The position numbers and the translations under genes were made by a program. Positions 1 to 64,000 of a DNA stretch of 64,000 nucleotides are shown one piece after another. A model generated the notes under the pieces. The model was not told the origin of the DNA and searched no databases. It saw only the letters and a list, made by a program, of their open reading frames with translations. The stretch's first letter is position 1; each line of letters begins with the position of its first letter. The DNA comes from Caballeronia udeis (GTDB lineage Bacteria > Pseudomonadota > Gammaproteobacteria > Burkholderiales > Burkholderiaceae): contig NZ_FCOK02000001.1 in the NCBI RefSeq assembly GCF_001544555.2, positions 124,001 to 188,000 on the forward strand, written 5' to 3'.

Positions 1-188
1 GCGTGACCATCCTGCCGCGCTCAGCGCGCGAAGTGCGCGCCGAGCCGTCACTGGTGACGCGGGTTATCGATGAGCCGGGTTTCGTGCGCCCCATCGCGCT
101 CGTGAAGAAGCGCGGACGTACGCTACCGCCCGTGACGGAGGCATTTGTCGGCGTGATCGTGAAGGGACTCCGACAGCGTGGAGAGTAA
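1..188 (+). CDS. LysR-family transcriptional regulator, C-terminal fragment
   Basis: The gene enters from before the window; the reading frame starts at base 3 and stops at 186-188. The visible ~61 residues (VTILPRSAREV..., then PIALVKKRGRTLPP and a terminal amphipathic helix) look like the last part of a LysR effector-binding domain. It converges on the 2-hydroxycarboxylate transporter on the other strand, leaving only 37 bp between the two stops. The DNA-binding half is missing, so neither target nor ligand can be inferred. Confidence 0.6.
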   Translation, partial: VTILPRSAREVRAEPSLVTRVIDEPGFVRPIALVKKRGRTLPPVTEAFVGVIVKGLRQRGE

Positions 189-225
189 CGCGCCGCTATC
201 GACTCAACGCAGACTCATCGTAGAT

Positions 226-1578
226 TCAACGCATGTAAGCGAACACCGCCAGTGCGGCCATTACCGTGATCGCACCGCCAATGCGCGTTGCGATCTGCGC
301 GAACGGCATCAGTTCCATGCGGTTACCTGCCGTCAGGATAGCGACGTCGCCCGTGCCGCCCAGACCGCTGTGGGTTGCGTTGACCATCGCGGCTTCCACC
401 GGATGCATACCCATCAACCGGCCCACGCCGAAGCCCGTCACCACCAGCGTCAGCACGGTCACCACGGCCGTCACGATATTCGCCCAATGAAATGCCGTTA
501 CGATCTCGCCCCACGGTGTCATGGCGACGCTGATGGCGAACATCAGCGGATACGTGACGGCGGTGGAAAAGAACGAATACATGAAGCGGGCACCGCCGCG
601 CACGCGGGGAGAAACCGCTTGCAGCAATTGCGCCGCGACCACCAGCAGCAGCATCACCACAGGCGCAGGCCAGCCGAACCATTGATGACTCAACTGCCCG
701 ACCAGATACAACGCGATGGCGGTGGCGCCCGCTGCGGCAACCGAGCTGACATCGAATTCGAACGCCACAGGCGCCGCCGCCGATGTGTCCGCTTGCGAGG
801 AATCGGTGTTACGCGTCAGTTGGCCGTTGCCGGTCCACGCCGGCTTCTTCGTACCCACGTAGTTCAGGAAACCCGCACAACAGATAGCCGCAATGTTGCC
901 GAGCATGACCGCCGACAACACCTGCGCGAACAGCGGGCCTTGATCGACACCCAGCGTCTGCGCGTACCCCATCGACAACGGCAACGCGCCCTCACCCACG
1001 CCGCCTGCCATGATCGGTACGACCACAAAGAAGAGCGTGTGTTTCGCGCCAAGCCCAAGCAATGCGCCCACGCCGGTACCCACCAGCGCCGCTGCCAGCG
1101 AACCGGCGCAGACCGGCACGAAGATCTTGATAAAGCCCTTGATCAGCGTCTGCCGGTCCATGCTCAGCACGCTGCCCACGATAATCGCAGCGATGAAGAG
1201 ATAGAGAAAATTGGTGCTCTTCGTGAACGACGTCACCGACTTCGCGACGCTCACCGGCATCAGGTGGTAATAGATCAGCGCCGACGGCAGGAAGGCCGCG
1301 AAGATCGACGTTGCGCCAATGTGGCGGATCCACGGAATGCGCCGCGCGAGTTCAGCGCAGCTAAAACCGCCGACGGCGACCAGCGCGATGCCGGTCGGCA
1401 GATCGGCATCGAGTTTGCCGCCGGCGGCCATGGCGGCGAGCACGAGCAGCAGCACGATATACACCGGCAGGGGCAACACGCCGATACGGACATCGAATAT
1501 CACCCACCAGCGATCTCTCCATACCGTTACGCCCGATGGCGCCGCAGCGTGGGGATTGCGTGTTTCAGACGTCTCCAT
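226..1578 (-). CDS. 2-hydroxycarboxylate transporter (2HCT/CitS family)
   Basis: Inner-membrane symporter of 450 residues with about eleven hydrophobic segments. It carries both family signature loops: GGVGEG at residues 192-197 and GLGGTGDV at 405-412, the two re-entrant loops of the 2HCT fold. A conserved Arg at ~432 (IATRIGG) matches the substrate-binding Arg of CitS. Known members move citrate, malate, lactate or citramalate with Na+ or H+. It is the last gene of a minus-strand cluster with an AtoE-like transporter, a CoA-transferase and a CitE-like lyase, which suggests a 2-hydroxy di- or tricarboxylate substrate. The exact substrate is inference. Confidence 0.9.
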   Translation of the reverse strand: METSETRNPHAAAPSGVTVWRDRWWVIFDVRIGVLPLPVYIVLLLVLAAMAAGGKLDADLPTGIALVAVGGFSCAELARRIPWIRHIGATSIFAAFLPSALIYYHLMPVSVAKSVTSFTKSTNFLYLFIAAIIVGSVLSMDRQTLIKGFIKIFVPVCAGSLAAALVGTGVGALLGLGAKHTLFFVVVPIMAGGVGEGALPLSMGYAQTLGVDQGPLFAQVLSAVMLGNIAAICCAGFLNYVGTKKPAWTGNGQLTRNTDSSQADTSAAAPVAFEFDVSSVAAAGATAIALYLVGQLSHQWFGWPAPVVMLLLVVAAQLLQAVSPRVRGGARFMYSFFSTAVTYPLMFAISVAMTPWGEIVTAFHWANIVTAVVTVLTLVVTGFGVGRLMGMHPVEAAMVNATHSGLGGTGDVAILTAGNRMELMPFAQIATRIGGAITVMAALAVFAYMR

Positions 1579-1616
1579 TCAAGTCTCCATCACTTCGTTT
1601 TGCCAGCACACGAATA

Positions 1617-1644
1617 GCGCGAACGAGCGCGAACGGCGCGAACG
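1617..1644. repeat. 9-bp repeat, three copies
   Basis: GCGCGAACG occurs three times (1617-1625, 1627-1635, 1636-1644) in the short gap between the AtoE-like and 2HCT transporter genes. It is too short to name and may be chance expansion in GC-rich DNA. Confidence 0.5.
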
Positions 1645-1645
1645 C

Positions 1646-3016
1646 CTAGATCAGCAACAGCAAGGCCGCGCCATACACCACGGCGCCGAGCAGGAAGGTC
1701 ATCACGGTGAAGCCAAGCACGCGCTGCACGCCGACACCCGCCATGGCGACCACCGGCGCAGCCCAGAACGGCTGCAGCATGTTGGACACCTGTTCGCCCA
1801 TGGCGACCGCCATCGTGGTGCCGGGTACCGATGCATGCAGCGCCACCGCCGCCGGCACCACGAACGGACCCTGCACCGCCCAGTGGCCGCCACCGGACGG
1901 CACGAGGAAGGTCACGATCAGCGAACACACGTAGCTCCAGAAAGGCAGCGTGTGCGCGTTCGAAATAGCGATGAAAAAGTGCGACAGCACGTCGGGCAAA
2001 CCGGTCGCTTCCATGATCCCCATGATTCCGCCGTAGAGCGGGTATTGCAGCATCATCGAGCCGGTCTGGCGCGCGGCATTCTTGATGGCGTCGGCGTAAG
2101 CGAGGGGGTAGCCGTGCAGCACCACGCCCGCGATGAACATCACGAAGATCACCGCGTTCACGCCACTGAAGCCCGTCTTGTGCGTCCATGCAATCGCGAG
2201 GAACGACACCCCCGCCGCGCCGATAAACGCGCTGCCCACCCACGAATATTCGAGCCACTTCGCCGGCGTGAGCTTGCCTGCGGGGCGGGTCTTGGCGGGT
2301 GGATCGGGATTCTTGTCGAGATCGAGCACGACGATGTCTTCATCTGCCGGCTTGAGAAAGGCCAGCGCGATCGGCGTGGCGACCAGCATCACGATCGTCG
2401 GCACCAGGTTGAACGCGGTGAACACCGTGCTGCTGAACGGCAGCACCTGTCCCGTCAGCTTTTCGACGACGTTCATGGAGCTGCCGTGCGTCGCCTGCGC
2501 GAGTGCGATCGAACTCGAAATACCGCTCGCCCACACGACCCAGCCGGAGAACCCGGCCGCGACTATCCACGCAAAGTCCACGCGCATGCGCTTGGCAACT
2601 TCACGCGCGAGCAGCGCTGCAACCACGAGCCCGAAACCCCAGTTGAAAAACGATGCCACCGCTACCGACACAAAGGTGAGCGTGGCAGCCTGGACCGGCG
2701 TGCGCGCGAGAGAAACAACCGCACGGAAAAGCCGCTGCACAGGGGGCGCGTGCGCGAACGCGTGACCGGTGACGAGGATCAGTGTGATCTGGAACGCGAA
2801 CGTCAGGATATCGAAGAAACCCTTGTACCAGCCGCCGACAATTCCCATAAACGAGGCGTGCGGCGCGAATAACGCCGACACGACCGCGACGAACGCCGTG
2901 ATCATGATGGCAAGGACGAACGGGTCGGGGATAACTCGCTCGAAGAGGTCAATGGTCGCGTTGGTGAAGCGCGTTTTACCGCTGCCGCCCGAAGGTGAAG
3001 CGCTCGCCGGTTTCAT
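1646..3016 (-). CDS. atoE: AtoE-family short-chain fatty acid transporter
   Basis: Membrane protein of 456 residues with about twelve hydrophobic segments. It matches the AtoE family along its length, including the NWGFGLVVAALLAREVAKR stretch and the VPSGGGHWAVQGPFVVPAA signature. AtoE proteins are assigned to uptake of short-chain fatty acids such as acetoacetate or butyrate. The start is backed by an AGGAGA Shine-Dalgarno a few bases upstream. It lies between the amidohydrolase gene upstream and the 2HCT transporter downstream, so one cluster encodes two carboxylate transporters, which is unusual. Confidence 0.85.
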   Translation of the reverse strand: MKPASASPSGGSGKTRFTNATIDLFERVIPDPFVLAIMITAFVAVVSALFAPHASFMGIVGGWYKGFFDILTFAFQITLILVTGHAFAHAPPVQRLFRAVVSLARTPVQAATLTFVSVAVASFFNWGFGLVVAALLAREVAKRMRVDFAWIVAAGFSGWVVWASGISSSIALAQATHGSSMNVVEKLTGQVLPFSSTVFTAFNLVPTIVMLVATPIALAFLKPADEDIVVLDLDKNPDPPAKTRPAGKLTPAKWLEYSWVGSAFIGAAGVSFLAIAWTHKTGFSGVNAVIFVMFIAGVVLHGYPLAYADAIKNAARQTGSMMLQYPLYGGIMGIMEATGLPDVLSHFFIAISNAHTLPFWSYVCSLIVTFLVPSGGGHWAVQGPFVVPAAVALHASVPGTTMAVAMGEQVSNMLQPFWAAPVVAMAGVGVQRVLGFTVMTFLLGAVVYGAALLLLI

Positions 3017-3075
3017 GTCAGTCTCCTTGTGATTGTTGTTGGATGTTTTAGTGTCGGGCCGTGTCGGAAGTCATT

Positions 3076-3900
3076 TCAGAAGTCATATAGCCTGGCGGGG
3101 TTATCGACGAGAATGGCGCGGCGTTGCGCGGGGTTGTCCACCCAGTGCGAAAGCAGGTCGAACAGCGCGGCGTCGTCAGGCTTTGCAGGCTCGGTCGTGT
3201 GCGGCCAGTCGCTGCCCCACACCAACCGCTCAGGCGCCGCATTGACCCAGGCATGCGCCGCGCGGTCCATGTCGCTGTAGCGTTGCGCTTCGCCCACGCG
3301 CGAATCGAGGTACGGGCCCGACAGTTTCAGCCACGCACGCCCTCCATCCAGCAGCGAACGAACAATGCCGAACGCGGGATGATCAATACCTTCAGGCAAG
3401 GGCAAACGCGCGAGGTGATCGAAGACGATCTTCGACGGCAGGCGTCTTAGCAAAGCCTCATGGTCCACGACCTGAGCCGCGGTCCAATGCAACTGGACAT
3501 GCCAGCCAAGCTCATGCACCCGGCGCGACAACGACTCCACCATGTCGAAGCCGACCACTGCCTGCACCGGCGTGTACAGCGTGAAGCGAATCCCGCGGAT
3601 ACCGCCTTCATGCAGCGTGACGAGGTCCGCATCGCTCACGTCGGGGCGCAGCACCGCCACGCCGCGCGTACGGTCTGCACCCAGTTGCCGGATCGCGTCG
3701 AGTGTCACGCGGTTGTCGACGCCATAGATACGTGGCGTCACCACCACCGTGCGTGTAGTGCCAATGCGTGCCTGAATCTCACGGCGATAATCATCGGCGG
3801 TAGCGCCGTTCACCAGCGTGCCGCTGTGCGGATAGCGGGCGTCGTAGACATGCATATGCGCATCGCAGGCAAGCGGTGGCGCCGGGGTGTTTGCGGGCAT
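3076..3900 (-). CDS. Amidohydrolase, 2-pyrone-4,6-dicarboxylate lactonase-like
   Basis: Metal-dependent hydrolase of the amidohydrolase_2 (TIM barrel) family, 274 residues. Visible metal and active-site motifs are DAHMHVYD near the N-terminus, GIRGIRFTLY in the middle, FDHLARLP and VWGSDWPHT near the C-terminus, the last with the conserved Asp. Relatives include LigI (2-pyrone-4,6-dicarboxylate lactonase) and galactarolactone-type enzymes, so a lactone substrate is likely. An AGGAGA ribosome site precedes the ATG. It sits between the CoA-transferase and the AtoE-like transporter. Substrate unknown. Confidence 0.8.
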   Translation of the reverse strand: MPANTPAPPLACDAHMHVYDARYPHSGTLVNGATADDYRREIQARIGTTRTVVVTPRIYGVDNRVTLDAIRQLGADRTRGVAVLRPDVSDADLVTLHEGGIRGIRFTLYTPVQAVVGFDMVESLSRRVHELGWHVQLHWTAAQVVDHEALLRRLPSKIVFDHLARLPLPEGIDHPAFGIVRSLLDGGRAWLKLSGPYLDSRVGEAQRYSDMDRAAHAWVNAAPERLVWGSDWPHTTEPAKPDDAALFDLLSHWVDNPAQRRAILVDNPARLYDF

Positions 3901-3945
3901 GACGTGTCTCCTTCTTTTGCTTGTTTTATTCGCTTTTATTCGCGT

Positions 3946-5148
3946 TTATTCAATCACGCGCTTCGCCCGGAGCGCTTCAATGTCCTCACCCGACAGGCCT
4001 TGCTCGCTCAGCACCTGCTCTGAATCCTGTCCAAACGTGGGCGCGGCAAACGGTTCGGGACCGGGCGTCCGGCCGAACCGGATCGAACGCTTGAGCCCGC
4101 GATATCGCCCCACCACCGGATGCTCATACGTCGCAATCATGTCTTCGGCCAGCACTTGCGGGTCGTCGAACATGTCTTCGACCGTACGCGCCGCGGCACA
4201 AGGCACGTCTTCGCCGAACAGCGCTTCCCATTCCAGCGCGCTCTTCCCTGCCAAGGCGGCGTGAAGCTGCGGCACGATTTCATCCACGTGGAGTGCGCGC
4301 TTCCTGACGGTATCGAAACGCGGATCGGCGGCGAGTGCATCGAGGCCCGTCTTGCGGCACAGCGCCTGCCAGAAATGCGGCGTATTGGCGGAGATGTAGA
4401 GGTATCCCTCGCGCGTCGGATGAATGCCGGTGATGCCGCCTGAACGCATGTCCCGGCCGACTTCGCGAGGCTCGCTGTCGGCCCAGACCAGACGCGCCGA
4501 CTGCATGGCGAGCGCGCTGCGCAACAGCGACACGCCCACGTACTGTCCCTCGCCGCTGCGCTCACGCTCGAACAAGGCCGACGCCACGCCCCCGGCTACC
4601 AGCGCGGCCGCGTAGTAATCCACCACCGATCCGTAGAGCACCTCAGGCGGGCCGCCGCTCTTGCCTTGCATCGTGCACATGCCGGTCATGGTCTGCAGCA
4701 CCTGGTCGTAGCCGGCCTTGTCCTTGAGCGGCCCGGTTTCGCCATAACCGGTCACGGCGCAGTAAATGAGTCGGGGATTGAGGACCTTCAACTGCTCGTA
4801 ATCAATACCGAGACGCGCCGGCACGCTCGGCCGGAAGTTGTGCACGAGCACGTCGGCACTGGCCACCAGCGCCTTGAGCGCAGCCAGCCCTTCAGGTTGC
4901 TTCAGGTCGAGCGCGAGGCCAAGCTTGCTCCGGTTCACGCCAAGAAACGCTCGGCTTTCGCTCTCGAGCGTCGAGGGATATTTGCGCAGGTTGTCGCCCG
5001 CAGGCGGCTCGATCTTGATGACTTCGGCGCCCTGGTCGGCAAGCAGGCTGCACCCATACGGCCCGGCGATATACGCGCTCAGGTCAAGCACGCGGATGCC
5101 GCTCAGCGGCCCGCGTGCGCCATCAGGTCTGCGGGATGGCTTGCTCAT
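3946..5148 (-). CDS. CaiB/BaiF class III CoA-transferase
   Basis: Family III CoA-transferase of 400 residues, which moves CoA between acyl-CoA and a free carboxylate. Visible are the N-terminal LSAYIAGPYG and ADQGAEVIKIEPPAGD motifs, the NRSKLGLALDLK segment, and the catalytic Asp in KAGYDQVLQTMTG. Its start overlaps the end of the CitE-like lyase by 4 nt, so the two are translationally coupled. A CoA-transferase followed by a CitE-type lyase is the logic of citramalate and itaconate breakdown (acid to acyl-CoA, then C-C cleavage). The precise substrate is not shown by the sequence. Confidence 0.88.
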   Translation of the reverse strand: MSKPSRRPDGARGPLSGIRVLDLSAYIAGPYGCSLLADQGAEVIKIEPPAGDNLRKYPSTLESESRAFLGVNRSKLGLALDLKQPEGLAALKALVASADVLVHNFRPSVPARLGIDYEQLKVLNPRLIYCAVTGYGETGPLKDKAGYDQVLQTMTGMCTMQGKSGGPPEVLYGSVVDYYAAALVAGGVASALFERERSGEGQYVGVSLLRSALAMQSARLVWADSEPREVGRDMRSGGITGIHPTREGYLYISANTPHFWQALCRKTGLDALAADPRFDTVRKRALHVDEIVPQLHAALAGKSALEWEALFGEDVPCAAARTVEDMFDDPQVLAEDMIATYEHPVVGRYRGLKRSIRFGRTPGPEPFAAPTFGQDSEQVLSEQGLSGEDIEALRAKRVIE

Positions 5149-6068
5149 GCCTGTGACTCCCGATCTTGCTTTGAAACCGCGCCCGAAGCCGCATTCAAAG
5201 CCGCCTGTGCCACGATCGCGCGCGCCCGAGCGACGAATGGGCCGTCGATCATCTTGCCGTCGACCACGTACGCGCCCCGGCCTGCCGCATCGGCTTCTGC
5301 TGCCGCCTCGACCACCCGTTGCGCGTGGGCGATCTCATCGGGCGTCGGCTGGAATACTTCGTTGGCGAGCGCCACCTGGCTCGGATGAATGCAGCTCTTG
5401 CCGATAAAACCGAGACTGCGCGCAAGCCGCGCTTCGGCCTGGAAACCGGCCTGATCGCGGATATCGGCGAACGCCGAGTCGTAGGCGAACACGCCCGCCT
5501 CGCCCGCCGCCATGCTCAACGCAAACATGGCCTGCTGGATCGCCGCGATTTCCCGCCGCGCGATGCCCAGCGGCTCGAACAAGTCGCCCAGCCCGAGCTG
5601 CAGGCCTTTCACGCGAGGATGCGCGCTGGCCAGTTCAAACGCGCGCCGCAATGCCCCGGGCGATTCGATATTCAGCAGCAAGCCAATCGGCTCCGTCACG
5701 CTGTTTGCGCGTTCGGCTGCATCGAGCGCGTTCGCGGCTGCCCGCACGTCGTCGGCATGGCGCGGTTTCGGCAGGTTGATCAAATTGACGCCCGCCTGCA
5801 CGACGGCGGCGAGATCGGCTTCGAAATGGGGTGAATCGATGGCGTTCACCCGCACGATCATCGTCTTTCCACCGAACCGGTCCGAGGAAGAACAGTTCGA
5901 ACCGGGAGGAGAACTCAGCAGAAGATCGCGCAGATGCGCCCGGGCTTCGGGCTTGCGCGCCTCCGACACGGAGTCTTCGAGATCGAAAGAAAGGGCGTCT
6001 GCCTGGCTCGCCAGCGCTTTGGCGAACAGTTCGGGCCTTGAGCCCGGAACAAATAATTTGCTTTTCAT
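5145..6068 (-). CDS. HpcH/HpaI-family CoA-ester lyase (CitE-like)
   Basis: TIM-barrel C-C lyase of the citrate lyase beta/malyl-CoA lyase family, 307 residues. Motifs in order: FVPGSRPE near the N-terminus, FDLEDSV, IVRVN, NIESP, GLGDL, KSCIHPSQV and GKMIDGP. The DLEDSV and IESP motifs supply the Mg2+-binding acidic residues. A Ser/Gly-rich insert (PPGSNCSSSDRFGG) around residue 55-70 is longer than usual. It is the first gene of the minus-strand cluster, divergent from a LysR gene 75 bp away. Citramalyl-CoA, malyl-CoA or a similar beta-hydroxyacyl-CoA is the likely substrate. Confidence 0.85.
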   Translation of the reverse strand: MKSKLFVPGSRPELFAKALASQADALSFDLEDSVSEARKPEARAHLRDLLLSSPPGSNCSSSDRFGGKTMIVRVNAIDSPHFEADLAAVVQAGVNLINLPKPRHADDVRAAANALDAAERANSVTEPIGLLLNIESPGALRRAFELASAHPRVKGLQLGLGDLFEPLGIARREIAAIQQAMFALSMAAGEAGVFAYDSAFADIRDQAGFQAEARLARSLGFIGKSCIHPSQVALANEVFQPTPDEIAHAQRVVEAAAEADAAGRGAYVVDGKMIDGPFVARARAIVAQAALNAASGAVSKQDRESQA

Positions 6069-6143
6069 CCTGCCAGTCTAGCCACCGGCACAATGAAGAT
6101 AAAGCGATAGAATGTGCCTTCAAAATCAACTAAAAGTATCTTT

Positions 6144-7016
6144 ATGGAGACCTCGTTCCTGACCAGTTTCCTGCTGGTCGTCGATACCGGCTCAATGGCC
6201 GAAGCCGCGCGCCGCCTCGACCTGACGCCCGCTGCGGTGGCGCAGCAGATCCGCACGCTCGAGCGCGAATTCGGCGCGCCGCTCCTCGCGCGTGCCGGCC
6301 GGACGGTATCGGTCACGCCTGCAGGCAGCCGGATAGTCGCGCAGTCGCGGGGTTTGCTGCGTGAACTCGCCGACCTGAAGGTCCTCGCCAACGACGAACA
6401 CGCGACTGGCGAGCTCAGGCTCGGCACGATCAATACGGCGCTGCATAGCCTGCTGCCGGACATCCTGGCGCATTTTGTCAGCGCACATCCGCATGTGAAG
6501 GTGTTCATCCAGTCGGGATCCTCGAACGAATTGTATGAAGCATTGCGGCAAGGCGACGTCGATGCAGCCGTCTGCACGCATCCTGCATTCGCCATGCCGA
6601 AAACCTTCGTGTGGGAGCTGCTGCGTGAGGAACCGCTGGTGGTGATCGCGCCGCAGAGCCTGGCGAAACGCGATGCGCATGACCTGCTCGCGCACGAGCC
6701 GCTGATCCGCTACGACCGCTCGCGGGCGGGCGGCAAGGAGGCCGAGCGCTATCTGAGGCGTGCGGGCATCGTGCCGACCGAGCGCTTCGAACTCAGCTCG
6801 CTCGCAGCCATCGCGATGATGGTGGACCGTGGACTCGGGGTGTCCCTTGCACCGGATGTCGCGACACCAATAACCGGCACCCTGCGCATCGCGCGGATCA
6901 GCTTGCCGATGGAGTCAGAACCTCGCCGCTTCGGTGTGCTCTGGAAACGGGGGTCAGTACGTGACCGCCTGATTCGCAGCCTGATGGACTGCGCGCTGCT
7001 GTGCGTGCGCGGCTAA
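6144..7016 (+). CDS. LysR-family transcriptional regulator
   Basis: LysR regulator of 290 residues from the ATG at 6144. The N-terminal winged helix is typical (FLLVVDTGSMAEAARRLD, then TPAAVAQQIRTLEREFG), followed by the periplasmic-binding-like effector domain. A frame-open upstream ATG at 6114 would add ten residues that do not fit the family, so 6144 is preferred. It is divergent from the CitE-like lyase; the shared 75-bp gap must hold both promoters. It is the probable regulator of the carboxylate cluster. Confidence 0.9.
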   Translation: METSFLTSFLLVVDTGSMAEAARRLDLTPAAVAQQIRTLEREFGAPLLARAGRTVSVTPAGSRIVAQSRGLLRELADLKVLANDEHATGELRLGTINTALHSLLPDILAHFVSAHPHVKVFIQSGSSNELYEALRQGDVDAAVCTHPAFAMPKTFVWELLREEPLVVIAPQSLAKRDAHDLLAHEPLIRYDRSRAGGKEAERYLRRAGIVPTERFELSSLAAIAMMVDRGLGVSLAPDVATPITGTLRIARISLPMESEPRRFGVLWKRGSVRDRLIRSLMDCALLCVRG

Positions 7017-7050
7017 TGATATGAAAATACCGGGACTGCTTGCGCCGCCC

Positions 7051-7090
7051 CAAAAACAATACGGCGGCACGTTTGCACGTGCCGCCGTAT
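7051..7090 (-). terminator. Rho-independent terminator after the small secreted protein gene
   Basis: Perfect 14-bp stem (7059-7072 with 7077-7090) around a 4-nt TTGC loop. On the minus strand it is followed by TG and five T residues, so it ends minus-strand transcripts coming from 7151. The LysR gene on the plus strand also ends just before it and may use the stem. Confidence 0.8.
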
Positions 7091-7150
7091 GTAGCGCTTG
7101 AAACAGCCTTAGACATACTGTCCCGAGCGCCGGGCTCCTGGCCTTGCCGC

Positions 7151-7438
7151 TTACTGCGGTTGGCCCTTGTCATTGGTACCCATGGCCGAAGCAGCTGCGG
7201 CGGCCGATGCACCCTTCAGGTGCGACGCCTTGTCTTCCTGATGCAACGTCGTACCGTGGACGCCGGATGCTGCTTTCTTATGCTTGAAGTGCGGCAGGTG
7301 CGGTTTGGGTTCTTTAGGACTGACAGCAGGCTTGCTTTCGTCCGTCTTCGAACCGCCACCACCCGATTGAGCCATTGCCGTGCCTGCGAACGCGAATGCG
7401 AGCGCACCAACCATTGCAATTTGCGAGAACTTCTTCAT
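7151..7438 (-). CDS. Small secreted His/Lys-rich protein, unknown function
   Basis: 95 residues starting at the ATG at 7438, preceded by a GGGAGA ribosome site; an in-frame start further upstream would hide the signal peptide. The N-terminus is a Sec signal (MKKFSQIAMVGALAFAFAG, cleavage likely after AMAQ or ATAMA). The mature part is low-complexity: a Gly stretch, then a Lys/Pro/His-rich segment (PKPHLPHFKHKK), then an Ala-rich tail. No family recognised. It lies 85 bp downstream of poxB on the same strand, with a strong terminator after it. Metal binding by the His-rich part is only a guess. Confidence 0.65.
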   Translation of the reverse strand: MKKFSQIAMVGALAFAFAGTAMAQSGGGGSKTDESKPAVSPKEPKPHLPHFKHKKAASGVHGTTLHQEDKASHLKGASAAAAASAMGTNDKGQPQ

Positions 7439-7523
7439 TGCCAATCTCCCTGGAGTTATAAATCGATTGCAGCACCGCATTGTTGTTCGAAATACAGAGA
7501 ATTTCAACGAATTCAGCGCATTC

Positions 7524-9245
7524 CTATCGAAAGTTGGTTTTGGCCAACTCAACGATTTCGTCCCCGCGCCCGTTCAAAATTGCGCGCAGCATATAGAGGC
7601 TGAATCCCTTCGCCTGCGCCAGTTCCACTTTTGGCGGCATGGCCAGCTCGTGTCTGGACGTCACCACGTCCACGAGCGCCGGCCCGGGATAAGCGAAAGC
7701 CTTCTGCAGAGCCTCCGCAATGTCCTCCGACTCCTCCACCCGGATGCTGAAAATACCCGCGCCCTGGGCGATGGCGGCGAAGTCGGTCCTGGCCAGATCG
7801 ACGTTGGTATCCAGGTAGCCGGCGGCCTTGAGCTCCATGGAAACGAAGCCGAGCAGACTGTTGTTATAAACCACCACTTTGATGGGCAGATCGAGCTGGC
7901 GGGCGCTGAGCAGGTCGCCCAGCAGCATCGACAACCCGCCGTCACCCGAGAGCGAGATCACCTGCCGCCCCGGGTTCGCACCCTGCGCGCCAAGCGCCTG
8001 GGGCATCGCGTTGGCCATGGAACCGTGGTTGAACGAGCCGTGAAGCTGGCGTTTGCCGTTCATCGTGAGGTAACGCGCGGCCCAGACGGTCGGCGTGCCG
8101 ACATCGGCGGTGAAAATGGCGTCTTCCGCAGCGGCTTCGTTGATGAGTTTCGTCAGATATTGGGGATGGATCGGCTTGCCCGGGCCTGACGGCGTAGCCA
8201 GTTCGTCGAGCCCCTTTCGCGCCGTTGCGTAGTGCTTGCGGGCGGTATCGATGAAATTGCGGTCCGGCTTGCGCGAGAGCTTCGGCAGGACCGCCGCGAC
8301 CGTCTCCTTGACCGTGCCGACCAGCCCTAGTGCAAGCGGCGCACGCGAGCCGAGCTTCGAGCCGCGCCAGTCGACCTGGATGATCTTGGCGTCGGCCGGA
8401 TAGAACGGCCGGTAGGGGAAATCGCAGCCGAGCAGCAGCAGCGTGTCGCACGACATCATCGCGTGGTAGCCGGAGCTGAAACCGATCAACCCCGTCATGC
8501 CGACGTCGTACGGGTTGTCCCATTCAATGAACTGCTTGCCGCGCATCGCGTGGACAACCGGTGCGCCCAGCATGTCCGCGAGCGCGACCACTTCGTCGTG
8601 CGCGCCCGCGGTGCCGCTGCCGCACATGAGCGTCACCGCTTCCGACTCGTTCAGCATGGCCGCCAGCCGGTCGATATCGACGTCCGATGGCAGGATGGTC
8701 GACGGCCCCGTGGCGGACCAGCCGGGTTTTTCCGTTGGCGCGTCGCTCAACGCGACATCGCCGGGCAGCACGATCACCGCTACGCCACGCTCTTCGATCG
8801 CCGTGCGCATCGCGCGGGCGAGCACGCGCGGGAATTGCGCTGCGCTCGACACCAGCTCGACATAGTGGCTGCATTCCTTGAACAGCGCGGTCGGATGGGT
8901 CTCCTGAAAGTAGCCCAACCCGATTTCCGTCGATGGAATATGCGCGGCAATAGCCAGCACCGGCTGCTGGTTACGGTGGCAGTCGTACAAGCCATTGATC
9001 AGGTGCAGGTTGCCCGGGCCGCAACTGCCGGCGCACACGGCAAGCTTGCCCGTCGATGCCGCGTCGGCGCCTGCCGCGAACGCGGCCACTTCCTCGTGGC
9101 GCGTATGCATCCAGCGGATGGAGCCGACCTGATCGAGGCTGTAGGCGAGCCCGTTCAGGCTGTCGCCGGTAACGCCCCAGATACGCTCGACGCCTGCCGC
9201 CGCCAGCGTCCTGGCCAAAAATTCCGCAACCGTGTTTCTTGCCAT
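7524..9245 (-). CDS. poxB: Pyruvate dehydrogenase (ubiquinone), pyruvate oxidase
   Basis: ThDP- and FAD-dependent enzyme of 573 residues that oxidises pyruvate to acetate and CO2, passing electrons to ubiquinone at the membrane. It follows E. coli PoxB closely: [13 protein letters not shown] at ~21-33, the catalytic Glu in [13 protein letters not shown] (~51), [16 protein letters not shown], and a ThDP-Mg motif GDGG...NN in the C-terminal third. The length equals that of PoxB (~572). The C-terminal membrane-binding helix is less clear than in E. coli. A 13-bp tandem repeat lies in its upstream region. Confidence 0.92.
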
Positions 9246-9326
9246 GTCCTGCTCCTTGCATGAAAAGAGGGATCGGAGTGGTGGAAAGGATGCCGGCTTG
9301 TCAGCGTCCTTTCGTCATACGCGTGA

Positions 9327-9375
9327 GACAGGTCAAAACGACAGCTCAAAACGACAGCTCAAAACGGGCTCAAAG
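9327..9375. repeat. 13-bp tandem repeat upstream of poxB
   Basis: The unit GACAGCTCAAAAC is present twice exactly (9340-9352, 9353-9365), once with one change (9327-9339), and as a partial fourth copy to 9375. It lies 80-130 bp upstream of the poxB start, in the 329-bp gap shared with the divergent rsuA-family gene. It could be a cluster of regulator sites or slipped-strand expansion. Confidence 0.7.
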
Positions 9376-9574
9376 TGAAAAGCATAGACGTCACGCAGGG
9401 GATCAACTATGAAAAACCTTAATCGGCCTGCTTTACGAATGGCCGACGACGGGGTCGGGCGATGGTCGAATGACCGCGCGCCGTCCTCGTTCACGCAGCC
9501 GCCACGCGGGATCGAAGCGCACCGGTTGCTAGAATGTCCGTCCCTCCTTTCTGCCTGAGCCAAGAACCGCCCTG

Positions 9575-10288
9575 ATGGATCTCGAACGCATTCTCTTCAC
9601 GCAGGGCTTTGGCTCGCGCCGCCAATGCCGCGCGCTCGTAGCTGATGGCCGCGTATCCATCGCGGGTTCGCTTTGTACCGATGCCGCGATCGACATCGCG
9701 TCTGACGCGCTCGCGTCATTCGAGTTTCAGGTCGATGGCGCGACATGGCGGTATCGGGAAAAAGCGTATCTGGTACTTAACAAGCCGCCGGGATACGAGT
9801 GTTCACGCGATCCGCAACACCACCTGAGCATCTTTCACCTGTTGCCGCTGCCATTGACGGAGCGCGGCGTGCAATGTGTGGGACGTCTGGATCAGGACAC
9901 GACCGGGCTCCTGCTTCTCTCTGACGATGGTGCGTTCGTGCATGCGTTCACATCACCGAAACGCAAGGTGGCGAAGATGTATCTCGCGACCACTCGCCAT
10001 CCATTGGACGATGCTCAGCTCTGCGCACTGCGCAATGGCGTCCTGCTGCACGGCGAATCGCAGCCAATAGCGGCAGTCAGCGCAAAACAACGTGACGAGC
10101 GAGAGCTCGAACTGTCGGTGCTCGAAGGCAAGTACCACCAGGTGAAGCGGATGGTCGCGGCGGCGGGGAACCGCGTGGAGAAATTGCATCGGGAGCGTAT
10201 TGGCGGCTTTGGTTTGCCTGATGACCTGGCCGAAGGCCAATGGCGCTGGCTGGACGATGCAGACCTCACCATGCTCAGGCAAAGCTGA
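9575..10288 (+). CDS. rsuA: 16S rRNA pseudouridine synthase, RsuA family
   Basis: 237 residues with an N-terminal S4 RNA-binding domain (ERILFTQGFGSRRQCRALVADGRV) and an RsuA/RluB-type catalytic domain. The catalytic Asp is D106 in VGRLDQDTTGLLLLSDDG; KYHQVKRM is the second family motif. RsuA modifies U516 of 16S rRNA. The size and lack of long basic tails favour RsuA over RluB, RluE or RluF, though specificity is not proven. It is divergent from poxB. Confidence 0.85.
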   Translation: MDLERILFTQGFGSRRQCRALVADGRVSIAGSLCTDAAIDIASDALASFEFQVDGATWRYREKAYLVLNKPPGYECSRDPQHHLSIFHLLPLPLTERGVQCVGRLDQDTTGLLLLSDDGAFVHAFTSPKRKVAKMYLATTRHPLDDAQLCALRNGVLLHGESQPIAAVSAKQRDERELELSVLEGKYHQVKRMVAAAGNRVEKLHRERIGGFGLPDDLAEGQWRWLDDADLTMLRQS

Positions 10289-10436
10289 TACGCCCGGCGT
10301 GCGTCATGTTCGTGCGATAGCGCGCTGAGTCACGATCGCGGCGGGTTTAACGTCACGATGAGACCCGAGCCGGTGCGCTGCATCCATCCGCGCGCTTCGA
10401 GCGTAGAACGTGGCATCCCTCTGCTTTTCGACATTT

Positions 10437-11303
10437 ATGCCCGCACAAGAAAAACGCCGCATCGTGACATTCGGGCTTGCGAGTCTTGCCGCTGCGGCAC
10501 TCGCCGCCTGTAGTCCCGTCAGACTCTTGAACGCCGCCATCCCGTCGGGTGGTTACAGGAAAACATCAGGCATTGCGTACGGAAGCGATCCGCGTCAGGT
10601 ACTCGACGTCTATGTGCCCGTCGCGGCAGGTGCCGCGCCGCGCCCGGTTGTCGTCTTCTTCTACGGCGGAAGCTGGCAAAACGGCGACCGTGCCAACTAC
10701 CTGTTCGTAGCACAGGCACTGACCTCACGCGGTTACGTAGCCGTGCTGCCCGACTACCGTACGTATCCGGAAACGGCGTTTCCCGGTTTCGTTAATGATG
10801 CGGCAGCCAGCGCTCGCTGGACCCGCGACCACGCGCATGAATTCGGCGGCGATCCGTCGCGGCTGTTCGTCATGGGTCATTCGGCAGGCGCTCATCTCGC
10901 CGCGCTGATCGCGACGGATCCGCGTTATCTCGCTTCGCAATCAATGTCGAAAGCCGACTTGCGCGGGGTGATCGGCCTGGCTGGACCTTACGACTTCCTG
11001 CCGATCAAGGACCCCACGCTACTCGACGTATTTCCGGCAGGCACGCGTGCCGAGAGCCAGCCGATCAATTTCGTCACTGGCCACGAGCCGCCAATGTTCC
11101 TCGCAGCCGGCACGGACGACACCGTTGTCGATCCCGGCAACACCGATCGCCTGGCGGCCATGCTGCGCAAACATGGCGATTCGGTGGAGGTAAAACACTA
11201 CGACGGCTTTGGCCATATCCGCATTGTTTCGGCGCTGGCGTTGCCGTTGCGGGGACGCTCGACGGTGCTCGCGGATGTATCGGCGTTCATTGATTCGCGA
11301 TGA
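10437..11303 (+). CDS. Alpha/beta-hydrolase lipoprotein (esterase/lipase)
   Basis: 288 residues from the ATG at 10437; a GTG at 10410 in frame is an alternative. The N-terminus is a lipoprotein signal (basic n-region, hydrophobic core, LAAC lipobox with Cys at ~25), so the enzyme is probably membrane-anchored facing the periplasm. The hydrolase domain shows the oxyanion segment FFYGGSWQNG, the nucleophile Ser in GHSAGAHLAAL, the acid in AGTDDTVVD and the His in GFGHIR. It resembles the BD-FAE/carboxylesterase branch. Substrate unknown. Confidence 0.82.
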   Translation: MPAQEKRRIVTFGLASLAAAALAACSPVRLLNAAIPSGGYRKTSGIAYGSDPRQVLDVYVPVAAGAAPRPVVVFFYGGSWQNGDRANYLFVAQALTSRGYVAVLPDYRTYPETAFPGFVNDAAASARWTRDHAHEFGGDPSRLFVMGHSAGAHLAALIATDPRYLASQSMSKADLRGVIGLAGPYDFLPIKDPTLLDVFPAGTRAESQPINFVTGHEPPMFLAAGTDDTVVDPGNTDRLAAMLRKHGDSVEVKHYDGFGHIRIVSALALPLRGRSTVLADVSAFIDSR

Positions 11304-11436
11304 GCGGACTGTGACCCGGACCGTCGCGATTCAATAGGTGTTAACACAACGCGCTGGTGCCGCGTTGCAGCATGCCTTTCTTACGACGTAAATCTATACT
11401 CCTTACACGACTATTAAAAGAAGCAGGAGGGCCATC

Positions 11437-11613
11437 ATGGCCGCTCACATGACCATTGCAATGATTGCGTTCGTGGCTTTCAGCGTGTTGTTCATCGTCG
11501 GATTGCTGGTGACGATGCACCTGCGCCATCGCTATCAACCCAACCTGATTGGTGCGCTGATCGGGGCTTTGCTGTGCTTCATTCTGCTGGAGACGCTACC
11601 GGTACTGATGTGA
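11437..11613 (+). CDS. Small membrane protein, unknown function
   Basis: 58 residues beginning MAAHMTIAMIAFVAF, with an ideal AGGAGG ribosome site at 11424-11429, seven bases before the ATG. Two hydrophobic helices (residues ~5-27 and ~37-57) are joined by a short basic turn LRHRYQPN, so it is a likely hairpin inner-membrane protein. A TATACT -10-like hexamer is at 11395-11400. The last 35 bases overlap the 3' end of the SDR gene on the opposite strand. No family recognised. Confidence 0.65.
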   Translation: MAAHMTIAMIAFVAFSVLFIVGLLVTMHLRHRYQPNLIGALIGALLCFILLETLPVLM

Positions 11614-12703
11614 TGGTGAACTGAGCATTCGCCTCGTTCCGGAAGTCGCGCAGGAAGTCGTGAATGCTCGGATAACGCAACGTGTAACGCATTTCGTCTC
11701 GCAGCCGGGTGTTCTGCAGACGTCGCGATTCACGCATGAACGAGAGCATCATCGGCTCGAGTTGCGTCTCTGCCTGCTCGCGCGAAACACGGGGAGCGCG
11801 CGGCAAGCCGAACGCATCGGCCACCAGGTCGAAATAGTCCCCCATGCGCAAGTCGCTATCGTCCGATGCATGCACCACACGCTGCGGACGTGCCCGCCGG
11901 ATTGCGAGTACGAGAATGGCGGCGAGATCGTCGGCATGGATGTGGTTGGTGTAGACGTCGTCGCCGGGCGCGAGCGCCGGCGTCCCCTTCTGCAGCCGTG
12001 CCAGCGGCAGGCGGTTGCCGGCGTAAATACCGGGAATCCGCACAATCGATGCACTCAGCAGACCGCGCCGCGTGGCGCCCCGCAATTGCGCTTCCGCCGA
12101 TACCCGCCGTTTCGCACGCGCGTTGTCCGGCCTGACCGGGCGCGTTTCATCAATCCACGCCCCGCCGCAATCGCCATAAACCCCCGACGTGCTCGCATAA
12201 ATCAGGCGGATTTGCCGCGGGCGCGCAGCGGTGCTGGAAACCCGGTCGGGTACAATAGACGGTCTTTTTATGGCTTTGGCGTGCGTTTTGACGCCCGCTT
12301 GCATGCTGCTTTTGAAGGTCGCGCGAAACCATTCGCGCCACGCCCTCTGGCGCGCCACCGCGCTGGTCGCCACGCGCGCAACGGACCGTCGCCGCGCACT
12401 CAGCGCGGCAATCAGCGCGCGGGTCCTGCTGTCGTCGTCGCCGTCTTTCTGGGGCGGCGCGAGATGCAACACCGTGGACGCAAGACCGGCCAGGCGCCGC
12501 AGGCTGCGGCGCTCGTCCAGATTGCCGATCAACGGTGTTGTGCCGGCTGCGCGCAGTTCGGCGGCACGCGCGGGTTGACTTGAAAGTGCGATCACGCGAG
12601 GCGCGGCGGCACGGCGGGCGAGAAGCGGCACGCACCGCAGGCCGACATCGCCGCAACCGGCAATCAGCACGCACGCGCGGCGTAGTTTTCGAGTGGCGAT
12701 CAT
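11579..12703 (-). CDS. Atypical SDR-family NAD(P)-binding protein (YeeZ-like)
   Basis: 374 residues from the ATG at 12703, chosen because the Rossmann motif follows at once (LIAGCGDVG, ~13-21). Other SDR elements are VLHLAPPQ (~78-85) and YASTSGVYGD (~169-178). No YxxxK catalytic motif is seen, which places it among atypical extended SDRs like E. coli YeeZ. Residues ~103-163 form a basic Ala/Arg/Lys/Ser-rich insert between two core strands. It faces the reductase gene at 12763 divergently with a 59-bp gap. Substrate unknown. Confidence 0.75.
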   Translation of the reverse strand: MIATRKLRRACVLIAGCGDVGLRCVPLLARRAAAPRVIALSSQPARAAELRAAGTTPLIGNLDERRSLRRLAGLASTVLHLAPPQKDGDDDSRTRALIAALSARRRSVARVATSAVARQRAWREWFRATFKSSMQAGVKTHAKAIKRPSIVPDRVSSTAARPRQIRLIYASTSGVYGDCGGAWIDETRPVRPDNARAKRRVSAEAQLRGATRRGLLSASIVRIPGIYAGNRLPLARLQKGTPALAPGDDVYTNHIHADDLAAILVLAIRRARPQRVVHASDDSDLRMGDYFDLVADAFGLPRAPRVSREQAETQLEPMMLSFMRESRRLQNTRLRDEMRYTLRYPSIHDFLRDFRNEANAQFTITSVPVASPAE

Positions 12704-12762
12704 GCTGTCGATTGTAGCCGCGGCGGCTTTTGCATTTGTTTCACCCAACTCATTCAGGATCT

Positions 12763-13794
12763 ATGGCTTTCAACGTTACGCTCCGGCAAAGCGGCCGGCA
12801 GTTTCAGGTAGAACCAGACGAAGCGGTGCTGCTTGCCGCGCTGCGTCAGGGCATTGGACTTCCCTACGGCTGCAAGAACGGAGCCTGCGGTTCATGCAAG
12901 GGCACGGTCGTGTCCGGCGAAGTCGAGCAGGCGCCGCATTCGTCGTCGGCATTATCCAACGACGAGAAGACCCGCGGCATGGCCCTTCTCTGCTGCGCGA
13001 CCGCCAAGGGCGACCTGACAGTCGACATACGCGAGGTCGCAGGCGTAGGCGACATCCAGGTCAAGAAGCTGCCCTGCCGCGTGAACGCGCTGGAGCGCAA
13101 GGCGGGCGACGTCATTGAACTGAAGCTGCAATTGCCGGCCAACGAACGTCTGCAATACCTGGCCGGCCAGTACATCGAATTCATATTGAAGGACGGCAAG
13201 CGCCGCAGCTATTCGATGGCGAGCCCCCCGCACCACGAAGGCCCGATCGAACTGCACGTGCGCCACATGCCCGGCGGCACCTTCACGGACCACGTGTTCG
13301 GCACCATGAAAGAGCGCGACATCCTGCGCTTCGAAGGCCCGCTCGGCACGTTCTTCCTGCGTGAGGATTCAGAGAAACCCATCGTGCTGCTCGCTTCCGG
13401 CACGGGCTTCGCACCCATCAAGGCGATCATTGAACATGCCGTGTTCAAGAACCTGAACCGGCCCATGACGCTCTATTGGGGCGGCCGCCGCAAGCAGGAC
13501 CTGTACATGATGGACATGGCCGAACAATGGGCGAAGGACGTGCCCAACTTCTCGTTCGTGCCGGTGCTGTCGGAACCCGATGCAAACGACGCATGGACTG
13601 GCCGTACGGGCTTTGTTCATCGTGCTGTCATTGAAGATCTGCCAGACTTGAGCGCGTATCAGGTGTACGCGTGCGGCGCACCGGTCATGGTGGAATCCGC
13701 GCAGCGCGATTTCACGAGTCACCACCGTTTGCCGGAGGACGAGTTCTACGCCGATTCGTTTACCAGCGCGGCGGATCTCGCCAATCCGGTTTGA
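12763..13794 (+). CDS. 2Fe-2S/FAD NAD(P)H oxidoreductase (AscD/phenol-hydroxylase reductase type)
   Basis: 343 residues from the ATG at 12763. The N-terminal ~90 residues are a plant-type ferredoxin domain with cluster Cys at 37, 42 and 45 (CKNGACGSCKG) and a fourth at 77 or 78. Then come an FAD-binding domain (RRSYSMASPP) and an NAD-binding domain (ASGTGFAPIKA, VYACGAPVMVESA). Homologues are often labelled CDP-6-deoxy-glucoseen reductase (AscD), but no sugar genes are nearby, so the partner that accepts the electrons is unknown. Confidence 0.85.
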   Translation: MAFNVTLRQSGRQFQVEPDEAVLLAALRQGIGLPYGCKNGACGSCKGTVVSGEVEQAPHSSSALSNDEKTRGMALLCCATAKGDLTVDIREVAGVGDIQVKKLPCRVNALERKAGDVIELKLQLPANERLQYLAGQYIEFILKDGKRRSYSMASPPHHEGPIELHVRHMPGGTFTDHVFGTMKERDILRFEGPLGTFFLREDSEKPIVLLASGTGFAPIKAIIEHAVFKNLNRPMTLYWGGRRKQDLYMMDMAEQWAKDVPNFSFVPVLSEPDANDAWTGRTGFVHRAVIEDLPDLSAYQVYACGAPVMVESAQRDFTSHHRLPEDEFYADSFTSAADLANPV

Positions 13795-14013
13795 GCGCAA
13801 GTTAGCCGCACCAAAGCCGGCGAGTGTGGCGGCTCGAAAAAAAATCGGGCCGCCATGGTTTACACGCAGGAACTTCGTATCGTATTCTTCGCGAATGCTC
13901 AAAATTTACGCCACTCTTCGACGTCGCCGCTCGCTGCTCCCCTAGGGATGCCGCTGGCTCGTCACGGATTGGCGCTTGAGTTTTCGGACCAGCGCACACT
14001 TCGCCACCATGAA

Positions 14014-14036
14014 GCCACGGAATTCCGTGGCTTTTT
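14014..14036 (+). terminator. Palindrome plus T-run upstream of the argD-like gene
   Basis: An 18-bp perfect palindrome (14014-14031, arms GCCACGG and CCGTGGC around AATT) followed by TTTTT. It forms a rho-independent terminator for plus-strand RNA. It is ~220 bp after the reductase stop and 66 bp before the argD-like start, in a 308-bp gap with no other gene seen, so it may instead end a leader or small RNA. Confidence 0.7.
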
Positions 14037-14102
14037 GCATTGTTGGTTCGGTATTTTTCCCCGCCACCTTTTTTCCTTGCTGTTTTCGTGGAGCCCGCCG
14101 TC

Positions 14103-15287
14103 ATGAATTTCCAAGAGTACCCCGTCGAATCGCTGATGTTCATCACGAACCGTCCTGAAATCGTGTTCACGCACGGCAAGGGTTCCTGGCTCTACGACAA
14201 CAACGAGAAGCGATACCTCGACTTCATCCAGGGCTGGGCGGTGAATAGTCTGGGTCATTGCAACGACGGCATGATCGAAGCCATGGACAAGCAGGCTCGC
14301 ACGCTGATCAACCCGTCGCCGGCTTTCTACAACGCGCCGATGGCCCAGCTCGCCGGCCTCCTGACCGCGAACAGCTGCTTCGACAAGGTGTTCTTCGCCA
14401 ACAGCGGCGCCGAAGCCAACGAAGGCGCGATCAAGCTCGCGCGCAAGTGGGGCAAGAAGTTCAAGGGCGGCGCGTACGAGATCATCACGTTCGACCACAG
14501 CTTCCACGGCCGGACGTTGGCGACCATGTCGGCCAGCGGCAAGCCGGGCTGGGACACCATCTATGCACCGCAAGTGCCGGGCTTCCCGAAGGCTGACCTG
14601 AACGACATCGCGTCGGTGGAAAAGCTCATCACCGATAAAACCGTCGGCGTGATGCTCGAGCCTATCCAGGGCGAAGGCGGCGTGATCCCGGCCACGCGCG
14701 AGTTCATGCAGGCTTTGCGCGCGCTGACGAAGAAACACAACCTGCTGATGATCGTCGATGAAGTGCAAAGCGGTTGCGGCCGCGCCGGCACCTTGTTCGC
14801 GTATGAATTGTCGGGCGTGGAGCCGGACGTCATGACGCTCGGCAAGGGCATTGGCGGCGGCGTGCCGCTGGCTGCGTTGCTCGCGACCAAGGAAGTGGCG
14901 TGCTTTGAACCCGGCGACCAGGGCGGCACGTACAACGGTAATCCGCTGATGACGGCCGCGGGTTTTTCGGTGATTTCCCAACTGACCGCGCCTGGTTTTC
15001 TCGAAGGCGTGCGTGAACGCGGTGAGTACCTGAAGGCGCAGTTGCTGCAGCTCTCCGAAGAGCGGGGTTTTAACGGCGAACGTGGCGAAGGTTTGCTGCG
15101 CGCGTTGCTGCTCAATAACGACAACGGTCCGAAGATTGTCGACATGGCGCGCGACATGGGACCGGATGGCTTGCTTCTGAATGCGGCGCGGCCGAACCTG
15201 CTGCGCTTCATGCCGGCGCTGAACGTGACGAAGGCCGAGATCGACCAGATGATGTCGATGCTTCGGACCGTGCTGGATTCGCTATGA
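14103..15287 (+). CDS. argD: Acetylornithine aminotransferase family protein
   Basis: Class III PLP aminotransferase of 394 residues. Visible are the phosphate-binding [15 protein letters not shown] (~100-114), the EPIQGEGG loop (~186-193), [10 protein letters not shown] with the PLP-pyridine Asp at ~219, and the Schiff-base Lys at 248 in LGKGIGGG. In arginine synthesis ArgD makes N-acetylornithine from the semialdehyde; some relatives act on succinylornithine or GABA. The ATG at 14103 fits the family length. It overlaps the following GNAT gene by 4 nt, so the two are coupled. Confidence 0.85.
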
Positions 15288-15706
15288 TCATCCGGGTTTT
15301 CGACGAGCGCGACACGCAGGCTGTGCTCGCGCTCTGGGCACAAGCATTTCCGGAATACGCCACGCCAGGAAAGCCGCAGCGTGATCCGCGTTTATCGATT
15401 AGAAACAAGCTTGCCATGCAACCGGAGTTCTTCTTTGTCGGCATGTTGGAAGAGCGCTTGATCGGCACGGTGATGACGGGTTACGACGGGCATCGCGGAT
15501 GGATGTATTCGCTCGCGGTCGCCGAGGATCAACGCGGTAACGGTTATGCCCGTGCGCTGGTCGAGCACGCGGAACGCGCTCTCGCCGCTATCGGATGTCC
15601 GAAGCTCAATCTGCAGATCATGGCGAACAAGCCTGAAACGCAGGCCTTTTACGCGAAGCTCGGTTATCAGATGGATGAAGTGGTCAGCTTCGGCAAGCGG
15701 CTTTGA
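15284..15706 (+). CDS. GNAT-family acetyltransferase (YpeA-like)
   Basis: 140-residue GCN5-type N-acetyltransferase. The acetyl-CoA pyrophosphate loop is [16 protein letters not shown] (~85-100), preceded by the beta-strand MYSLAV and followed by [13 protein letters not shown]. It is close in layout to E. coli YpeA. Its ATG overlaps the argD-like stop (4 nt). The acceptor is unknown; coupling to an aminotransferase hints at an amino-acid-like substrate or simple co-transcription. Confidence 0.85.
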
Positions 15707-15715
15707 GCACGCGTT

Positions 15716-15750
15716 AAAAAAGCCGCATGCCCTTCAAAGGCATGCGGTTT
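15716..15750. terminator. Bidirectional terminator between GNAT and livF
   Basis: 9-bp stem CCGCATGCC/GGCATGCGG (15723-15731, 15739-15747) with a 7-nt loop. A six-A run precedes and a short T run follows, so it can serve both the GNAT gene and the convergent livF. Confidence 0.75.
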
Positions 15751-15781
15751 CGTCATTCATCAACGCCGATCACTCGCCGAC

Positions 15782-16516
15782 TCATTCACCCAAGTAAGCA
15801 GCCCGCACCTTCGGATCGTCGAGCATGGTCTTCGCGTCACCCGACATGGTGACCAGGCCCGAATCCATCACGTAACCGCGGTTCGCCGCCTGCAACGCCA
15901 GACGCGCGTTCTGCTCAACCAGCAGCACTGTCAACCCTTCGCCCGAAATCTCGCGCACCACTTCGAAGATCTTCTCGACCATGATCGGCGAGAGACCCAT
16001 CGACGGTTCGTCCAGCAACAGCAGCTTCGGCCGCGACAACAGCGCCCGCGCCATGGCCAGCATCTGCTGCTCACCGCCCGACAACGTGCCCGCATACTGC
16101 GACGCCCGCTCCTTCAGCCGCGGGAAGAAGCCGAACATGCGGTCGGTGTCCTTGTCGATTTCGTCCTTGTCGTTACGCAAGTACGCGCCCATCTGCATGT
16201 TTTCCAGAATCGACATGCGCGCAAAAATGCCCCGCCCTTCCGGCACCATCGCGAGGCCGCGCTTGAGCAATTCATGCGACGGCACACCCTTGATCGACTC
16301 GCCCATATATTCGATATCGCCAGCCGAATACGCCTTCAGGCCCGTGATAGCTTTCATCGTGGTCGTCTTGCCCGCGCCGTTCGCGCCGATCAGCGTCACG
16401 AGTTCGCCCTTGCCGACTTCCAGGTCCACGCCCTTGACGGCATGAATGCCGCCATAGCTGACCTGCAGCCCCTTGATCTTCAACATTGCGCCGTTCGCGC
16501 CATTCGTCGTAGCCAT
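15782..16516 (-). CDS. livF: Branched-chain amino acid ABC transporter ATP-binding protein LivF
   Basis: 244-residue ATPase of the HAAT importer. Walker A is GANGAGKTT, the signature LSGGEQQMLAMARAL, Walker B LLLLDEPSMGL, and the H-loop region is replaced by the LivF-type LLVEQNAR. The start at 16516 shares one base with the livG stop. It is the last gene of the order livH-livM-livG-livF. Substrates may be Leu/Ile/Val or other hydrophobic or amide compounds. Confidence 0.93.
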   Translation of the reverse strand: MATTNGANGAMLKIKGLQVSYGGIHAVKGVDLEVGKGELVTLIGANGAGKTTTMKAITGLKAYSAGDIEYMGESIKGVPSHELLKRGLAMVPEGRGIFARMSILENMQMGAYLRNDKDEIDKDTDRMFGFFPRLKERASQYAGTLSGGEQQMLAMARALLSRPKLLLLDEPSMGLSPIMVEKIFEVVREISGEGLTVLLVEQNARLALQAANRGYVMDSGLVTMSGDAKTMLDDPKVRAAYLGE

Positions 16517-17292
16517 CAGTGAACCCCTGCCCCGAGATAAGCCTCGATCACCTTCGGATCCTTCTGCACGTCCTGCGGCAGACCCTCGGCGATCACCTTG
16601 CCGTAATCGAGCACCGTCATCCGGTTGCACAATCCCATCACCAGTTTCACATCGTGTTCGATCAAGAGGATCGTGCGGCCGTCGCTGCGAATCTTGTCGA
16701 GCAGGCGCGTGAGTTCGACCTTCTCCGTCGCGTTCATGCCGGCGGCAGGTTCATCGAGCGCGAGCAGCTTCGGATCGGTGGCCAGCGCACGTGCAATTTC
16801 CAGGCGGCGCTGGTGCCCGTACGACAGGTTGCGCGACGTGTAGTCCGCGTATTGCAGCACGCCCACGTACTCCAGCAACTCCAGCGCGCGCTCCTTGATT
16901 TCCTTCTCTTCGCGACGCTCGGACGGCGTCTGCAGCACCGCGCCGATCAGGCCGTGCTTGGTGCGCACGTGGCGTCCGACCATCACGTTTTCCAGCGCCG
17001 TCATGCCGCCGAACAGACGAATGTTCTGGAAGGTACGCGCAATGCCCGCCTTGGCCACCTGATGCACGGCCGTCGGCGTGTAAGGCGTGCCGTCGAGCAC
17101 GAACGCGCCCGAATCCGGCGTGTACAAGCCCGTGATCACGTTGAAGAACGTGGTCTTGCCGGCGCCGTTCGGGCCGATCAGGCCATAGATTTCGCCCTCC
17201 CTGATTTCCAGGCCAACTTCGGCTAGTGCCTGCAAGCCGCCGAAGCGCTTGTTCACGCCCTTCACGGACAGTCGAATGGGTTTATCACTCAT
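16516..17292 (-). CDS. livG: Branched-chain amino acid ABC transporter ATP-binding protein LivG
   Basis: 258 residues from the ATG at 17292 (MSDKPIRLSVKGVNKRFGG). Walker A GPNGAGKTT, signature LSYGHQRRLEIARAL, Walker B LLALDEPAAGMN and H-loop LLIEHDVKLVMG are all present, including the Y of the LivG-type signature. It pairs with LivF as the ATPase dimer, 26 bp downstream of livM. Confidence 0.93.
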   Translation of the reverse strand: MSDKPIRLSVKGVNKRFGGLQALAEVGLEIREGEIYGLIGPNGAGKTTFFNVITGLYTPDSGAFVLDGTPYTPTAVHQVAKAGIARTFQNIRLFGGMTALENVMVGRHVRTKHGLIGAVLQTPSERREEKEIKERALELLEYVGVLQYADYTSRNLSYGHQRRLEIARALATDPKLLALDEPAAGMNATEKVELTRLLDKIRSDGRTILLIEHDVKLVMGLCNRMTVLDYGKVIAEGLPQDVQKDPKVIEAYLGAGVH

Positions 17293-17318
17293 TGTGTTTT
17301 CTCCGCTCTCTCGGGGGC

Positions 17319-18488
17319 TCAGGCGCGCACCGGCTTCTTGCCAGCGCGCTTCGCAATCTTCGCGATCTTGTCTTCGTGTTTCGGAGACGGCCACAGGCCT
17401 TCCGAGCGATACAGCATGATCAGCACCATCGCGAGACCGTAGAGCAACTGGCGGATGACTTCGGTGTCCACGATCTGGTGACCGAAGATGAAGTTCTGCA
17501 GCGGACCCATGGTCGAGCGCAGGAATTCAGGAAACACGGCCAGCAGCACCGCGCCCAGGATCACGCCCGGAATGTGGCCCATGCCGCCGAGCACCACGCA
17601 GGCCAGCACCACGATGGATTCCCAGAACGTGAACGATTCCGGCGAAACGAATCCCTGGAACGTACCGAACATCGCGCCCGACAAACCGCCGAACGACGCA
17701 CCCATCGCGAAGGCCAGCAGCTTCACGTTACGGGTGTTGATGCCCATCGCCTTGGCGGCGATTTCGTCTTCGCGGATCGCGGCCCACGCGCGGCCAATAC
17801 GCGAATGCTGCAAGCGTACGCACACGAAGATCACGAACAGCGAACACAGCACGAACAGGTAGTAATAGTTGTAGACCGAGGGGAAGCTGAACCCGAACAA
17901 CGAGTGCGTCTTCGACAAATCGAATCCGAGGAACGACACCGGGTCGATGCCGGTAATCCCCTTCGGCCCGTTCGTGATGTTGACCGGACGATCCAGGTTG
18001 TTCATGAAGATCCGGACGATTTCCCCGAAGCCCAAGGTCACGATAGCGAGGTAGTCACCGCGCAGACGCAGCGTTGGTGCGCCGAGCAGGACACCGAAGG
18101 TGGCAGCCAGCCCCATTGCACAAGGCACGATCACCCAGATCGGCGTATGCAACCCGCCGGGGAACAGGTGGGCGATCCACTCGAACTGCGTGGTCAACTG
18201 CGGCGAGGACAGCAACGCAGCCACGTAAGCGCCCACCGCATAGAAAGCGATATAGCCCAAGTCCAGCAGCCCGGCAAAACCCACCACCACGTTCAGGCCC
18301 AGCGCCAACATCACGTACAGCATCGCGAAGTCGAGCACGCGGACCCAGTAGTTGCCGCCGGCGGCGCCAATCAACATCGGCGCGAGGACGACGAGTGCGG
18401 TAACCAGCACCGTGACGGCGTAGTTCTTCGCGGTCTTTTTTTCAGGGATGAGCGTGGTCGACGGCTCGATCGGTTGAATTGAAGTCAT
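17319..18488 (-). CDS. livM: Branched-chain amino acid ABC transporter permease LivM
   Basis: 389-residue membrane permease with about nine or ten hydrophobic segments. The family motifs YVMLALGLNVVVGFAGLLDLGY and LRLRGDYLAIVTLGFGEI are clear, as is the cytoplasmic coupling loop NTRNVKLLAFAMGASFGGL. An N-terminal cytoplasmic tail (~25 residues) precedes the first helix. It lies 16 bp after livH and 26 bp before livG. Confidence 0.93.
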   Translation of the reverse strand: MTSIQPIEPSTTLIPEKKTAKNYAVTVLVTALVVLAPMLIGAAGGNYWVRVLDFAMLYVMLALGLNVVVGFAGLLDLGYIAFYAVGAYVAALLSSPQLTTQFEWIAHLFPGGLHTPIWVIVPCAMGLAATFGVLLGAPTLRLRGDYLAIVTLGFGEIVRIFMNNLDRPVNITNGPKGITGIDPVSFLGFDLSKTHSLFGFSFPSVYNYYYLFVLCSLFVIFVCVRLQHSRIGRAWAAIREDEIAAKAMGINTRNVKLLAFAMGASFGGLSGAMFGTFQGFVSPESFTFWESIVVLACVVLGGMGHIPGVILGAVLLAVFPEFLRSTMGPLQNFIFGHQIVDTEVIRQLLYGLAMVLIMLYRSEGLWPSPKHEDKIAKIAKRAGKKPVRA

Positions 18489-18504
18489 GCTTGGTCTCCC
18501 CTAT

Positions 18505-19455
18505 TTATGCGCGATCTGCGACACGTTCGCCGAGCAGCCCGGACGGACGGAACACCAGCACGATGATCAGCACGATGAACGCGAACACGTCCTGGTAGTT
18601 ACTGCCGAACACACCGCCTGTCAGATTGCCGATATACCCCGCCCCAAGCTGTTCGATCAGGCCGAGCAGCACGCCGCCCACCATCGCGCCGCCCAGGTTG
18701 CCGATCCCGCCCAGCACCGCCGCCGTGAACGCCTTCAACCCGGGGATGAAGCCCATGTAGAAGTGCGCGTTGCCGTATTCGGAGGCGATCATCACACCGG
18801 CGAGAGCCGCAAGCGCGGAGCCGATCATGAAGGTCGCGGAGATCACGAAGTTAGGGTTCACCCCCATCAGGCTCGCGACACCCGGGTTCTCGGCAATGGC
18901 CCGCATTGCGCGGCCGAGTTTCGTCTTGTGCACGAGCAGCAGCAGCCCGCCCATCACGAGGAACGCCACCACGATAATCACGATTTCCGTCATTGAAATG
19001 ACGGCGCCCGGACGGTCGGCCGTGGCCGTGATCACGTTGATCGGATCGGTGGGCAGCAGTTGCGGGAAGGCCAGCGGATTGCGGCCCCAGATCATCATGG
19101 CGATCGTCTGGAGAAGAATCGATACGCCGATGGCGGTGATCAGCGGAGCCAAACGCGGCGCTCTGCGCAAAGGCCGGTAAGCCACGCGTTCGATGGTGTA
19201 GCCGACCAGCGCGCAGACGACTGCGGCGACCAGCAGCGCGATGACCAGCACCAGCGCTAACGGCATGCCCGGGAAGTGGTTCTGCAAAACGCCGATGGCC
19301 GACAACGCGACCATGGCGCCCACCATCAGCACGTCCCCGTGAGCGAAGTTGATGATGCCGAGAATCCCGTACACCATCGTGTAACCCAACGCGATGATGG
19401 CGTACACGCTGCCAAGCACCAGCCCGTTGATAATCTGCTGGATGAAGATATCCAT
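18505..19455 (-). CDS. livH: Branched-chain amino acid ABC transporter permease LivH
   Basis: 316-residue permease starting MDIFIQQIINGLVLGSVYA, the usual LivH N-terminus, with GYTMVYGILGIINFAHGDV soon after and GIGNLGGAMVGG toward the C-terminus. It forms the membrane channel with LivM. The binding-protein gene lies upstream with a 184-bp gap; this gap could hold an internal signal, but I see no clear stem. Confidence 0.93.
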   Translation of the reverse strand: MDIFIQQIINGLVLGSVYAIIALGYTMVYGILGIINFAHGDVLMVGAMVALSAIGVLQNHFPGMPLALVLVIALLVAAVVCALVGYTIERVAYRPLRRAPRLAPLITAIGVSILLQTIAMMIWGRNPLAFPQLLPTDPINVITATADRPGAVISMTEIVIIVVAFLVMGGLLLLVHKTKLGRAMRAIAENPGVASLMGVNPNFVISATFMIGSALAALAGVMIASEYGNAHFYMGFIPGLKAFTAAVLGGIGNLGGAMVGGVLLGLIEQLGAGYIGNLTGGVFGSNYQDVFAFIVLIIVLVFRPSGLLGERVADRA

Positions 19456-19639
19456 TGAAGGCTCCTTAGCCGTGCGACTAGATTTACGCTTTATCGCTGG
19501 CCGATAAACCGAAGGGAAGAAAAAAACGCACCCGCACCGCGCGTACTTGAAAAAAAACTCTAAAACGTCCGAAAGTGACTACGTATCGAGGGATTGCTCA
19601 ACCTGGTGTGCACTCGCCGCACGGCGCTGCAGCACAGGG

Positions 19640-20923
19640 TTACGGCGTAATGACGTCAATGACGTTCTTCTTGTTATCCTTGAAATCCATTAGCGTGATT
19701 GCACCGCCGCCTTTCAAATCGCCTTTGTCATCGAATGCAATGTGCCCTGTCAGGCCATTGAAATCCGTCGACGCAATCGCGGCGAGCACCTTGGGCGCTT
19801 CAATCGAGTTAGCCCGCTTCATTGCATCGACAATCACATACACGGCGTCATAGGTGAACGGCGCATAGCTCTGGACCGGCAGATGGAATCGGGCTTCGTA
19901 GTGCTGCGCGAAATCGCCGCCCTTGTCCAGCTTCGACACGTCCACCCCGAGTTCCGAGCACACCACGTTCGGTGCTGCGTTGGCCGCGAGCGTGGCCATC
20001 TCGGCGGAACACACGCCGTCACCGCCAAGAATCTTCGCCTTGATGCCCATTGCCGCCGCCTGCCTGGCAAACGGTCCGCCGGTCACGTCCATGCCGCCGA
20101 ACATCACGGCGTCCGGCTGGACACGCTTGATCTTGTTCAGTATTGCCTTGAAGTCCCGGGCTTTTTCGCTCGTCACTTCGTGCCCCGTGATGCGGCCGCC
20201 GCCTGCGACCACGGCTTTTGCAAACTCGTTCGCGAGACCCCGGCCGTAGAGCGTGGCGTCATCGACGACCACGATTTTCCGCGCGTGCAGCGTCTTGAGC
20301 GCGTAGGTCGCAAGCACCGGCCCCTGGCGCGCGTCCGTCGGCACTACACGAAACGTCGTTTTGTACCCCTGCTGCGTGAACGCCGGGTTGGTCGTCGCCC
20401 CCGAGATCTGCGCCACGTCAGCGTCGCTATAGATCTTCGATGCCGGAATCGACACGCCCGAATTCAAATGTCCGACGACCGCCACCACGTGATCGGCCAC
20501 CAGCTGCTGCGCCGCTGCAATACCCTTCTTGGGATCGGCCGCGTCATCCTGCGTGTCCAGTTCGAGATGAATCGCGTGACCGTCGATAGTCAGTCCCTGC
20601 GCGCTGATTTCCTCGATGGCCAGCCGTGCGCCGTTTTCATTGTCCTGCCCGAGATGCGCCAGCGGCCCGCTGAGCGGCGCAACATGGCCGATCCTGACGA
20701 CCGTCGCGCTGCTGGCCGGTGCAGGCGCGGACGCCGCAGCCACCGATGCAGCCGATGCCGCCACGGCGGGCGCACTTCCCGGCGCACTCGCCCCGGCACT
20801 CGCCGACGCTTCCGGCACCGCCGATGCCCCTGCGGGCGGCTCGTTATCACTCTTTTTGCTGCACGCCGTTGTCATCGCAACCGCAGCGGCGATGGTCAAG
20901 GCAAAGCCAAACTTCATTCGCAT
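19640..20923 (-). CDS. Branched-chain amino acid ABC transporter substrate-binding lipoprotein
   Basis: 427-residue LivJ/LivK-type (type I periplasmic) binding protein. The signal ends in a lipobox with Cys21 (AMTTAC), unlike E. coli LivJ/LivK, which are soluble. Residues ~22-73 are an Ala/Ser/Pro-rich linker, then the binding domain begins at VRIGHVAPLSGPLAHLGQDNE. The start at 20923 has a GGAGAC ribosome site; an ATG at 20917 is possible. It is the first gene of the liv cluster, with a promoter candidate ~65-90 bp upstream. Confidence 0.9.
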   Translation of the reverse strand: MRMKFGFALTIAAAVAMTTACSKKSDNEPPAGASAVPEASASAGASAPGSAPAVAASAASVAAASAPAPASSATVVRIGHVAPLSGPLAHLGQDNENGARLAIEEISAQGLTIDGHAIHLELDTQDDAADPKKGIAAAQQLVADHVVAVVGHLNSGVSIPASKIYSDADVAQISGATTNPAFTQQGYKTTFRVVPTDARQGPVLATYALKTLHARKIVVVDDATLYGRGLANEFAKAVVAGGGRITGHEVTSEKARDFKAILNKIKRVQPDAVMFGGMDVTGGPFARQAAAMGIKAKILGGDGVCSAEMATLAANAAPNVVCSELGVDVSKLDKGGDFAQHYEARFHLPVQSYAPFTYDAVYVIVDAMKRANSIEAPKVLAAIASTDFNGLTGHIAFDDKGDLKGGGAITLMDFKDNKKNVIDVITP

Positions 20924-20986
20924 TCAATAAGTCTCCGGCGCCTTGAAAAGCTGGTGTTTCCAGCCCATCCGGCTTGGAACGCGCGC

Positions 20987-21014
20987 ATTGTAACTCGGTT
21001 TTTGAGACGTGCAA
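20987..21014 (-). promoter_or_regulatory. Sigma-70 promoter candidate for the liv binding protein
   Basis: On the minus strand, TTGCAC (21009-21014) and TACAAT (20987-20992) are separated by 16 bp, giving a transcript with a leader of roughly 55 bases before the binding-protein start. Confidence 0.55.
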
Positions 21015-21290
21015 TATTGTTCAGCGACAGGGGTTTTCCTCCATTGCAACCCTCTCTCCGGCCTCTGGCTGAGGCATTGGAGCAACCCGGTTGCGCCCCG
21101 TCACGGTGCGCGAGTTGCACCATTGGTTGGCGTTGTGGGTAAACACCGATGCATGCATCGGCTTCGGCGCCGCTGTGGATTCTCATAAACGCACTTTCAT
21201 GGTGCGAGTGCAAAATCAGCGGGTCAATCCGGAGGTTCTCGTAGCGCCGTAGAGGTGAGACGGCAGGCGCGACCTCTTTTCACGGCCGGC
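21015..21290. other. Intergenic stretch between liv and ispH with no gene seen
   Basis: No convincing reading frame, RNA gene or repeat was found. A short palindrome GATGCATGCATC lies around 21149-21160. Liv transcripts start on its left edge and ispH transcripts end on its right. Confidence 0.4.
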
Positions 21291-21327
21291 AAAACAAAAG
21301 GCCGCGCCAACGTGAGTTGGCGCGGCC
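21291..21327 (-). terminator. Rho-independent terminator after ispH
   Basis: 12-bp perfect stem (21300-21311 with 21316-21327), loop GTGA. On the minus strand it is followed by TTTTGTTTT (21291-21299). Confidence 0.85.
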
Positions 21328-21390
21328 TCTCAATGCGCGTTCGACTGTAGCCTCTAATTCAACACGCGAGGACGCTCCGCGGACAGTGCT

Positions 21391-22350
21391 TCATTCCGAC
21401 GGCAGCGTCAGACCCCGTGGCAGCGGAAACGACACTTTCTCCTCGATCCCTTCGAGCGGACGCACGTTGCGCACGCCCAGCTCCCGCAACCGCGCGATCA
21501 CCGCCTGCGCCAGCACTTCCGGCGCCGACGCGCCCGCCGTCACGCCGATGCGCTTTTTCCCTTCCACCCATTTCGGATCGATTTGCGTGGGCGAATCCAC
21601 CATATAGGCGGGGATGCCGCGTTTTTCAGCCACTTCGCGCAGCCGGCTTGAATTCGAGCTGTTCGGGCTGCCCACCACGATCACCACATCGCATTGCGGC
21701 GCGAGAAACTTCACGGCGTCCTGACGATTCTGCGTGGCGTAGCAAATGTCCTGTTTCTTCGGCTCTTTCACCGACGGGTATTTCGACTTCAGCGCGCCGA
21801 TGATCGCGGAGGCGTCGTCCACTGACAGCGTGGTTTGCGTCACGTAGGCAATCCTGTCGGGATCGGCAAGCGCGAGGGCTTCCACGTCCTCGATGTCCTC
21901 CACCAGATGCATGCCCTCGCCGCTCTGCCCCATCGTGCCCTCGACTTCCGGATGCCCCTTGTGGCCGATCATCACGATGTCGAAGCCTTCCTGGCGCATC
22001 TTCGCGACTTCCATATGCACTTTGGTCACGAGCGGGCAGGTTGCGTCGAATACGCGCAAGCCGCGGGTTTCCGCTTCCGAGCGCACCGCTTTCGACACGC
22101 CATGCGCGCTGAAAATCAGCGTGCTGCCTTCAGGCGCGTCCGCCAGGTCTTCGATGAACACGGCGCCTTTCTTGCGCAGGTCCTCGACCACGTAGGCGTT
22201 GTGCACGATCTCGTGGCGCACGTAGATAGGCGCGCCGAACAGCGCGATGGCCCGCTCCACTATTTCGATTGCGCGATCGACGCCTGCGCAAAAACCGCGC
22301 GGCTGGGCGAGAAGAATTTCGACATCGAGAAGGGTGTCAGTGGAGCTCAT
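21391..22350 (-). CDS. ispH: 4-hydroxy-3-methylbut-2-enyl diphosphate reductase
   Basis: 319-residue IspH/LytB, the last enzyme of the MEP isoprenoid pathway, making IPP and DMAPP. The three Cys that hold the iron-sulfur cluster are at 21 ([12 protein letters not shown]), 105 ([12 protein letters not shown]) and 203 ([10 protein letters not shown]). [10 protein letters not shown] and the two His regions (HEIVHN, SAHGVS) are intact. It starts 2 bp after the FKBP gene, a pairing common in proteobacteria. Confidence 0.96.
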
Positions 22351-22352
22351 GG

Positions 22353-22808
22353 CTACAGAATTCCGATGATTTTCACTTCGAACGCCAGCGCCTGGCCGGC
22401 AAGCGGATGGTTGAAATCGAACAGCGCGGAGGTCTCGCCGACCTCCTTGAGCACGCCTGCGTAACGGCCACCGCCCGGCGCGTTGAATTCGACGAGGTCA
22501 CCCGGGGAAAAATTCTCGCCGATCATTGCGTTCTCGCGCAACGTGGCCAGCGACACCCATTGCAGCATTTCCGGATTGCGCGGACCGAACGCCTGACCGG
22601 GCATCAGCCGAAAGGTCGAGTGGTGACCCACCTTCAGACCCAGGAGAATGTCTTCCAGCGGCGGCGCAAGATGACCGGCGCCCAACAATAGCGTAGCGGG
22701 CTTGTCGGCGAACGTGCTGACAATGTCCGCTCCATCCTCAAGCGCAAGCCGGTAATGAAGCGTGACGTGCGAACCGGGTTTCACCTCGGAAATATCAATG
22801 ATGCTCAT
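22353..22808 (-). CDS. fkpB: FKBP-type peptidyl-prolyl cis-trans isomerase (SlpA/FkpB type)
   Basis: 151-residue cytoplasmic isomerase/chaperone. The protein has the SlpA layout: a short FKBP core ([18 protein letters not shown]), an inserted flap domain ([19 protein letters not shown]), then the return to FKBP ([18 protein letters not shown]). It has no signal peptide. It is upstream of and tightly linked to ispH. Confidence 0.9.
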
Positions 22809-23114
22809 GTTTGATCGTGGTAGCCGTAAAAGCCGTAATTACCTTCTCAGCCGGTCCCGCCGTCCGATAAAAGGCCGGGCGTCCAGACAGGACGCAGTCA
22901 TGGCGAAAGCTTGGGTCGCCCCCGGGCATTGCGCCGCCGAAGCCTCCGCGGGGCAAACCGCCGGGCGCTCGCTCGGGGTGGTGCCAAACCCGTATTGTAA
23001 GCCACAGTGCGACCGCCCCGCCTTGGTCCGGGCAATGCCCCGGCGTGATAACGCACGGGCGGGACAGTCACCGCTTCCGACATTACTTCCGGTGTTCCCC
23101 GACGGGAGCGTGAC
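22809..23114. other. Gap between divergent fkpB and radC
   Basis: 306 bp between divergent genes. A TACAAT -10-like hexamer on the minus strand (around 22993-22998) could serve fkpB-ispH, but no matching -35 is visible. No gene or repeat was seen. Confidence 0.35.
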
Positions 23115-23891
23115 ATGAACGCCCGGCTCGAACTGGTGCAAAACAACGCCCCCTATCCCGCCCGAGCCCTGCTGGCAGCGGACCCTCCCGCACGGATCGC
23201 GCCTGGCGTCATGCGCATCCTCGACTGGCCCGTGCGTGATCGTCCGCGCGAGCGCCTGTTGAAACTGGGTGCGCAGACGTTATCCGACGCCGAGTTGCTC
23301 GCGCTGTTCCTGAACACGGGCCGCCCGGGCATGACCTCCGTCGACGTGGCGCGCGACCTCCTGGTCCGGTTCGAATCAATCAGAGGCGTACTGGGCGCGA
23401 CTGCGGCGGAATTACGCGGGTTCGACGGTATCGGGCCGGCGAAGGCGGCGCTGCTGCTGGCTGTCTCGGAGCTGTGCCAGCGTTCGCTCGCGGAAAAAAC
23501 CCGCGACCGGCCGTTGCTGGATGCCCCGCAAGCGGTGGAAGACTATTTGAAGTGGCTGATCGGCACGCGGCCCAACGAAGTGTTCGTCACCCTTTTTCTC
23601 GACATCAAACATTGCCTGATCACCGTGGACGAATCGGCGAAGGGTTCGATCTCGCGCGTTGCCGTGTATCCGCGTGAAATCGTACGGCGGGCACTCACTT
23701 TAAATGCGGCCAGCCTGATCGTCGCGCATAATCACCCCTCCGGCGGGGTGGAGCCGAGCGCAAACGACCGCCGGCTGACGCGTGTGCTGCAGGATTCGCT
23801 CGCGCTGATCGACGTCCGGCTGCTGGATCATCTGGTCGTGACCTCGAACGAGGTTTTCTCTTTTTCGCGACAGGGATGGATGCCGGCATGA
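23115..23891 (+). CDS. radC: RadC-family JAB-domain protein
   Basis: 258 residues: a helix-hairpin-helix region ([15 protein letters not shown], ~97-111) and a C-terminal JAB/MPN metalloprotease-like domain with the full JAMM motif [14 protein letters not shown]. RadC was once called a DNA-repair protein, but its true role is unsettled. The first ~32 residues before [17 protein letters not shown] exceed the usual family length, so translation may begin later than the ATG used here. Confidence 0.88.
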
Positions 23892-24053
23892 CTTGAAGCC
23901 GGAGTGACAGCTCAACGCTGATTTCACTGATTTAATAGTCCGCCTGCGGCAAAAGGCGGGAAAACCGGGCCTAATGGGCCTTTGCAAGCCGAAAACCGCA
24001 TGAAACCTGCACCGGACCGGACAGCCGGATACCTCGTCCGGCACCAAAAAGAG

Positions 24054-24083
24054 TTGATTTTGCAGGTTTTTTGCGGTTAGAAT
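24054..24083 (+). promoter_or_regulatory. Sigma-70 promoter candidate for rpmB-rpmG
   Basis: TTGATT (24054-24059) and TAGAAT (24078-24083) are 18 bp apart, in the 336-bp gap after radC. The resulting leader to rpmB would be about 135 bases. Nothing else is visible in this gap except a weak 6-bp stem just after radC (23940-23959). Confidence 0.65.
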
Positions 24084-24227
24084 CTCGGTTTGCTTCTTTC
24101 AACCAACCTGTTCCGAGCCGAGCAAACGTAGCGGTCATCATTTCGGGTAAACCTCTCGGTAGCCCGAAGCGGTCCCAAATGTATCTGGCGTTCGAACTCA
24201 GAATTAAAGCGTATTAGGAGTGCTCTC

Positions 24228-24461
24228 ATGGCACGTGTATGCCAAGTAACCGGGAAGGGGCCGATGAGCGGCAACAACGTTTCCCATGCGAACAACCGCA
24301 CCAAGCGTCGTTTCCTGCCCAATCTGCAAAATCGCCGCTTCTTCGTTGAAAGCGAAAACCGCTGGGTTCGTCTGCGTCTCTCGAACGCCGGCCTTCGCCT
24401 GATCGACAAAAACGGCATCGACTCCGTGCTCGCAGATCTGCGCGCACGTGGCGAAGTCTAA
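24228..24461 (+). CDS. rpmB: 50S ribosomal protein L28
   Basis: 77-residue large-subunit protein starting [20 protein letters not shown], the standard L28 N-terminus, and basic throughout ([13 protein letters not shown]). A GGAG ribosome site is close upstream. It is followed by rpmG 11 bp later, the usual pairing. Confidence 0.97.
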
Positions 24462-24472
24462 GGAGCACGAAC

Positions 24473-24640
24473 ATGGCCAAGGGCGCACGCGACAAGATCA
24501 AGCTGGAATCGACCGCAGGAACGGGTCACTTCTACACGACCACGAAGAACAAGCGCAACATGCCGGAAAAGATGGCGATCAAGAAGTTTGATCCCGTTGT
24601 CCGCAAGCACGTTGAATACAAAGAAACCAAGATCAAATAA
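24473..24640 (+). CDS. rpmG: 50S ribosomal protein L33
   Basis: 55 residues from the ATG at 24473 ([20 protein letters not shown]). It has no Cys pairs, so it is the zinc-free (C-minus) form. An AAGGAG site overlaps the rpmB stop region and a strong terminator follows. Confidence 0.97.
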
Positions 24641-24673
24641 GATCCGGTTTCTTTCGCTCCAGCATCACGAAAA

Positions 24674-24696
24674 GCCTCGCTCACGCGAGGCTTTTT
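24674..24696 (+). terminator. Rho-independent terminator after rpmG
   Basis: 7-bp stem GCCTCGC/GCGAGGC (24674-24680, 24685-24691), 4-nt loop, then TTTTT. Confidence 0.88.
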
Positions 24697-24899
24697 GCTT
24701 TGGCGCCGTCGGCCTTGGCACCGTCGTTTTTGACACCTCGTCCGCCCGGGCTCGGGCTCACCCTGTTCGCCCTACTGGCCAAACGGCCAAGTCATCGCGT
24801 AACGTTACACGCGTTATCCTTACCGCCCAGGCTTTCCCCATGCCATAGGCGTGAGTCCCGAAAGTCGCGGCGGACAACAATCAACGGAGACGTGGCGGG

Positions 24900-26498
24900 A
24901 TGAATTTCGACGTGGCAATCATCGGCAGCGGTCTGGCGGGCCTGAGCGTGGCGCTGAATCTGGCGGACACGCGGCGCGTTGCCATACTCGCCAAGCGCAG
25001 CGTCAGCGAAGGCGCCAGCGACTGGGCCCAGGGCGGTATTGCAGCTGTGCTCGACTCGGCCGACAGTATCGACAACCACGTTCGCGACACGTTGATTGCC
25101 GGCGGCGGTTTGTGCGACGAAGCGGCTACGCGGTTCATCGTGGAAAACGGGCGCGCTGCGATCGAATGGCTGATCGGCGAAGGCGTGCCGTTCACCAGGG
25201 ATCTGTCCGCCGAGCTCGGCTTTCATCTGACGCGTGAAGGGGGTCATAGCCATCGGCGAATCATTCATGCCGCCGATGCAACCGGTCACGCCGTGGTCAC
25301 CACGCTCAACGAGCGCGTGCGCAATCATCCGAACATCACGGTCCTCGAAGATCATTACGCCATCGACCTGATTACGTCCGAGCGGCTCGGGTTGCCCGGG
25401 CATCGCTGTCACGGGCTTTATGCGCTCGATCTGGCAAGCGGCCGTACCGTTACCATTGAAGCGCCGCATACCGTGCTTGCGACCGGCGGCGCCGGCAAGG
25501 TGTATCTGTACACCACCAATCCGGATACGGCGACCGGCGACGGCATTGCAATGGCATGGCGCGCCGGCTGCCGCGTGTCGAACATGGAGTTCATCCAGTT
25601 CCATCCGACCTGCCTGTTCCATCCATATGCGAAGTCATTCCTGATCTCCGAAGCCGTACGTGGCGAAGGCGGCATCCTGCGCCTGCCCGACGGCACGCGT
25701 TTCATGCCCGCCCACGACGAACGCGCTGAACTTGCCCCGCGCGATATCGTCGCCCGGGCGATCGACTTCGAGATCAAGAAGCGCGGTATTGACTGCGTGT
25801 ATCTCGACATCAGCCATCAACCGGAGGCGTTTCTTCAGGAGCACTTCCCTACTATCCTCGCGCGCTGCCGTGAGTTCGGTATTGATATGGCGAAGCAACC
25901 CATCCCCGTCGTGCCGGCGGCGCATTACACGTGCGGGGGCGTGGTGACCGACCTGGCCGGCCGCACGGATCGCGCGGGCCTGTATGCCGTGGGTGAAACC
26001 TCGTGCACCGGGCTGCACGGCGCGAACCGGCTGGCAAGCAACTCGCTGCTGGAATGCCTGGTGGTGGGGCGCGCGGCGGCGCAAGCAATGGAAAAGGATG
26101 GCTTCGCGGCGAGCGGCCATGCGCCGTTACCGGCCTGGGATGAAAGCCGCGTCTCCGATCCGGACGAGGAGGTTGTGGTCGCGCACAACTGGGACGAGTT
26201 GCGGCGGCTGATGTGGAATTACGTGGGCATTGTGCGTACCGATAAACGGCTCGCACGCGCCCAGCACCGGATAACGCTGCTTCGTGACGAGATCCACGAG
26301 TACTACGCGAACTTCAAGGTGAGCCGCGACCTGCTTGAGTTGCGCAACCTTGTTGATGTCGCGTCGATGATCGTGGAAAGCGCGTGCTCGCGGCGCGAGA
26401 GCCGCGGTTTGCACTTCAGCCGCGACTGGCCGGAGACATTGCCGAAGGCGCTGCCTACTGTGTTGACACCGCCAGCGGTGAGGCGGCGCGGGATTTGA
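24900..26498 (+). CDS. nadB: L-aspartate oxidase
   Basis: 532-residue FAD enzyme that turns aspartate into iminoaspartate for NAD synthesis. The FAD motif [13 protein letters not shown] is at ~7-19, with [25 protein letters not shown] and the C-terminal [19 protein letters not shown] that identifies NadB among succinate-dehydrogenase relatives. A GGAGA ribosome site precedes it. Its partners nadA and nadC lie 12 kb away on the other strand. Confidence 0.95.
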
Positions 26499-26586
26499 GC
26501 CGAGAAAACCGCCGCATGTTCCGCCATGACGACTAGTCGAAGGCGTGCTGGATGCGGCGCTTCCGGCAACAGCGCGTGGTTAAAGC

Positions 26587-26623
26587 GAAAAGCCATTCCA
26601 GCACAAGCGGAAATGGCTTTTTC
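26587..26623. terminator. Bidirectional terminator between nadB and hutG
   Basis: Stem GAAAAGCCATT(CC)/(GGA)AATGGCTTTTTC with one bulge and an 8-9 nt loop. A and T runs flank both sides, suiting two convergent genes. Confidence 0.75.
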
Positions 26624-26728
26624 GTTTCTGCTTCGCTGTGCATCCCGCCCGGCCTCGAGCGAGAAACCGGCATCGAAGAATCGTATGAAAGCGGGGTTAG
26701 ATCGTCCCGCCCTTCCCGCAACGCCCGG

Positions 26729-27529
26729 TCACGCCGCACGCACCGCATCAAGCGCGCACTGCACCAGTTCCCGCATCAACGGCGCGACCTGTCCGGCGCG
26801 GGCTTCGTCATACGCATACGGCCGCGTCTCCTCCATATAAGTCACCTGCGACAACTCCAGCTGCACTGCGTGAATGCCGTCCCGCGGCGCCCCGTAGTGC
26901 CGCGTGATGTAACCGCCCTTGAAGCGGCCGTTCGCGACAGCCGTGTAAGCGCCCTGCCTGAGCACCATTGCTTCGAGCTTTTCCGCGAGACCCGCAACCG
27001 CGCTTTCCCCGCCCGCCGTGCCGAAATTGAAGTCGGCAAGCTTGCCGTCGAAGAAACGCGGCACGTGTGAACGGATTGAATGCGCTTCCCACAGCAGCGC
27101 TTTGCCGTGCACAGCTTTCAAACGCGCCAGCTCTTCGGTCAGCGCAGCGTGGTACGGCCGCCAATATTTCTCGCGACGGTTGGCGATCTGCGCCTCCGAA
27201 GGCGCAGCGCCGGCGGAATACAGCGCCTCGCTGTTGAACGTATCGACGGGACACAGGCCGGTTGTATCGCGTCCCGGATACAGGTTCGCGCCGTCGGGCG
27301 GACGGTTCAAATCGATCACATAACGCGAGTTCGCGGGCACGAGGATCGACGCGCCCATCTCCACCGCGAACGCGTAGAGACGTTCCAGATGCCAGTCGGT
27401 GTCGTCGACTTCACGGGCGATCGACGTCATGAAAGCGGCTATGTCGGCGGGAATCTGCGTGCCGGCATGGGGAATCGAAATCAGCAGCGGCGCAGTGCCG
27501 CGCTTCAACGTGAAAACTTGATCGGCCAC
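26729..27529 (-). CDS. hutG: N-formylglutamate deformylase
   Basis: 266-residue metal hydrolase that releases formate and glutamate from N-formylglutamate, the last step of the five-step histidine pathway. Motifs: SIPHAGTQIPADI near the N-terminus (zinc His), VIDLNRPPDGANLYPG, YWRPYHAAL and LLWEAHSIRSHVP. It lies 12 bp after hutF and is the last gene of hutU-D-I-F-G. Confidence 0.94.
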   Translation of the reverse strand: MADQVFTLKRGTAPLLISIPHAGTQIPADIAAFMTSIAREVDDTDWHLERLYAFAVEMGASILVPANSRYVIDLNRPPDGANLYPGRDTTGLCPVDTFNSEALYSAGAAPSEAQIANRREKYWRPYHAALTEELARLKAVHGKALLWEAHSIRSHVPRFFDGKLADFNFGTAGGESAVAGLAEKLEAMVLRQGAYTAVANGRFKGGYITRHYGAPRDGIHAVQLELSQVTYMEETRPYAYDEARAGQVAPLMRELVQCALDAVRAA

Positions 27530-27541
27530 AGGCTGCGTCCT

Positions 27542-28927
27542 TTATTTAAGCAATCCGGCCAGCGTATTTCGATACTGTCCGAACGACGCGTCTTCATCGC
27601 GATGCCGCCGCGCTTGAACCACGATGTTCCCGCCGACGCTCACATCGAGCACCGGCGTTTCACCGTGTTCGCAGAACACCACGCCCGATAACCACGCGTC
27701 CGGCGCGTGTCCGGCTATAGCCGGATGATCGGGATCGAGCACGATGAAATCCGCCTGGCGCCCCGCTTCCAGCACGCCGACCGCGCGGCCTGTGGCACGG
27801 GCTCCGCCTTGTACGGCGGCGTCGAAGAGACGGTCCGCCACGTGCGCCTGTTCATTCGATGCCAGCACGTTGCGCTCGCGGCGCGTCAGCCGTTGTCCGT
27901 ATTCGAGCAAGCGCAACTCTGAGCGCCAGTCGACGGCAATGTGGCTGTCCGAACCGAGTCCAAACCGTCCGCCATCGTTCAGGTACGCATACGCGGGGAA
28001 AATGCCATCGCCGAGATTGGCTTCGGTTGTCAGGCACAGGCCCGCGACAGCGCGACTTGCTGCCATTGCGCGGACTTCGTTGTCGTCGACGTGCGTGGCG
28101 TGCACGAGGCACCAGCGTTCGTTCACGTCGAAGTTATCGAGCAGCCAGCGCACGGGCCGCGCTTTCAGCGTCTCCAGACAGGCGTCGACTTCAGCCGTCT
28201 GCTCGGCTATGTGGATATGCACCGGCGCGCCCGGAAACGCGCTGTCGAGTCCGTTGAGCAAACGGCCCAGCGATTCCTTCGATACAGCCCGCAGCGAATG
28301 CGGTGCAACGCCATACCGCAGGTTGCCGTTTTCGGGCTGCGCCGCGCGCAATGAAACGAGGGCGTCGAGCAGGCTTTCCGGCGTGTGGACAAAACGCGCC
28401 TGACCCGCTGTGGGCTCGCGTTCGCCGAAACCGCCGTATTGATATAGCACGGGCAACATCGTCATGCCGATGCCGGTTTGTGCCGCTGCGTCGACCACAC
28501 GAGCGGCCATTTCGGAAGGATTCGCGTACGGCTTACCATCCGGTGCGTGATGCACGTAGTGGAATTCGCAGACCGACGTGTAGCCCGCCTTCAACATTTC
28601 GATATAAAGCCAGCGCGCGATATCGCCAATACTGTCCGGCGAAATACGCGCGGCAAACCGGTACATCAGGTCGCGCCAGCTCCAGAAGCTGTCCGTAGGA
28701 TTCGCGCGATATTCGGTGAGCCCCGCCATCGCGCGCTGGAACGCATGCGAGTGAAGATTCGGCATGCCGGCGAGCACCGGACCTTTCGCTTTATTCACGC
28801 CCGCCGGTTGCGCGCTGTCCGGCGTGACCGCGACCAACGTTCCGTGATCGTCCCATTCCAGCAGCACGTCGCGAGACCAGCCATCTTGCAAACGCGCGTG
28901 CTCGGCAAACAAGCTATTTCGTGTCAT
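27542..28927 (-). CDS. hutF: Formimidoylglutamate deiminase
   Basis: 461-residue amidohydrolase that converts N-formimidoyl-glutamate to N-formylglutamate and ammonia. Zinc-binding [16 protein letters not shown] (~54-69), [22 protein letters not shown] and [13 protein letters not shown] are present. Its start overlaps the hutI stop by 4 nt. Its presence with HutG shows the five-step route rather than the HutG-type formiminoglutamase route. Confidence 0.94.
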
Positions 28928-30156
28928 CGGATAGTCCGTTTATCTACGGTCACAACCCCGTGGCGCACGACCAGCGCGCAGCGATCGAGGCCGGTCCAGT
29001 ACGCCAGCTCCGCCAGCGTTTCGATATCCCACGCAACAAAGTCCGCCTTCGCACCAACGCTGATCTGGCCGCTGACATCGGCGTGACCTAGCGCTTTTGC
29101 GCCGTGACGTGTCACACCCGCGAGCACTTCAGCCACCGACAAACGAAACAACGTGCAGCCCATGTTGAGCATCAGCAGCAGCGACGTACTCGGCGATGTC
29201 CCCGGATTGCTGTCGGTGGCGAGCGCGATGGGTACGCCGTGGCGACGCAGCAGGTCGACAGGCGGCAACTGTTTTTCGCGGATGAAATAGAACGCGCCCG
29301 GCAACAACACGGCAACGGTGCCGGCTTCGCGCATCGCGATTGCGCCGGCTTCGTCGAGGAATTCGAGGTGATCGGCGGATAGCGCGTGATGCTTCGCCGC
29401 GAGCGCTGCGCCGCCCATCAGCGACAACTGCTCCGCGTGCATTTTCACGGGCAGATTCAGTTTCGATGCCGCGTTGAACACGCGTTCCGCTTGCGCGAGC
29501 GTGAACGCAATGCGCTCGCAGAAGACATCGACGGCATCGACCAGGCCTTCTGCCGCGAGCGTCGGCAACATCTCGTCGCAGACATGCGCGATGTAGTCAT
29601 CGGCACGGCCTGCGTATTCCGGCGGTAACGCGTGCGCGCCGAGGAATGTCGTGGCAATGGTCACCGGGCGCGCCGCTGCAAGCCGCCGTGCAACGCGCAG
29701 CATCTTGCGTTCGGTCGCAAGGTCCAGCCCATAACCCGATTTGATTTCCAGCGCGGTCACGCCTTCGGCGAGCAACGCATCCAGGCGGCGCAGCGATTGC
29801 GCGAACAGTTCGTCTTCGCTCGCGGCGCGTGTATTGCGCACGGTCGAGACAATGCCGCCGCCGCTTTTCGCGATGTCTTCGTAACTCGCCCCTTCAAGCC
29901 GCATCGCGAATTCTTCTGCGCGGTTTCCCGAGTAGACCAGGTGCGTGTGGCAATCGACGAGACCCGGCGTCACGATCCGCCCTTCCAGATCGTGGCTCGC
30001 GGCTTCGGCGAACGCGGAAGGTATGTCAGCTTCGGCGCCGAACCATTCGATACGCCCGTCGCGTACGACGATCGCCGCGTTTTCAAGAACATCCGCGGGA
30101 TCGGCGCGCGCTGCAAGACGCGCGTTGCGCCAGATTTGAGCGCTGTTGTCAGTCAT
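28924..30156 (-). CDS. hutI: Imidazolonepropionase
   Basis: 410-residue amidohydrolase that opens 4-imidazolone-5-propionate to formimidoylglutamate. Motifs: [49 protein letters not shown] and [10 protein letters not shown]. It overlaps hutD upstream and hutF downstream by 4 nt each, so the three are translationally coupled. Confidence 0.95.
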
Positions 30157-30737
30157 GTCAGCGATCCTTTGACAATGCGAGCGTCGATAAGAACCGCGCC
30201 CTTTGAAACCGGTTCGGCCTTCAGCAACGCATGCTCCCCAGCCTCGAAAACAAGCGCATCGCCCGGGGACAAACGCTCGCCATCAACAACAAACTCGCCA
30301 AGCGCACAGACCAGCACAACGCTGCCCTTCTCCACGCTCAACGCGGCCGCATCACGCCGCACCGTCACACTTCCCGACACACGATCCCGCCTCAACATCA
30401 GGTTGAAATCGCGCGTCGGACCGTGCGGCAACTCTGCCGTGATCTTTTTTTCGCCCGCGAACGCGAGCGAGTCCCAGCGCGCAAGAACGTGCCGCAGGCC
30501 GTCTGCATCGATGAGCGCCATCTCCGTGCCCTCGATCAACGTCAGCACGCGGTCAATGCCCTCGAACACCGAGAACGCCCCCGCCTCCGATACATCCGCG
30601 ACGCTCACGCGCCAGTCGAACGCATCGAAGGCGGCTCCCGGCGGCGACGCGGCGATCTCGCGCGTCGCCCCGCCGCCGTTCTTCCACGGCACGGCCTTCA
30701 AATCGGCCGCGCGAATAATGCTGAAGGCCGCTGCCAT
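30153..30737 (-). CDS. hutD: HutD-family cupin protein
   Basis: 194 residues from the ATG at 30737, two bases after the hutU stop. The HutD family signature [14 protein letters not shown] is at ~15-28, followed by cupin strands ([33 protein letters not shown]). HutD is not an enzyme of the pathway; in Pseudomonas it has been proposed to limit hut activity, possibly by binding an intermediate. It overlaps hutI by 4 nt. Confidence 0.92.
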
Positions 30738-30739
30738 GA

Positions 30740-32425
30740 TCAGGTCGTGATGAACGGCAGATCGAGGCCGAAGTTCTTCGCGCACTCAATGGCCTGCTCA
30801 TAACCGGCGTCGCCATGACGCATCACGCCCGACGCGCAGTCATTCACCAGCACGCGCGCAAGGCGCTTCTGGGCTGCATCGGTACCGTCAGCGACGATCA
30901 CCATGCCCGCGTGTTGCGAGTAGCCCATGCCGACCCCGCCGCCGTGATGCAGGCTGACCCACGTCGCGCCGCCCGCGGTGTTCAACAGTGCATTGAGCAG
31001 TGGCCAGTCCGACACGGCGTCCGTGCCGTCCTTCATGCTTTCCGTTTCGCGATTCGGGCTGGCGACCGAACCCGTATCCAGATGATCCCGGCCGATCACG
31101 ATCGGCGCTTTCAACTCGCCGCTCTTCACCATCTCGTTGAACGCGAGACCGGCGACGTGACGCTCGCCCAGGCCCAGCCAGCAGATCCGCGCCGGCAAAC
31201 CCTGGAACGCGATGCGGTCGCGCGCCATGTCGAGCCAGCGGTTCATGCCCGCGTTATGCGGGAACAGTTCTTTGAGCTTCGCGTCGGTCTTGTAGATGTC
31301 TTCCGGGTCGCCGGAGAGCGCAACCCAACGGAACGGACCCTTGCCTTCGCAAAACAACGGGCGAATGTACGCCGGAACGAAGCCGGGGAAATCGAACGCG
31401 TTCTTGACGCCGTCGTCGAAAGCGACCTGGCGCAGGTTGTTGCCGTAATCCACTGCGTGAATGCCCATCGCGTGGAAATCGAGCATGGCCTGGACGTGCT
31501 GGGCGCACGAGCGTTGCGCGGCGGCTTTCAGTTCAGCGTGCTGGGACTCATCCTGCGAAGCGGCGCGCCACTTTTCCAGGCTCCAGCCGGCCGGCAGATA
31601 GCCGTTGATCAGGTCGTGCGACGAGGTTTGATCGGTGACCAGGTCCGGCTTGATCCCGCCCGCCTTCGCGCGGCGCACGAGTTCCGGCAGAACTTCGGCC
31701 GCGTTGCCCAGCAGCGCGATAGAGACAGCGTCGCCGGCAGCCGTGTGTTGCTTGATCAGTTCAAGCGCATGGTCGATGTCCTTCGCTTGCTTGTCGACGT
31801 AGCGCGTACGCAGACGGAAGTCGATACGCGTCTGGTCGCATTCGATGTTCAGCGATACCGCGCCCGCCAGCGTCGCCGCCAGCGGCTGCGCGCCGCCCAT
31901 GCCGCCAAGACCCGCGGTCAGGATCCAGCGGCCCTTCCAGTCGCCGTTAAAGTGCTGCCGCGCGGCTTCGACGAAGGTTTCGTACGTGCCCTGCACGATT
32001 CCCTGGCTGCCGATGTAGATCCAGCTCCCGGCCGTCATCTGGCCGTACATGAACAGGCCCTTGCGGTCGAGTTCGTTGAAGTGTTCCCACGTGGCCCATT
32101 TCGGCACGAGGTTGGAGTTCGCGATCAACACGCGCGGCGCGTCGGCATGCGTCTTGAACACGCCGACCGGCTTGCCGGACTGAACCAGCAGCGATTCGTC
32201 GCTTTCCAGGCGCTGCAGCGTTTCAAGGATTTTGTCGAGACATTCCCAGTTGCGCGCAGCGCGGCCTATACCGCCATAGACCACCAGCTTGTCGGGGTTC
32301 TCGGCAACCTCCGGATCGAGGTTGTTCAGCAGCATCCGATACGGCGCTTCGGTGAGCCAGCTCTTGCACGTAAGCTCGGTGCCGCGCGGTGCGCGCAGGG
32401 GACGCGGGTTGTGGTTTTTCATCAA
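30740..32425 (-). CDS. hutU: Urocanate hydratase
   Basis: 561-residue NAD+-dependent enzyme that hydrates urocanate to imidazolonepropionate. The N-terminal [18 protein letters not shown], the NAD-binding [10 protein letters not shown], the [13 protein letters not shown] segment and the active-site [11 protein letters not shown] are all intact. It is the first gene of hutU-D-I-F-G, with a HutC-type palindrome ~90 bp upstream. Confidence 0.96.
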
Positions 32426-32514
32426 AGCACTCCTCGGACGGGATGGTGAACATTCGGTATCTTGCAGCCAATTCCTCGGGGCGTTTCAGCCAGTGAAGAA
32501 GCTTGGTCGGCGAG

Positions 32515-32526
32515 TTGTATATACAA
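32515..32526 (-). promoter_or_regulatory. HutC-type operator upstream of hutU
   Basis: Perfect 12-bp palindrome TTGTATATACAA. Read on the minus strand it contains a TATACA -10-like hexamer, with TTGT-rich sequence at about -35, so a bound repressor would block the promoter. It is identical to the core of the site at 37661-37674. HutC (GntR family) sites described in pseudomonads have this form. Confidence 0.7.
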
Positions 32527-32703
32527 GTCTGAATCAAAACAAATCGGAGCGCAAGCGGTGTGCAGATCGATTCAGGTAGGGGTTTACTTGAACGGCGGGG
32601 AAGCCCCGTTATAAACCGGGCGGCAGGCGTCGACCCCGCGTCAAAACTGCGGAATCGACGGCCATTGAGGTTGTCCGATCTGTCTATACAAGACCCCGGT
32701 GGA

Positions 32704-34284
32704 CTAGAACCCGGGGTTTGCCTCGTGGACGAACGCCCAGGCTGCGGCAATATCGCCTGCCAATGGCCGGTCGTCGCGGTATTGGGAGATCACAGCCCGG
32801 ACGCTTCGATAAATTGCGTCGGTTTTAGGTGCGCGCGACAGGTCGGCGGGTTGCAGGTCATAGGCCTGAGCCGCAGCCAGCAATTCGATAGCAAGGATCC
32901 GCTCGGCATTGGCGATGATTTCCAGCGCCTTCAACGCAGCCGGCGTCGCGTGGCACAGATGGTCCTCCTGCAAGCCGGAGGTAATGCCCCCATCCAGGCT
33001 CGCAGGCATCGCAAGCCGGCGGTTGTGCGCAACCAGCGAAGCCGCCGTGTACTGCGCGATCATGAAACCGGAACACGTGCCGCCGCCATCGGCGAGAAAA
33101 GCGGGCAAGCCGCTTACCAGCGGGTTCACCAGCCGGTCGATGCGGCGCTCGGCCATCGCGGCGACCTCGGCCACCGCGGTGCTCAGGCTATCCATCGCCA
33201 GGCCGATCGACGCGCCCACCGCATGCGCCTGCGAAAACACCCGGGGCGACGCCAGCGTGCCGGCGACGACGGGGTTATCGGTGACCGAAGCCAGCTCGCG
33301 ATTCACCACTTCCGCCGTCGTCGCGAATACGTCGCGCGCCGCGCCGTGCACGTGGGGAATGGTCCTCAAGCTCAAGGGGTCCTGCGTCTTGCGTCCGAAC
33401 GACGCCGCGATGATGCCGCTGTCAGCAAGCAGCGCACGCAGGTGTGCGCCCACCAACGACAATCCCGGCGATATGCGCAGCGCGAGCGAGTCGGCATCGA
33501 AGGCGGCCGCCTGGCCGCGCAGGTTCTCGAAGGACATCGCCGAAATGGTGTCGGCCCATTCGAGCAGCCGCTCGGTGCGCGCCAGCGCCAGCGAGGCGAG
33601 TCCCGTCACGCAAGGCGTGCCGTTGACCACGCTCAGGCCCTCCTTCGCCTCGAGCACGAGCGGTTCGCGCGCGAGGCGCTGCAACGCGCCGGCGGCGCTC
33701 ATGCGGCCGGTGTCGTCGCGGACAAACCCTTCGCCGATCAGCACCAGCGCGATGTGCGCCATATGGCTCAGGTACCCGACCGAACCGAACGCCGGGACTT
33801 CGGGTATCAACCCGCTGTCGAGCAACGTGACGAGCAGTTCCACCAGTTCGAGCCGCACGCCGGAATGCCCGTGCGCGAAGTTGTTCACGGCGGCCGCGAT
33901 GATCGCGCGGGTCTCTTCCCGCCGCAGCGGCTCACCCACGCCGACCGAATGACTCATCAGGATGTTGCGCGACAACGCGCGCTGTTCCGACGGCGACACG
34001 ACCACGTCGCACAGCGCACCCACGCCGGTGTTCACGCCATACGCGCGAATCCGGCGTTCGACGATTCTCTCGACGAGCGCGCGCGCATGGTCGATCCGCG
34101 AACGCACCGCCGGCGACAAAACCAGCTTCGCGCCGTTCGCGATCTGCGCGACACCACGCCAGTCGAGCGGCTGGTCAATACACACGGAAGCCCGCGAGCG
34201 CTCGTTGCCGCAATCCTCATTCAAGTCCAAGCCGATGATGACGGGACCAATCGATGGCGTCGGTAAAACTGAACTGGCAAGCAC
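32704..34284 (-). CDS. Histidine ammonia-lyase homologue lacking the MIO tripeptide
   Basis: 526 residues, homologous to HutH along its length (AYGVNTGVG at 81-89, MSHSVGVGE at 110-118, QEDHLCHATPAALKALEI, AIELLAAAQAYDLQ). The family motif GSVGASGDLAPLAH, whose Ala-Ser-Gly cyclises to the MIO electrophile, is here GSVGYLSHMAH (167-177): three residues are missing and the ASG is gone. The catalytic Tyr of QDPYSLR is Leu304 (QDPLSLR). The His112, Asn221, Arg307 and QED Glu positions remain. It is 15 bp after hisP, the end of an importer operon. A classical ammonia-lyase activity is unlikely; its function is unknown. Confidence 0.85.
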   Translation of the reverse strand: MLASSVLPTPSIGPVIIGLDLNEDCGNERSRASVCIDQPLDWRGVAQIANGAKLVLSPAVRSRIDHARALVERIVERRIRAYGVNTGVGALCDVVVSPSEQRALSRNILMSHSVGVGEPLRREETRAIIAAAVNNFAHGHSGVRLELVELLVTLLDSGLIPEVPAFGSVGYLSHMAHIALVLIGEGFVRDDTGRMSAAGALQRLAREPLVLEAKEGLSVVNGTPCVTGLASLALARTERLLEWADTISAMSFENLRGQAAAFDADSLALRISPGLSLVGAHLRALLADSGIIAASFGRKTQDPLSLRTIPHVHGAARDVFATTAEVVNRELASVTDNPVVAGTLASPRVFSQAHAVGASIGLAMDSLSTAVAEVAAMAERRIDRLVNPLVSGLPAFLADGGGTCSGFMIAQYTAASLVAHNRRLAMPASLDGGITSGLQEDHLCHATPAALKALEIIANAERILAIELLAAAQAYDLQPADLSRAPKTDAIYRSVRAVISQYRDDRPLAGDIAAAWAFVHEANPGF

Positions 34285-34299
34285 GTCAACCTCGTCGAT

Positions 34300-35091
34300 T
34301 TAGTTAGCAGTACGGGAATGATGACTCGACACGAACTGCTGGAAACGTTCCGAGCAGCGGCCGTTGAACAGGTCGTCGGGTGCGCCTTCGGCATCGACCT
34401 GTCCCTGGTGCAGGAGCATCACGCGATTCGATACGTGCCGCGCGAAACCCATCTCATGCGTGACGACCAGCATGGTCCGGCCTTCCTCGGCGAGCGCGCG
34501 CATCACGCGCAATACTTCGCCGACCAGTTCCGGATCGAGCGCGGACGTGGGTTCATCGAAGAGCATGACCTTGGGATGCATGGCCAGCGCACGGGCAATC
34601 GCTACGCGCTGCTGCTGGCCGCCCGACAGATGCGCGGGGTAGGCATCGCGCTTCTCGTAAAGACCGACCTTCGTCAGCAACTGCTCCGCCTCTTCAACGC
34701 ACTCCGCACGCGTGCGTTTCTGGACGCGCAACGGCCCTTCAATCACGTTCTGCATCACCGTCATGTGCGACCAGAGATTGAAACTCTGGAACACCATGCC
34801 GAGCTGCGAGCGAATGCGGTCAACCTGCTTGCGGTTGCCCGGGTGCAGGCGTCCATCGCGGCCGCGCTTCATTTCGATCGCTTCGCCCGCGAGTTTCACT
34901 TCGCCGTCGTCGGGTGTTTCCAGCATGTTGATACAGCGCAGGAAGGTGCTTTTGCCGGACCCGCTCGCGCCGAGAATGGAGATCACATCGCCTTCGTGCG
35001 CGTCGAGGGAAATGCCCTTGAGCACGTGCGCGTCGCCGAAGGACTTGTGGATGTTGGTCGCGGACAGCGCAATGGAACTGCTTGGGTTCAT
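34300..35091 (-). CDS. hisP: Polar amino acid ABC transporter ATP-binding protein (HisP type)
   Basis: 263-residue ATPase with Walker [10 protein letters not shown], signature [15 protein letters not shown], Walker [15 protein letters not shown] and H-loop VVTHEMGFA. The insert [15 protein letters not shown] before the Q-loop is typical of the HisP/ArgT-system branch for basic amino acids. It belongs to the operon binding protein - permease - permease - ATPase - lyase homologue. Histidine is the likely ligand because of the HutC-type site and hut neighbours. Confidence 0.92.
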
Positions 35092-35110
35092 GAGGTTTTC
35101 TCCCTTGGAT

Positions 35111-35893
35111 TCAGGAATCGATGTGCTGGCTGTCGGGGACCGTCACCGCTTTGAGCGTGGCCTGTGGACGCTTCTTCGGCGCGGTGGCGTTACGATCGCG
35201 CAGGTGCGGCGAAAGCTTCTTTTCGAGCATGCCCAGCGCCCGCACGATGATGAAATTCAGCACGAGGTAGATAGCGGCCGCGCAGATGAAAACCTCCATC
35301 GTGCGGTAGGTCCGCTGGATGATCTGCTGCGCGACGCCCGTCACGTCCCACACCGTGACAAGACTGGCCAGCGCCGTCGACTTGACGAGCAGCACGGCTT
35401 CGGTCGAGTACGCCGGCAATGCGTAACGCAGCGTGATCGGTGCGATGATCCGGCGCAACACCGTCCATCGCGACATGCCGCACGCAAGCGCCGCTTCAAT
35501 CTGCCCGTGCGGTACCGACTGCAGGCCGCCGCGAATGATCTCGGCGGTATATCCGGCCGTGCACAGCGCAAGCGAGACGATCGCGCACACGTACGGCACG
35601 CGCAGCAGCGGCCAGAGGAAGCTCTCGCGGACGGCCGGGAACTGGCCCAGGCCGTAATAGACAAGGAACATCTGGATCAGCAGCGGCGAGCCGCGAAACA
35701 CCAGGATGTAGCCACGCGCAAAGCGGTTGAGCGCCCAGTTCGGGCTCACCCGCATCGCGACAATCACAAGAGAAAGCAAACCGCCCACGATCAGCGAGGC
35801 GAAGAACAACCCGAGCGTGGTGGGAACGGCGGCTAATAGTTTCGACAACGTATCGCCGAGAAATTCGAAATCGATATTCATGGTCGGATTCAC
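35111..35893 (-). CDS. hisM: Polar amino acid ABC transporter permease (HisM type)
   Basis: 260-residue inner-membrane permease with five or six helices, starting with a short cytoplasmic stretch. The HisM/GlnP motifs [20 protein letters not shown] and the EAA loop [22 protein letters not shown] are clear. Its C-terminus is a longer basic tail ([13 protein letters not shown]). It pairs with the 36660 permease. The two genes are 44 bp apart, and the gap carries an octamer repeat. Confidence 0.92.
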
Positions 35894-35910
35894 CAGGGGA
35901 ACGTATTAGT

Positions 35911-35942
35911 GGCTCAGTGGCTCAGTGGCTCAGTGGCTCAGT
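35911..35942. repeat. Octamer tandem repeat (GGCTCAGT x4)
   Basis: Four exact copies of GGCTCAGT. They start in the 3' end of the first permease gene (its TGA stop is at 35938-35940, inside the last copy) and run into the 44-bp gap before the second permease gene. Each copy adds a TGA in the minus strand, so the gene end is stable to copy change, but the spacing to the next start is not. Confidence 0.85.
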
Positions 35943-36660
35943 GCCGCGCGAGCGTGCCGCGAAACGATCGGCCGATACGTGCTTCGGCACGCTCGAAGAC
36001 CCGGTTCGACAGGCTCGTGAGGATCAGGTACAGCGCACCGCCGACCATATAAAACGTGAAGTATTGATGTGTCGATCCGGCGGCGACCTGGCTGGTACGC
36101 ATCAGTTCCGCGAGCCCTGTCACTGCGATCAACGCTGAATCCTTGAGGCTCAATTGCCACACGTTGCCAATACCGGGCAACGCAAAACGGATGACTTGCG
36201 GAATCAGCACGCGCCGCCATAACGTTGCCGTCGGCATGCCGATGGCCCGCGCCGCCTCGATCTCGCCACGCGACACCGCCAGCACCGCCGAGCGATACAC
36301 CTCAGCTTGATACGATCCGGAAATCAGGCCAATGGCGAGTGCGCCGACCACGAAAGGCGGCACGCCGATGAACCCGTCGGCGCCGAAAAAGTGGCCGACG
36401 GCGGTCATCACCGACGAGCCGCCGAAGTAGAAGAGATAGATGATCAGCAGTTCGGGAATGCCGCGAAAGAGCGTGGTGTAGGCATCGCCGATAATTCTTA
36501 GCGTGCGGCTGCGCGACAGCTTCGCGGCAGCGACCATTGCGCCGAACACTGCGCCGACTGCAAGCGCGGCGATCGTCAGCACCACGGTCATGAGCAGTGC
36601 GAGCAGCAAGGTGGCGCCCCACCCTTGCTCGCCGAAGCCGAGTAGTTGAACCAGACTCAT
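35938..36660 (-). CDS. hisQ: Polar amino acid ABC transporter permease (HisQ type)
   Basis: 240-residue inner-membrane permease with the HisQ pattern: GDAYTTLFRGIPELLIIYLFYFG, then the EAA loop EIEAARAIGMPTATLWRRVLIPQVIRFALPGIGN. It forms a heterodimer with the 35893 permease. It is 83 bp after the binding-protein gene. Its stop lies inside an octamer tandem repeat. Confidence 0.92.
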   Translation of the reverse strand: MSLVQLLGFGEQGWGATLLLALLMTVVLTIAALAVGAVFGAMVAAAKLSRSRTLRIIGDAYTTLFRGIPELLIIYLFYFGGSSVMTAVGHFFGADGFIGVPPFVVGALAIGLISGSYQAEVYRSAVLAVSRGEIEAARAIGMPTATLWRRVLIPQVIRFALPGIGNVWQLSLKDSALIAVTGLAELMRTSQVAAGSTHQYFTFYMVGGALYLILTSLSNRVFERAEARIGRSFRGTLARH

Positions 36661-36743
36661 CTTTTATCTCCAACGGTGACACATCGTCGAGCGCGCCCGC
36701 TTACAGACACGCGCTCGCCAGAGCTTCTTGAATCAGCTGCGCA

Positions 36744-37610
36744 TCAAGGTGTAGCGTCTACCTTCAGCCACTTCAGCGAGAGGCGCTTGACCGTGCCGTC
36801 GGCGAGTGCCGCCTGGATGCCCTGGTCGAATTTCGCCTTCAGGTCCTTGTCGGACTGACGGAACGCGAGCGCTTCGCCCGGGCCCCAGATCGATCCGGCG
36901 ATCTTCGGACCGGTGAACGCAAGGCCCTTGTTTTCCGGCTTGGTGAATGCCGAAGCCCAATAGGTACTGTCGTCGAAAGCGACGTCAATGCGGCCGGCGA
37001 CCAGATCGAGGTCATGCTCCGGCGCTGTCTTGTATTCGCGGATGGTCGCGACGTCCTTGAAGTTCGTATCGATGAACTTGGTGTAGACCGTGCCCGACTG
37101 GATGCCGATGGTCTTGCCCTTCAGCGCGACACGCAGTGCATCGACCGTGGCTTTGTCGTGGGCGGTGTCGCCGGTCAGCTTGACGGTCTGGCCTGCGCCG
37201 GGTTGCTTCGCGAGCGAGGCCGCGCTTTGGTCGGCGGACACGAAAGCAGCCGGGGTCGCTGCGTACGGCGTCGAGAAAGCGATGATTTTTTCGCGTTCAG
37301 GCGTGACCGAGATGGCGTCCATCAGCACGTCGAACTTGCCCGCTTGCAGGCCGGCGATCATGCCGTCCCAGTCTTGCGTGACCAGGTTGCACTGGATCTT
37401 GATACGGGCGCAGACGTTCTCGATCAGTTCCGGCTCAAAACCGCCGAGCTTGCCGCCGGGGAGCGTCAGGTTCCACGGTTCGTACGCGCCTTCCGTGGCG
37501 ATCGTGACGGATTTCCAGTCTTTTGCCTGGGCGCTGACAGCGCCGAGAGCGATTACACCAACGGCCACCGATGCAGCCAGCCGGGCGAGCAATTTCATTT
37601 TGCCTGTCAT
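36744..37610 (-). CDS. Polar amino acid ABC transporter substrate-binding protein
   Basis: 288 residues from the ATG at 37610; an in-frame ATG at 37598 also fits. A Sec signal (AASVAVGVIALGAVSAQA) is followed by the mature domain. Visible are the amino-acid-binding residues of the HisJ/LAO-like class: ATEGAYEPWN, GFEPELIENVC, DWDGMIAGLQAGKFDVLMD, SVTPEREKIIAFS and a Gly-Thr SGT loop. It is the first gene of the operon, 51 bp downstream of a HutC-type palindrome, so histidine or urocanate is the likely ligand. Confidence 0.9.
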   Translation of the reverse strand: MTGKMKLLARLAASVAVGVIALGAVSAQAKDWKSVTIATEGAYEPWNLTLPGGKLGGFEPELIENVCARIKIQCNLVTQDWDGMIAGLQAGKFDVLMDAISVTPEREKIIAFSTPYAATPAAFVSADQSAASLAKQPGAGQTVKLTGDTAHDKATVDALRVALKGKTIGIQSGTVYTKFIDTNFKDVATIREYKTAPEHDLDLVAGRIDVAFDDSTYWASAFTKPENKGLAFTGPKIAGSIWGPGEALAFRQSDKDLKAKFDQGIQAALADGTVKRLSLKWLKVDATP

Positions 37611-37660
37611 TGTTGAGCCACTCTTCCACGAAGGTTGTTGGATCAAGTGGCGAACGCCAA

Positions 37661-37674
37661 CTTGTATATACAAG
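37661..37674 (-). promoter_or_regulatory. HutC-type operator upstream of the importer operon
   Basis: Perfect 14-bp palindrome CTTGTATATACAAG. Its core equals the site upstream of hutU. A TATACA -10-like hexamer lies inside it, and TTTTGTTC at -35 distance resembles the hutU arrangement. Strong support for joint control. Confidence 0.75.
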
Positions 37675-37837
37675 CATGGAGTGAACAAAAATGACTGGCA
37701 ACGTTTTTTTGCGCCCAACGGGAGAAGTTAGGGAAAATACCGACTGTCTTTGTGGGTAAGGCTTACGGAGGCTTTACTACGAATGATGCGGAGAACTCGA
37801 CGAGCGATCGTTCGGCTTTTTTTAATTTTTATTAAAG

Positions 37838-37849
37838 TTGTCTAGACAC
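37838..37849. promoter_or_regulatory. Possible second, weaker HutC-type site
   Basis: TTGTCTAGACAC contains a perfect 10-bp palindrome (TGTCTAGACA, 37839-37848) with the same TTGT...ACA layout as the sites at 37661 and 32515. It follows a T-rich stretch, 228 bp upstream of the binding-protein start. It could be an auxiliary operator. Confidence 0.35.
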
Positions 37850-37914
37850 GATGGGAAGGAAATACCGAGTGACTGCTGCTCGGTCAGCGGTGCTCTGGGG
37901 CAACGGGTTGAGTA

Positions 37915-37955
37915 CTGCTTTCAGGCAAACCACCAAGCCTGAAGCCTGAAAGCAG
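37915..37955. repeat. 12-bp perfect inverted repeat after nadC
   Basis: CTGCTTTCAGGC (37915-37926) and its complement (37944-37955) enclose a 17-nt loop with an extra GCCTGAA copy. It lies 18 bp beyond the nadC stop. There is no T run on either side, so it is not a textbook intrinsic terminator; it may stabilise the nadC mRNA end. Confidence 0.65.
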
Positions 37956-37973
37956 CGACCGGGCGTGACGTCC

Positions 37974-38858
37974 CTACTCGAGCCGCATCGAATAATCCGT
38001 GGCCCGCACGTCCTTCGTCAGTGCGCCGATGGAAATCCGGTCCACACCCGTCTCGGCAATCGTCCTCACGGTATCGAAGTTCACGCCGCCTGACACTTCC
38101 AGCACCGCTCGGCCGGCAGTCAGCCGCACCGCGTCGCGCATGGCATCGAAGGCAAAATTATCGAGCAGGATCGATTCCGCCCGATGAGCCAGCGCCGTTT
38201 CAAGCTGTTCGAGCGTCTCCACTTCAATCTGAATCGGCACCCCGACATTCAAGGCAAGCGCGGCATCCATGGCCGCGCCCACACCGCCCGCTGCGGCAAT
38301 ATGGTTTTCCTTGATCAGGATGCCATCGTAGAGCGCCAGCCGCTGGTTCGCGCCTCCGCCGACCCGCACCGCGTACTTCTGCGCGAGACGCAAACCCGGC
38401 AAGGTCTTGCGCGTGTCGAGAATCCGCGCCCGCGTCCCTTCGATTGCGTCCACATATCGACGCGTAGCGGTCGCCACTCCCGACAACATCTGCAGGAAAT
38501 TCAGCCCGTTGCGTTCCGCGGTCAACAGCGCGCGCGCTGGCCCTCGCAGCAAAACCACGGGCGTATTGGCGATCATCCGCGCCCCTTCGCGATACAGCCA
38601 TTCCACGCGAATCGATTCATCCACCCGGCGCATCACCGCCTCGAACCATGGAACGCCGCACAACACCGCCTCTTCGCGAACCGTCACGCGAGCCGTCCGC
38701 TGCACGTTGGCAGGCACAAGAAGCCCCGTCCGGTCGCCGTCGCCGATGTCTTCCGCCAGCGCGTCGGTGACGTTGCGCTGAAGCGCCTGATCAAATGCCT
38801 CGCCGTACAAGACCCGGATTTCTTCGAGTAAGGGAGAAACCAACTGACTTGCCACCAT
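37974..38858 (-). CDS. nadC: Nicotinate-nucleotide pyrophosphorylase (carboxylating)
   Basis: 294 residues from the ATG at 38858, which shares one base with the nadA stop. Quinolinate phosphoribosyltransferase motifs: ALAEDIGDGDRT, RNGLNFLQMLSGVATATR, ILDTRKTLPGLRLAQKYAVRVGGG, KENHI, EVETLEQL, LDNF and LEVSGGVN. It makes nicotinate mononucleotide from quinolinate and PRPP. It forms an operon with nadA. Confidence 0.95.
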   Translation of the reverse strand: MVASQLVSPLLEEIRVLYGEAFDQALQRNVTDALAEDIGDGDRTGLLVPANVQRTARVTVREEAVLCGVPWFEAVMRRVDESIRVEWLYREGARMIANTPVVLLRGPARALLTAERNGLNFLQMLSGVATATRRYVDAIEGTRARILDTRKTLPGLRLAQKYAVRVGGGANQRLALYDGILIKENHIAAAGGVGAAMDAALALNVGVPIQIEVETLEQLETALAHRAESILLDNFAFDAMRDAVRLTAGRAVLEVSGGVNFDTVRTIAETGVDRISIGALTKDVRATDYSMRLE

Positions 38859-39988
38859 CACGCCGCTCCTACGTTTGAAAATAACGAAACGTCCTTCGCG
38901 AGGTCCCCGCTCGCCTGGACGCGCTTCTTGTGACGAGCAGCGAAATCGAGCATGCGGTCGATCGGCAACCGTGCACGCGCCGCGATCCGGGCATCGACGA
39001 AAATTTCGTTGTGGCCGCGCTCCAGCACGGCCGCCAGATTCGCCAGTCCGTTCATTGCCATCCACGGGCAATGCGCGCAGCTCTTGCAGGTCGCGCTGTT
39101 CCCGGCCGTCGGCGCTTCGATGAACTCCTTTTCCGGCGCGGCAAGCCGCATCTTGTGCAGGATCCCGCGATCCGTCGCGACAATAAACCGCTTCGCCTCG
39201 AGCCGCACCGCGGCATCGATCAATTGCGTGGTGGAGCCGACCACATCGGCGAGCGCGACCACCGCTTCCGGCGACTCCGGATGAACGAGGATCTTCGCGT
39301 CGGGATACTCGGCGCGCAACAGATCGAGTTCGATACCCTTGAACTCATCGTGGACAAGACACGAGCCTTGCCACGACAGCATGTCGGCGCCGGTTTTCTT
39401 CTGGATGTAACCACCGAGATGCCGGTCAGGCGCCCAGAGGATCTTTTCGCCGCGCGCGTGCAGGTCCGCAACAATCTCCAACCCGATCGACGATGTCACC
39501 ATCCAGTCCGCCCGCGCTTTCACAGCAGCGCTGGTGTTGGCGTACACCACGACCGTCCGGTCGGGATGGGCGTCACAGAAAGCGGAAAACTCGTCGGCGG
39601 GACAACCCAGGTCGAGGGAACAGGTCGCGTCGAGATCGGGCATCAGCACGCGCTTTTCGGGGCTGAGGATTTTTGCGGTCTCGCCCATGAAACGCACGCC
39701 GGCCACAATCAGCGTTTGCGCCGCGTGATCGCGCCCGAAACGCGCCATCTCAAGTGAATCCGCCACGCAACCGCCCGTCTCGTCGGCGAGCTCCTGCAAC
39801 TCGGCATCGACATAATAGTGCGCAACCAATACCGCCTTCTCGCGCACGAGCAACGCACGGATGCGCTCCTTCAACTCGCGCTTTTCCTCGCGCGTTGGGG
39901 TGTCGGGCACTTTCGCCCACGCCTGGCCGATGCCGCATGTCAGTCCCTGCGGCCGGTCGTACTCGACGCTTTTAATCGCCTGGTCCAT
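38858..39988 (-). CDS. nadA: Quinolinate synthase
   Basis: 376-residue 4Fe-4S enzyme joining iminoaspartate and dihydroxyacetone phosphate to quinolinate. Visible are [19 protein letters not shown], the first cluster Cys in [13 protein letters not shown], the central CLVHDE region, and the C-terminal Cys in [12 protein letters not shown]. It pairs with nadC downstream and works with NadB encoded at 24.9 kb. Confidence 0.95.
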
Positions 39989-40054
39989 CGCTTCCTCGTC
40001 TCCATTGCTCGTGAATACGTCGTGATCACGCCGTGCATGACTGCGTCCTGAAAC

Positions 40055-40079
40055 GAAAAAACCCCGCCAGAGCGGGGTC
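40055..40079 (-). terminator. Rho-independent terminator after the desaturase gene
   Basis: 7-bp stem ACCCCGC/GCGGGGT (40061-40067, 40072-40078), 4-nt loop. On the minus strand it is followed by a run of six or seven T (40055-40060). Confidence 0.88.
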
Positions 40080-40138
40080 TTATGACGTCATCAAATTTTA
40101 ACGGATATCGATGACGAAGGTAGGCGGCCTAACTACCG

Positions 40139-41335
40139 TCAGGCGTAGCGTCGCAGGCGTAACGCAAAGTCCTGCAGCGCCTTGATGCCGCTTTGCTCCG
40201 CCCGATGACACCAGTCCTGCAGCTGCGCGAGCAGTTGTTCGCGCGACGCGTTGGAGCGGTCCCACATAGCCGACAGGTCCTGACGCAATTCAATATACGT
40301 GCGCAGCTTGTGGTTGTCCGAGAAAAGCGCCGGCAACTGCTGGCGTTGCGGCTCGTCCAGACCCGCCTCTTCCTTGTGCGCCCACTTGCGGGCACCACGC
40401 ATCAGTTGATACTTGTCCACCGAACCGCCTTCTTTCAGCTTCGACAGTTCCTGCCGGTACGCGCGCTTGAGCGTCTTGCCGTAACGCGCCATCACTTCAT
40501 AGCGGTTCGACAGCACGGCTTGCAACGTGTCGTGATCGAGCACCGGCTTGGACGCCGACAGACGCGGCGTGGGTGCGATCTTCTTGACCTTGGCCAGCTT
40601 GAACGCCGACATGATGCGGATATACATCCAGCCAATATCGAATTCGTACCACTTGTTCGACAGCTTCGCCGACGTGGCATACGTGTGGTGATTGTTGTGC
40701 AGCTCTTCGCCGCCGATCAGGATGCCGAGCGGGAAGATGTTCGTGCTGGCGTCAGCGGAATTGAAGTTCCGGTAACCCCACCAGTGAGCCAGTCCGTTGA
40801 CCACTCCGGCTGCCCAGAACGGAATCCAGATCATCTGCACGGCCCACACCGACAGCCCGACAAGGCCGAACAGCGCAACGTCGATCACCATCATGATGCT
40901 GATGCCGAGAATGGGATAGCGCGTGTACACGTTGCGTTCCATCCAGTCGTTCGGCGTGCCGTGACTGAACTTGCGCATGGTTTCCTCGTTCTTGGCTTCC
41001 GAACGGTAGAGTTCGGCGCCTTCGAGCAGGACTTTCCAGATGCCGCGCGTTTGCGGGCTGTGCGGATCTTCTTCGGTCTCGCACTTGGCGTGATGCTTAC
41101 GGTGAATCGCGGCCCATTGGCCGGTCAGCATGCCCGTGGTCATCCAGAGCCAGAAACGGAAAAAGTGGCTGACGACCGGATGCAGTTCCAGCGCACGATG
41201 CGCCTGGCAACGATGCAGATAGACGGTCACGCCGATGATCGTGATGTGCGTCATCACGAGAGTGAACAGCAAAATCTGCCACCACGAGAGGTCGAACAAT
41301 CCGTTGGCGAGAAATTCAAGCGATGAATTCAGCAA
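40139..41335 (-). CDS. Membrane fatty-acid (acyl-CoA/acyl-lipid) desaturase
   Basis: 398 residues. The desaturase core has several hydrophobic helices and the three His boxes: HRCQAHR (~42-48), HRKHH (~78-82) and ELHNNHH (~213-219), which hold the di-iron centre. This pattern is that of delta-9 desaturases (Pseudomonas DesA/DesB type). The last ~140 residues form a soluble, basic, helical extension (RYGKTLKRAYRQELSKLK...). It likely introduces double bonds into membrane lipids. Single gene with its own terminator. Confidence 0.88.
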   Translation of the reverse strand: MLNSSLEFLANGLFDLSWWQILLFTLVMTHITIIGVTVYLHRCQAHRALELHPVVSHFFRFWLWMTTGMLTGQWAAIHRKHHAKCETEEDPHSPQTRGIWKVLLEGAELYRSEAKNEETMRKFSHGTPNDWMERNVYTRYPILGISIMMVIDVALFGLVGLSVWAVQMIWIPFWAAGVVNGLAHWWGYRNFNSADASTNIFPLGILIGGEELHNNHHTYATSAKLSNKWYEFDIGWMYIRIMSAFKLAKVKKIAPTPRLSASKPVLDHDTLQAVLSNRYEVMARYGKTLKRAYRQELSKLKEGGSVDKYQLMRGARKWAHKEEAGLDEPQRQQLPALFSDNHKLRTYIELRQDLSAMWDRSNASREQLLAQLQDWCHRAEQSGIKALQDFALRLRRYA

Positions 41336-41615
41336 GGCAATTTACCTGAAAGGCGGAAAAAATAGCCGAACGAAAACAGGATCGACGGCTGTTTGGCACA
41401 TGAAAGGAACATGCACGTGGTTCGACGGCATTTTACTTCATGCGTTCCAAGTCTTTGTGTCGATTAGGGAAAATTTTGATTTCGCGCAGGGCCAGCAGGA
41501 AATTTGACCGCTAAACCGGGACTTTGTTTAGTGCGGTAAACACGAATTTCCCGCTTTTGAAAGCTTTGGCCGGGGATTGAACGCGGTTCCCCCGACCAAA
41601 GCGAGCGTAATTTAC

Positions 41616-42917
41616 TTATTCCTCAACTGCGTCCTCAACCACGGCTTCCTTCACGGCAACCGGCAGCCGCTCAAGCACGGCGGCGAAGAAACCGTCGGTG
41701 CCGTGCTTGTGCGGCCAGAGTTGCAGATAGTCGCCCGTGTCGAGGTCAATACGTTGTTCAGCCAGCACGTCGCGCGCCGGAACCAGCTTGAACCCCGGAT
41801 GCGCGGCGAGGAACTGATTGACCACACCCTCGTTTTCCGCTTCCAGCATGCTGCATGTTGCGTAGACGAGACGGCCACCCACTTTCACCAGCCGCGCCGC
41901 GCTGGTCAGGATGGACAACTGCTTCGGCGTCAGTTCCGCAACCGACTCCGGCGACTGGCGCCATTTCAGGTCCGGATTACGACGCAGCGTGCCGAGGCCG
42001 GAACAGGGAGCGTCGACCAGAACACGGTCGATCTTGCCGGCCAGGCGCTTGATCTTGGCGTCGTGCTCGCTGTCGATCAGCACCGGATTCACATTCGACA
42101 AACCACTGCGAGCCAGGCGCGGTTTGAGTTTGGCGAGCCGGCGGTCCGACACGTCGAACGCGTAGAGGCGGCCCGAGGAGCGCATCATCGCGCCGAGCGC
42201 CAGCGTCTTGCCGCCCGCGCCCGCGCAGAAATCGACGATCATCTCGCCGCGCCGGGGCGCGACCAGCGAACACAAAAGCTGGCTGCCTTCGTCCTGCACC
42301 TCGATCCAGCCGTCCTGGAACGGCTGCAGGCGCGTCAACGCCGGCTTGCCGTCCACGCGCACGCCAAACGGTGCAAACGGCATTTCGCCTGCATCAATTC
42401 CTGCTTCCGTCAGCGTCTTGATGACCACATCGCGCGTGGCCTTGATCGGGTTCGCGCGCAGGTCGAGCGGCGCCGGGTAGTTCAGCGCGGCGGCCAGCAA
42501 GGCGAGCTCTTCGGTATCGAAGCGCTTGGTCATGGCGTCGTAGATCCACTGCGGCAAATTGGTCCGCACGCGCACCGGCAAGCTGGCCGGATCGATCTTC
42601 GACACCTGGTTGAGCCACTGGTATTCATCGGCGGAAATGAACGGCTTGACCGCCGATAACCCCGCCGTCTGCATCAGGCCCAGCAAGGCGAGACGCCGTG
42701 CGAGGTTGCCGCTGCCGCTTTCGGCGAGATGGGAAAACTCCATCTTGCGGCGCAGGACGGCGAACACCGCTTCGGCAATCACACCGCGCTCGTTGTGGCC
42801 GAGCTTCGGATGCGCGCGGAAAAAGCGGCTGGTGGCAGCGTCGGCGGGACCGCTGAAGCGTAAAACGTCGGCCAGCAACGTCTCTGTCTGTCCTATCAAA
42901 AATCCATGAAGCCTCAT
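41616..42917 (-). CDS. RsmB/NOP-family RNA (cytosine-C5) methyltransferase
   Basis: 433 residues from the ATG at 42917. An N-terminal NusB-like helical part precedes a Rossmann methyltransferase domain with SAM motif VDFCAGAGGKTLALGAMM. Two catalytic Cys are present: DAPCSGLGTLRRNPD and YATCSMLEAEN. The target is probably rRNA m5C, as for RsmB, but a second NOP-like protein is common in this group, so I do not assign the symbol. It overlaps purN by 4 nt. Confidence 0.88.
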   Translation of the reverse strand: MRLHGFLIGQTETLLADVLRFSGPADAATSRFFRAHPKLGHNERGVIAEAVFAVLRRKMEFSHLAESGSGNLARRLALLGLMQTAGLSAVKPFISADEYQWLNQVSKIDPASLPVRVRTNLPQWIYDAMTKRFDTEELALLAAALNYPAPLDLRANPIKATRDVVIKTLTEAGIDAGEMPFAPFGVRVDGKPALTRLQPFQDGWIEVQDEGSQLLCSLVAPRRGEMIVDFCAGAGGKTLALGAMMRSSGRLYAFDVSDRRLAKLKPRLARSGLSNVNPVLIDSEHDAKIKRLAGKIDRVLVDAPCSGLGTLRRNPDLKWRQSPESVAELTPKQLSILTSAARLVKVGGRLVYATCSMLEAENEGVVNQFLAAHPGFKLVPARDVLAEQRIDLDTGDYLQLWPHKHGTDGFFAAVLERLPVAVKEAVVEDAVEE

Positions 42918-43564
42918 ACGCCCTCCCCGGCAATGTCGGCAAAGAGCCATTGCGGCTCTGGTGGCGTGAGCACGACACGCTCGCCGTCGATGGCAAGACG
43001 CCCTTCGACGAACCAGCGCACCGCGCGTGGGTAAATAACGTGTTCGACCGCCAGCACCCGCGAAGCGAGCGCCACGGCGTCGTCGCCAGCCATGATTGGC
43101 ACCGCCGCCTGCGCGACAATGGGACCATGATCCAGCGTCGGCGTGACAAAATGGACGCTGGCGCCGTGCACGCGCACGCCCGCGTCGAGCGCTTGCTGGT
43201 GGGTCTTGAGCCCCGGAAAGCACGGCAGCAGCGACGGATGAATATTGATCATGCGGCCCGCGTAGTGCTCGACGAAAGCGTCGGTCAGTACGCGCATGAA
43301 ACCCGCGAGCATGACGAGATCCGGCTCGAAGCCGTCGATAGTGCGTGCAAGCGCCTGATCGAAGGCTTCGCGCGTGGTGAAATCACGGTGATCTATGACA
43401 GTTGCCGGAATGCCGTTTGCCGCTGCGAAAGCAAGCCCGGCGGCGTCCGGGCGATTCGATATGACAGCGGCCACCGCCGCCTGCCAGCCTTCGCGCGCGC
43501 AAGCCCGCACGACGGCTTCCATATTGCTTCCCCGCCCGGAAATCAGGATGACGATTTTTTTCAT
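42914..43564 (-). CDS. purN: Phosphoribosylglycinamide formyltransferase
   Basis: 216-residue GAR transformylase of purine synthesis. Motifs: LISGRGSNMEAVV near the N-terminus, VMLAGFMRVLTDAFVEHYAGRMINIHPSLLPCFPG with the catalytic Asn and His, and the Asp in the HFVTPTLDHGPIVAQA loop. Its stop overlaps the start of the RNA methyltransferase by 4 nt. Confidence 0.96.
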   Translation of the reverse strand: MKKIVILISGRGSNMEAVVRACAREGWQAAVAAVISNRPDAAGLAFAAANGIPATVIDHRDFTTREAFDQALARTIDGFEPDLVMLAGFMRVLTDAFVEHYAGRMINIHPSLLPCFPGLKTHQQALDAGVRVHGASVHFVTPTLDHGPIVAQAAVPIMAGDDAVALASRVLAVEHVIYPRAVRWFVEGRLAIDGERVVLTPPEPQWLFADIAGEGV

Positions 43565-43653
43565 CCGTGGATTTTATCATTCGATGCCGTCAAAACCCGG
43601 CGAATCGGCCCGGCCCGCAGTGGGCTCGGCCTCCGTCCCGTGCCGTGAACGTT

Positions 43654-43659
43654 TATAAT
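43654..43659 (+). promoter_or_regulatory. TATAAT -10 element upstream of ribF
   Basis: A consensus TATAAT, ~95 bp before the ribF GTG. No good -35 hexamer is visible at 16-18 bp. It is the likely start region for the ribF-ileS-lspA-coaBC run. Confidence 0.5.
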
Positions 43660-43753
43660 CGAACGCTTTGCGGCTTTGCCAGCCTCGCGCGGCTTTAGCC
43701 CTGCGTTACCGCATTCGCCCATTTAACCGCCAACCGCCGACCCAACCGATATC

Positions 43754-44743
43754 GTGAGAGTCTTTCGCGGCCTACCCAATGCCGAAAGCCGCGCACCCTG
43801 TGCGCTGACCATCGGCAATTTCGACGGTGTTCACCGTGGCCATCAGGCGCTGCTCGCCCACGTGCGCGCCGCCGCGGACGCCCGCGGACTGCCGGTCTGC
43901 GTAATGACCTTCGAGCCCCATCCCCGCGAATTCTTCAATCCCGCCGGCGCGCCGCCACGCATCGCCATGCTGCGCGACAAGCTTGAAGCGCTGCGCACGA
44001 ACGGCGTGGATCGCGTCGTGGTCGAACATTTCAATCGCACCTTCGCCAGCCAGCCACCCGATACATTCGTCGAAAACGTGATCGTGAACGGCCTGCACGC
44101 GCGCTGGGTGATGATCGGCGACGACTTCCGCTACGGCGCAAAACGTGCCGGGGATTTCGAATCGCTGCAGGAAGCCGGACGCAAGCACGGCTTCGAAGTC
44201 GAGCAAATGGCAACGGTCGCGGACCTGAACGGCGCACGCATTTCGAGTTCGGGCGTGCGGGCGTCGCTGGTAGCAGGCGATCTCGACGCCGCCCGCCTCG
44301 CACTCGGCCGCCCCTATGTCATCAGCGGCCACGTGGTCCACGGGCAAAAACTGGGTCGCGATCTGGGTTTCCCCACGCTCAACATACCGATCGCCCACAA
44401 GCGGCCGGCGCTCGCGGGCATCTTCGTCGTGCGTGTGCATGGGCTCGCGCCCGCGCCGCTGCCGGGCGTGGCGAGCCTCGGACTGCGTCCGACCGTGGAC
44501 GATTCCGGCCGCGTGCTGCTTGAAACCTTCGTGCTCGACTGGCATGGCGACGCGTACGGCAAGCTCGTGCGTATCGAATTCCTGAAAAAGCTGCGCGACG
44601 AGGAGAAGTTCGTGGACCTCGAAACACTAACGGCAGCCATAGCGCGCGACGTAACCAACGCCCGCGCCTATTTCGCTGCAGACGTGAACTCAAGTGGCCG
44701 CGACAGCGGTTTCGCCACCTCGGCCACCGACCGAATTAGGTGA
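43754..44743 (+). CDS. ribF: Bifunctional riboflavin kinase/FAD synthetase
   Basis: 329 residues from a GTG start. The N-terminal nucleotidyltransferase has [23 protein letters not shown] and [14 protein letters not shown]. The C-terminal kinase has [20 protein letters not shown] and the conserved SLGLRPTVD. It makes FMN, then FAD. The ribF-ileS-lspA order is conserved widely in Gram-negatives. Confidence 0.95.
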
Positions 44744-44907
44744 GCGCGTGGCGCCGGGTGCTGGAAGTTTCCGATAAGGTTTCCGATCAAGCTCCCGACG
44801 CGCTGCCCGCTGCCTCGCCAGACACGCACCTTCGAGCCCGTTCCCGAGCTTGCCCGCTTGGAACCGCCGCCTCACCGCCGCTTCACCGAACAGATATCGA
44901 GTCATCC

Positions 44908-47742
44908 ATGAGCAACAAGAAAGAAGCCAAGCCCCAGTCGAAATATCCGGTCAATCTGCTGGATACGCCGTTTCCCATGCGGGGTGACTTGCCCAAGCGC
45001 GAGCCGCAATGGGTGAAGGAATGGCAAGACAACAAGATCTACGAAAAAATCCGCGCCGCCAGCAAGGGCCGCAAGAAGTTCATCCTGCACGACGGCCCCC
45101 CGTATGCGAATGGCGACATTCACCTCGGCCACGCGGTGAACAAGATCCTGAAGGACATGATCGTGAAGGCGCGCAATCTCGCGGGCTTCGACGCGGTCTA
45201 TGTCCCCGGCTGGGATTGCCACGGCATGCCCATCGAAATCCAGATCGAGAAGCAGTTCGGCAAGTCGCTGCCGGCGCGTGAAGTCATGGAAAAGGCGCGC
45301 ACCTACGCGAGCGCGCAGATCGAAAAGCAGAAGCTCGGCTTCCGGCGTCTCGGTGTGCTCGGCGACTGGGACAATCCGTACAAGACAATGAATTTCACCA
45401 ACGAAGCGGGCGAAATCCGCGCGTTGGGAAAGATCCTCGAGAAGGGTTATGTGTATCGCGGGCTGAAGCCGGTGAACTGGTGTTTCGACTGCGGGTCGGC
45501 ACTGGCCGAAGCCGAAGTCGAGTATCAGGACAAGGTTGATCCGACCATCGACGTGCTGTTCGCGTTCGCCGAGCCGGAAAAGACCGCGCAGGCGTTCGGC
45601 CTGAACGCCCTACCGAAGCCGGAAGGCGGCATCGTGATCTGGACGACGACCCCGTGGACCATCCCCGCGAACCAGGCGCTCAATGTGCATCCGGAGATTG
45701 TCTATAGCCTCGTCGATACGGAAAAAGGCCTGCTGATCTTAGCCGTTGATCGCGTGGAAGAATGCCTGAAACAGTACAAGCTGACGGGTTCGACCGTCGC
45801 GACCACGACGGGCGCGAAGTTGAGCGGCCTGCGCTTTCATCATCCGTTGAGCGTGGCCCACCCCGGCTATAAACGCACGGCGCCCGTGTATCTGGGTGAC
45901 TACGTGACGACTGAAAGCGGCACGGGGATCGTCCATTCATCGCCGGCGTATGGCGTGGAAGACTTCTTGTCGTGCAAGGCGCATGGCATGACGGACTCGG
46001 ACATCATCAATCCGGTCATGGGCGATGGGCGTTATATCGAGTCGTTGCCGTTGTTCGGCGGACTCTCGATCTGGGAAGCGAACGACCAGATCGTGGAAGC
46101 GCTGCGCGGCGCCAGGTCCCTGCTGAAAACCGAGCACTACAAACACAGCTACATGCACTGCTGGCGCCACAAGACGCCGATCATCTACCGTGCGACATCG
46201 CAGTGGTTTGCCGGCATGGACGTGAGGCCCAACGATACGTCGCGCACGCTGCGCGAAACCGCGCTGGAAGGGATCGAGAACACCGCGTTCTTCCCGTCGT
46301 GGGGCAAGCAGCGCCTGTACAGCATGATCGCGAACCGGCCGGACTGGACGCTGTCACGGCAACGCCAGTGGGGCGTGCCCATGGCGTTCTTCGTCCACAA
46401 GGAAACCGGCGAACTGCATCCGCGTACGCTGGAATTGCTCGAAGAAGTGGCCAAGCGCGTGGAAGTGAGCGGCATTGAAGCGTGGCAAACGCTCGATCCG
46501 GCAGAACTGCTTGGCACCGAAGCCAACATGTACGAGAAGAATCGCGACACGCTCGACGTGTGGTTCGATTCCGGCACGACGCATTGGCACGTGCTGCGCG
46601 GCTCGCACAAGGATTCGCTGCAATTCCCGGCGGACCTGTATCTGGAAGGCTCGGACCAGCATCGCGGATGGTTCCATTCGTCGCTGCTCACCGCCTCCAT
46701 GCTCGATGGCCGCCCGCCGTACAACGCACTGCTCACGCACGGCTTCACGGTTGATGGCGAAGGCCGCAAGATGTCGAAGTCGCTGGGTAATGGCGTCGAT
46801 CCGCATGAAGTGTCGAACCGGCTGGGCGCGGAAATCATCCGCCTGTGGATTGCATCGACGGATTATTCGGGCGAACTCGCGATCTCGGAAGAGATCCTGA
46901 AGCGCGTGACGGAGACGTATCGGCGGATTCGCAATACGTTGCGCTTCCTGTTGTCCAACCTCTCCGATTTCGACTTCGAGCAGCATGCGCGTCCGGTGGA
47001 AGACTGGCTCGAGATGGATAAATACGCCGTCGCCCTCGCGCAGAACCTGCAGGACGACGTGCTCGCGCACTACGAGAAATTCGAGTTCCACCCGGTTGTA
47101 TCGAAGCTCGCGACGTTCTGCTCGGAAGACCTCGGCGGTTTCTATCTGGACGTGCTGAAGGATCGGCTCTACACCATGAAGCCGGATTCGCACGAACGCC
47201 GCGCGGCGCAGACGGTGCTGCATCACATCGCGCATGGTTTGCTGCGGCTGATCGCACCGTATCTGTCGTTCACGGCGGAAGAGGCGTACAAGGTGCTGCA
47301 ACCTGGGCGCGACACCATTTTCACCGAGGTGTATCACACCTATCCGCAAGTGCCCGAGGCCGGCGAACTGCTCGACAAGTGGACGCTGATCCGCTCGGCG
47401 CGCAGCGACGTCACGAAGGCGCTGGAAGAAGCGCGGACAGCCAATCTGATCGGTTCGTCGCTGCAGGCCGAAGTGGACGTACGGGCGAGCGGCGCGCGGT
47501 ATGACGCACTGACCAGTCTCGGCGATGACCTCAGGTTCGTGCTGATCACATCGGCGGCGCGGGTGGTCAAGGTGGCGAGCGAAGCGGAAGAAGGCGTCGA
47601 CGTGCTTGCGTCGACGTACCTGAAATGCGAGCGCTGCTGGCACTATCGCGACGACGTGGGGGCATCGGCGGAACATCCTGGATTGTGCGGCCGCTGCATC
47701 ACCAATCTCTTCGGCAACGGCGAAACGCGGAGCGCAGCATAA
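44908..47742 (+). CDS. ileS: Isoleucyl-tRNA synthetase
   Basis: 944 residues from the ATG at 44908, matching bacterial IleRS (~940). HIGH motif HLGH at 72-75 within [20 protein letters not shown] at ~621-625, an editing domain between, and a C-terminal zinc site [12 protein letters not shown]...CGRC. The frame is open upstream to 44740 but no conserved sequence lies there. It shares one base with lspA (TAATG). Confidence 0.97.
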
Positions 47743-48242
47743 TGGCAAGAACGATGTCGAAACAAAGCAGTGGTTCACTCGCGCCGTGGCTGGGCGTGGC
47801 GCTGATCGTGATCCTCTTCGACCAGTTGTCGAAGATCGCCGTCAGCCGCGTGTTCACGTATGGAGAACCGCACGCGCTCACACCGTTCTTCAACCTGTTC
47901 CTGATCTACAACCGCGGCGCGGCGTTCAGCTTTCTCGCCACCGCCGGCGGCTGGCAGCGTTGGGGCTTCACGGCGCTTGGCGTGGTCGCGGCTATCGTGA
48001 TCTGCTACCTGCTGAAACGGCACGGCACGCAACGGCTGTTCTGCACGGCGCTGGCGCTGATCATGGGCGGTGCCATCGGCAACGTGATCGACCGGATCGT
48101 GTACGGCCATGTGATCGACTTTCTGGACTTTCACGTCAACACGTGGCACTGGCCGGCGTTCAACCTCGCCGACAGCGCAATCACCATCGGCGCGGTGCTG
48201 CTCGTTTTCGATGAGTTGCGGCGCGTGCGCGGAGCAAAGTAG
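47742..48242 (+). CDS. lspA: Signal peptidase II (prolipoprotein signal peptidase)
   Basis: 166-residue inner-membrane aspartyl protease with four helices. The catalytic Asp lie in [15 protein letters not shown] and [26 protein letters not shown] is the conserved second region. The start at 47742 overlaps the ileS stop by one base. A later in-frame ATG (4 codons in) is possible. Confidence 0.96.
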
Positions 48243-48288
48243 GCGGCGTTATTCGGCATGTAAGCCGTCATGTGTACGGAGGCCAGGT

Positions 48289-49506
48289 TTGGACAACGCA
48301 GAACTCGCAGGAAAGCATCTCGTACTTGGGCTGTCGGGCGGTATCGCGTGCTACAAGATCGCCGAACTCACGCGTCTGCTGGTGAAAGCCGGCGCGACCG
48401 TGCAGATCGTGATGACCGAGGCCGCCACGCAATTCATCACGCCTGTCACCATGCAGGCGTTGTCGGGCCGTCCCGTGTACACGTCGCAATGGGATGCGCG
48501 GATTGCGAACAACATGGCGCATATCGATTTGTCGCGTGAAGCCGATGCAATCGTGATCGCGCCCGCCTCCACCGACTTCATCGCCAAGCTCGCGCATGGC
48601 AATTGCGACGACCTGCTCTCCACGCTGTGCGTGGCGCGCGATTGTCCGCTGCTCGTCGTGCCCGCGATGAACCGCCAGATGTGGCAGAACCCGGCGACGC
48701 AACGCAACGTCGCGCAACTGCGTGCCGACGGCGTGCAGGTGCTTGGGCCCGACTCCGGCGCGCAAGCGTGCGGTGAAGTGGGCGATGGCCGGATGCTGGA
48801 ACCCTCGGCAACCTACGAAGCCATCTGCGCGTTCTTCCAGCCGAAGATCCTGCAAGGACATCGCGTGTTGATTACGGCCGGTCCGACCTTCGAACCGCTC
48901 GATCCCGTACGCGGCATTACCAACCGCTCGTCCGGCAAGATGGGCTTCGCGCTCGCACGTGCGGCGGCTCAGGCCGGTGCCGACGTACATCTTGTGGCCG
49001 GGCCAGTCGCGCTGGAAACGCCCTGGGGGGTGGTTCGCGAAGACGTGCAGACCGCGCAGCAAATGCACGACGCGGTGCTGCACGCCACGCCGGACTCGGA
49101 CATCTTTATCGCGGTGGCGGCAGTCGCGGATTGGCGCGTCGATCACCTGAGCGAGCACAAGATCAAGAAGACCGCGAATCAGCCGATGCCAAGCTTCACG
49201 TTCGTCGAAAATCCCGACATCCTCGCGACCGTCGCACATCTGCCGAACCCGCCGTATTGCGTTGGTTTCGCGGCGGAAAGCGGCGATCTCGAAGTGCATG
49301 GCGAGGAGAAACGCGCACGCAAGAACGTGCCGCTGCTGATCGGCAATCTCGGACCGCTGACCTTCGGTCTCGACGACAACGAAGTCGTGCTGTTCGAAGC
49401 GTCGGGCATCACGCGCCTGCCACGTGCCGATAAAAAGCTGCTCGCGAAGTTGCTGATTGCCGAGATTGCGAAACGGGCGCCGCGTGGCGGTTCCCTGCTG
49501 TCTTAG
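48289..49506 (+). CDS. coaBC: Bifunctional phosphopantothenoylcysteine decarboxylase/ligase
   Basis: 405 residues from a TTG start at 48289, chosen because GGAGG at 48278-48282 sits seven bases upstream and the family N-terminus ([18 protein letters not shown]) follows. CoaC part: flavin-binding SGGIACYK and [12 protein letters not shown]. CoaB part: [17 protein letters not shown] and KIKKT. It makes phosphopantetheine for CoA. No ATG start is available in a good position. Confidence 0.94.
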
Positions 49507-49534
49507 CCTGCTCTTTTAGCCCATTGTCCGGACC

Positions 49535-50548
49535 ATGACGACGAAACTCTCCGTACTCGATCAAACGCCGGTCATTCACGGTCACAGCACCGCCGACGCA
49601 ATCGCGGCCACGCTGGATCTCGCGCGACTTGCCGATGACCTCGGCTACACGCGTTACTGGTGCGCCGAGCATCACGGTTTGCGCGGGGTATCGAATCCCT
49701 GTCCTGAAGTCATGCTCGCGCGAATCGGCAGCATGACGCAGCGAATCCGGATCGGCTCGGGCGGCGTCATGCTGCCCTACTACAGCTCGTTCAAGGTTGC
49801 GGAACAGTTCCTGATGCTCGAAGCGCTGTTTCCGAATCGCGTGGACCTGGGGGTTGGGCGCGCACCCGGCGGCGACATGCGTACCGCGCAAGCGGTGGCG
49901 GCAGGCGACTACAATCGCGGCGATATTTTCCCGCAGCAAGTGGGCGAACTTGTCGGCCTGTTCGACGGCACGCTGCCCGAGGATCACCTCGCGCATGGCG
50001 TGTTGCTGCAGCCAGAAATTGCCACGCGCCCCGAGTTGTGGATGCTCGGTTCCAGCGACTTCGGCGGCCTGCTCGCAGCGCAGCTCGGGATTCGTTTCGC
50101 GTTCGCGCATTTCATCAACGCGCAGTACGGGCACCGGGTGGCGGAGGCGTATCGCGAGCGGTTTGTGTCGCGCAATGACTCCAAAGCTTATCTCGCAGCG
50201 GCCGTGTTCGTGATTTGCGCCGATACCGAAGCGGAAGCCGCCGCGCTGGAACGCGCGGTCGACCTGCGCCGCGTGCAGATGGCGTACGGACTCAACATGC
50301 CGATTCCATCGATTGCGCAAGGCGCCGGGCAAGCATTCGGCGAACGCGAACTGAGCGTTATTGCCCGGGAAAAAAGTCGCAGCATCATTGGCACGCCCGA
50401 ACGCGTGACTGAACAATTGCATGAACTCCAGCAACGTTTCGACGCCGACGAACTGATCGTGTTGACCGTTGCGGGAAGTTACCCGGCGCGCATGCGCTCG
50501 TATGAACTGCTGGCCGAAGCATTCGAACTCAACAAACAAACCCCATGA
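49535..50548 (+). CDS. LLM-class flavin-dependent oxidoreductase
   Basis: 337-residue luciferase-like (alpha/beta-barrel) protein of the MsnO8-type single-domain group. Family stretches are [50 protein letters not shown] and [13 protein letters not shown]. The flavin is likely FMNH2 with O2. It overlaps dut by 4 nt, so it is co-expressed with nucleotide metabolism by position only. Substrate unknown. Confidence 0.85.
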
Positions 50549-50991
50549 AACTCGACATCAAGATCCTCGATGCGCGCATGCGCGACTATCTGCCCGCCTA
50601 CGCCACGCCCGGCAGCGCCGGACTCGACCTGCGTGCGTGCCTGGACGAAGCCATTACGCTCGAGCCCGGCCAGACCGTGCTGGTGCCCACGGGCCTGGCG
50701 ATTCATATCGAAGATCCGGGTTATGCAGCGGTGATTCTTCCGCGTTCAGGACTTGGGCATAAGCATGGCGTGGTGCTGGGGAATCTGGTTGGCTTGATCG
50801 ACTCGGATTACCAGGGCCAGTTGATGATCTCGACGTGGAATCGCGGCGCGACCGCGTTCACGCTGAACCCGTTTGAACGCCTCGCGCAAATGGTGATCGT
50901 GCCGGTGGTGCAGGCAACGTTCAATATTGTCGATGACTTCGCCCAGAGCGAGCGCGGCACCGGTGGTTTCGGCAGCACGGGCAAGCACTGA
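50545..50991 (+). CDS. dut: Deoxyuridine 5'-triphosphate nucleotidohydrolase
   Basis: 148-residue trimeric dUTPase with the five family motifs: [48 protein letters not shown] and the C-terminal [12 protein letters not shown]. It turns dUTP into dUMP and pyrophosphate. It ends 21 bp from the convergent gatZ-family gene. Confidence 0.96.
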
Positions 50992-51012
50992 GCGTTTGGG
51001 CCGCTAAAAGCC

Positions 51013-52296
51013 TTATGCGCGGCACGCCGCCGCGTATATTCGAATGACCTGCCGCACGCGATCTTGCACCAATGCGAGCGGCTCGTTTTTCAACTGTCCG
51101 CGCCGCACCGCCCAATACTGCTCGGGCAAGTACTGGCTGAGCAGGTTCTCCGGAATCTTCAAGGCGCTCAGGTTGTCCAGCAGCGTTTGCGCCGCCGCGC
51201 CGATCTCCTGATCTGCCCAGTAATAACGCACGCGATCGCTGTAACTATAGGTGCGTAACACGCGTTGCTGTTCTGCATCGCCGTGATAATACCTCTCCCA
51301 GTAGCCGGGTTTGCTCACCATCACGCGTTCCACGACATCGCGCAGGTTCGATCGTTTACGCCCACCGACCAACTGCGTTTCGATATCCGCCAAAGCGTAC
51401 AACGCCTCGCGCAATGCAAACGTCACGCCGGGACCGACCTTGAGAATGCGAAAGCCATCACGGACCAAGGCGCTTAGCGCTTCCGGCGTTTGGTAGTCAG
51501 TGGAATGCGCTTCGAAGACCATGCCATGCAGGTCATCCAGGGCGCTCTTCAACGACTCGGCGCGTGCCGGGGCATAGTCGATCACCTTCGTGTGATCGAA
51601 CTCCACGCCGGGTTGCACAACGAGCGCAATGACACGCGGCCACGTGTCCTGTACGCCATATTCCTGCCACGCTTGCCTGTGGACCAAAGCCGTTTCAATC
51701 GCCGCTTCACGCGATGTCGGTTCAACGATATCCAGCTCTTCCGCCGCCCCGCCCGGCACGGGTACTTCGGTGCCGATCACGTACACAGGACTCACGCCGA
51801 GACCCGCACGTTTCACCGCGGCCTCCGCCACCGCGCACAGGCGCGCCGCCCTTGCAGCAACCACCGCATCCGACAAACGCTCGGGATCATCGGCGCACGA
51901 CATGCTGGTATCGAGGTGAATCTTCGTGAATCCCGCCGATGCATACGCGTCGATCAACGCGTCCGCACGTTGCATGGCCTCATCGGCGGGAAGATGGCGC
52001 CACGCGTTTGGCCCAAGGTGATCGCCGCCGAGAATCAGGTGCTCGTGCGGGAAGCCGACGCGTTCAGCGATCCCTCGCACGAAGTCCACAAAATCAGCGG
52101 GCTTCATGCCGGTATACCCGCCGTACTGATCGACCTGATTCGACGTCGATTCGATCAACAACGGCGTCTGGTCTTCCAGCGCTTGCCGCATGGCCGCTTC
52201 CAGCACCCACGGGTGCGCGGAGCAGATCGAATAGATCCCGGCAAGCCATGCCGACGCCGGGTGTGCATTGCTCAGACGCGAGACGATAGAGTTCAT
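51013..52296 (-). CDS. gatZ: GatZ/KbaZ-family protein (tagatose-bisphosphate aldolase subunit or ketose-6-phosphate epimerase)
   Basis: 427-residue TIM-barrel protein of the GatZ/KbaZ family, with the clear signatures GIYSICSAHPWVLEAAMRQA, GGDHLGPNAWRHLP, KIHLDTSMSCADDP, VIGTEVPVPGGA and VFEAHSTDYQTPEAL. GatZ was named as the non-catalytic partner of a class II aldolase (GatY), yet no GatY gene is here. Other family members are reported as tagatose-6-phosphate 4-epimerases. It is the last gene of the sugar operon, 4 bp after the kinase gene. Confidence 0.88.
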   Translation of the reverse strand: MNSIVSRLSNAHPASAWLAGIYSICSAHPWVLEAAMRQALEDQTPLLIESTSNQVDQYGGYTGMKPADFVDFVRGIAERVGFPHEHLILGGDHLGPNAWRHLPADEAMQRADALIDAYASAGFTKIHLDTSMSCADDPERLSDAVVAARAARLCAVAEAAVKRAGLGVSPVYVIGTEVPVPGGAAEELDIVEPTSREAAIETALVHRQAWQEYGVQDTWPRVIALVVQPGVEFDHTKVIDYAPARAESLKSALDDLHGMVFEAHSTDYQTPEALSALVRDGFRILKVGPGVTFALREALYALADIETQLVGGRKRSNLRDVVERVMVSKPGYWERYYHGDAEQQRVLRTYSYSDRVRYYWADQEIGAAAQTLLDNLSALKIPENLLSQYLPEQYWAVRRGQLKNEPLALVQDRVRQVIRIYAAACRA

Positions 52297-52300
52297 GGCG

Positions 52301-53272
52301 TCACTCCTTGGCTGATTGCAGGAACGTATCGAGCTCGGCGAACGTTGCCGTGCCTTCCATCGGACCTTTCACGCCGACCGCGCGCGCGCCGCTTGCGCAC
52401 GCATATTTCAACGCGGTGTCCACATCCTTGCCCTGCGCACGGCAACTGATATACGTTGCGCCGAAGCAATCGCCCGCGCCAGTGGGATCGAGTTCCTGCA
52501 CCTTGAAAGCGGGCCGATGCGTCTCGCCGTTGGCATCGAAGTAACTGCAACCTTGCGCGCCTCGCTTCACGATCACTTCCTTTACGCCGCGCTTCAGCAG
52601 TTCATCAATTGCCCCCCGCTCCGACTTCGCGCTGGCGAGCAGGGTCACTTCGTGACCGCTTGGCAGGAAGACATCCGTGTAGTCGAGGATAAAGTCGAGC
52701 GCGTCGCGCATCTCCGGAATCCGCAGCATTTCCTTGCGGATGTTCGGATCGAAGCTCACCGTGCCGCCGTGCGTCTTCACCGTTTCAATGGCCTGCTTCA
52801 TCGCCTCGATGATCCTGAACGAGAACAGCGACGACCCCATCACATGGAAGTTGCCGCACTTCGCGAGCAGGTCCTCACGCAGGTTCGCCACCGACAACTG
52901 CGCCGACGCGCTGTTCGTAATGTTGTAGATGAAATCACGGTCACCATCCTCGCGATACGTGACGAACGCGCTGCCCGTGGTCGCGTCTTTCAGTACCGCG
53001 ATGCCCGACACATCCACGCCGTCACCGCGCAAGCGTTCGACGTTGAGCACGCCAAAATCGTCATCGCCCACGCAGCCGATCATCGCGCATGGGCTGCCGA
53101 GCTTCGCGACCTGATCGATGAAAATGGCCGGCGCGCCGCTCGCGAACGGCCCAATGAGCGTGCCCGGTTCACGAAAGCTCTGGCCTACGCGCGTGGCCAT
53201 GATCTCGACCAGGATCTCGCCCATCGCGACGATGGTGCCGGGCCTGGAGGTAACAGCATTTGGATTAGGCAT
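52301..53272 (-). CDS. PfkB-family sugar kinase
   Basis: 323 residues from the ATG at 53272, overlapping the permease gene by 8 nt. PfkB signatures are VAMGEILVEI near the N-terminus, a glycine-rich substrate region (GCVGDDDFG) and the catalytic DPTGAGDCFGATY. The class phosphorylates ketoses or other sugars with ATP. It sits between the ABC importer and the GatZ-family gene, so it probably phosphorylates the imported sugar (candidate: tagatose or a related ketose). Confidence 0.88.
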   Translation of the reverse strand: MPNPNAVTSRPGTIVAMGEILVEIMATRVGQSFREPGTLIGPFASGAPAIFIDQVAKLGSPCAMIGCVGDDDFGVLNVERLRGDGVDVSGIAVLKDATTGSAFVTYREDGDRDFIYNITNSASAQLSVANLREDLLAKCGNFHVMGSSLFSFRIIEAMKQAIETVKTHGGTVSFDPNIRKEMLRIPEMRDALDFILDYTDVFLPSGHEVTLLASAKSERGAIDELLKRGVKEVIVKRGAQGCSYFDANGETHRPAFKVQELDPTGAGDCFGATYISCRAQGKDVDTALKYACASGARAVGVKGPMEGTATFAELDTFLQSAKE

Positions 53273-54257
53273 GACGTTTCTTCGTTTGAACATCGATACA
53301 CACCGCGACCAGGATCACGATGCCTTTCACGATGAGTTGATAGAAATACGGAACGCTGAGCAGGTTCATCCCGTTGTTGATGACGCCGATAATCAACGCG
53401 CCGATCAGCGTCCCCGTGATCGTTCCGTAGCCGCCCGAGAGACTCGTTCCACCGAGAACCGCGGCAGCGATGGCGTCGAGCTCATAGCCAATTCCCGCAT
53501 TCGGCTGCGCGGAATAGAGCCGCGACGTCATCAGTACGCCGCCAATACTCGCGAGCAAACCCGAAATCATGAAAATCATGATTCGCAGCCTGTTTACATC
53601 GATGCCTGAGTACAGCGCCGCCTCGCGATTTCCGCCCGCCAGATACGCCTTGCGTCCAAATACGGTACGCGAGAGCACGAAGTGATTCAACAGCAGCAAA
53701 ACGGCGAGAATCCAGATCGGCAGCGGAATGCCCAGCACGAGGCCGTTGCCGAGGAAAGCAAAGCGGTCGTCGTCGATCGAAATGGGTACGCCGTTCGACG
53801 TCAGGTAGGCCAGGCCGCGAAAAACGCCCATGGTGGCGACCGTGACAATAAACGACGGGATTGTGAGCAAGGCGGACAGCGAGCCGTTCACGGCCCCCAG
53901 GACGAGCCCAGTGGCCATGGAGGCGAGCACGGCGGCGAGCGGCGAGGCGCCATGCTCCAGTGCGAACGCGCAGACGGTGCCGACCAGGGCCATGGTCGCG
54001 CCGACCGACAGGTCGATATCGCCGAGCAAAAGCACGTACGTCATGCCAAAACCGAGAATGGCGATGATGGACACCTGCATCACCACGTTCACGAGGTTGT
54101 TCACCGACATGAAGTTGGGCGACAGTGCCCAGAAGAAGCCGCACAGCACGATCAGCCCGACGACGATCCCGCCGTAGTGCCGGACCGCGCGCTGCAGCGC
54201 ACCGCTTGCGTGAGAGCGGCGCGTGGACGCGGCGCCGCTGAGTTGAGTCGGGTTCAT
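53265..54257 (-). CDS. Sugar ABC transporter permease (RbsC type)
   Basis: 330-residue permease with eight to ten hydrophobic segments. RbsC-type stretches: LVNVVMQVSIIAILGFGMTYVLLLGDIDLSVG, the coupling loop NREAALYSGIDVNRLRIMIF and AAAVLGGTSLSGGYGTITGTLIGALIIGVINNGMNLL. It forms the membrane channel of the importer and overlaps the ATPase gene by 4 nt. Confidence 0.92.
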   Translation of the reverse strand: MNPTQLSGAASTRRSHASGALQRAVRHYGGIVVGLIVLCGFFWALSPNFMSVNNLVNVVMQVSIIAILGFGMTYVLLLGDIDLSVGATMALVGTVCAFALEHGASPLAAVLASMATGLVLGAVNGSLSALLTIPSFIVTVATMGVFRGLAYLTSNGVPISIDDDRFAFLGNGLVLGIPLPIWILAVLLLLNHFVLSRTVFGRKAYLAGGNREAALYSGIDVNRLRIMIFMISGLLASIGGVLMTSRLYSAQPNAGIGYELDAIAAAVLGGTSLSGGYGTITGTLIGALIIGVINNGMNLLSVPYFYQLIVKGIVILVAVCIDVQTKKRHA

Positions 54258-55801
54258 GCTGTTTTGGCTCCCGTTGCGTACGACATCACTTCTTCCTGCG
54301 TGATGGGTTGCGTGATCGGCAATTCACCGTGCGCATCAAATTCATGGACGATGCGTTTCTCGCGCATCACGACGAGGCGATCGCTCATGGCGAGCGCTTC
54401 CGGCAATTCCGACGAGACAAGAATGATCGCGGTCCCGGTCGCAGCCAGCTCGCGGATCACGCGATAAATCTCGAACTTCGCGCCTACGTCGACGCCGCGC
54501 GTGGGTTCATCGAGGATCAGGACCTTGGGTTTCAACGCCAGCCATTTCGAGAACACCACTTTCTGCTGATTGCCGCCGCTCAGGTTTCCGACCGCCTGAA
54601 ACGGCCCGGACGCACGGATGTTCATGCGCGTGATCGCGTTCGCGGTTTCATCACGTTCGAAGCGGCGGTTCAGGATGCCGAAGCGCGAACCGTGTTCTTC
54701 GAAACTCGCCATGGTCACGTTGTGGGCGATCGAATGCATCAGCACGAGGCCTTCGTGCTTGCGGTCTTCCGTGACGAACGCAATGCCCTCGCGGATGGCA
54801 TGCGCCGGATTGCGCAACTTAAGGCGCTTGCCGCTCATGGTGATCTCGCCACCTGGCCGCCCGATCCCGAACAACGCCTTCATCACGTCCGAACGACCCG
54901 CTCCGATCAAGCCGAAGAAACCGAGGATTTCGCCTGCGTGAATCTCGAAGCTGATGTCTTCGAATTGACCGGGAAGCGTGAGATGACTGACCGTGAGCAG
55001 CGGCTGCGGCGGACGAACATAGTGCGTCTCGCGGCGTGGATACACATCGCTCATTTCCCGGCCGACCATCATCGCGATCAAGGTGGCAATGGTGGTTTCG
55101 TCCTTTTGCAATGTCGCGATGTAACGACCGTCTCGCATGACCGAGATGTCGTCGGAGATGCGCATGATCTCGTCCATCCGGTGCGAGATATAGACGACCG
55201 CCGCGCCCTTCGCCGTCAGCTTCGTGACGATATGAAAAAGGATCTCCGCTTCGCGGTCACTCAGCGAGGACGTCGGTTCGTCCATGATCACGAGCGATGC
55301 ATCGCGGCTCAGCGCCTTGCCAATTTCCACGAGCTGACGCTGCGCCATGGAGAGACGCGACACGGGCGCGGTGGCATCAATATCGATACCCAGGCTGTCA
55401 AGCAACGTCTGCGCTTGCACATACAACCGCTTGAAATCGACGACGCCAAACCTTCGCGGTTCATGCCCGGCAAACATGTTTTCAGCCACGCTCAAATTCT
55501 TCGCGAGGCTCAGTTCCTGATAGATGATCGCGATACCCGCCTTCTGCGACTCGCCGGGATTCGCAAACGTGGCCAATGATCCGTTCAGGAATATCTCGCC
55601 GCGCGTGGGCGCGTGAACGCCCGCGAGAATCTTCATCAGCGTGGACTTGCCCGCGCCGTTCTCGCCGAGCAGCGTATGAACGCGGCCCGGCAAGATGGAG
55701 AGCGACACGTCCTTGATCGCCTCCACCTGCCCAAACGATTTCGCGATACCGCGCAACTCGAGGAGCGGCACGGGGTCGCGAGGTTTTAAAACCGTATTCA
55801 T
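54254..55801 (-). CDS. Sugar ABC transporter ATP-binding protein (RbsA type)
   Basis: 515-residue fused double ATPase. Domain 1: Walker A GENGAGKST, signature LSMAQRQLVEIGKAL, Walker B LVIMDEPTSSL. Domain 2: Walker A-like GLIGAGRSD (degenerate, as in RbsA), signature LSGGNQQKVVFSKWL, Walker B VLILDEPTRGVDVGAK. It overlaps its neighbours by 4 nt on each side. Confidence 0.93.
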   Translation of the reverse strand: MNTVLKPRDPVPLLELRGIAKSFGQVEAIKDVSLSILPGRVHTLLGENGAGKSTLMKILAGVHAPTRGEIFLNGSLATFANPGESQKAGIAIIYQELSLAKNLSVAENMFAGHEPRRFGVVDFKRLYVQAQTLLDSLGIDIDATAPVSRLSMAQRQLVEIGKALSRDASLVIMDEPTSSLSDREAEILFHIVTKLTAKGAAVVYISHRMDEIMRISDDISVMRDGRYIATLQKDETTIATLIAMMVGREMSDVYPRRETHYVRPPQPLLTVSHLTLPGQFEDISFEIHAGEILGFFGLIGAGRSDVMKALFGIGRPGGEITMSGKRLKLRNPAHAIREGIAFVTEDRKHEGLVLMHSIAHNVTMASFEEHGSRFGILNRRFERDETANAITRMNIRASGPFQAVGNLSGGNQQKVVFSKWLALKPKVLILDEPTRGVDVGAKFEIYRVIRELAATGTAIILVSSELPEALAMSDRLVVMREKRIVHEFDAHGELPITQPITQEEVMSYATGAKTA

Positions 55802-56685
55802 TTCACTGAAGCATTCAGGTACTGACCCGGCGTCACCGGTTGCAGCTTCGGCACGGCCTGTTTCTCTGCAACCTTCACGGCGGTATCCACGGCGAGCGCG
55901 CCCATCTTGTCCGGGTACTGGCGGATCACGCCGACGAAGTTCGGGTTCTTGTCGACTGCTGCGCGTGCTTCCGGCATGCCGTCGAAACCGATCACTTTCA
56001 CGTGATTCCCCGCCGATTTTCCCGCCACCGCTGCGGCCATGGCAGCGTCATCGCCAAAGCCGAAGATGCCCGCGAGATCAGGATTCGCCTGTAACATGTT
56101 TTGCGCCGCGCTCAATGCGTCGGCGCGTGTGATGCCCGGCTGCACCGCGACGATCTTCACATCGGGACATGCTTCCAGCGCCTTCTTGAAGCCCGTCACG
56201 CGGTCAATCACCGATTGAACCGTCGGATAGTCAATCACACCGACCTTGCCTTTGCCGCCCAACACCTTGCACATCAGCGCACCGGCTTGCAGGCCGCCCG
56301 CGTAGTTGTCGGTGGCAATGTGCGACGCGACTTCAACGCCTTGCGCGCTGATATCGACGGTGATCACGGGAATCCCCGCGCGCTGCGCCGTCAGCACGGC
56401 AGCCTTCACGCCTTTTGAATCCACGGGCGAAAGCACGATGACATCGACCTTTTTCGTCACGAAATCCTGGACGTCGGCAATCTGCTTGCTCAGGTCCTGG
56501 TTCGCGATCGCAATATCGATCTGCGCGTGATCCTTTGCCGCCTCCGCCTTCATCGCGTTGGCGAGTTCAACGTAGAACGGATGTTGTTGCGTGAGCAGCG
56601 ACGCACCAATCTTCACATCCGCGGCGTGAGCGGCCGTTGCCGCGAACGTGGTGACGAGGACAGCCAAAAGTGAACGACGAAACAT
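55798..56685 (-). CDS. Sugar ABC transporter substrate-binding protein (RbsB type)
   Basis: 295-residue type I periplasmic binding protein. A Sec signal ends ATAAHAADVKIG. The domain shows KIGASLLTQQHPFYVELANAM, VDVIVLSPVDSKGV, ITVDISAQGVEVASHIATDNYAGG and FGFGDDAAMAA. It binds a pentose or hexose outside the cell. It is 27 bp after the regulator gene, the first structural gene of the operon. Confidence 0.92.
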   Translation of the reverse strand: MFRRSLLAVLVTTFAATAAHAADVKIGASLLTQQHPFYVELANAMKAEAAKDHAQIDIAIANQDLSKQIADVQDFVTKKVDVIVLSPVDSKGVKAAVLTAQRAGIPVITVDISAQGVEVASHIATDNYAGGLQAGALMCKVLGGKGKVGVIDYPTVQSVIDRVTGFKKALEACPDVKIVAVQPGITRADALSAAQNMLQANPDLAGIFGFGDDAAMAAAVAGKSAGNHVKVIGFDGMPEARAAVDKNPNFVGVIRQYPDKMGALAVDTAVKVAEKQAVPKLQPVTPGQYLNASVK

Positions 56686-56712
56686 GCGATTGTCTCCAGT
56701 TATTGTTTAGGG

Positions 56713-57519
56713 TTACTGACTACGAAACTCAAGAATTCCTTCTTCCCGCCGATGCACGTCCAGTCCGGCCTTGAGAATCAGGTCGAGTGTCGGCGGGTCA
56801 ATGGCGTCATCGAGCACCAGTCCGCCCAGGTGGCTGACGCGGCAGAAGGCCTCTCCATCGCCTTGCAATGCGGGCTGGTAGGCCACGACCACGCTGCGCT
56901 TCGCGTTCTTCAATGCGGCCTTGTACACGCCTGCCAGACGCGGATCGGCGCACAGCAAATTGCCTTCACGATCGATACCGCTGGCCTCCAGCACCACCAG
57001 ATCCAGCGACAGCGCAAACAGCGAGCGCTCGGCGTCCGGCCCTAGCAGCACGGTGGAATTGTCGTCCAGCGAACCACCCGTGAGACGCAATTCGCAGCGC
57101 ATGAAACGCTGGACGGTCGGCACCATCGAAATGTCGTTGAGCGTCAGCGCGAGGTTCGCGCGGTCGGCGAGCAGCGGCAGCAGCTTATGCGTGATCAGAC
57201 CCGCGCCAATGAACGCCGACGCATGGTCATCGATGAAATCCGCGGCCATTCGCGCAATCGCCATGTCCGCAGCCTGCCGCATCGCGCCCGAAGGCTCTCC
57301 TGCCAACGGGTTCTCGCCGGGCCGCTGGGCGACGTACCGCGCCTTGCCGAACGCCCGGATCAGGTAGCGCTGCTGCTCCAGGTAGTTCAGGTCCGAGCGG
57401 ATCGTGACGCTGGAGACGTCGAACGCCGTAGCGAGCTCGTCGACCGACACCTCCCCGCGCTTGCGGACAAGTTCGACGATACGCAGACGCCGATGAAGCG
57501 AGTTCTTGTTGGCCAACAC
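56713..57519 (-). CDS. DeoR-family transcriptional regulator (GlpR/AgaR type)
   Basis: 268 residues from a GTG at 57519, with AGGTGG eight bases upstream. The frame is open to an ATG at 57582, but that start would put the 36-bp operator inside the coding sequence. N-terminal winged helix: RRLRIVELVRKRGEVSVDELATAFDVSSVTIRSDLNYLEQQ. C-terminal DeoR sensor domain binds a phosphorylated sugar (FIGAGLITHKLL, LTLNDISMV, LDLVVLEASGID, KRSVVVAY). It heads the sugar operon and is a probable repressor of it. Confidence 0.88.
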   Translation of the reverse strand: MLANKNSLHRRLRIVELVRKRGEVSVDELATAFDVSSVTIRSDLNYLEQQRYLIRAFGKARYVAQRPGENPLAGEPSGAMRQAADMAIARMAADFIDDHASAFIGAGLITHKLLPLLADRANLALTLNDISMVPTVQRFMRCELRLTGGSLDDNSTVLLGPDAERSLFALSLDLVVLEASGIDREGNLLCADPRLAGVYKAALKNAKRSVVVAYQPALQGDGEAFCRVSHLGGLVLDDAIDPPTLDLILKAGLDVHRREEGILEFRSQ

Positions 57520-57538
57520 AGGCAGTACCACCTTTGCA

Positions 57539-57574
57539 CTTTCGTTTCGAAAGATTTTAGTTTCGAAACGAAAG
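57539..57574 (-). promoter_or_regulatory. Operator: 14-bp perfect inverted repeat upstream of the DeoR gene
   Basis: CTTTCGTTTCGAAA (57539-57552) and its complement (57561-57574) are separated by GATTTTAG. Each arm contains TTTCG half-sites, the kind of sequence bound by DeoR/GlpR regulators. It ends ~20 bp before the preferred GTG start, where it would control the regulator and, by read-through, the whole sugar operon. Confidence 0.78.
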
Positions 57575-57601
57575 TCATGCAAAGAAGTTTGTGGTCGGTG
57601 T

Positions 57602-58975
57602 TTACCCGCGCTTTCTGTACCAGAGCGCGTACGCGGAGACGAGAACGACCATGAATGCGAGGCCGTAGACGAGCGTCATGCGGAATTCGTTCGTGAAGGC
57701 GGTCGTGATCATGATTGCCGCCATCAAACCCGCCCCGGCCAAGCTTCCAAGCGGATGCAGCACCATCCGGAAGGACGGCGCCGGTCCGTCATAGCGGGCG
57801 CGAAAAAAGAGGTGCGTGACGAAGATCATCAGCCACGCGAACATCGCGCCGAAGATGGCGATCGACATCATCAAGCCGAACGCCATATCCGGCCAGAACG
57901 CGGTGAGGATGGTGGCCAAGGCGATACCACCGGTCGACAAGGACAGCGCGGCGGTGGGCACGCCATTCGCGCTCAGGCGCCCGAAGCGCGCCGGCGCGTA
58001 ACCGGCCCGCGACAGGCTGAACATCATGCGCGTGGTGATGTAGAGCTGGCTGTTCATCGCGGAAAGCGCCGCGACCAGCACCACGAAGTTGATCACGCCC
58101 GCAGCAAACGGCACGTGCGTCGCGGCCATCACTTTGACGAATGGACTTTCGTCGGTGCTTGCCTGCGTCCAGGGGACGATTGCGAGCATCAACGCCAGCG
58201 TGAGCAGATAAAAGAGCACCAGCCGGAACACGGTCGAGCGAAACGCTCGCGCCACGGCACGTTGCGGGTCGCGCGCTTCGCCGGCCGCGACTGCGATTGT
58301 CTCGATGTTCAGGTAACTGAAGATGGAAACAATGACCGCGAACCACATGCCCTTCAGGCCGTGGGGAAAGAACCCGCCGTGCGCCGTGAAGTTGTTCAGC
58401 CCGACGCCGGATGACACCGGCGCGCCATACACGAACACCGCGCCGAGCAAGATAAACGCGACAATCGCCACGATCTTCAGCATCGAGAACGCGTACTCGA
58501 TCACGCCATACACCTTGACGCTCGCGGCGTTCACGCCAATCAGCCCGGCGGAAAAACCAACGATCCAATACCAGCCCGGCACGTTCGCGAACCAGTACTT
58601 CATGAACACCGCGACTGCGCTGACCTCGGTACCGACCGCGAATACGACGGCCGACCAGTACGCGTAGCGGACGAGAAATCCCGCCAGCGGCCCGATGTAA
58701 AACTCCGCGTACGCGCCGAACGACCCGGAGGTCGGATGCGCGACGGTCATTTCCGCCAGCGCGCCCATCAGCAACAACGCGATCAGCGCGCCGATCGCGT
58801 AACTCACCAGGACGCTCGGTCCAGCGAAACCGATTGCGAAACCGCTACCTAAGAAAAGCCCCGTTCCAATCGCCCCGCCGATAGCGATCATCGACATCTG
58901 TCCGGCGGTCAAACTCCGGTGCAGCCCCTTCTCCCGTTCGACGATGGTCTCGAACGATCCCCGTTTAAAGCTCAA
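57602..58975 (-). CDS. Amino acid permease (APC superfamily)
   Basis: 457 residues with twelve predicted helices. APC/AAT signatures: LTAGQMSMIAIGGAIGTGLFLGSG in helix 1, FGAYAEFYIGPLAGF, YWSAVVFAVGTEVSA and the EARDPQRAVARAFRS loop. It most resembles the GabP/AnsP/ProY-type permeases of the group; the substrate (GABA, Asn, His, Pro or aromatic acids) cannot be set. It is 83 bp upstream of the DeoR gene start region on the same strand. Confidence 0.9.
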   Translation of the reverse strand: MSFKRGSFETIVEREKGLHRSLTAGQMSMIAIGGAIGTGLFLGSGFAIGFAGPSVLVSYAIGALIALLLMGALAEMTVAHPTSGSFGAYAEFYIGPLAGFLVRYAYWSAVVFAVGTEVSAVAVFMKYWFANVPGWYWIVGFSAGLIGVNAASVKVYGVIEYAFSMLKIVAIVAFILLGAVFVYGAPVSSGVGLNNFTAHGGFFPHGLKGMWFAVIVSIFSYLNIETIAVAAGEARDPQRAVARAFRSTVFRLVLFYLLTLALMLAIVPWTQASTDESPFVKVMAATHVPFAAGVINFVVLVAALSAMNSQLYITTRMMFSLSRAGYAPARFGRLSANGVPTAALSLSTGGIALATILTAFWPDMAFGLMMSIAIFGAMFAWLMIFVTHLFFRARYDGPAPSFRMVLHPLGSLAGAGLMAAIMITTAFTNEFRMTLVYGLAFMVVLVSAYALWYRKRG

Positions 58976-59016
58976 ATCAACCTCTTGAAGTCATTATCCG
59001 CACCAAACGCGGACGC

Positions 59017-59060
59017 AAAAAAAGCGAGGCGGCGCGGGAAACTTCCCCGCGCCGCCTCGC
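59017..59060 (-). terminator. Rho-independent terminator after clpA
   Basis: 15-bp perfect GC-rich stem (59024-59038, 59046-59060), 7-nt loop. On the minus strand it is followed by seven T (59017-59023). Confidence 0.9.
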
Positions 59061-59117
59061 CGATCATGACACACCTCAAGCGTGTGTCACCTGACTTCGG
59101 TCATTGCTACTACCCTG

Positions 59118-61418
59118 TCACTCGACCTCGACCGCTTCCGGATTCGGATTGCGCGGCACCGGACTTTCATCGAACGTGAGCGCCACCTTGTCGTTCTCGT
59201 CCACATCCACCGTCACACGTCCGCCCGACATCAGCTTGCCGAACAGCAGTTCGTCCGCCAGAGCACGACGGATCGTGTCCTGGATCAGGCGCTGCATGGG
59301 GCGTGCGCCCATCAGCGGGTCGAAACCGTGCTTCGCCAGATGCGCGCGCAAGCTGTCGGTGAAGACCGCGTCGACCTTCTTCTCATGCAACTGATCTTCC
59401 AGTTGCATTAGGAACTTGTCGACCACCCGCATGATGATTTCTTCGTCCAGCGAGCGGAAGCTGATGATCTGGTCCAGACGATTGCGGAACTCAGGCGTGA
59501 ACATCCGCTTGATATCGGCCATTTCGTCGCCGGTTTCCCGACGATTCGTGAAACCAATCACCGACTTCTGCATGGCTTCGGCGCCCGCATTCGTCGTCAT
59601 GATAATGATGACATTGCGGAAATCCGCCTTGCGGCCGTTGTTGTCGGTCAGCGTGCCGTGGTCCATCACCTGCAGCAGCACGTTGTAGATATCCGGATGC
59701 GCCTTTTCAATTTCGTCGAGCAACAGCACGCAATGCGGCTTCTTCGTGACGGCTTCTGTCAGCAAACCGCCTTGATCGAATCCAACATATCCCGGCGGCG
59801 CGCCAATGAGCCGGCTGACCGCGTGACGCTCCATGTACTCGGACATGTCAAAGCGCAGCAATTCGATACCCAGCGTGAACGCCAGTTGCTTGGCCACTTC
59901 CGTCTTGCCGACGCCCGTTGGGCCCGAGAACAGGAACGCGCCAATTGGCTTGTCCGTCTTGCCGAGACCCGCCCGCGCCATCTTGATAGCGGCAGCGAGT
60001 GCATCAATAGCCTGATCCTGACCAAACACCACGCTCTTCAGGTCGCGATCGAGCGTCTGCAGCTTGCTGCGATCGTCCACTGACACGCTTTGCGCCGGCA
60101 CGCGCGCGATCTTCGAGATAATCTCTTCGATCTCGTTCTTGCCAATAGTCTTCTTCTGCTTCGATTTCGGCAGGATGCGTTGCGCCGCGCCCGCCTCGTC
60201 GATCACGTCGATAGCCTTGTCGGGCAGATGCCGGTCCGTTATAAAGCGTGCCGACAACTCAGCCGCCGCGGACAGCGCACCCGACGAATACTTCACGCCG
60301 TGGTGTTCTTCGAACCGCGACTTGAGACCGCGCAGGATCGCGATGGTCTGCTCGACGGTCGGTTCGGCAACGTCGACCTTCTGGAAACGACGCGACAACG
60401 CTGCGTCTTTTTCGAAGATCCCGCGATATTCCGTGAACGTGGTCGCGCCGATGCACTTCAACTGACCCGACGACAGCGCCGGCTTCAGCAGATTCGATGC
60501 ATCCAGCGTGCCGCCGGAAGCTGCGCCCGCGCCAATCAGCGTGTGAATTTCGTCGATGAACAACACCGCGTGCGGGCGTTCCTTCAACTCCTTCAGCACC
60601 GTCTTGAGGCGTTGCTCGAAATCGCCACGGTATTTAGTACCGGCCAGCAAGGCGCCCATATCCAGCGAATACACCTGGGCGTCCGCAAGAATGTCCGGCA
60701 CTTCGCCACGCGTAATGCGCCAGGCGAGCCCTTCCGCGATAGCGGTTTTGCCGACGCCGGCCTCACCCACCAGCAGCGGATTGTTCTTTCTGCGACGGCA
60801 CAGCACCTGCACCACACGCTCGACTTCCAGTTCGCGGCCAATCAGCGGATCGATCTTGCCGTCCTTCGCGAGCTGGTTCAGGTTCTGCGTGAACTGCGCA
60901 AGCGGCGTTTCCTTTTGCGCAGCCGCGTCTTCCGCTTCGGGATTCGCGTCGCTGCTGGCCTTCGCGGCGTCGCCCGTATTCGTCTTCGCAATGCCATGCG
61001 AGATGAAATTGACGACGTCCAGGCGCGTCACTCCCTGCTGTTGCAGGTAGTAGACGGCATGTGAATCCTTTTCACCGAAGATAGCGACAAGCACGTTCGC
61101 GCCGGTCACTTCCTTCTTTCCATTCGATGTCGATTGCACGTGCATGATCGCGCGCTGAATCACGCGCTGAAAACCAAGCGTCGGCTGGGTATCGACGTCG
61201 TCCGTGCCGGGCACGGTCGGGGTGTTGTCGTGAATGAAATTGCGCAGGTTCTGACGCAAATCTTCAATATTTGCTGCGCATGCGCGCAACACTTCAGCCG
61301 CGGTCGGGTTGTCCAACAAGGCCAGTAAAAGATGCTCGACCGTAATGAACTCGTGCCGCGCCTGACGTGCTTCCATAAACGCCATGTGCAGACTGACTTC
61401 CAGTTCCTGGGCAATCAT
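59118..61418 (-). CDS. clpA: ATP-dependent Clp protease ATP-binding subunit ClpA
   Basis: 766 residues from the ATG at 61418, which overlaps clpS by 4 nt. Order: N-domain double Clp repeat ([24 protein letters not shown]...), AAA-1 with [16 protein letters not shown], a variable linker, AAA-2 with [14 protein letters not shown], and the ClpP-binding region. Two Walker B sites ([26 protein letters not shown]) are seen. It unfolds substrates for ClpP; ClpS gives it N-end-rule targets. Confidence 0.96.
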
Positions 61419-61729
61419 GCTTCCTCCATCACACACTGCAGCGGATGACCCGCTTGCCTCGCGTGGCTAACGACTTGCTCAACTTTGGTCGACGCGATGT
61501 CCCGCGTATAGACCCCACAAACTCCCCTGCCTTCGCGATGAACCTTCAGCATGATTTGCGTCGCAGTCTCACGATCTTTATTGAAATGTTCCTGCACGAC
61601 GAACACGACGAATTCCATCGGCGTGAAGTCGTCATTCAGCAGCACCACTTTGTACATGGACGGCTGTTTCAGCTTTTGCTCCTGCCGCTCCAGTACGGTG
61701 CCATCCTGCTTGTTGGGATTGATCGCCAT
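61415..61729 (-). CDS. clpS: ATP-dependent Clp protease adaptor ClpS
   Basis: 104 residues. The ClpS core [24 protein letters not shown], the N-degron pocket residues (DDFTPMEF) and the helix [16 protein letters not shown] are present. It binds N-terminal aromatic or Leu residues and delivers them to ClpA. It is coupled to clpA by a 4-nt overlap. Confidence 0.95.
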
Positions 61730-62369
61730 ACGCCCATTCTAAACAACTCGGACAGGCTCGCCATCTCGCCAAAACTCCGTTCGCCGTGAGAACCGAACGG
61801 GGCCGCCGCACACTTCGCGCAACCTGTCGCTTGCTGAATTCCGCCAGCCTTTGTGACACAGGCCAGCCCTCTTGAAACATCGTTGAATCCAGTATCGCAC
61901 AGCTCTCAAAAAAACGAATTGTCCATGCGGACGCGGCCGGCCTTGGGCGCCAAATTGGGCACTCTGCCGCTGCGGCTGATTCTGCGGCTGACTGAGTGAC
62001 CGAGTTGTTCGAATCACTCGTGCGACGTACTTCTGCAACCCGCTGCGGCTATGGGTGGCAGCCGCCTGTTGCCTGTACTGCTCATGTGCGTCGATTATGC
62101 GACTTTTCAAGATGGAGTGCTTGTGCGGCGGGATACGCGCAAAGCGGGAAAAACCCTTGAAATGAGTTCTTTACAACGCCTTCGGCACCATCTCAAAATT
62201 CTCTTGACACTTGATTTAAGAGATTAAACAATCAATTTGGCACTTTTTTCCGACGTGGTTCAGGTGAAGAAAGGCCGCGGTGAGCTTGTGAGGAGGGGGC
62301 GTTTCACATTGTGGGTCGCCAAGCTTTTCGAGCGTGCTCGTGGTAGCGACGAGAGTAAGAGGGGAAGTG
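61730..62369. other. 640-bp gap between clpS and cspA
   Basis: Divergent promoters for clpS-clpA and cspA must lie here. A TTGACA at 62204-62209 with a weak A/T-rich -10 at about 62225-62232 is a candidate for cspA; it would give a leader of ~130 bases, fitting the long regulated leaders of cold-shock genes. No reading frame with real-protein character, no tRNA and no repeat was seen. Confidence 0.4.
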
Positions 62370-62576
62370 ATGTCAACTGGTACGGTCAAATGGTTCAACG
62401 ACGCGAAAGGCTACGGATTCATCACGCCCGATGAAGGCGGCGAGGATCTGTTTGCACATTTCTCGGCGATACAGATGAATGGTTTCAAGACACTCAAGGA
62501 AGGCCAGAAGGTCAGCTTTGAGATTGTCCAGGGACCCAAGGGCAAACAGGCATCGAACATCCAGGAATCTGCCTGA
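62370..62576 (+). CDS. cspA: Cold-shock protein (CspA family)
   Basis: 68-residue OB-fold RNA chaperone. RNP1 is KGYGFIT and RNP2 is LFAHFS, with the conserved GTVKWFN at the N-terminus. The ATG at 62370 has GAGGGGAAG upstream. A long leader is likely. Terminator at 62679-62710. Confidence 0.96.
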
Positions 62577-62951
62577 CCGTTCGATAGCTCACTGTCCTCG
62601 AAACCCGGCTGCGTGCCGTAAAGCCGTTCAGATAAGTGTTTTGGCTATCCGGCGGTTGAATGGAACGGCGGGATTCAACGGTCCGAACGCATCGCGCTCG
62701 GGCCGTTTTTCATTGAGGCGCGGCTGAAGCTGTTTAGCGCCGCGCGAGAAACATCGGCGAGCCCGCCGAGGAGTCCGGCTTACTTGTCGAAAGAAAAGGT
62801 CTGCTGAAAGCGGGCTGGGTTGACGGGTGGGTGATTGCTGGCGTTTGCGCGGACCGAATGCGTCATTTGTTGGTGAGGCGTCAATTCTCCCAATGCCGTC
62901 TGCCTAAAATCAAAAGCAGAAAACAATTGAACGTGGCCCCGAGAGGACCCG
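62577..62951. other. 375-bp gap between cspA and the DUF2442 gene
   Basis: Holds the cspA terminator (62679-62710). I see no gene in the rest, which lies between convergent genes. Confidence 0.4.
62679..62710 (+). terminator. Rho-independent terminator after cspA
   Basis: 8-bp stem CGGTCCGA/TCGGGCCG (one G-U pair), 11-nt loop, then TTTTT. Confidence 0.8.
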
Positions 62952-63368
62952 TTACACGTGCTCGTGTTCCGGTCGAACCTTGCGCGGGCGGCCACCTTTC
63001 TTGCCATTTTCCCGGGACGACGCGGCCTTCGCGTCCGACCTGACCGAACCGGCGCGGCTCGCCAACTGCTTCATCCAGACCTTTGAACCGTAAATGCCCT
63101 CGAACAGCGCAGGCGCGTACAAGTCCACATCGAGCTTAGGAAAATGCAAGCCCCAACCCGTCGGGGAAATCTCGATCACTTTCAGGTCCGCATCGCTCGC
63201 GCCGCCGAGGCCCTGGATCAGGGCAACCGGGACGGCCAGCGTCACGCCGTTGTCGAAATCGACCTCTATTTTGGCGATGGAGCGACGGTAGCGCGCTGCG
63301 ACTGCGCACGGGCCGATCGCCTCCCCCGCCTTTCGAGCCGCAGCGATGGACTCATTTGTAATTGCCAT
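62952..63368 (-). CDS. DUF2442-family protein with AT-hook-like tail
   Basis: 138 residues from the ATG at 63368. The core (KIEVDFDNGVTLAVPVALIQGL, then ISPTGWGLHFPKLDVDLYAPALFEGIYGS) is the DUF2442 fold. The C-terminus is a basic extension with GKKGGRPRKVRP, an AT-hook-like GRP core. It overlaps the upstream DUF4160 gene by 17 nt. The two families often occur as a pair; a toxin-antitoxin role has been suggested for such pairs but is not proven. Confidence 0.82.
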   Translation of the reverse strand: MAITNESIAAARKAGEAIGPCAVAARYRRSIAKIEVDFDNGVTLAVPVALIQGLGGASDADLKVIEISPTGWGLHFPKLDVDLYAPALFEGIYGSKVWMKQLASRAGSVRSDAKAASSRENGKKGGRPRKVRPEHEHV

Positions 63369-63606
63369 GAATATCTCTCCAGGCTCCGCACAGGGTGGAT
63401 AAGGACGGCACAATCAGTTTCGCCACGCGGCGGATACTAGCGTTCGAAACATTCCCTTTGATATTGCGTACATCAAGAGGGCCATCAGGGCAATTCAGAT
63501 CAAACACAATCTCGAATCCTGCTCCTTGCACATGAACGTGTGCCGGCCTATGGTCCGCCGGGTAGATCACTACTTTGAGGCCGTTCAGCGTAAGGATAGC
63601 GGGCAT
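63352..63606 (-). CDS. DUF4160-family protein
   Basis: 84 residues with the DUF4160 pattern: LKVVIYPADHRPAHVHVQG (the invariant D-H-x-P-x-H-x-H-V stretch), then FEIVFDLNCPDGPLDV. The His cluster could bind metal. It is first in a two-gene unit with the DUF2442 gene (17-nt overlap). No promoter was identified with certainty. Confidence 0.82.
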   Translation of the reverse strand: MPAILTLNGLKVVIYPADHRPAHVHVQGAGFEIVFDLNCPDGPLDVRNIKGNVSNASIRRVAKLIVPSLSTLCGAWRDIHGNYK

Positions 63607-63742
63607 GGGAAGATCATAAACCTAACAGATAGGTTTATCAAATCCCAAGCGCGTCGCCCCCACGCAATTGCGCTTCGTTCGCAGTGCTCAAATCACGAGA
63701 GTGACTTACGCCGCCGAGATTGCGCCAATGCAGGGCGCACAG

Positions 63743-63774
63743 AAAAAACCCCGGCGAGTCAAACTCAGCCGGGG
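63743..63774 (-). terminator. Rho-independent terminator after icd
   Basis: 7-bp stem CCCCGGC/GCCGGGG (63749-63755, 63768-63774) with a 12-nt loop that can itself pair (GAGTcaaACTC). On the minus strand six T follow (63743-63748). Confidence 0.85.
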
Positions 63775-63808
63775 CTCCAGGGACTTCGTGAAGTTACGCG
63801 ATACGAAC

Positions 63809-64000
63809 TTACATATTTTCGATCAGCACCTGCCCGAAACCCGAGCATGAAACCTGCGTCGCGCCTTCCATCAAACGCGCGAAGTCATACGTCACGCGCT
63901 TTTTCAGAATCGACGCTTCCATCGCCTTGATGATGACGTCGGCCGCTTCGGTCCAGCCGAGGTGGCGCAGCATCATTTCCGCCGACAGGATTTCCGAACC
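63809..64000 (-). CDS. icd: Isocitrate dehydrogenase (NADP+), C-terminal fragment
   Basis: The gene runs off the right edge; 63 codons and the TAA stop are present. The sequence [20 protein letters not shown], then TYDFARLM and the C-terminal [10 protein letters not shown] closely match the last part of E. coli Icd. TCA-cycle enzyme making 2-oxoglutarate. The catalytic part is outside the window. Confidence 0.93.

Follow-up and report, generated by a model that had tools for sequence, protein, structure and literature searches.

The window, the whole 64,000-nucleotide stretch of Caballeronia udeis DNA that was analysed, carries on its minus strand a gene for a homologue of histidine ammonia-lyase (HAL, HutH) that lacks the MIO tripeptide, here called HutH*. 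The genes run in the order binding protein, two permeases, ATPase and HutH*, followed after ∼280 bp by hutU, hutD, hutI, hutF and hutG:

37662..37673, no strand: palindrome TTGTATATACAA, HutC-operator-like, upstream of the importer operon
36744..37610, minus strand: importer substrate-binding protein gene, its start being the ATG at 37610 inside the ORF 37718-36744
35938..36660, minus strand: importer permease gene, HisQ-like
35111..35893, minus strand: importer permease gene, HisM-like
34300..35091, minus strand: importer ATPase gene, HisP-like (352 bits against the HisP model, under its cut-off of 466)
32704..34284, minus strand: HutH* gene, an MIO-less HutH/HAL homologue of 526 aa with a GTG start (PF00221, 501 bits)
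33754..33786, minus strand: codons for residues 167-177 (GSVGYLSHMAH), which lack the MIO tripeptide (position derived from the residue numbering)
33373..33375, minus strand: codon for Leu304, which aligns with Tyr280 of P. putida HAL (position derived from the residue numbering)
32515..32526, no strand: palindrome TTGTATATACAA, HutC-operator-like, between HutH* and hutU
30740..32425, minus strand: hutU (urocanate hydratase), which would take urocanate
30153..30785, minus strand: hutD-like gene
28924..30156, minus strand: hutI (imidazolonepropionase)
27542..28927, minus strand: hutF (formimidoylglutamate deiminase)
26729..27529, minus strand: hutG (N-formylglutamate deformylase)

The two palindromes, which we take to be the HutC operator, are the only occurrences of TTGTATATACAA in the window. 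A canonical hutH was not found within the window. The first-pass annotation had suggested looking for an MIO-intact hutH elsewhere in this genome, and MIO-bearing family members are indeed present there. Two canonical hutH copies seem to be split at contig ends, with pieces on contigs C154 and C104 (carrying the MIO motif) and on C87 and C8, the pairing of the pieces being inferred from the genome G034; contig C53 carries another MIO-bearing homologue. The contig breaks in both canonical copies are perhaps due to the likeness of the copies to each other.

The missing MIO site

Profile matching and structural overlay identify the HAL fold and the PF00221 domain in the window protein, and alignment with the family shows that the Ala-Ser-Gly that forms the MIO group is absent. 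Exactly three residues are missing by comparison with MIO-bearing members, and it is the placement of the gap that decides whether this is worded as loss of Ala-Ser-Gly with a change of Asp to Tyr, or as loss of Ser-Gly-Asp with a change of Ala to Tyr. Translation and alignment bear out what the first-pass annotation had read here: the loss of the tripeptide within GSVGYLSHMAH, the replacement of Tyr by Leu at residue 304 (Tyr280 in P. putida HAL numbering), the retention of His112, Asn221, Arg307 and Glu440, a frame that is open and full length from 34284 down to 32704, and a gap of 15 bp between HutH* and the importer ATPase gene upstream. The pocket residues on both the imidazole side and the carboxylate side are thus kept. 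Its proposal that ordinary histidine ammonia-lyase activity has been lost is also supported as likely, since the MIO group cannot form at this site; such activity in HutH* would be unlikely. The protein scores 453.6 against the NCBIfam hutH model TIGR01225, under the cut-off of 539.15, and 468.9 against a second NCBIfam hutH model, under the cut-off of 524.

An alignment of 235 distinct sequences (154 HutH*, 71 MIO-bearing, and 10 ergothionase and ergothionase-like) places these changes in context, with residue numbers and roles that we assign on the assumption that P. putida HAL is a valid guide. The tripeptide loss is invariant among the 154 HutH* sequences, all of which have Leu in the Tyr280 column, as do all 10 ergothionase and ergothionase-like sequences, whereas the 71 MIO-bearing sequences all have Tyr. 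Tyr171 and His174 are likewise present in 154/154, and the positions of Tyr53, His83, Asn195, Gln277, Arg283 and Glu414 are kept in every HutH* sequence. Column 412 is Tyr throughout HutH*, whereas 67 of the 68 HAL rows have Val, one has Tyr, and the Treponema denticola ergothionase 6s7j and all nine of its relatives have Lys. The window protein thus differs from canonical HutH at the tripeptide, at Tyr280 and at residue 412.

Tyr53 of P. putida HAL (Tyr82 in the window protein) is presumably the catalytic base, and its retention in all 154 sequences speaks for catalysis rather than binding alone, although binding alone would still be compatible with it. A cysteine, Cys225, lies beside Asn195 in 152 of the 154 rows, and could in principle support other chemistry in this pocket, for example the cis-trans isomerisation of urocanate or the racemisation of histidine. 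We regard this as very improbable: two divergent members (L219 and L221) have Ala at this position, and among the gene contexts seen, none points to cis-urocanate or D-histidine.

Extent and ancestry of the HutH* clade

The loss is not an oddity of this one gene. Within the genus, the tripeptide is absent from all 16 HutH*-type loci covering the site, 13 of them at 88-100% identity and three at 71-73%, while two further loci do not cover it; one relative, L058, has 88% identity to the window HutH* and the same operon. The tripeptide is likewise missing at 80/80 named loci (the best 80 of 590 relatives, a few of the loci being truncated at contig ends), all of which show the motif GS[VA]GY[LI]xH and which come from Burkholderiaceae, Hyphomicrobiales, Pseudomonas and gammaproteobacterial metagenome-assembled genomes (MAGs). 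A census of 397 Pseudomonadota genomes gave a family match in 200 and HutH* in 27, a number that may be a lower bound with at most three candidates scored per genome. These 27 have 48-100% identity to the window protein, against at most 42% for the other matches listed, and all, the window gene and L017 included, are MIO-less with the motif GS[VA]GY[LI]xH; this motif, Leu304, Tyr171, His174 and Tyr412 are all found in the window protein. A family match is present in 75 of 79 Pseudomonas-group genomes; 59 of these hold between them 60 places with 46-64% identity, and each of the 59 has at least two matches. The 30 of these 60 places that were read (L157, L168-L196) are all MIO-less.

Frames are open in every full-length copy from the genus, and the median dN/dS for HutH* there is 0.086 (78 pairs, range 0.045-0.118), compared with 0.060 for canonical HutH (66 pairs); the clade is under purifying selection. 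A decayed or mis-assembled histidine ammonia-lyase might be suspected from the missing tripeptide itself, and from the genus genomes G003, G015, G051 and G056, in which HutH* matches lie in pieces, some small, a sign of decay or of a broken assembly in those genomes. The identical loss at 80/80 (the best 80 of 590 relatives) and 27/27 loci, the dN/dS value and the open frames refute decay or mis-assembly as a general account, and we give it almost no credence for the window gene. HutH* is a conserved, mis-annotated clade rather than an error or a lone case. Plasmid records name its members histidine ammonia-lyase, and one MIO-less Pseudomonas-group protein (L169:1504-2985) scores 539.9, over the NCBIfam hutH equivalog cut-off of 539.15, so that automatic naming as histidine ammonia-lyase is to be expected. 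Metabolic models may in consequence credit HutH* members with a reaction that is impossible by the known mechanism.

In a tree of 50 thinned rows that excluded the trait columns, HutH* forms one clade (32 rows, support 100/99) beside MIO-bearing HAL, with the window protein inside it, and the ergothionase-like rows form a separate clade (7 rows, support 100/99). A joint MIO-less clade has a p-AU of 0.053 in the AU test with all rows, and of 0.162 when six long-branch rows are removed. Neither value rejects a joint clade, so that two separate MIO losses, one in HutH* and one in ergothionase, are favoured only as the likelier course over a single joint origin.

By tree and motif, Pseudomonas HutH1, whose gene adjoins hutXWV, and S. 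meliloti HutH2 probably belong to the same clade as the window protein, to which most Pseudomonas copies have 46-53% identity; the S. meliloti member is one we assume to be hutH2. Six census loci belong to group g41, which we take to be Pseudomonas since one of its genomes recurs in the Pseudomonas-group set; their gene order is HutW-HutV-HutH*-HutH, from which it is very probable that Pseudomonas HutH1 lies in the HutH* clade, the named SBW25 gene being assigned by gene order. HutH1 is reported to be dispensable for growth on histidine, and the HutH* clade offers a concrete account of this.

Gene neighbourhoods and the importer

The suggestion that HutH* always sits beside importer genes does not hold, although the association is common. 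At 63 of the 80 named loci an importer ATPase gene lies directly upstream (55 HisP-like, 8 HutV-like); a hutC-like gene is present at 68, some hut gene at 69 and a canonical hutH at 17, and five have hutU without a canonical hutH in the same locus. Importer and hut genes are both absent from ten loci. A site of the TTGTATATACAA type, with at most one mismatch, occurs in 25/80 of these loci versus 1/80 after one shuffle of each. In the Pseudomonas group, an MIO-bearing HutH adjoins HutH* at 26 of 28 loci (L169-L196).

Other settings are also seen. In two gammaproteobacterial MAGs (L089:8549-13429 and L090) HutH* follows tsaD and folB and precedes a methyltransferase gene, and a hut gene was not found within either locus; in a third (L080), tsaD and a methyltransferase gene flank HutH*. 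A molybdopterin hydroxylase cluster adjoins a stand-alone HutH* in Rhizobium daejeonense and Ciceribacter, and at L056:7050-14746 and L114 HutH* is clustered with a PhnD-type binding protein, a fatty-acid-desaturase-like gene, a cytochrome c and a molybdopterin hydroxylase. On a plasmid of Aureimonas AU20 (L055:6732-14751), HutH* is the sole hutH of a complete hutC-F-H-I-G-U-D cluster.

What does the importer carry? Compared over 36744-37607, the range also used for the rows of the FDD motif, the window binding protein is nearest to octopine-binding (229 bits) and nopaline-binding (204 bits) proteins; HisJ reaches 94.5 bits. Among NCBIfam models, the one that this protein matches best is for a lysine/arginine/ornithine subfamily (220.2, under the cut-off of 256.35). 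The importer beside Pseudomonas HutH1 is HutXWV, as opposed to the HisJQMP type of the window; for S. meliloti HutX, the PDB matches are all betaine- or choline-type binding proteins (5/5, best 119.6 bits), and S. meliloti HutXWV presumably imports betaines. Betaine-/choline-type and opine-binding proteins both bind N-substituted ligands. The FDD motif, which from the HisJ structure and its Asp161 we assume could bind free ammonium, is kept in 59 of 62 HisJ-type binding-protein rows; the octopine and nopaline binders differ there.

Published reports on related importers point to histidine. One paper names the HisJMPQ system of Burkholderia, and the HutXYZ system of Pseudomonas and some Rhizobiales, as known histidine uptake systems (PMC5343134), SBW25 hutXWV is reported to take part in histidine uptake (PMC8871633), and three papers describe related importers as taking up histidine, or both histidine and proline (PMC5343134, PMC8871633, PMC5596199). 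The description of HutH* as the end of a histidine import operon needs two refinements: the operon runs on into hut genes on the same strand, and the binding protein is closest to opine binders even though related importers are reported to take up histidine.

A possible MIO-free lyase

The first-pass annotation suggested a regulator, sensor, storage protein or new enzyme; a lead for the first three of these is not supported, and a precedent was overlooked. Ergothionase (T. denticola 6s7j, Burkholderia sp. HME13) has in common with HutH* the HAL fold, the absence of MIO and a Leu at the Tyr280 position, in the sequence QDPLSFR in 6s7j. The overlay of 6s7j on the window protein gives 26% identity, with a match of 155.9 bits. 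Differences are nevertheless marked: the loop is SSIGEGDITTLSH in ergothionase, with SSIGEGDI, but GSVGYLSH in HutH*, and the S-x-G-E-x-D-I of 6s7j and L225 is absent from HutH*. Lys383 of ergothionase is replaced by Tyr412, and Lys63 by Cys, Ser or Ala; both lysines we take to be catalytic. Over the 18 columns that part HutH* from HAL, 6s7j agrees five times with HutH* and three times with HAL, so that the shared Leu280 is suggestive rather than a strong signature on its own. In PMC13405746, ergothionase is described as converting ergothioneine to thiourocanate and trimethylamine without MIO, and the Burkholderia enzyme as matching only HAL/PAL/TAL relatives when used as a BLASTP query; its assay is read at 311 nm, according to PMC11089744.

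Ergothionase-like genes also occur in the same genus, at L225:7176-8699 (264.7 bits to 6s7j) and L227:6079-7605. A hutU-like gene (49-50% identity), possibly a thiourocanate hydratase, lies near them at two of the three genus loci read, L225 and L227; at the third, L229, the ergothionase-like match is in two pieces and a hutU-like gene was not found at the locus. Six rhizobial loci (L231-L236) hold a further MIO-less group with the loop GS[IM]GCADI and Leu at Tyr280, and a hutU-like gene is near all six.

We tentatively propose, with somewhat less than even confidence, that HutH* is an MIO-free lyase whose substrate is a histidine methylated at N-alpha, with hercynine as the likeliest candidate, and whose product is urocanate for HutU. 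The broader proposition, that HutH* would be a second MIO-free HAL-fold lyase branch, independent of ergothionase and converting hercynine to urocanate and trimethylamine, with the electrophile and Tyr280 lost twice, we put forward a little more guardedly. We infer the catalysis, the substrate, the leaving group and the roles of the new residues. Hercynine (N-alpha-trimethyl-histidine, histidine betaine), or a related N-alpha-methylated histidine, would enter through the adjacent ABC importer. Its imidazole would be held by His112 and Glu440 and its carboxylate by Arg307, roles that we carry over from HAL work, while Tyr82 would pull the beta proton from the substrate. Trimethylamine would then depart and trans-urocanate would go to HutU. 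An electrophile would not be needed, consistent with the deletion of the tripeptide and the change of the amine-side Tyr280 to Leu as in ergothionase, and the invariant Tyr171, His174 and Tyr412 may shape the new site.

Why would HutH* have dispensed with the MIO group? Our proposal is that it did so because the substrate brings its own good leaving group; keeping the base and the substrate-holding residues while dropping the electrophile and the amine-side tyrosine is what one would expect of a lyase whose leaving group no longer needs activation. We count in favour of hercynine the Leu280 shared with ergothionase, the ergothionase precedent, the kept pocket residues, the invariant Tyr412, the single clade under purifying selection, the lack of a canonical hutH in the window and at five of the 80 loci with hutU, the position of hutU after HutH* in the window, a lyase-plus-hydratase pairing that by analogy resembles that at the genus and rhizobial ergothionase-like loci, together with the frequent upstream importer ATPase and the apparent betaine-/opine-type kinship of the binding proteins. 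Against it we count the different loop and the absence of Lys63 and Lys383, the reports of related importers as histidine uptake systems, the retention of FDD, and the 10 loci with neither importer nor hut gene.

A further point counted against hercynine, and equally expected of a regulator, is the constant company of another family member: genomes with a full-length HutH* have a further one in 27/27, 33/33, 59/59 and 16/16 cases in four overlapping sets, that of 33 being the genomes from which 33 of the 80 named loci come and that of 16 the genus genomes with a full-length copy. The main rival, which we think rather unlikely, is a non-catalytic pseudo-histidase that would bind histidine or urocanate and regulate through mixed tetramers with canonical HutH or through signalling to the importer. 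The adjoining importer genes and their reported histidine uptake, the HutC-like operators, and the joint loss of MIO and Tyr280 with the pocket residues kept would all fit such a protein. The invariant Tyr53 goes beyond what binding alone would demand, however, some loci stand apart from both importer and hut genes, and ergothionase provides an MIO-free catalytic precedent (PMC13405746).

The likeness of the binding protein to octopine and nopaline binders, and the fold and Leu280 common to ergothionase, would also suit an MIO-free lyase for another N-substituted histidine, for example ergothioneine or the opine histopine. This is clearly unlikely: a secondary amine would presumably still need activation in order to leave, the ergothionase lysines are missing from HutH*, and the separate ergothionase-like genes in the same genus imply that ergothioneine probably has its own lyase there.

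If the hercynine reading is true, HutH* would be a hercynine sink and a source of trimethylamine, and would offer a natural test of an MIO enzyme without its electrophile. It would also point to unrecognised use of histidine betaine in soil and rhizosphere bacteria (Pseudomonas, rhizobia and relatives of Burkholderia), hidden under the hutH name. Among the matches listed from the open-licence literature there was nothing on a hercynine lyase or on MIO loss in HutH1, an absence that is weak given the open-licence scope.

Finally, the distribution of EgtD, which makes hercynine, bears on the proposal. EgtD (TIGR03438) scores over its cut-off in 4 of the 27 HutH* genomes versus 66 of the 173 other family-bearing genomes (Fisher p 0.018, uncorrected for kinship). 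The direction, with EgtD rarer in HutH* genomes, fits the hercynine reading, yet coexistence occurs: the C. udeis genome itself has one EgtD, a marginal match at 293.1 against a cut-off of 290.9. In another HutH*-bearing genome (G421:C8:10214-10995), an egtD-like match lies in pieces with an internal TGA.
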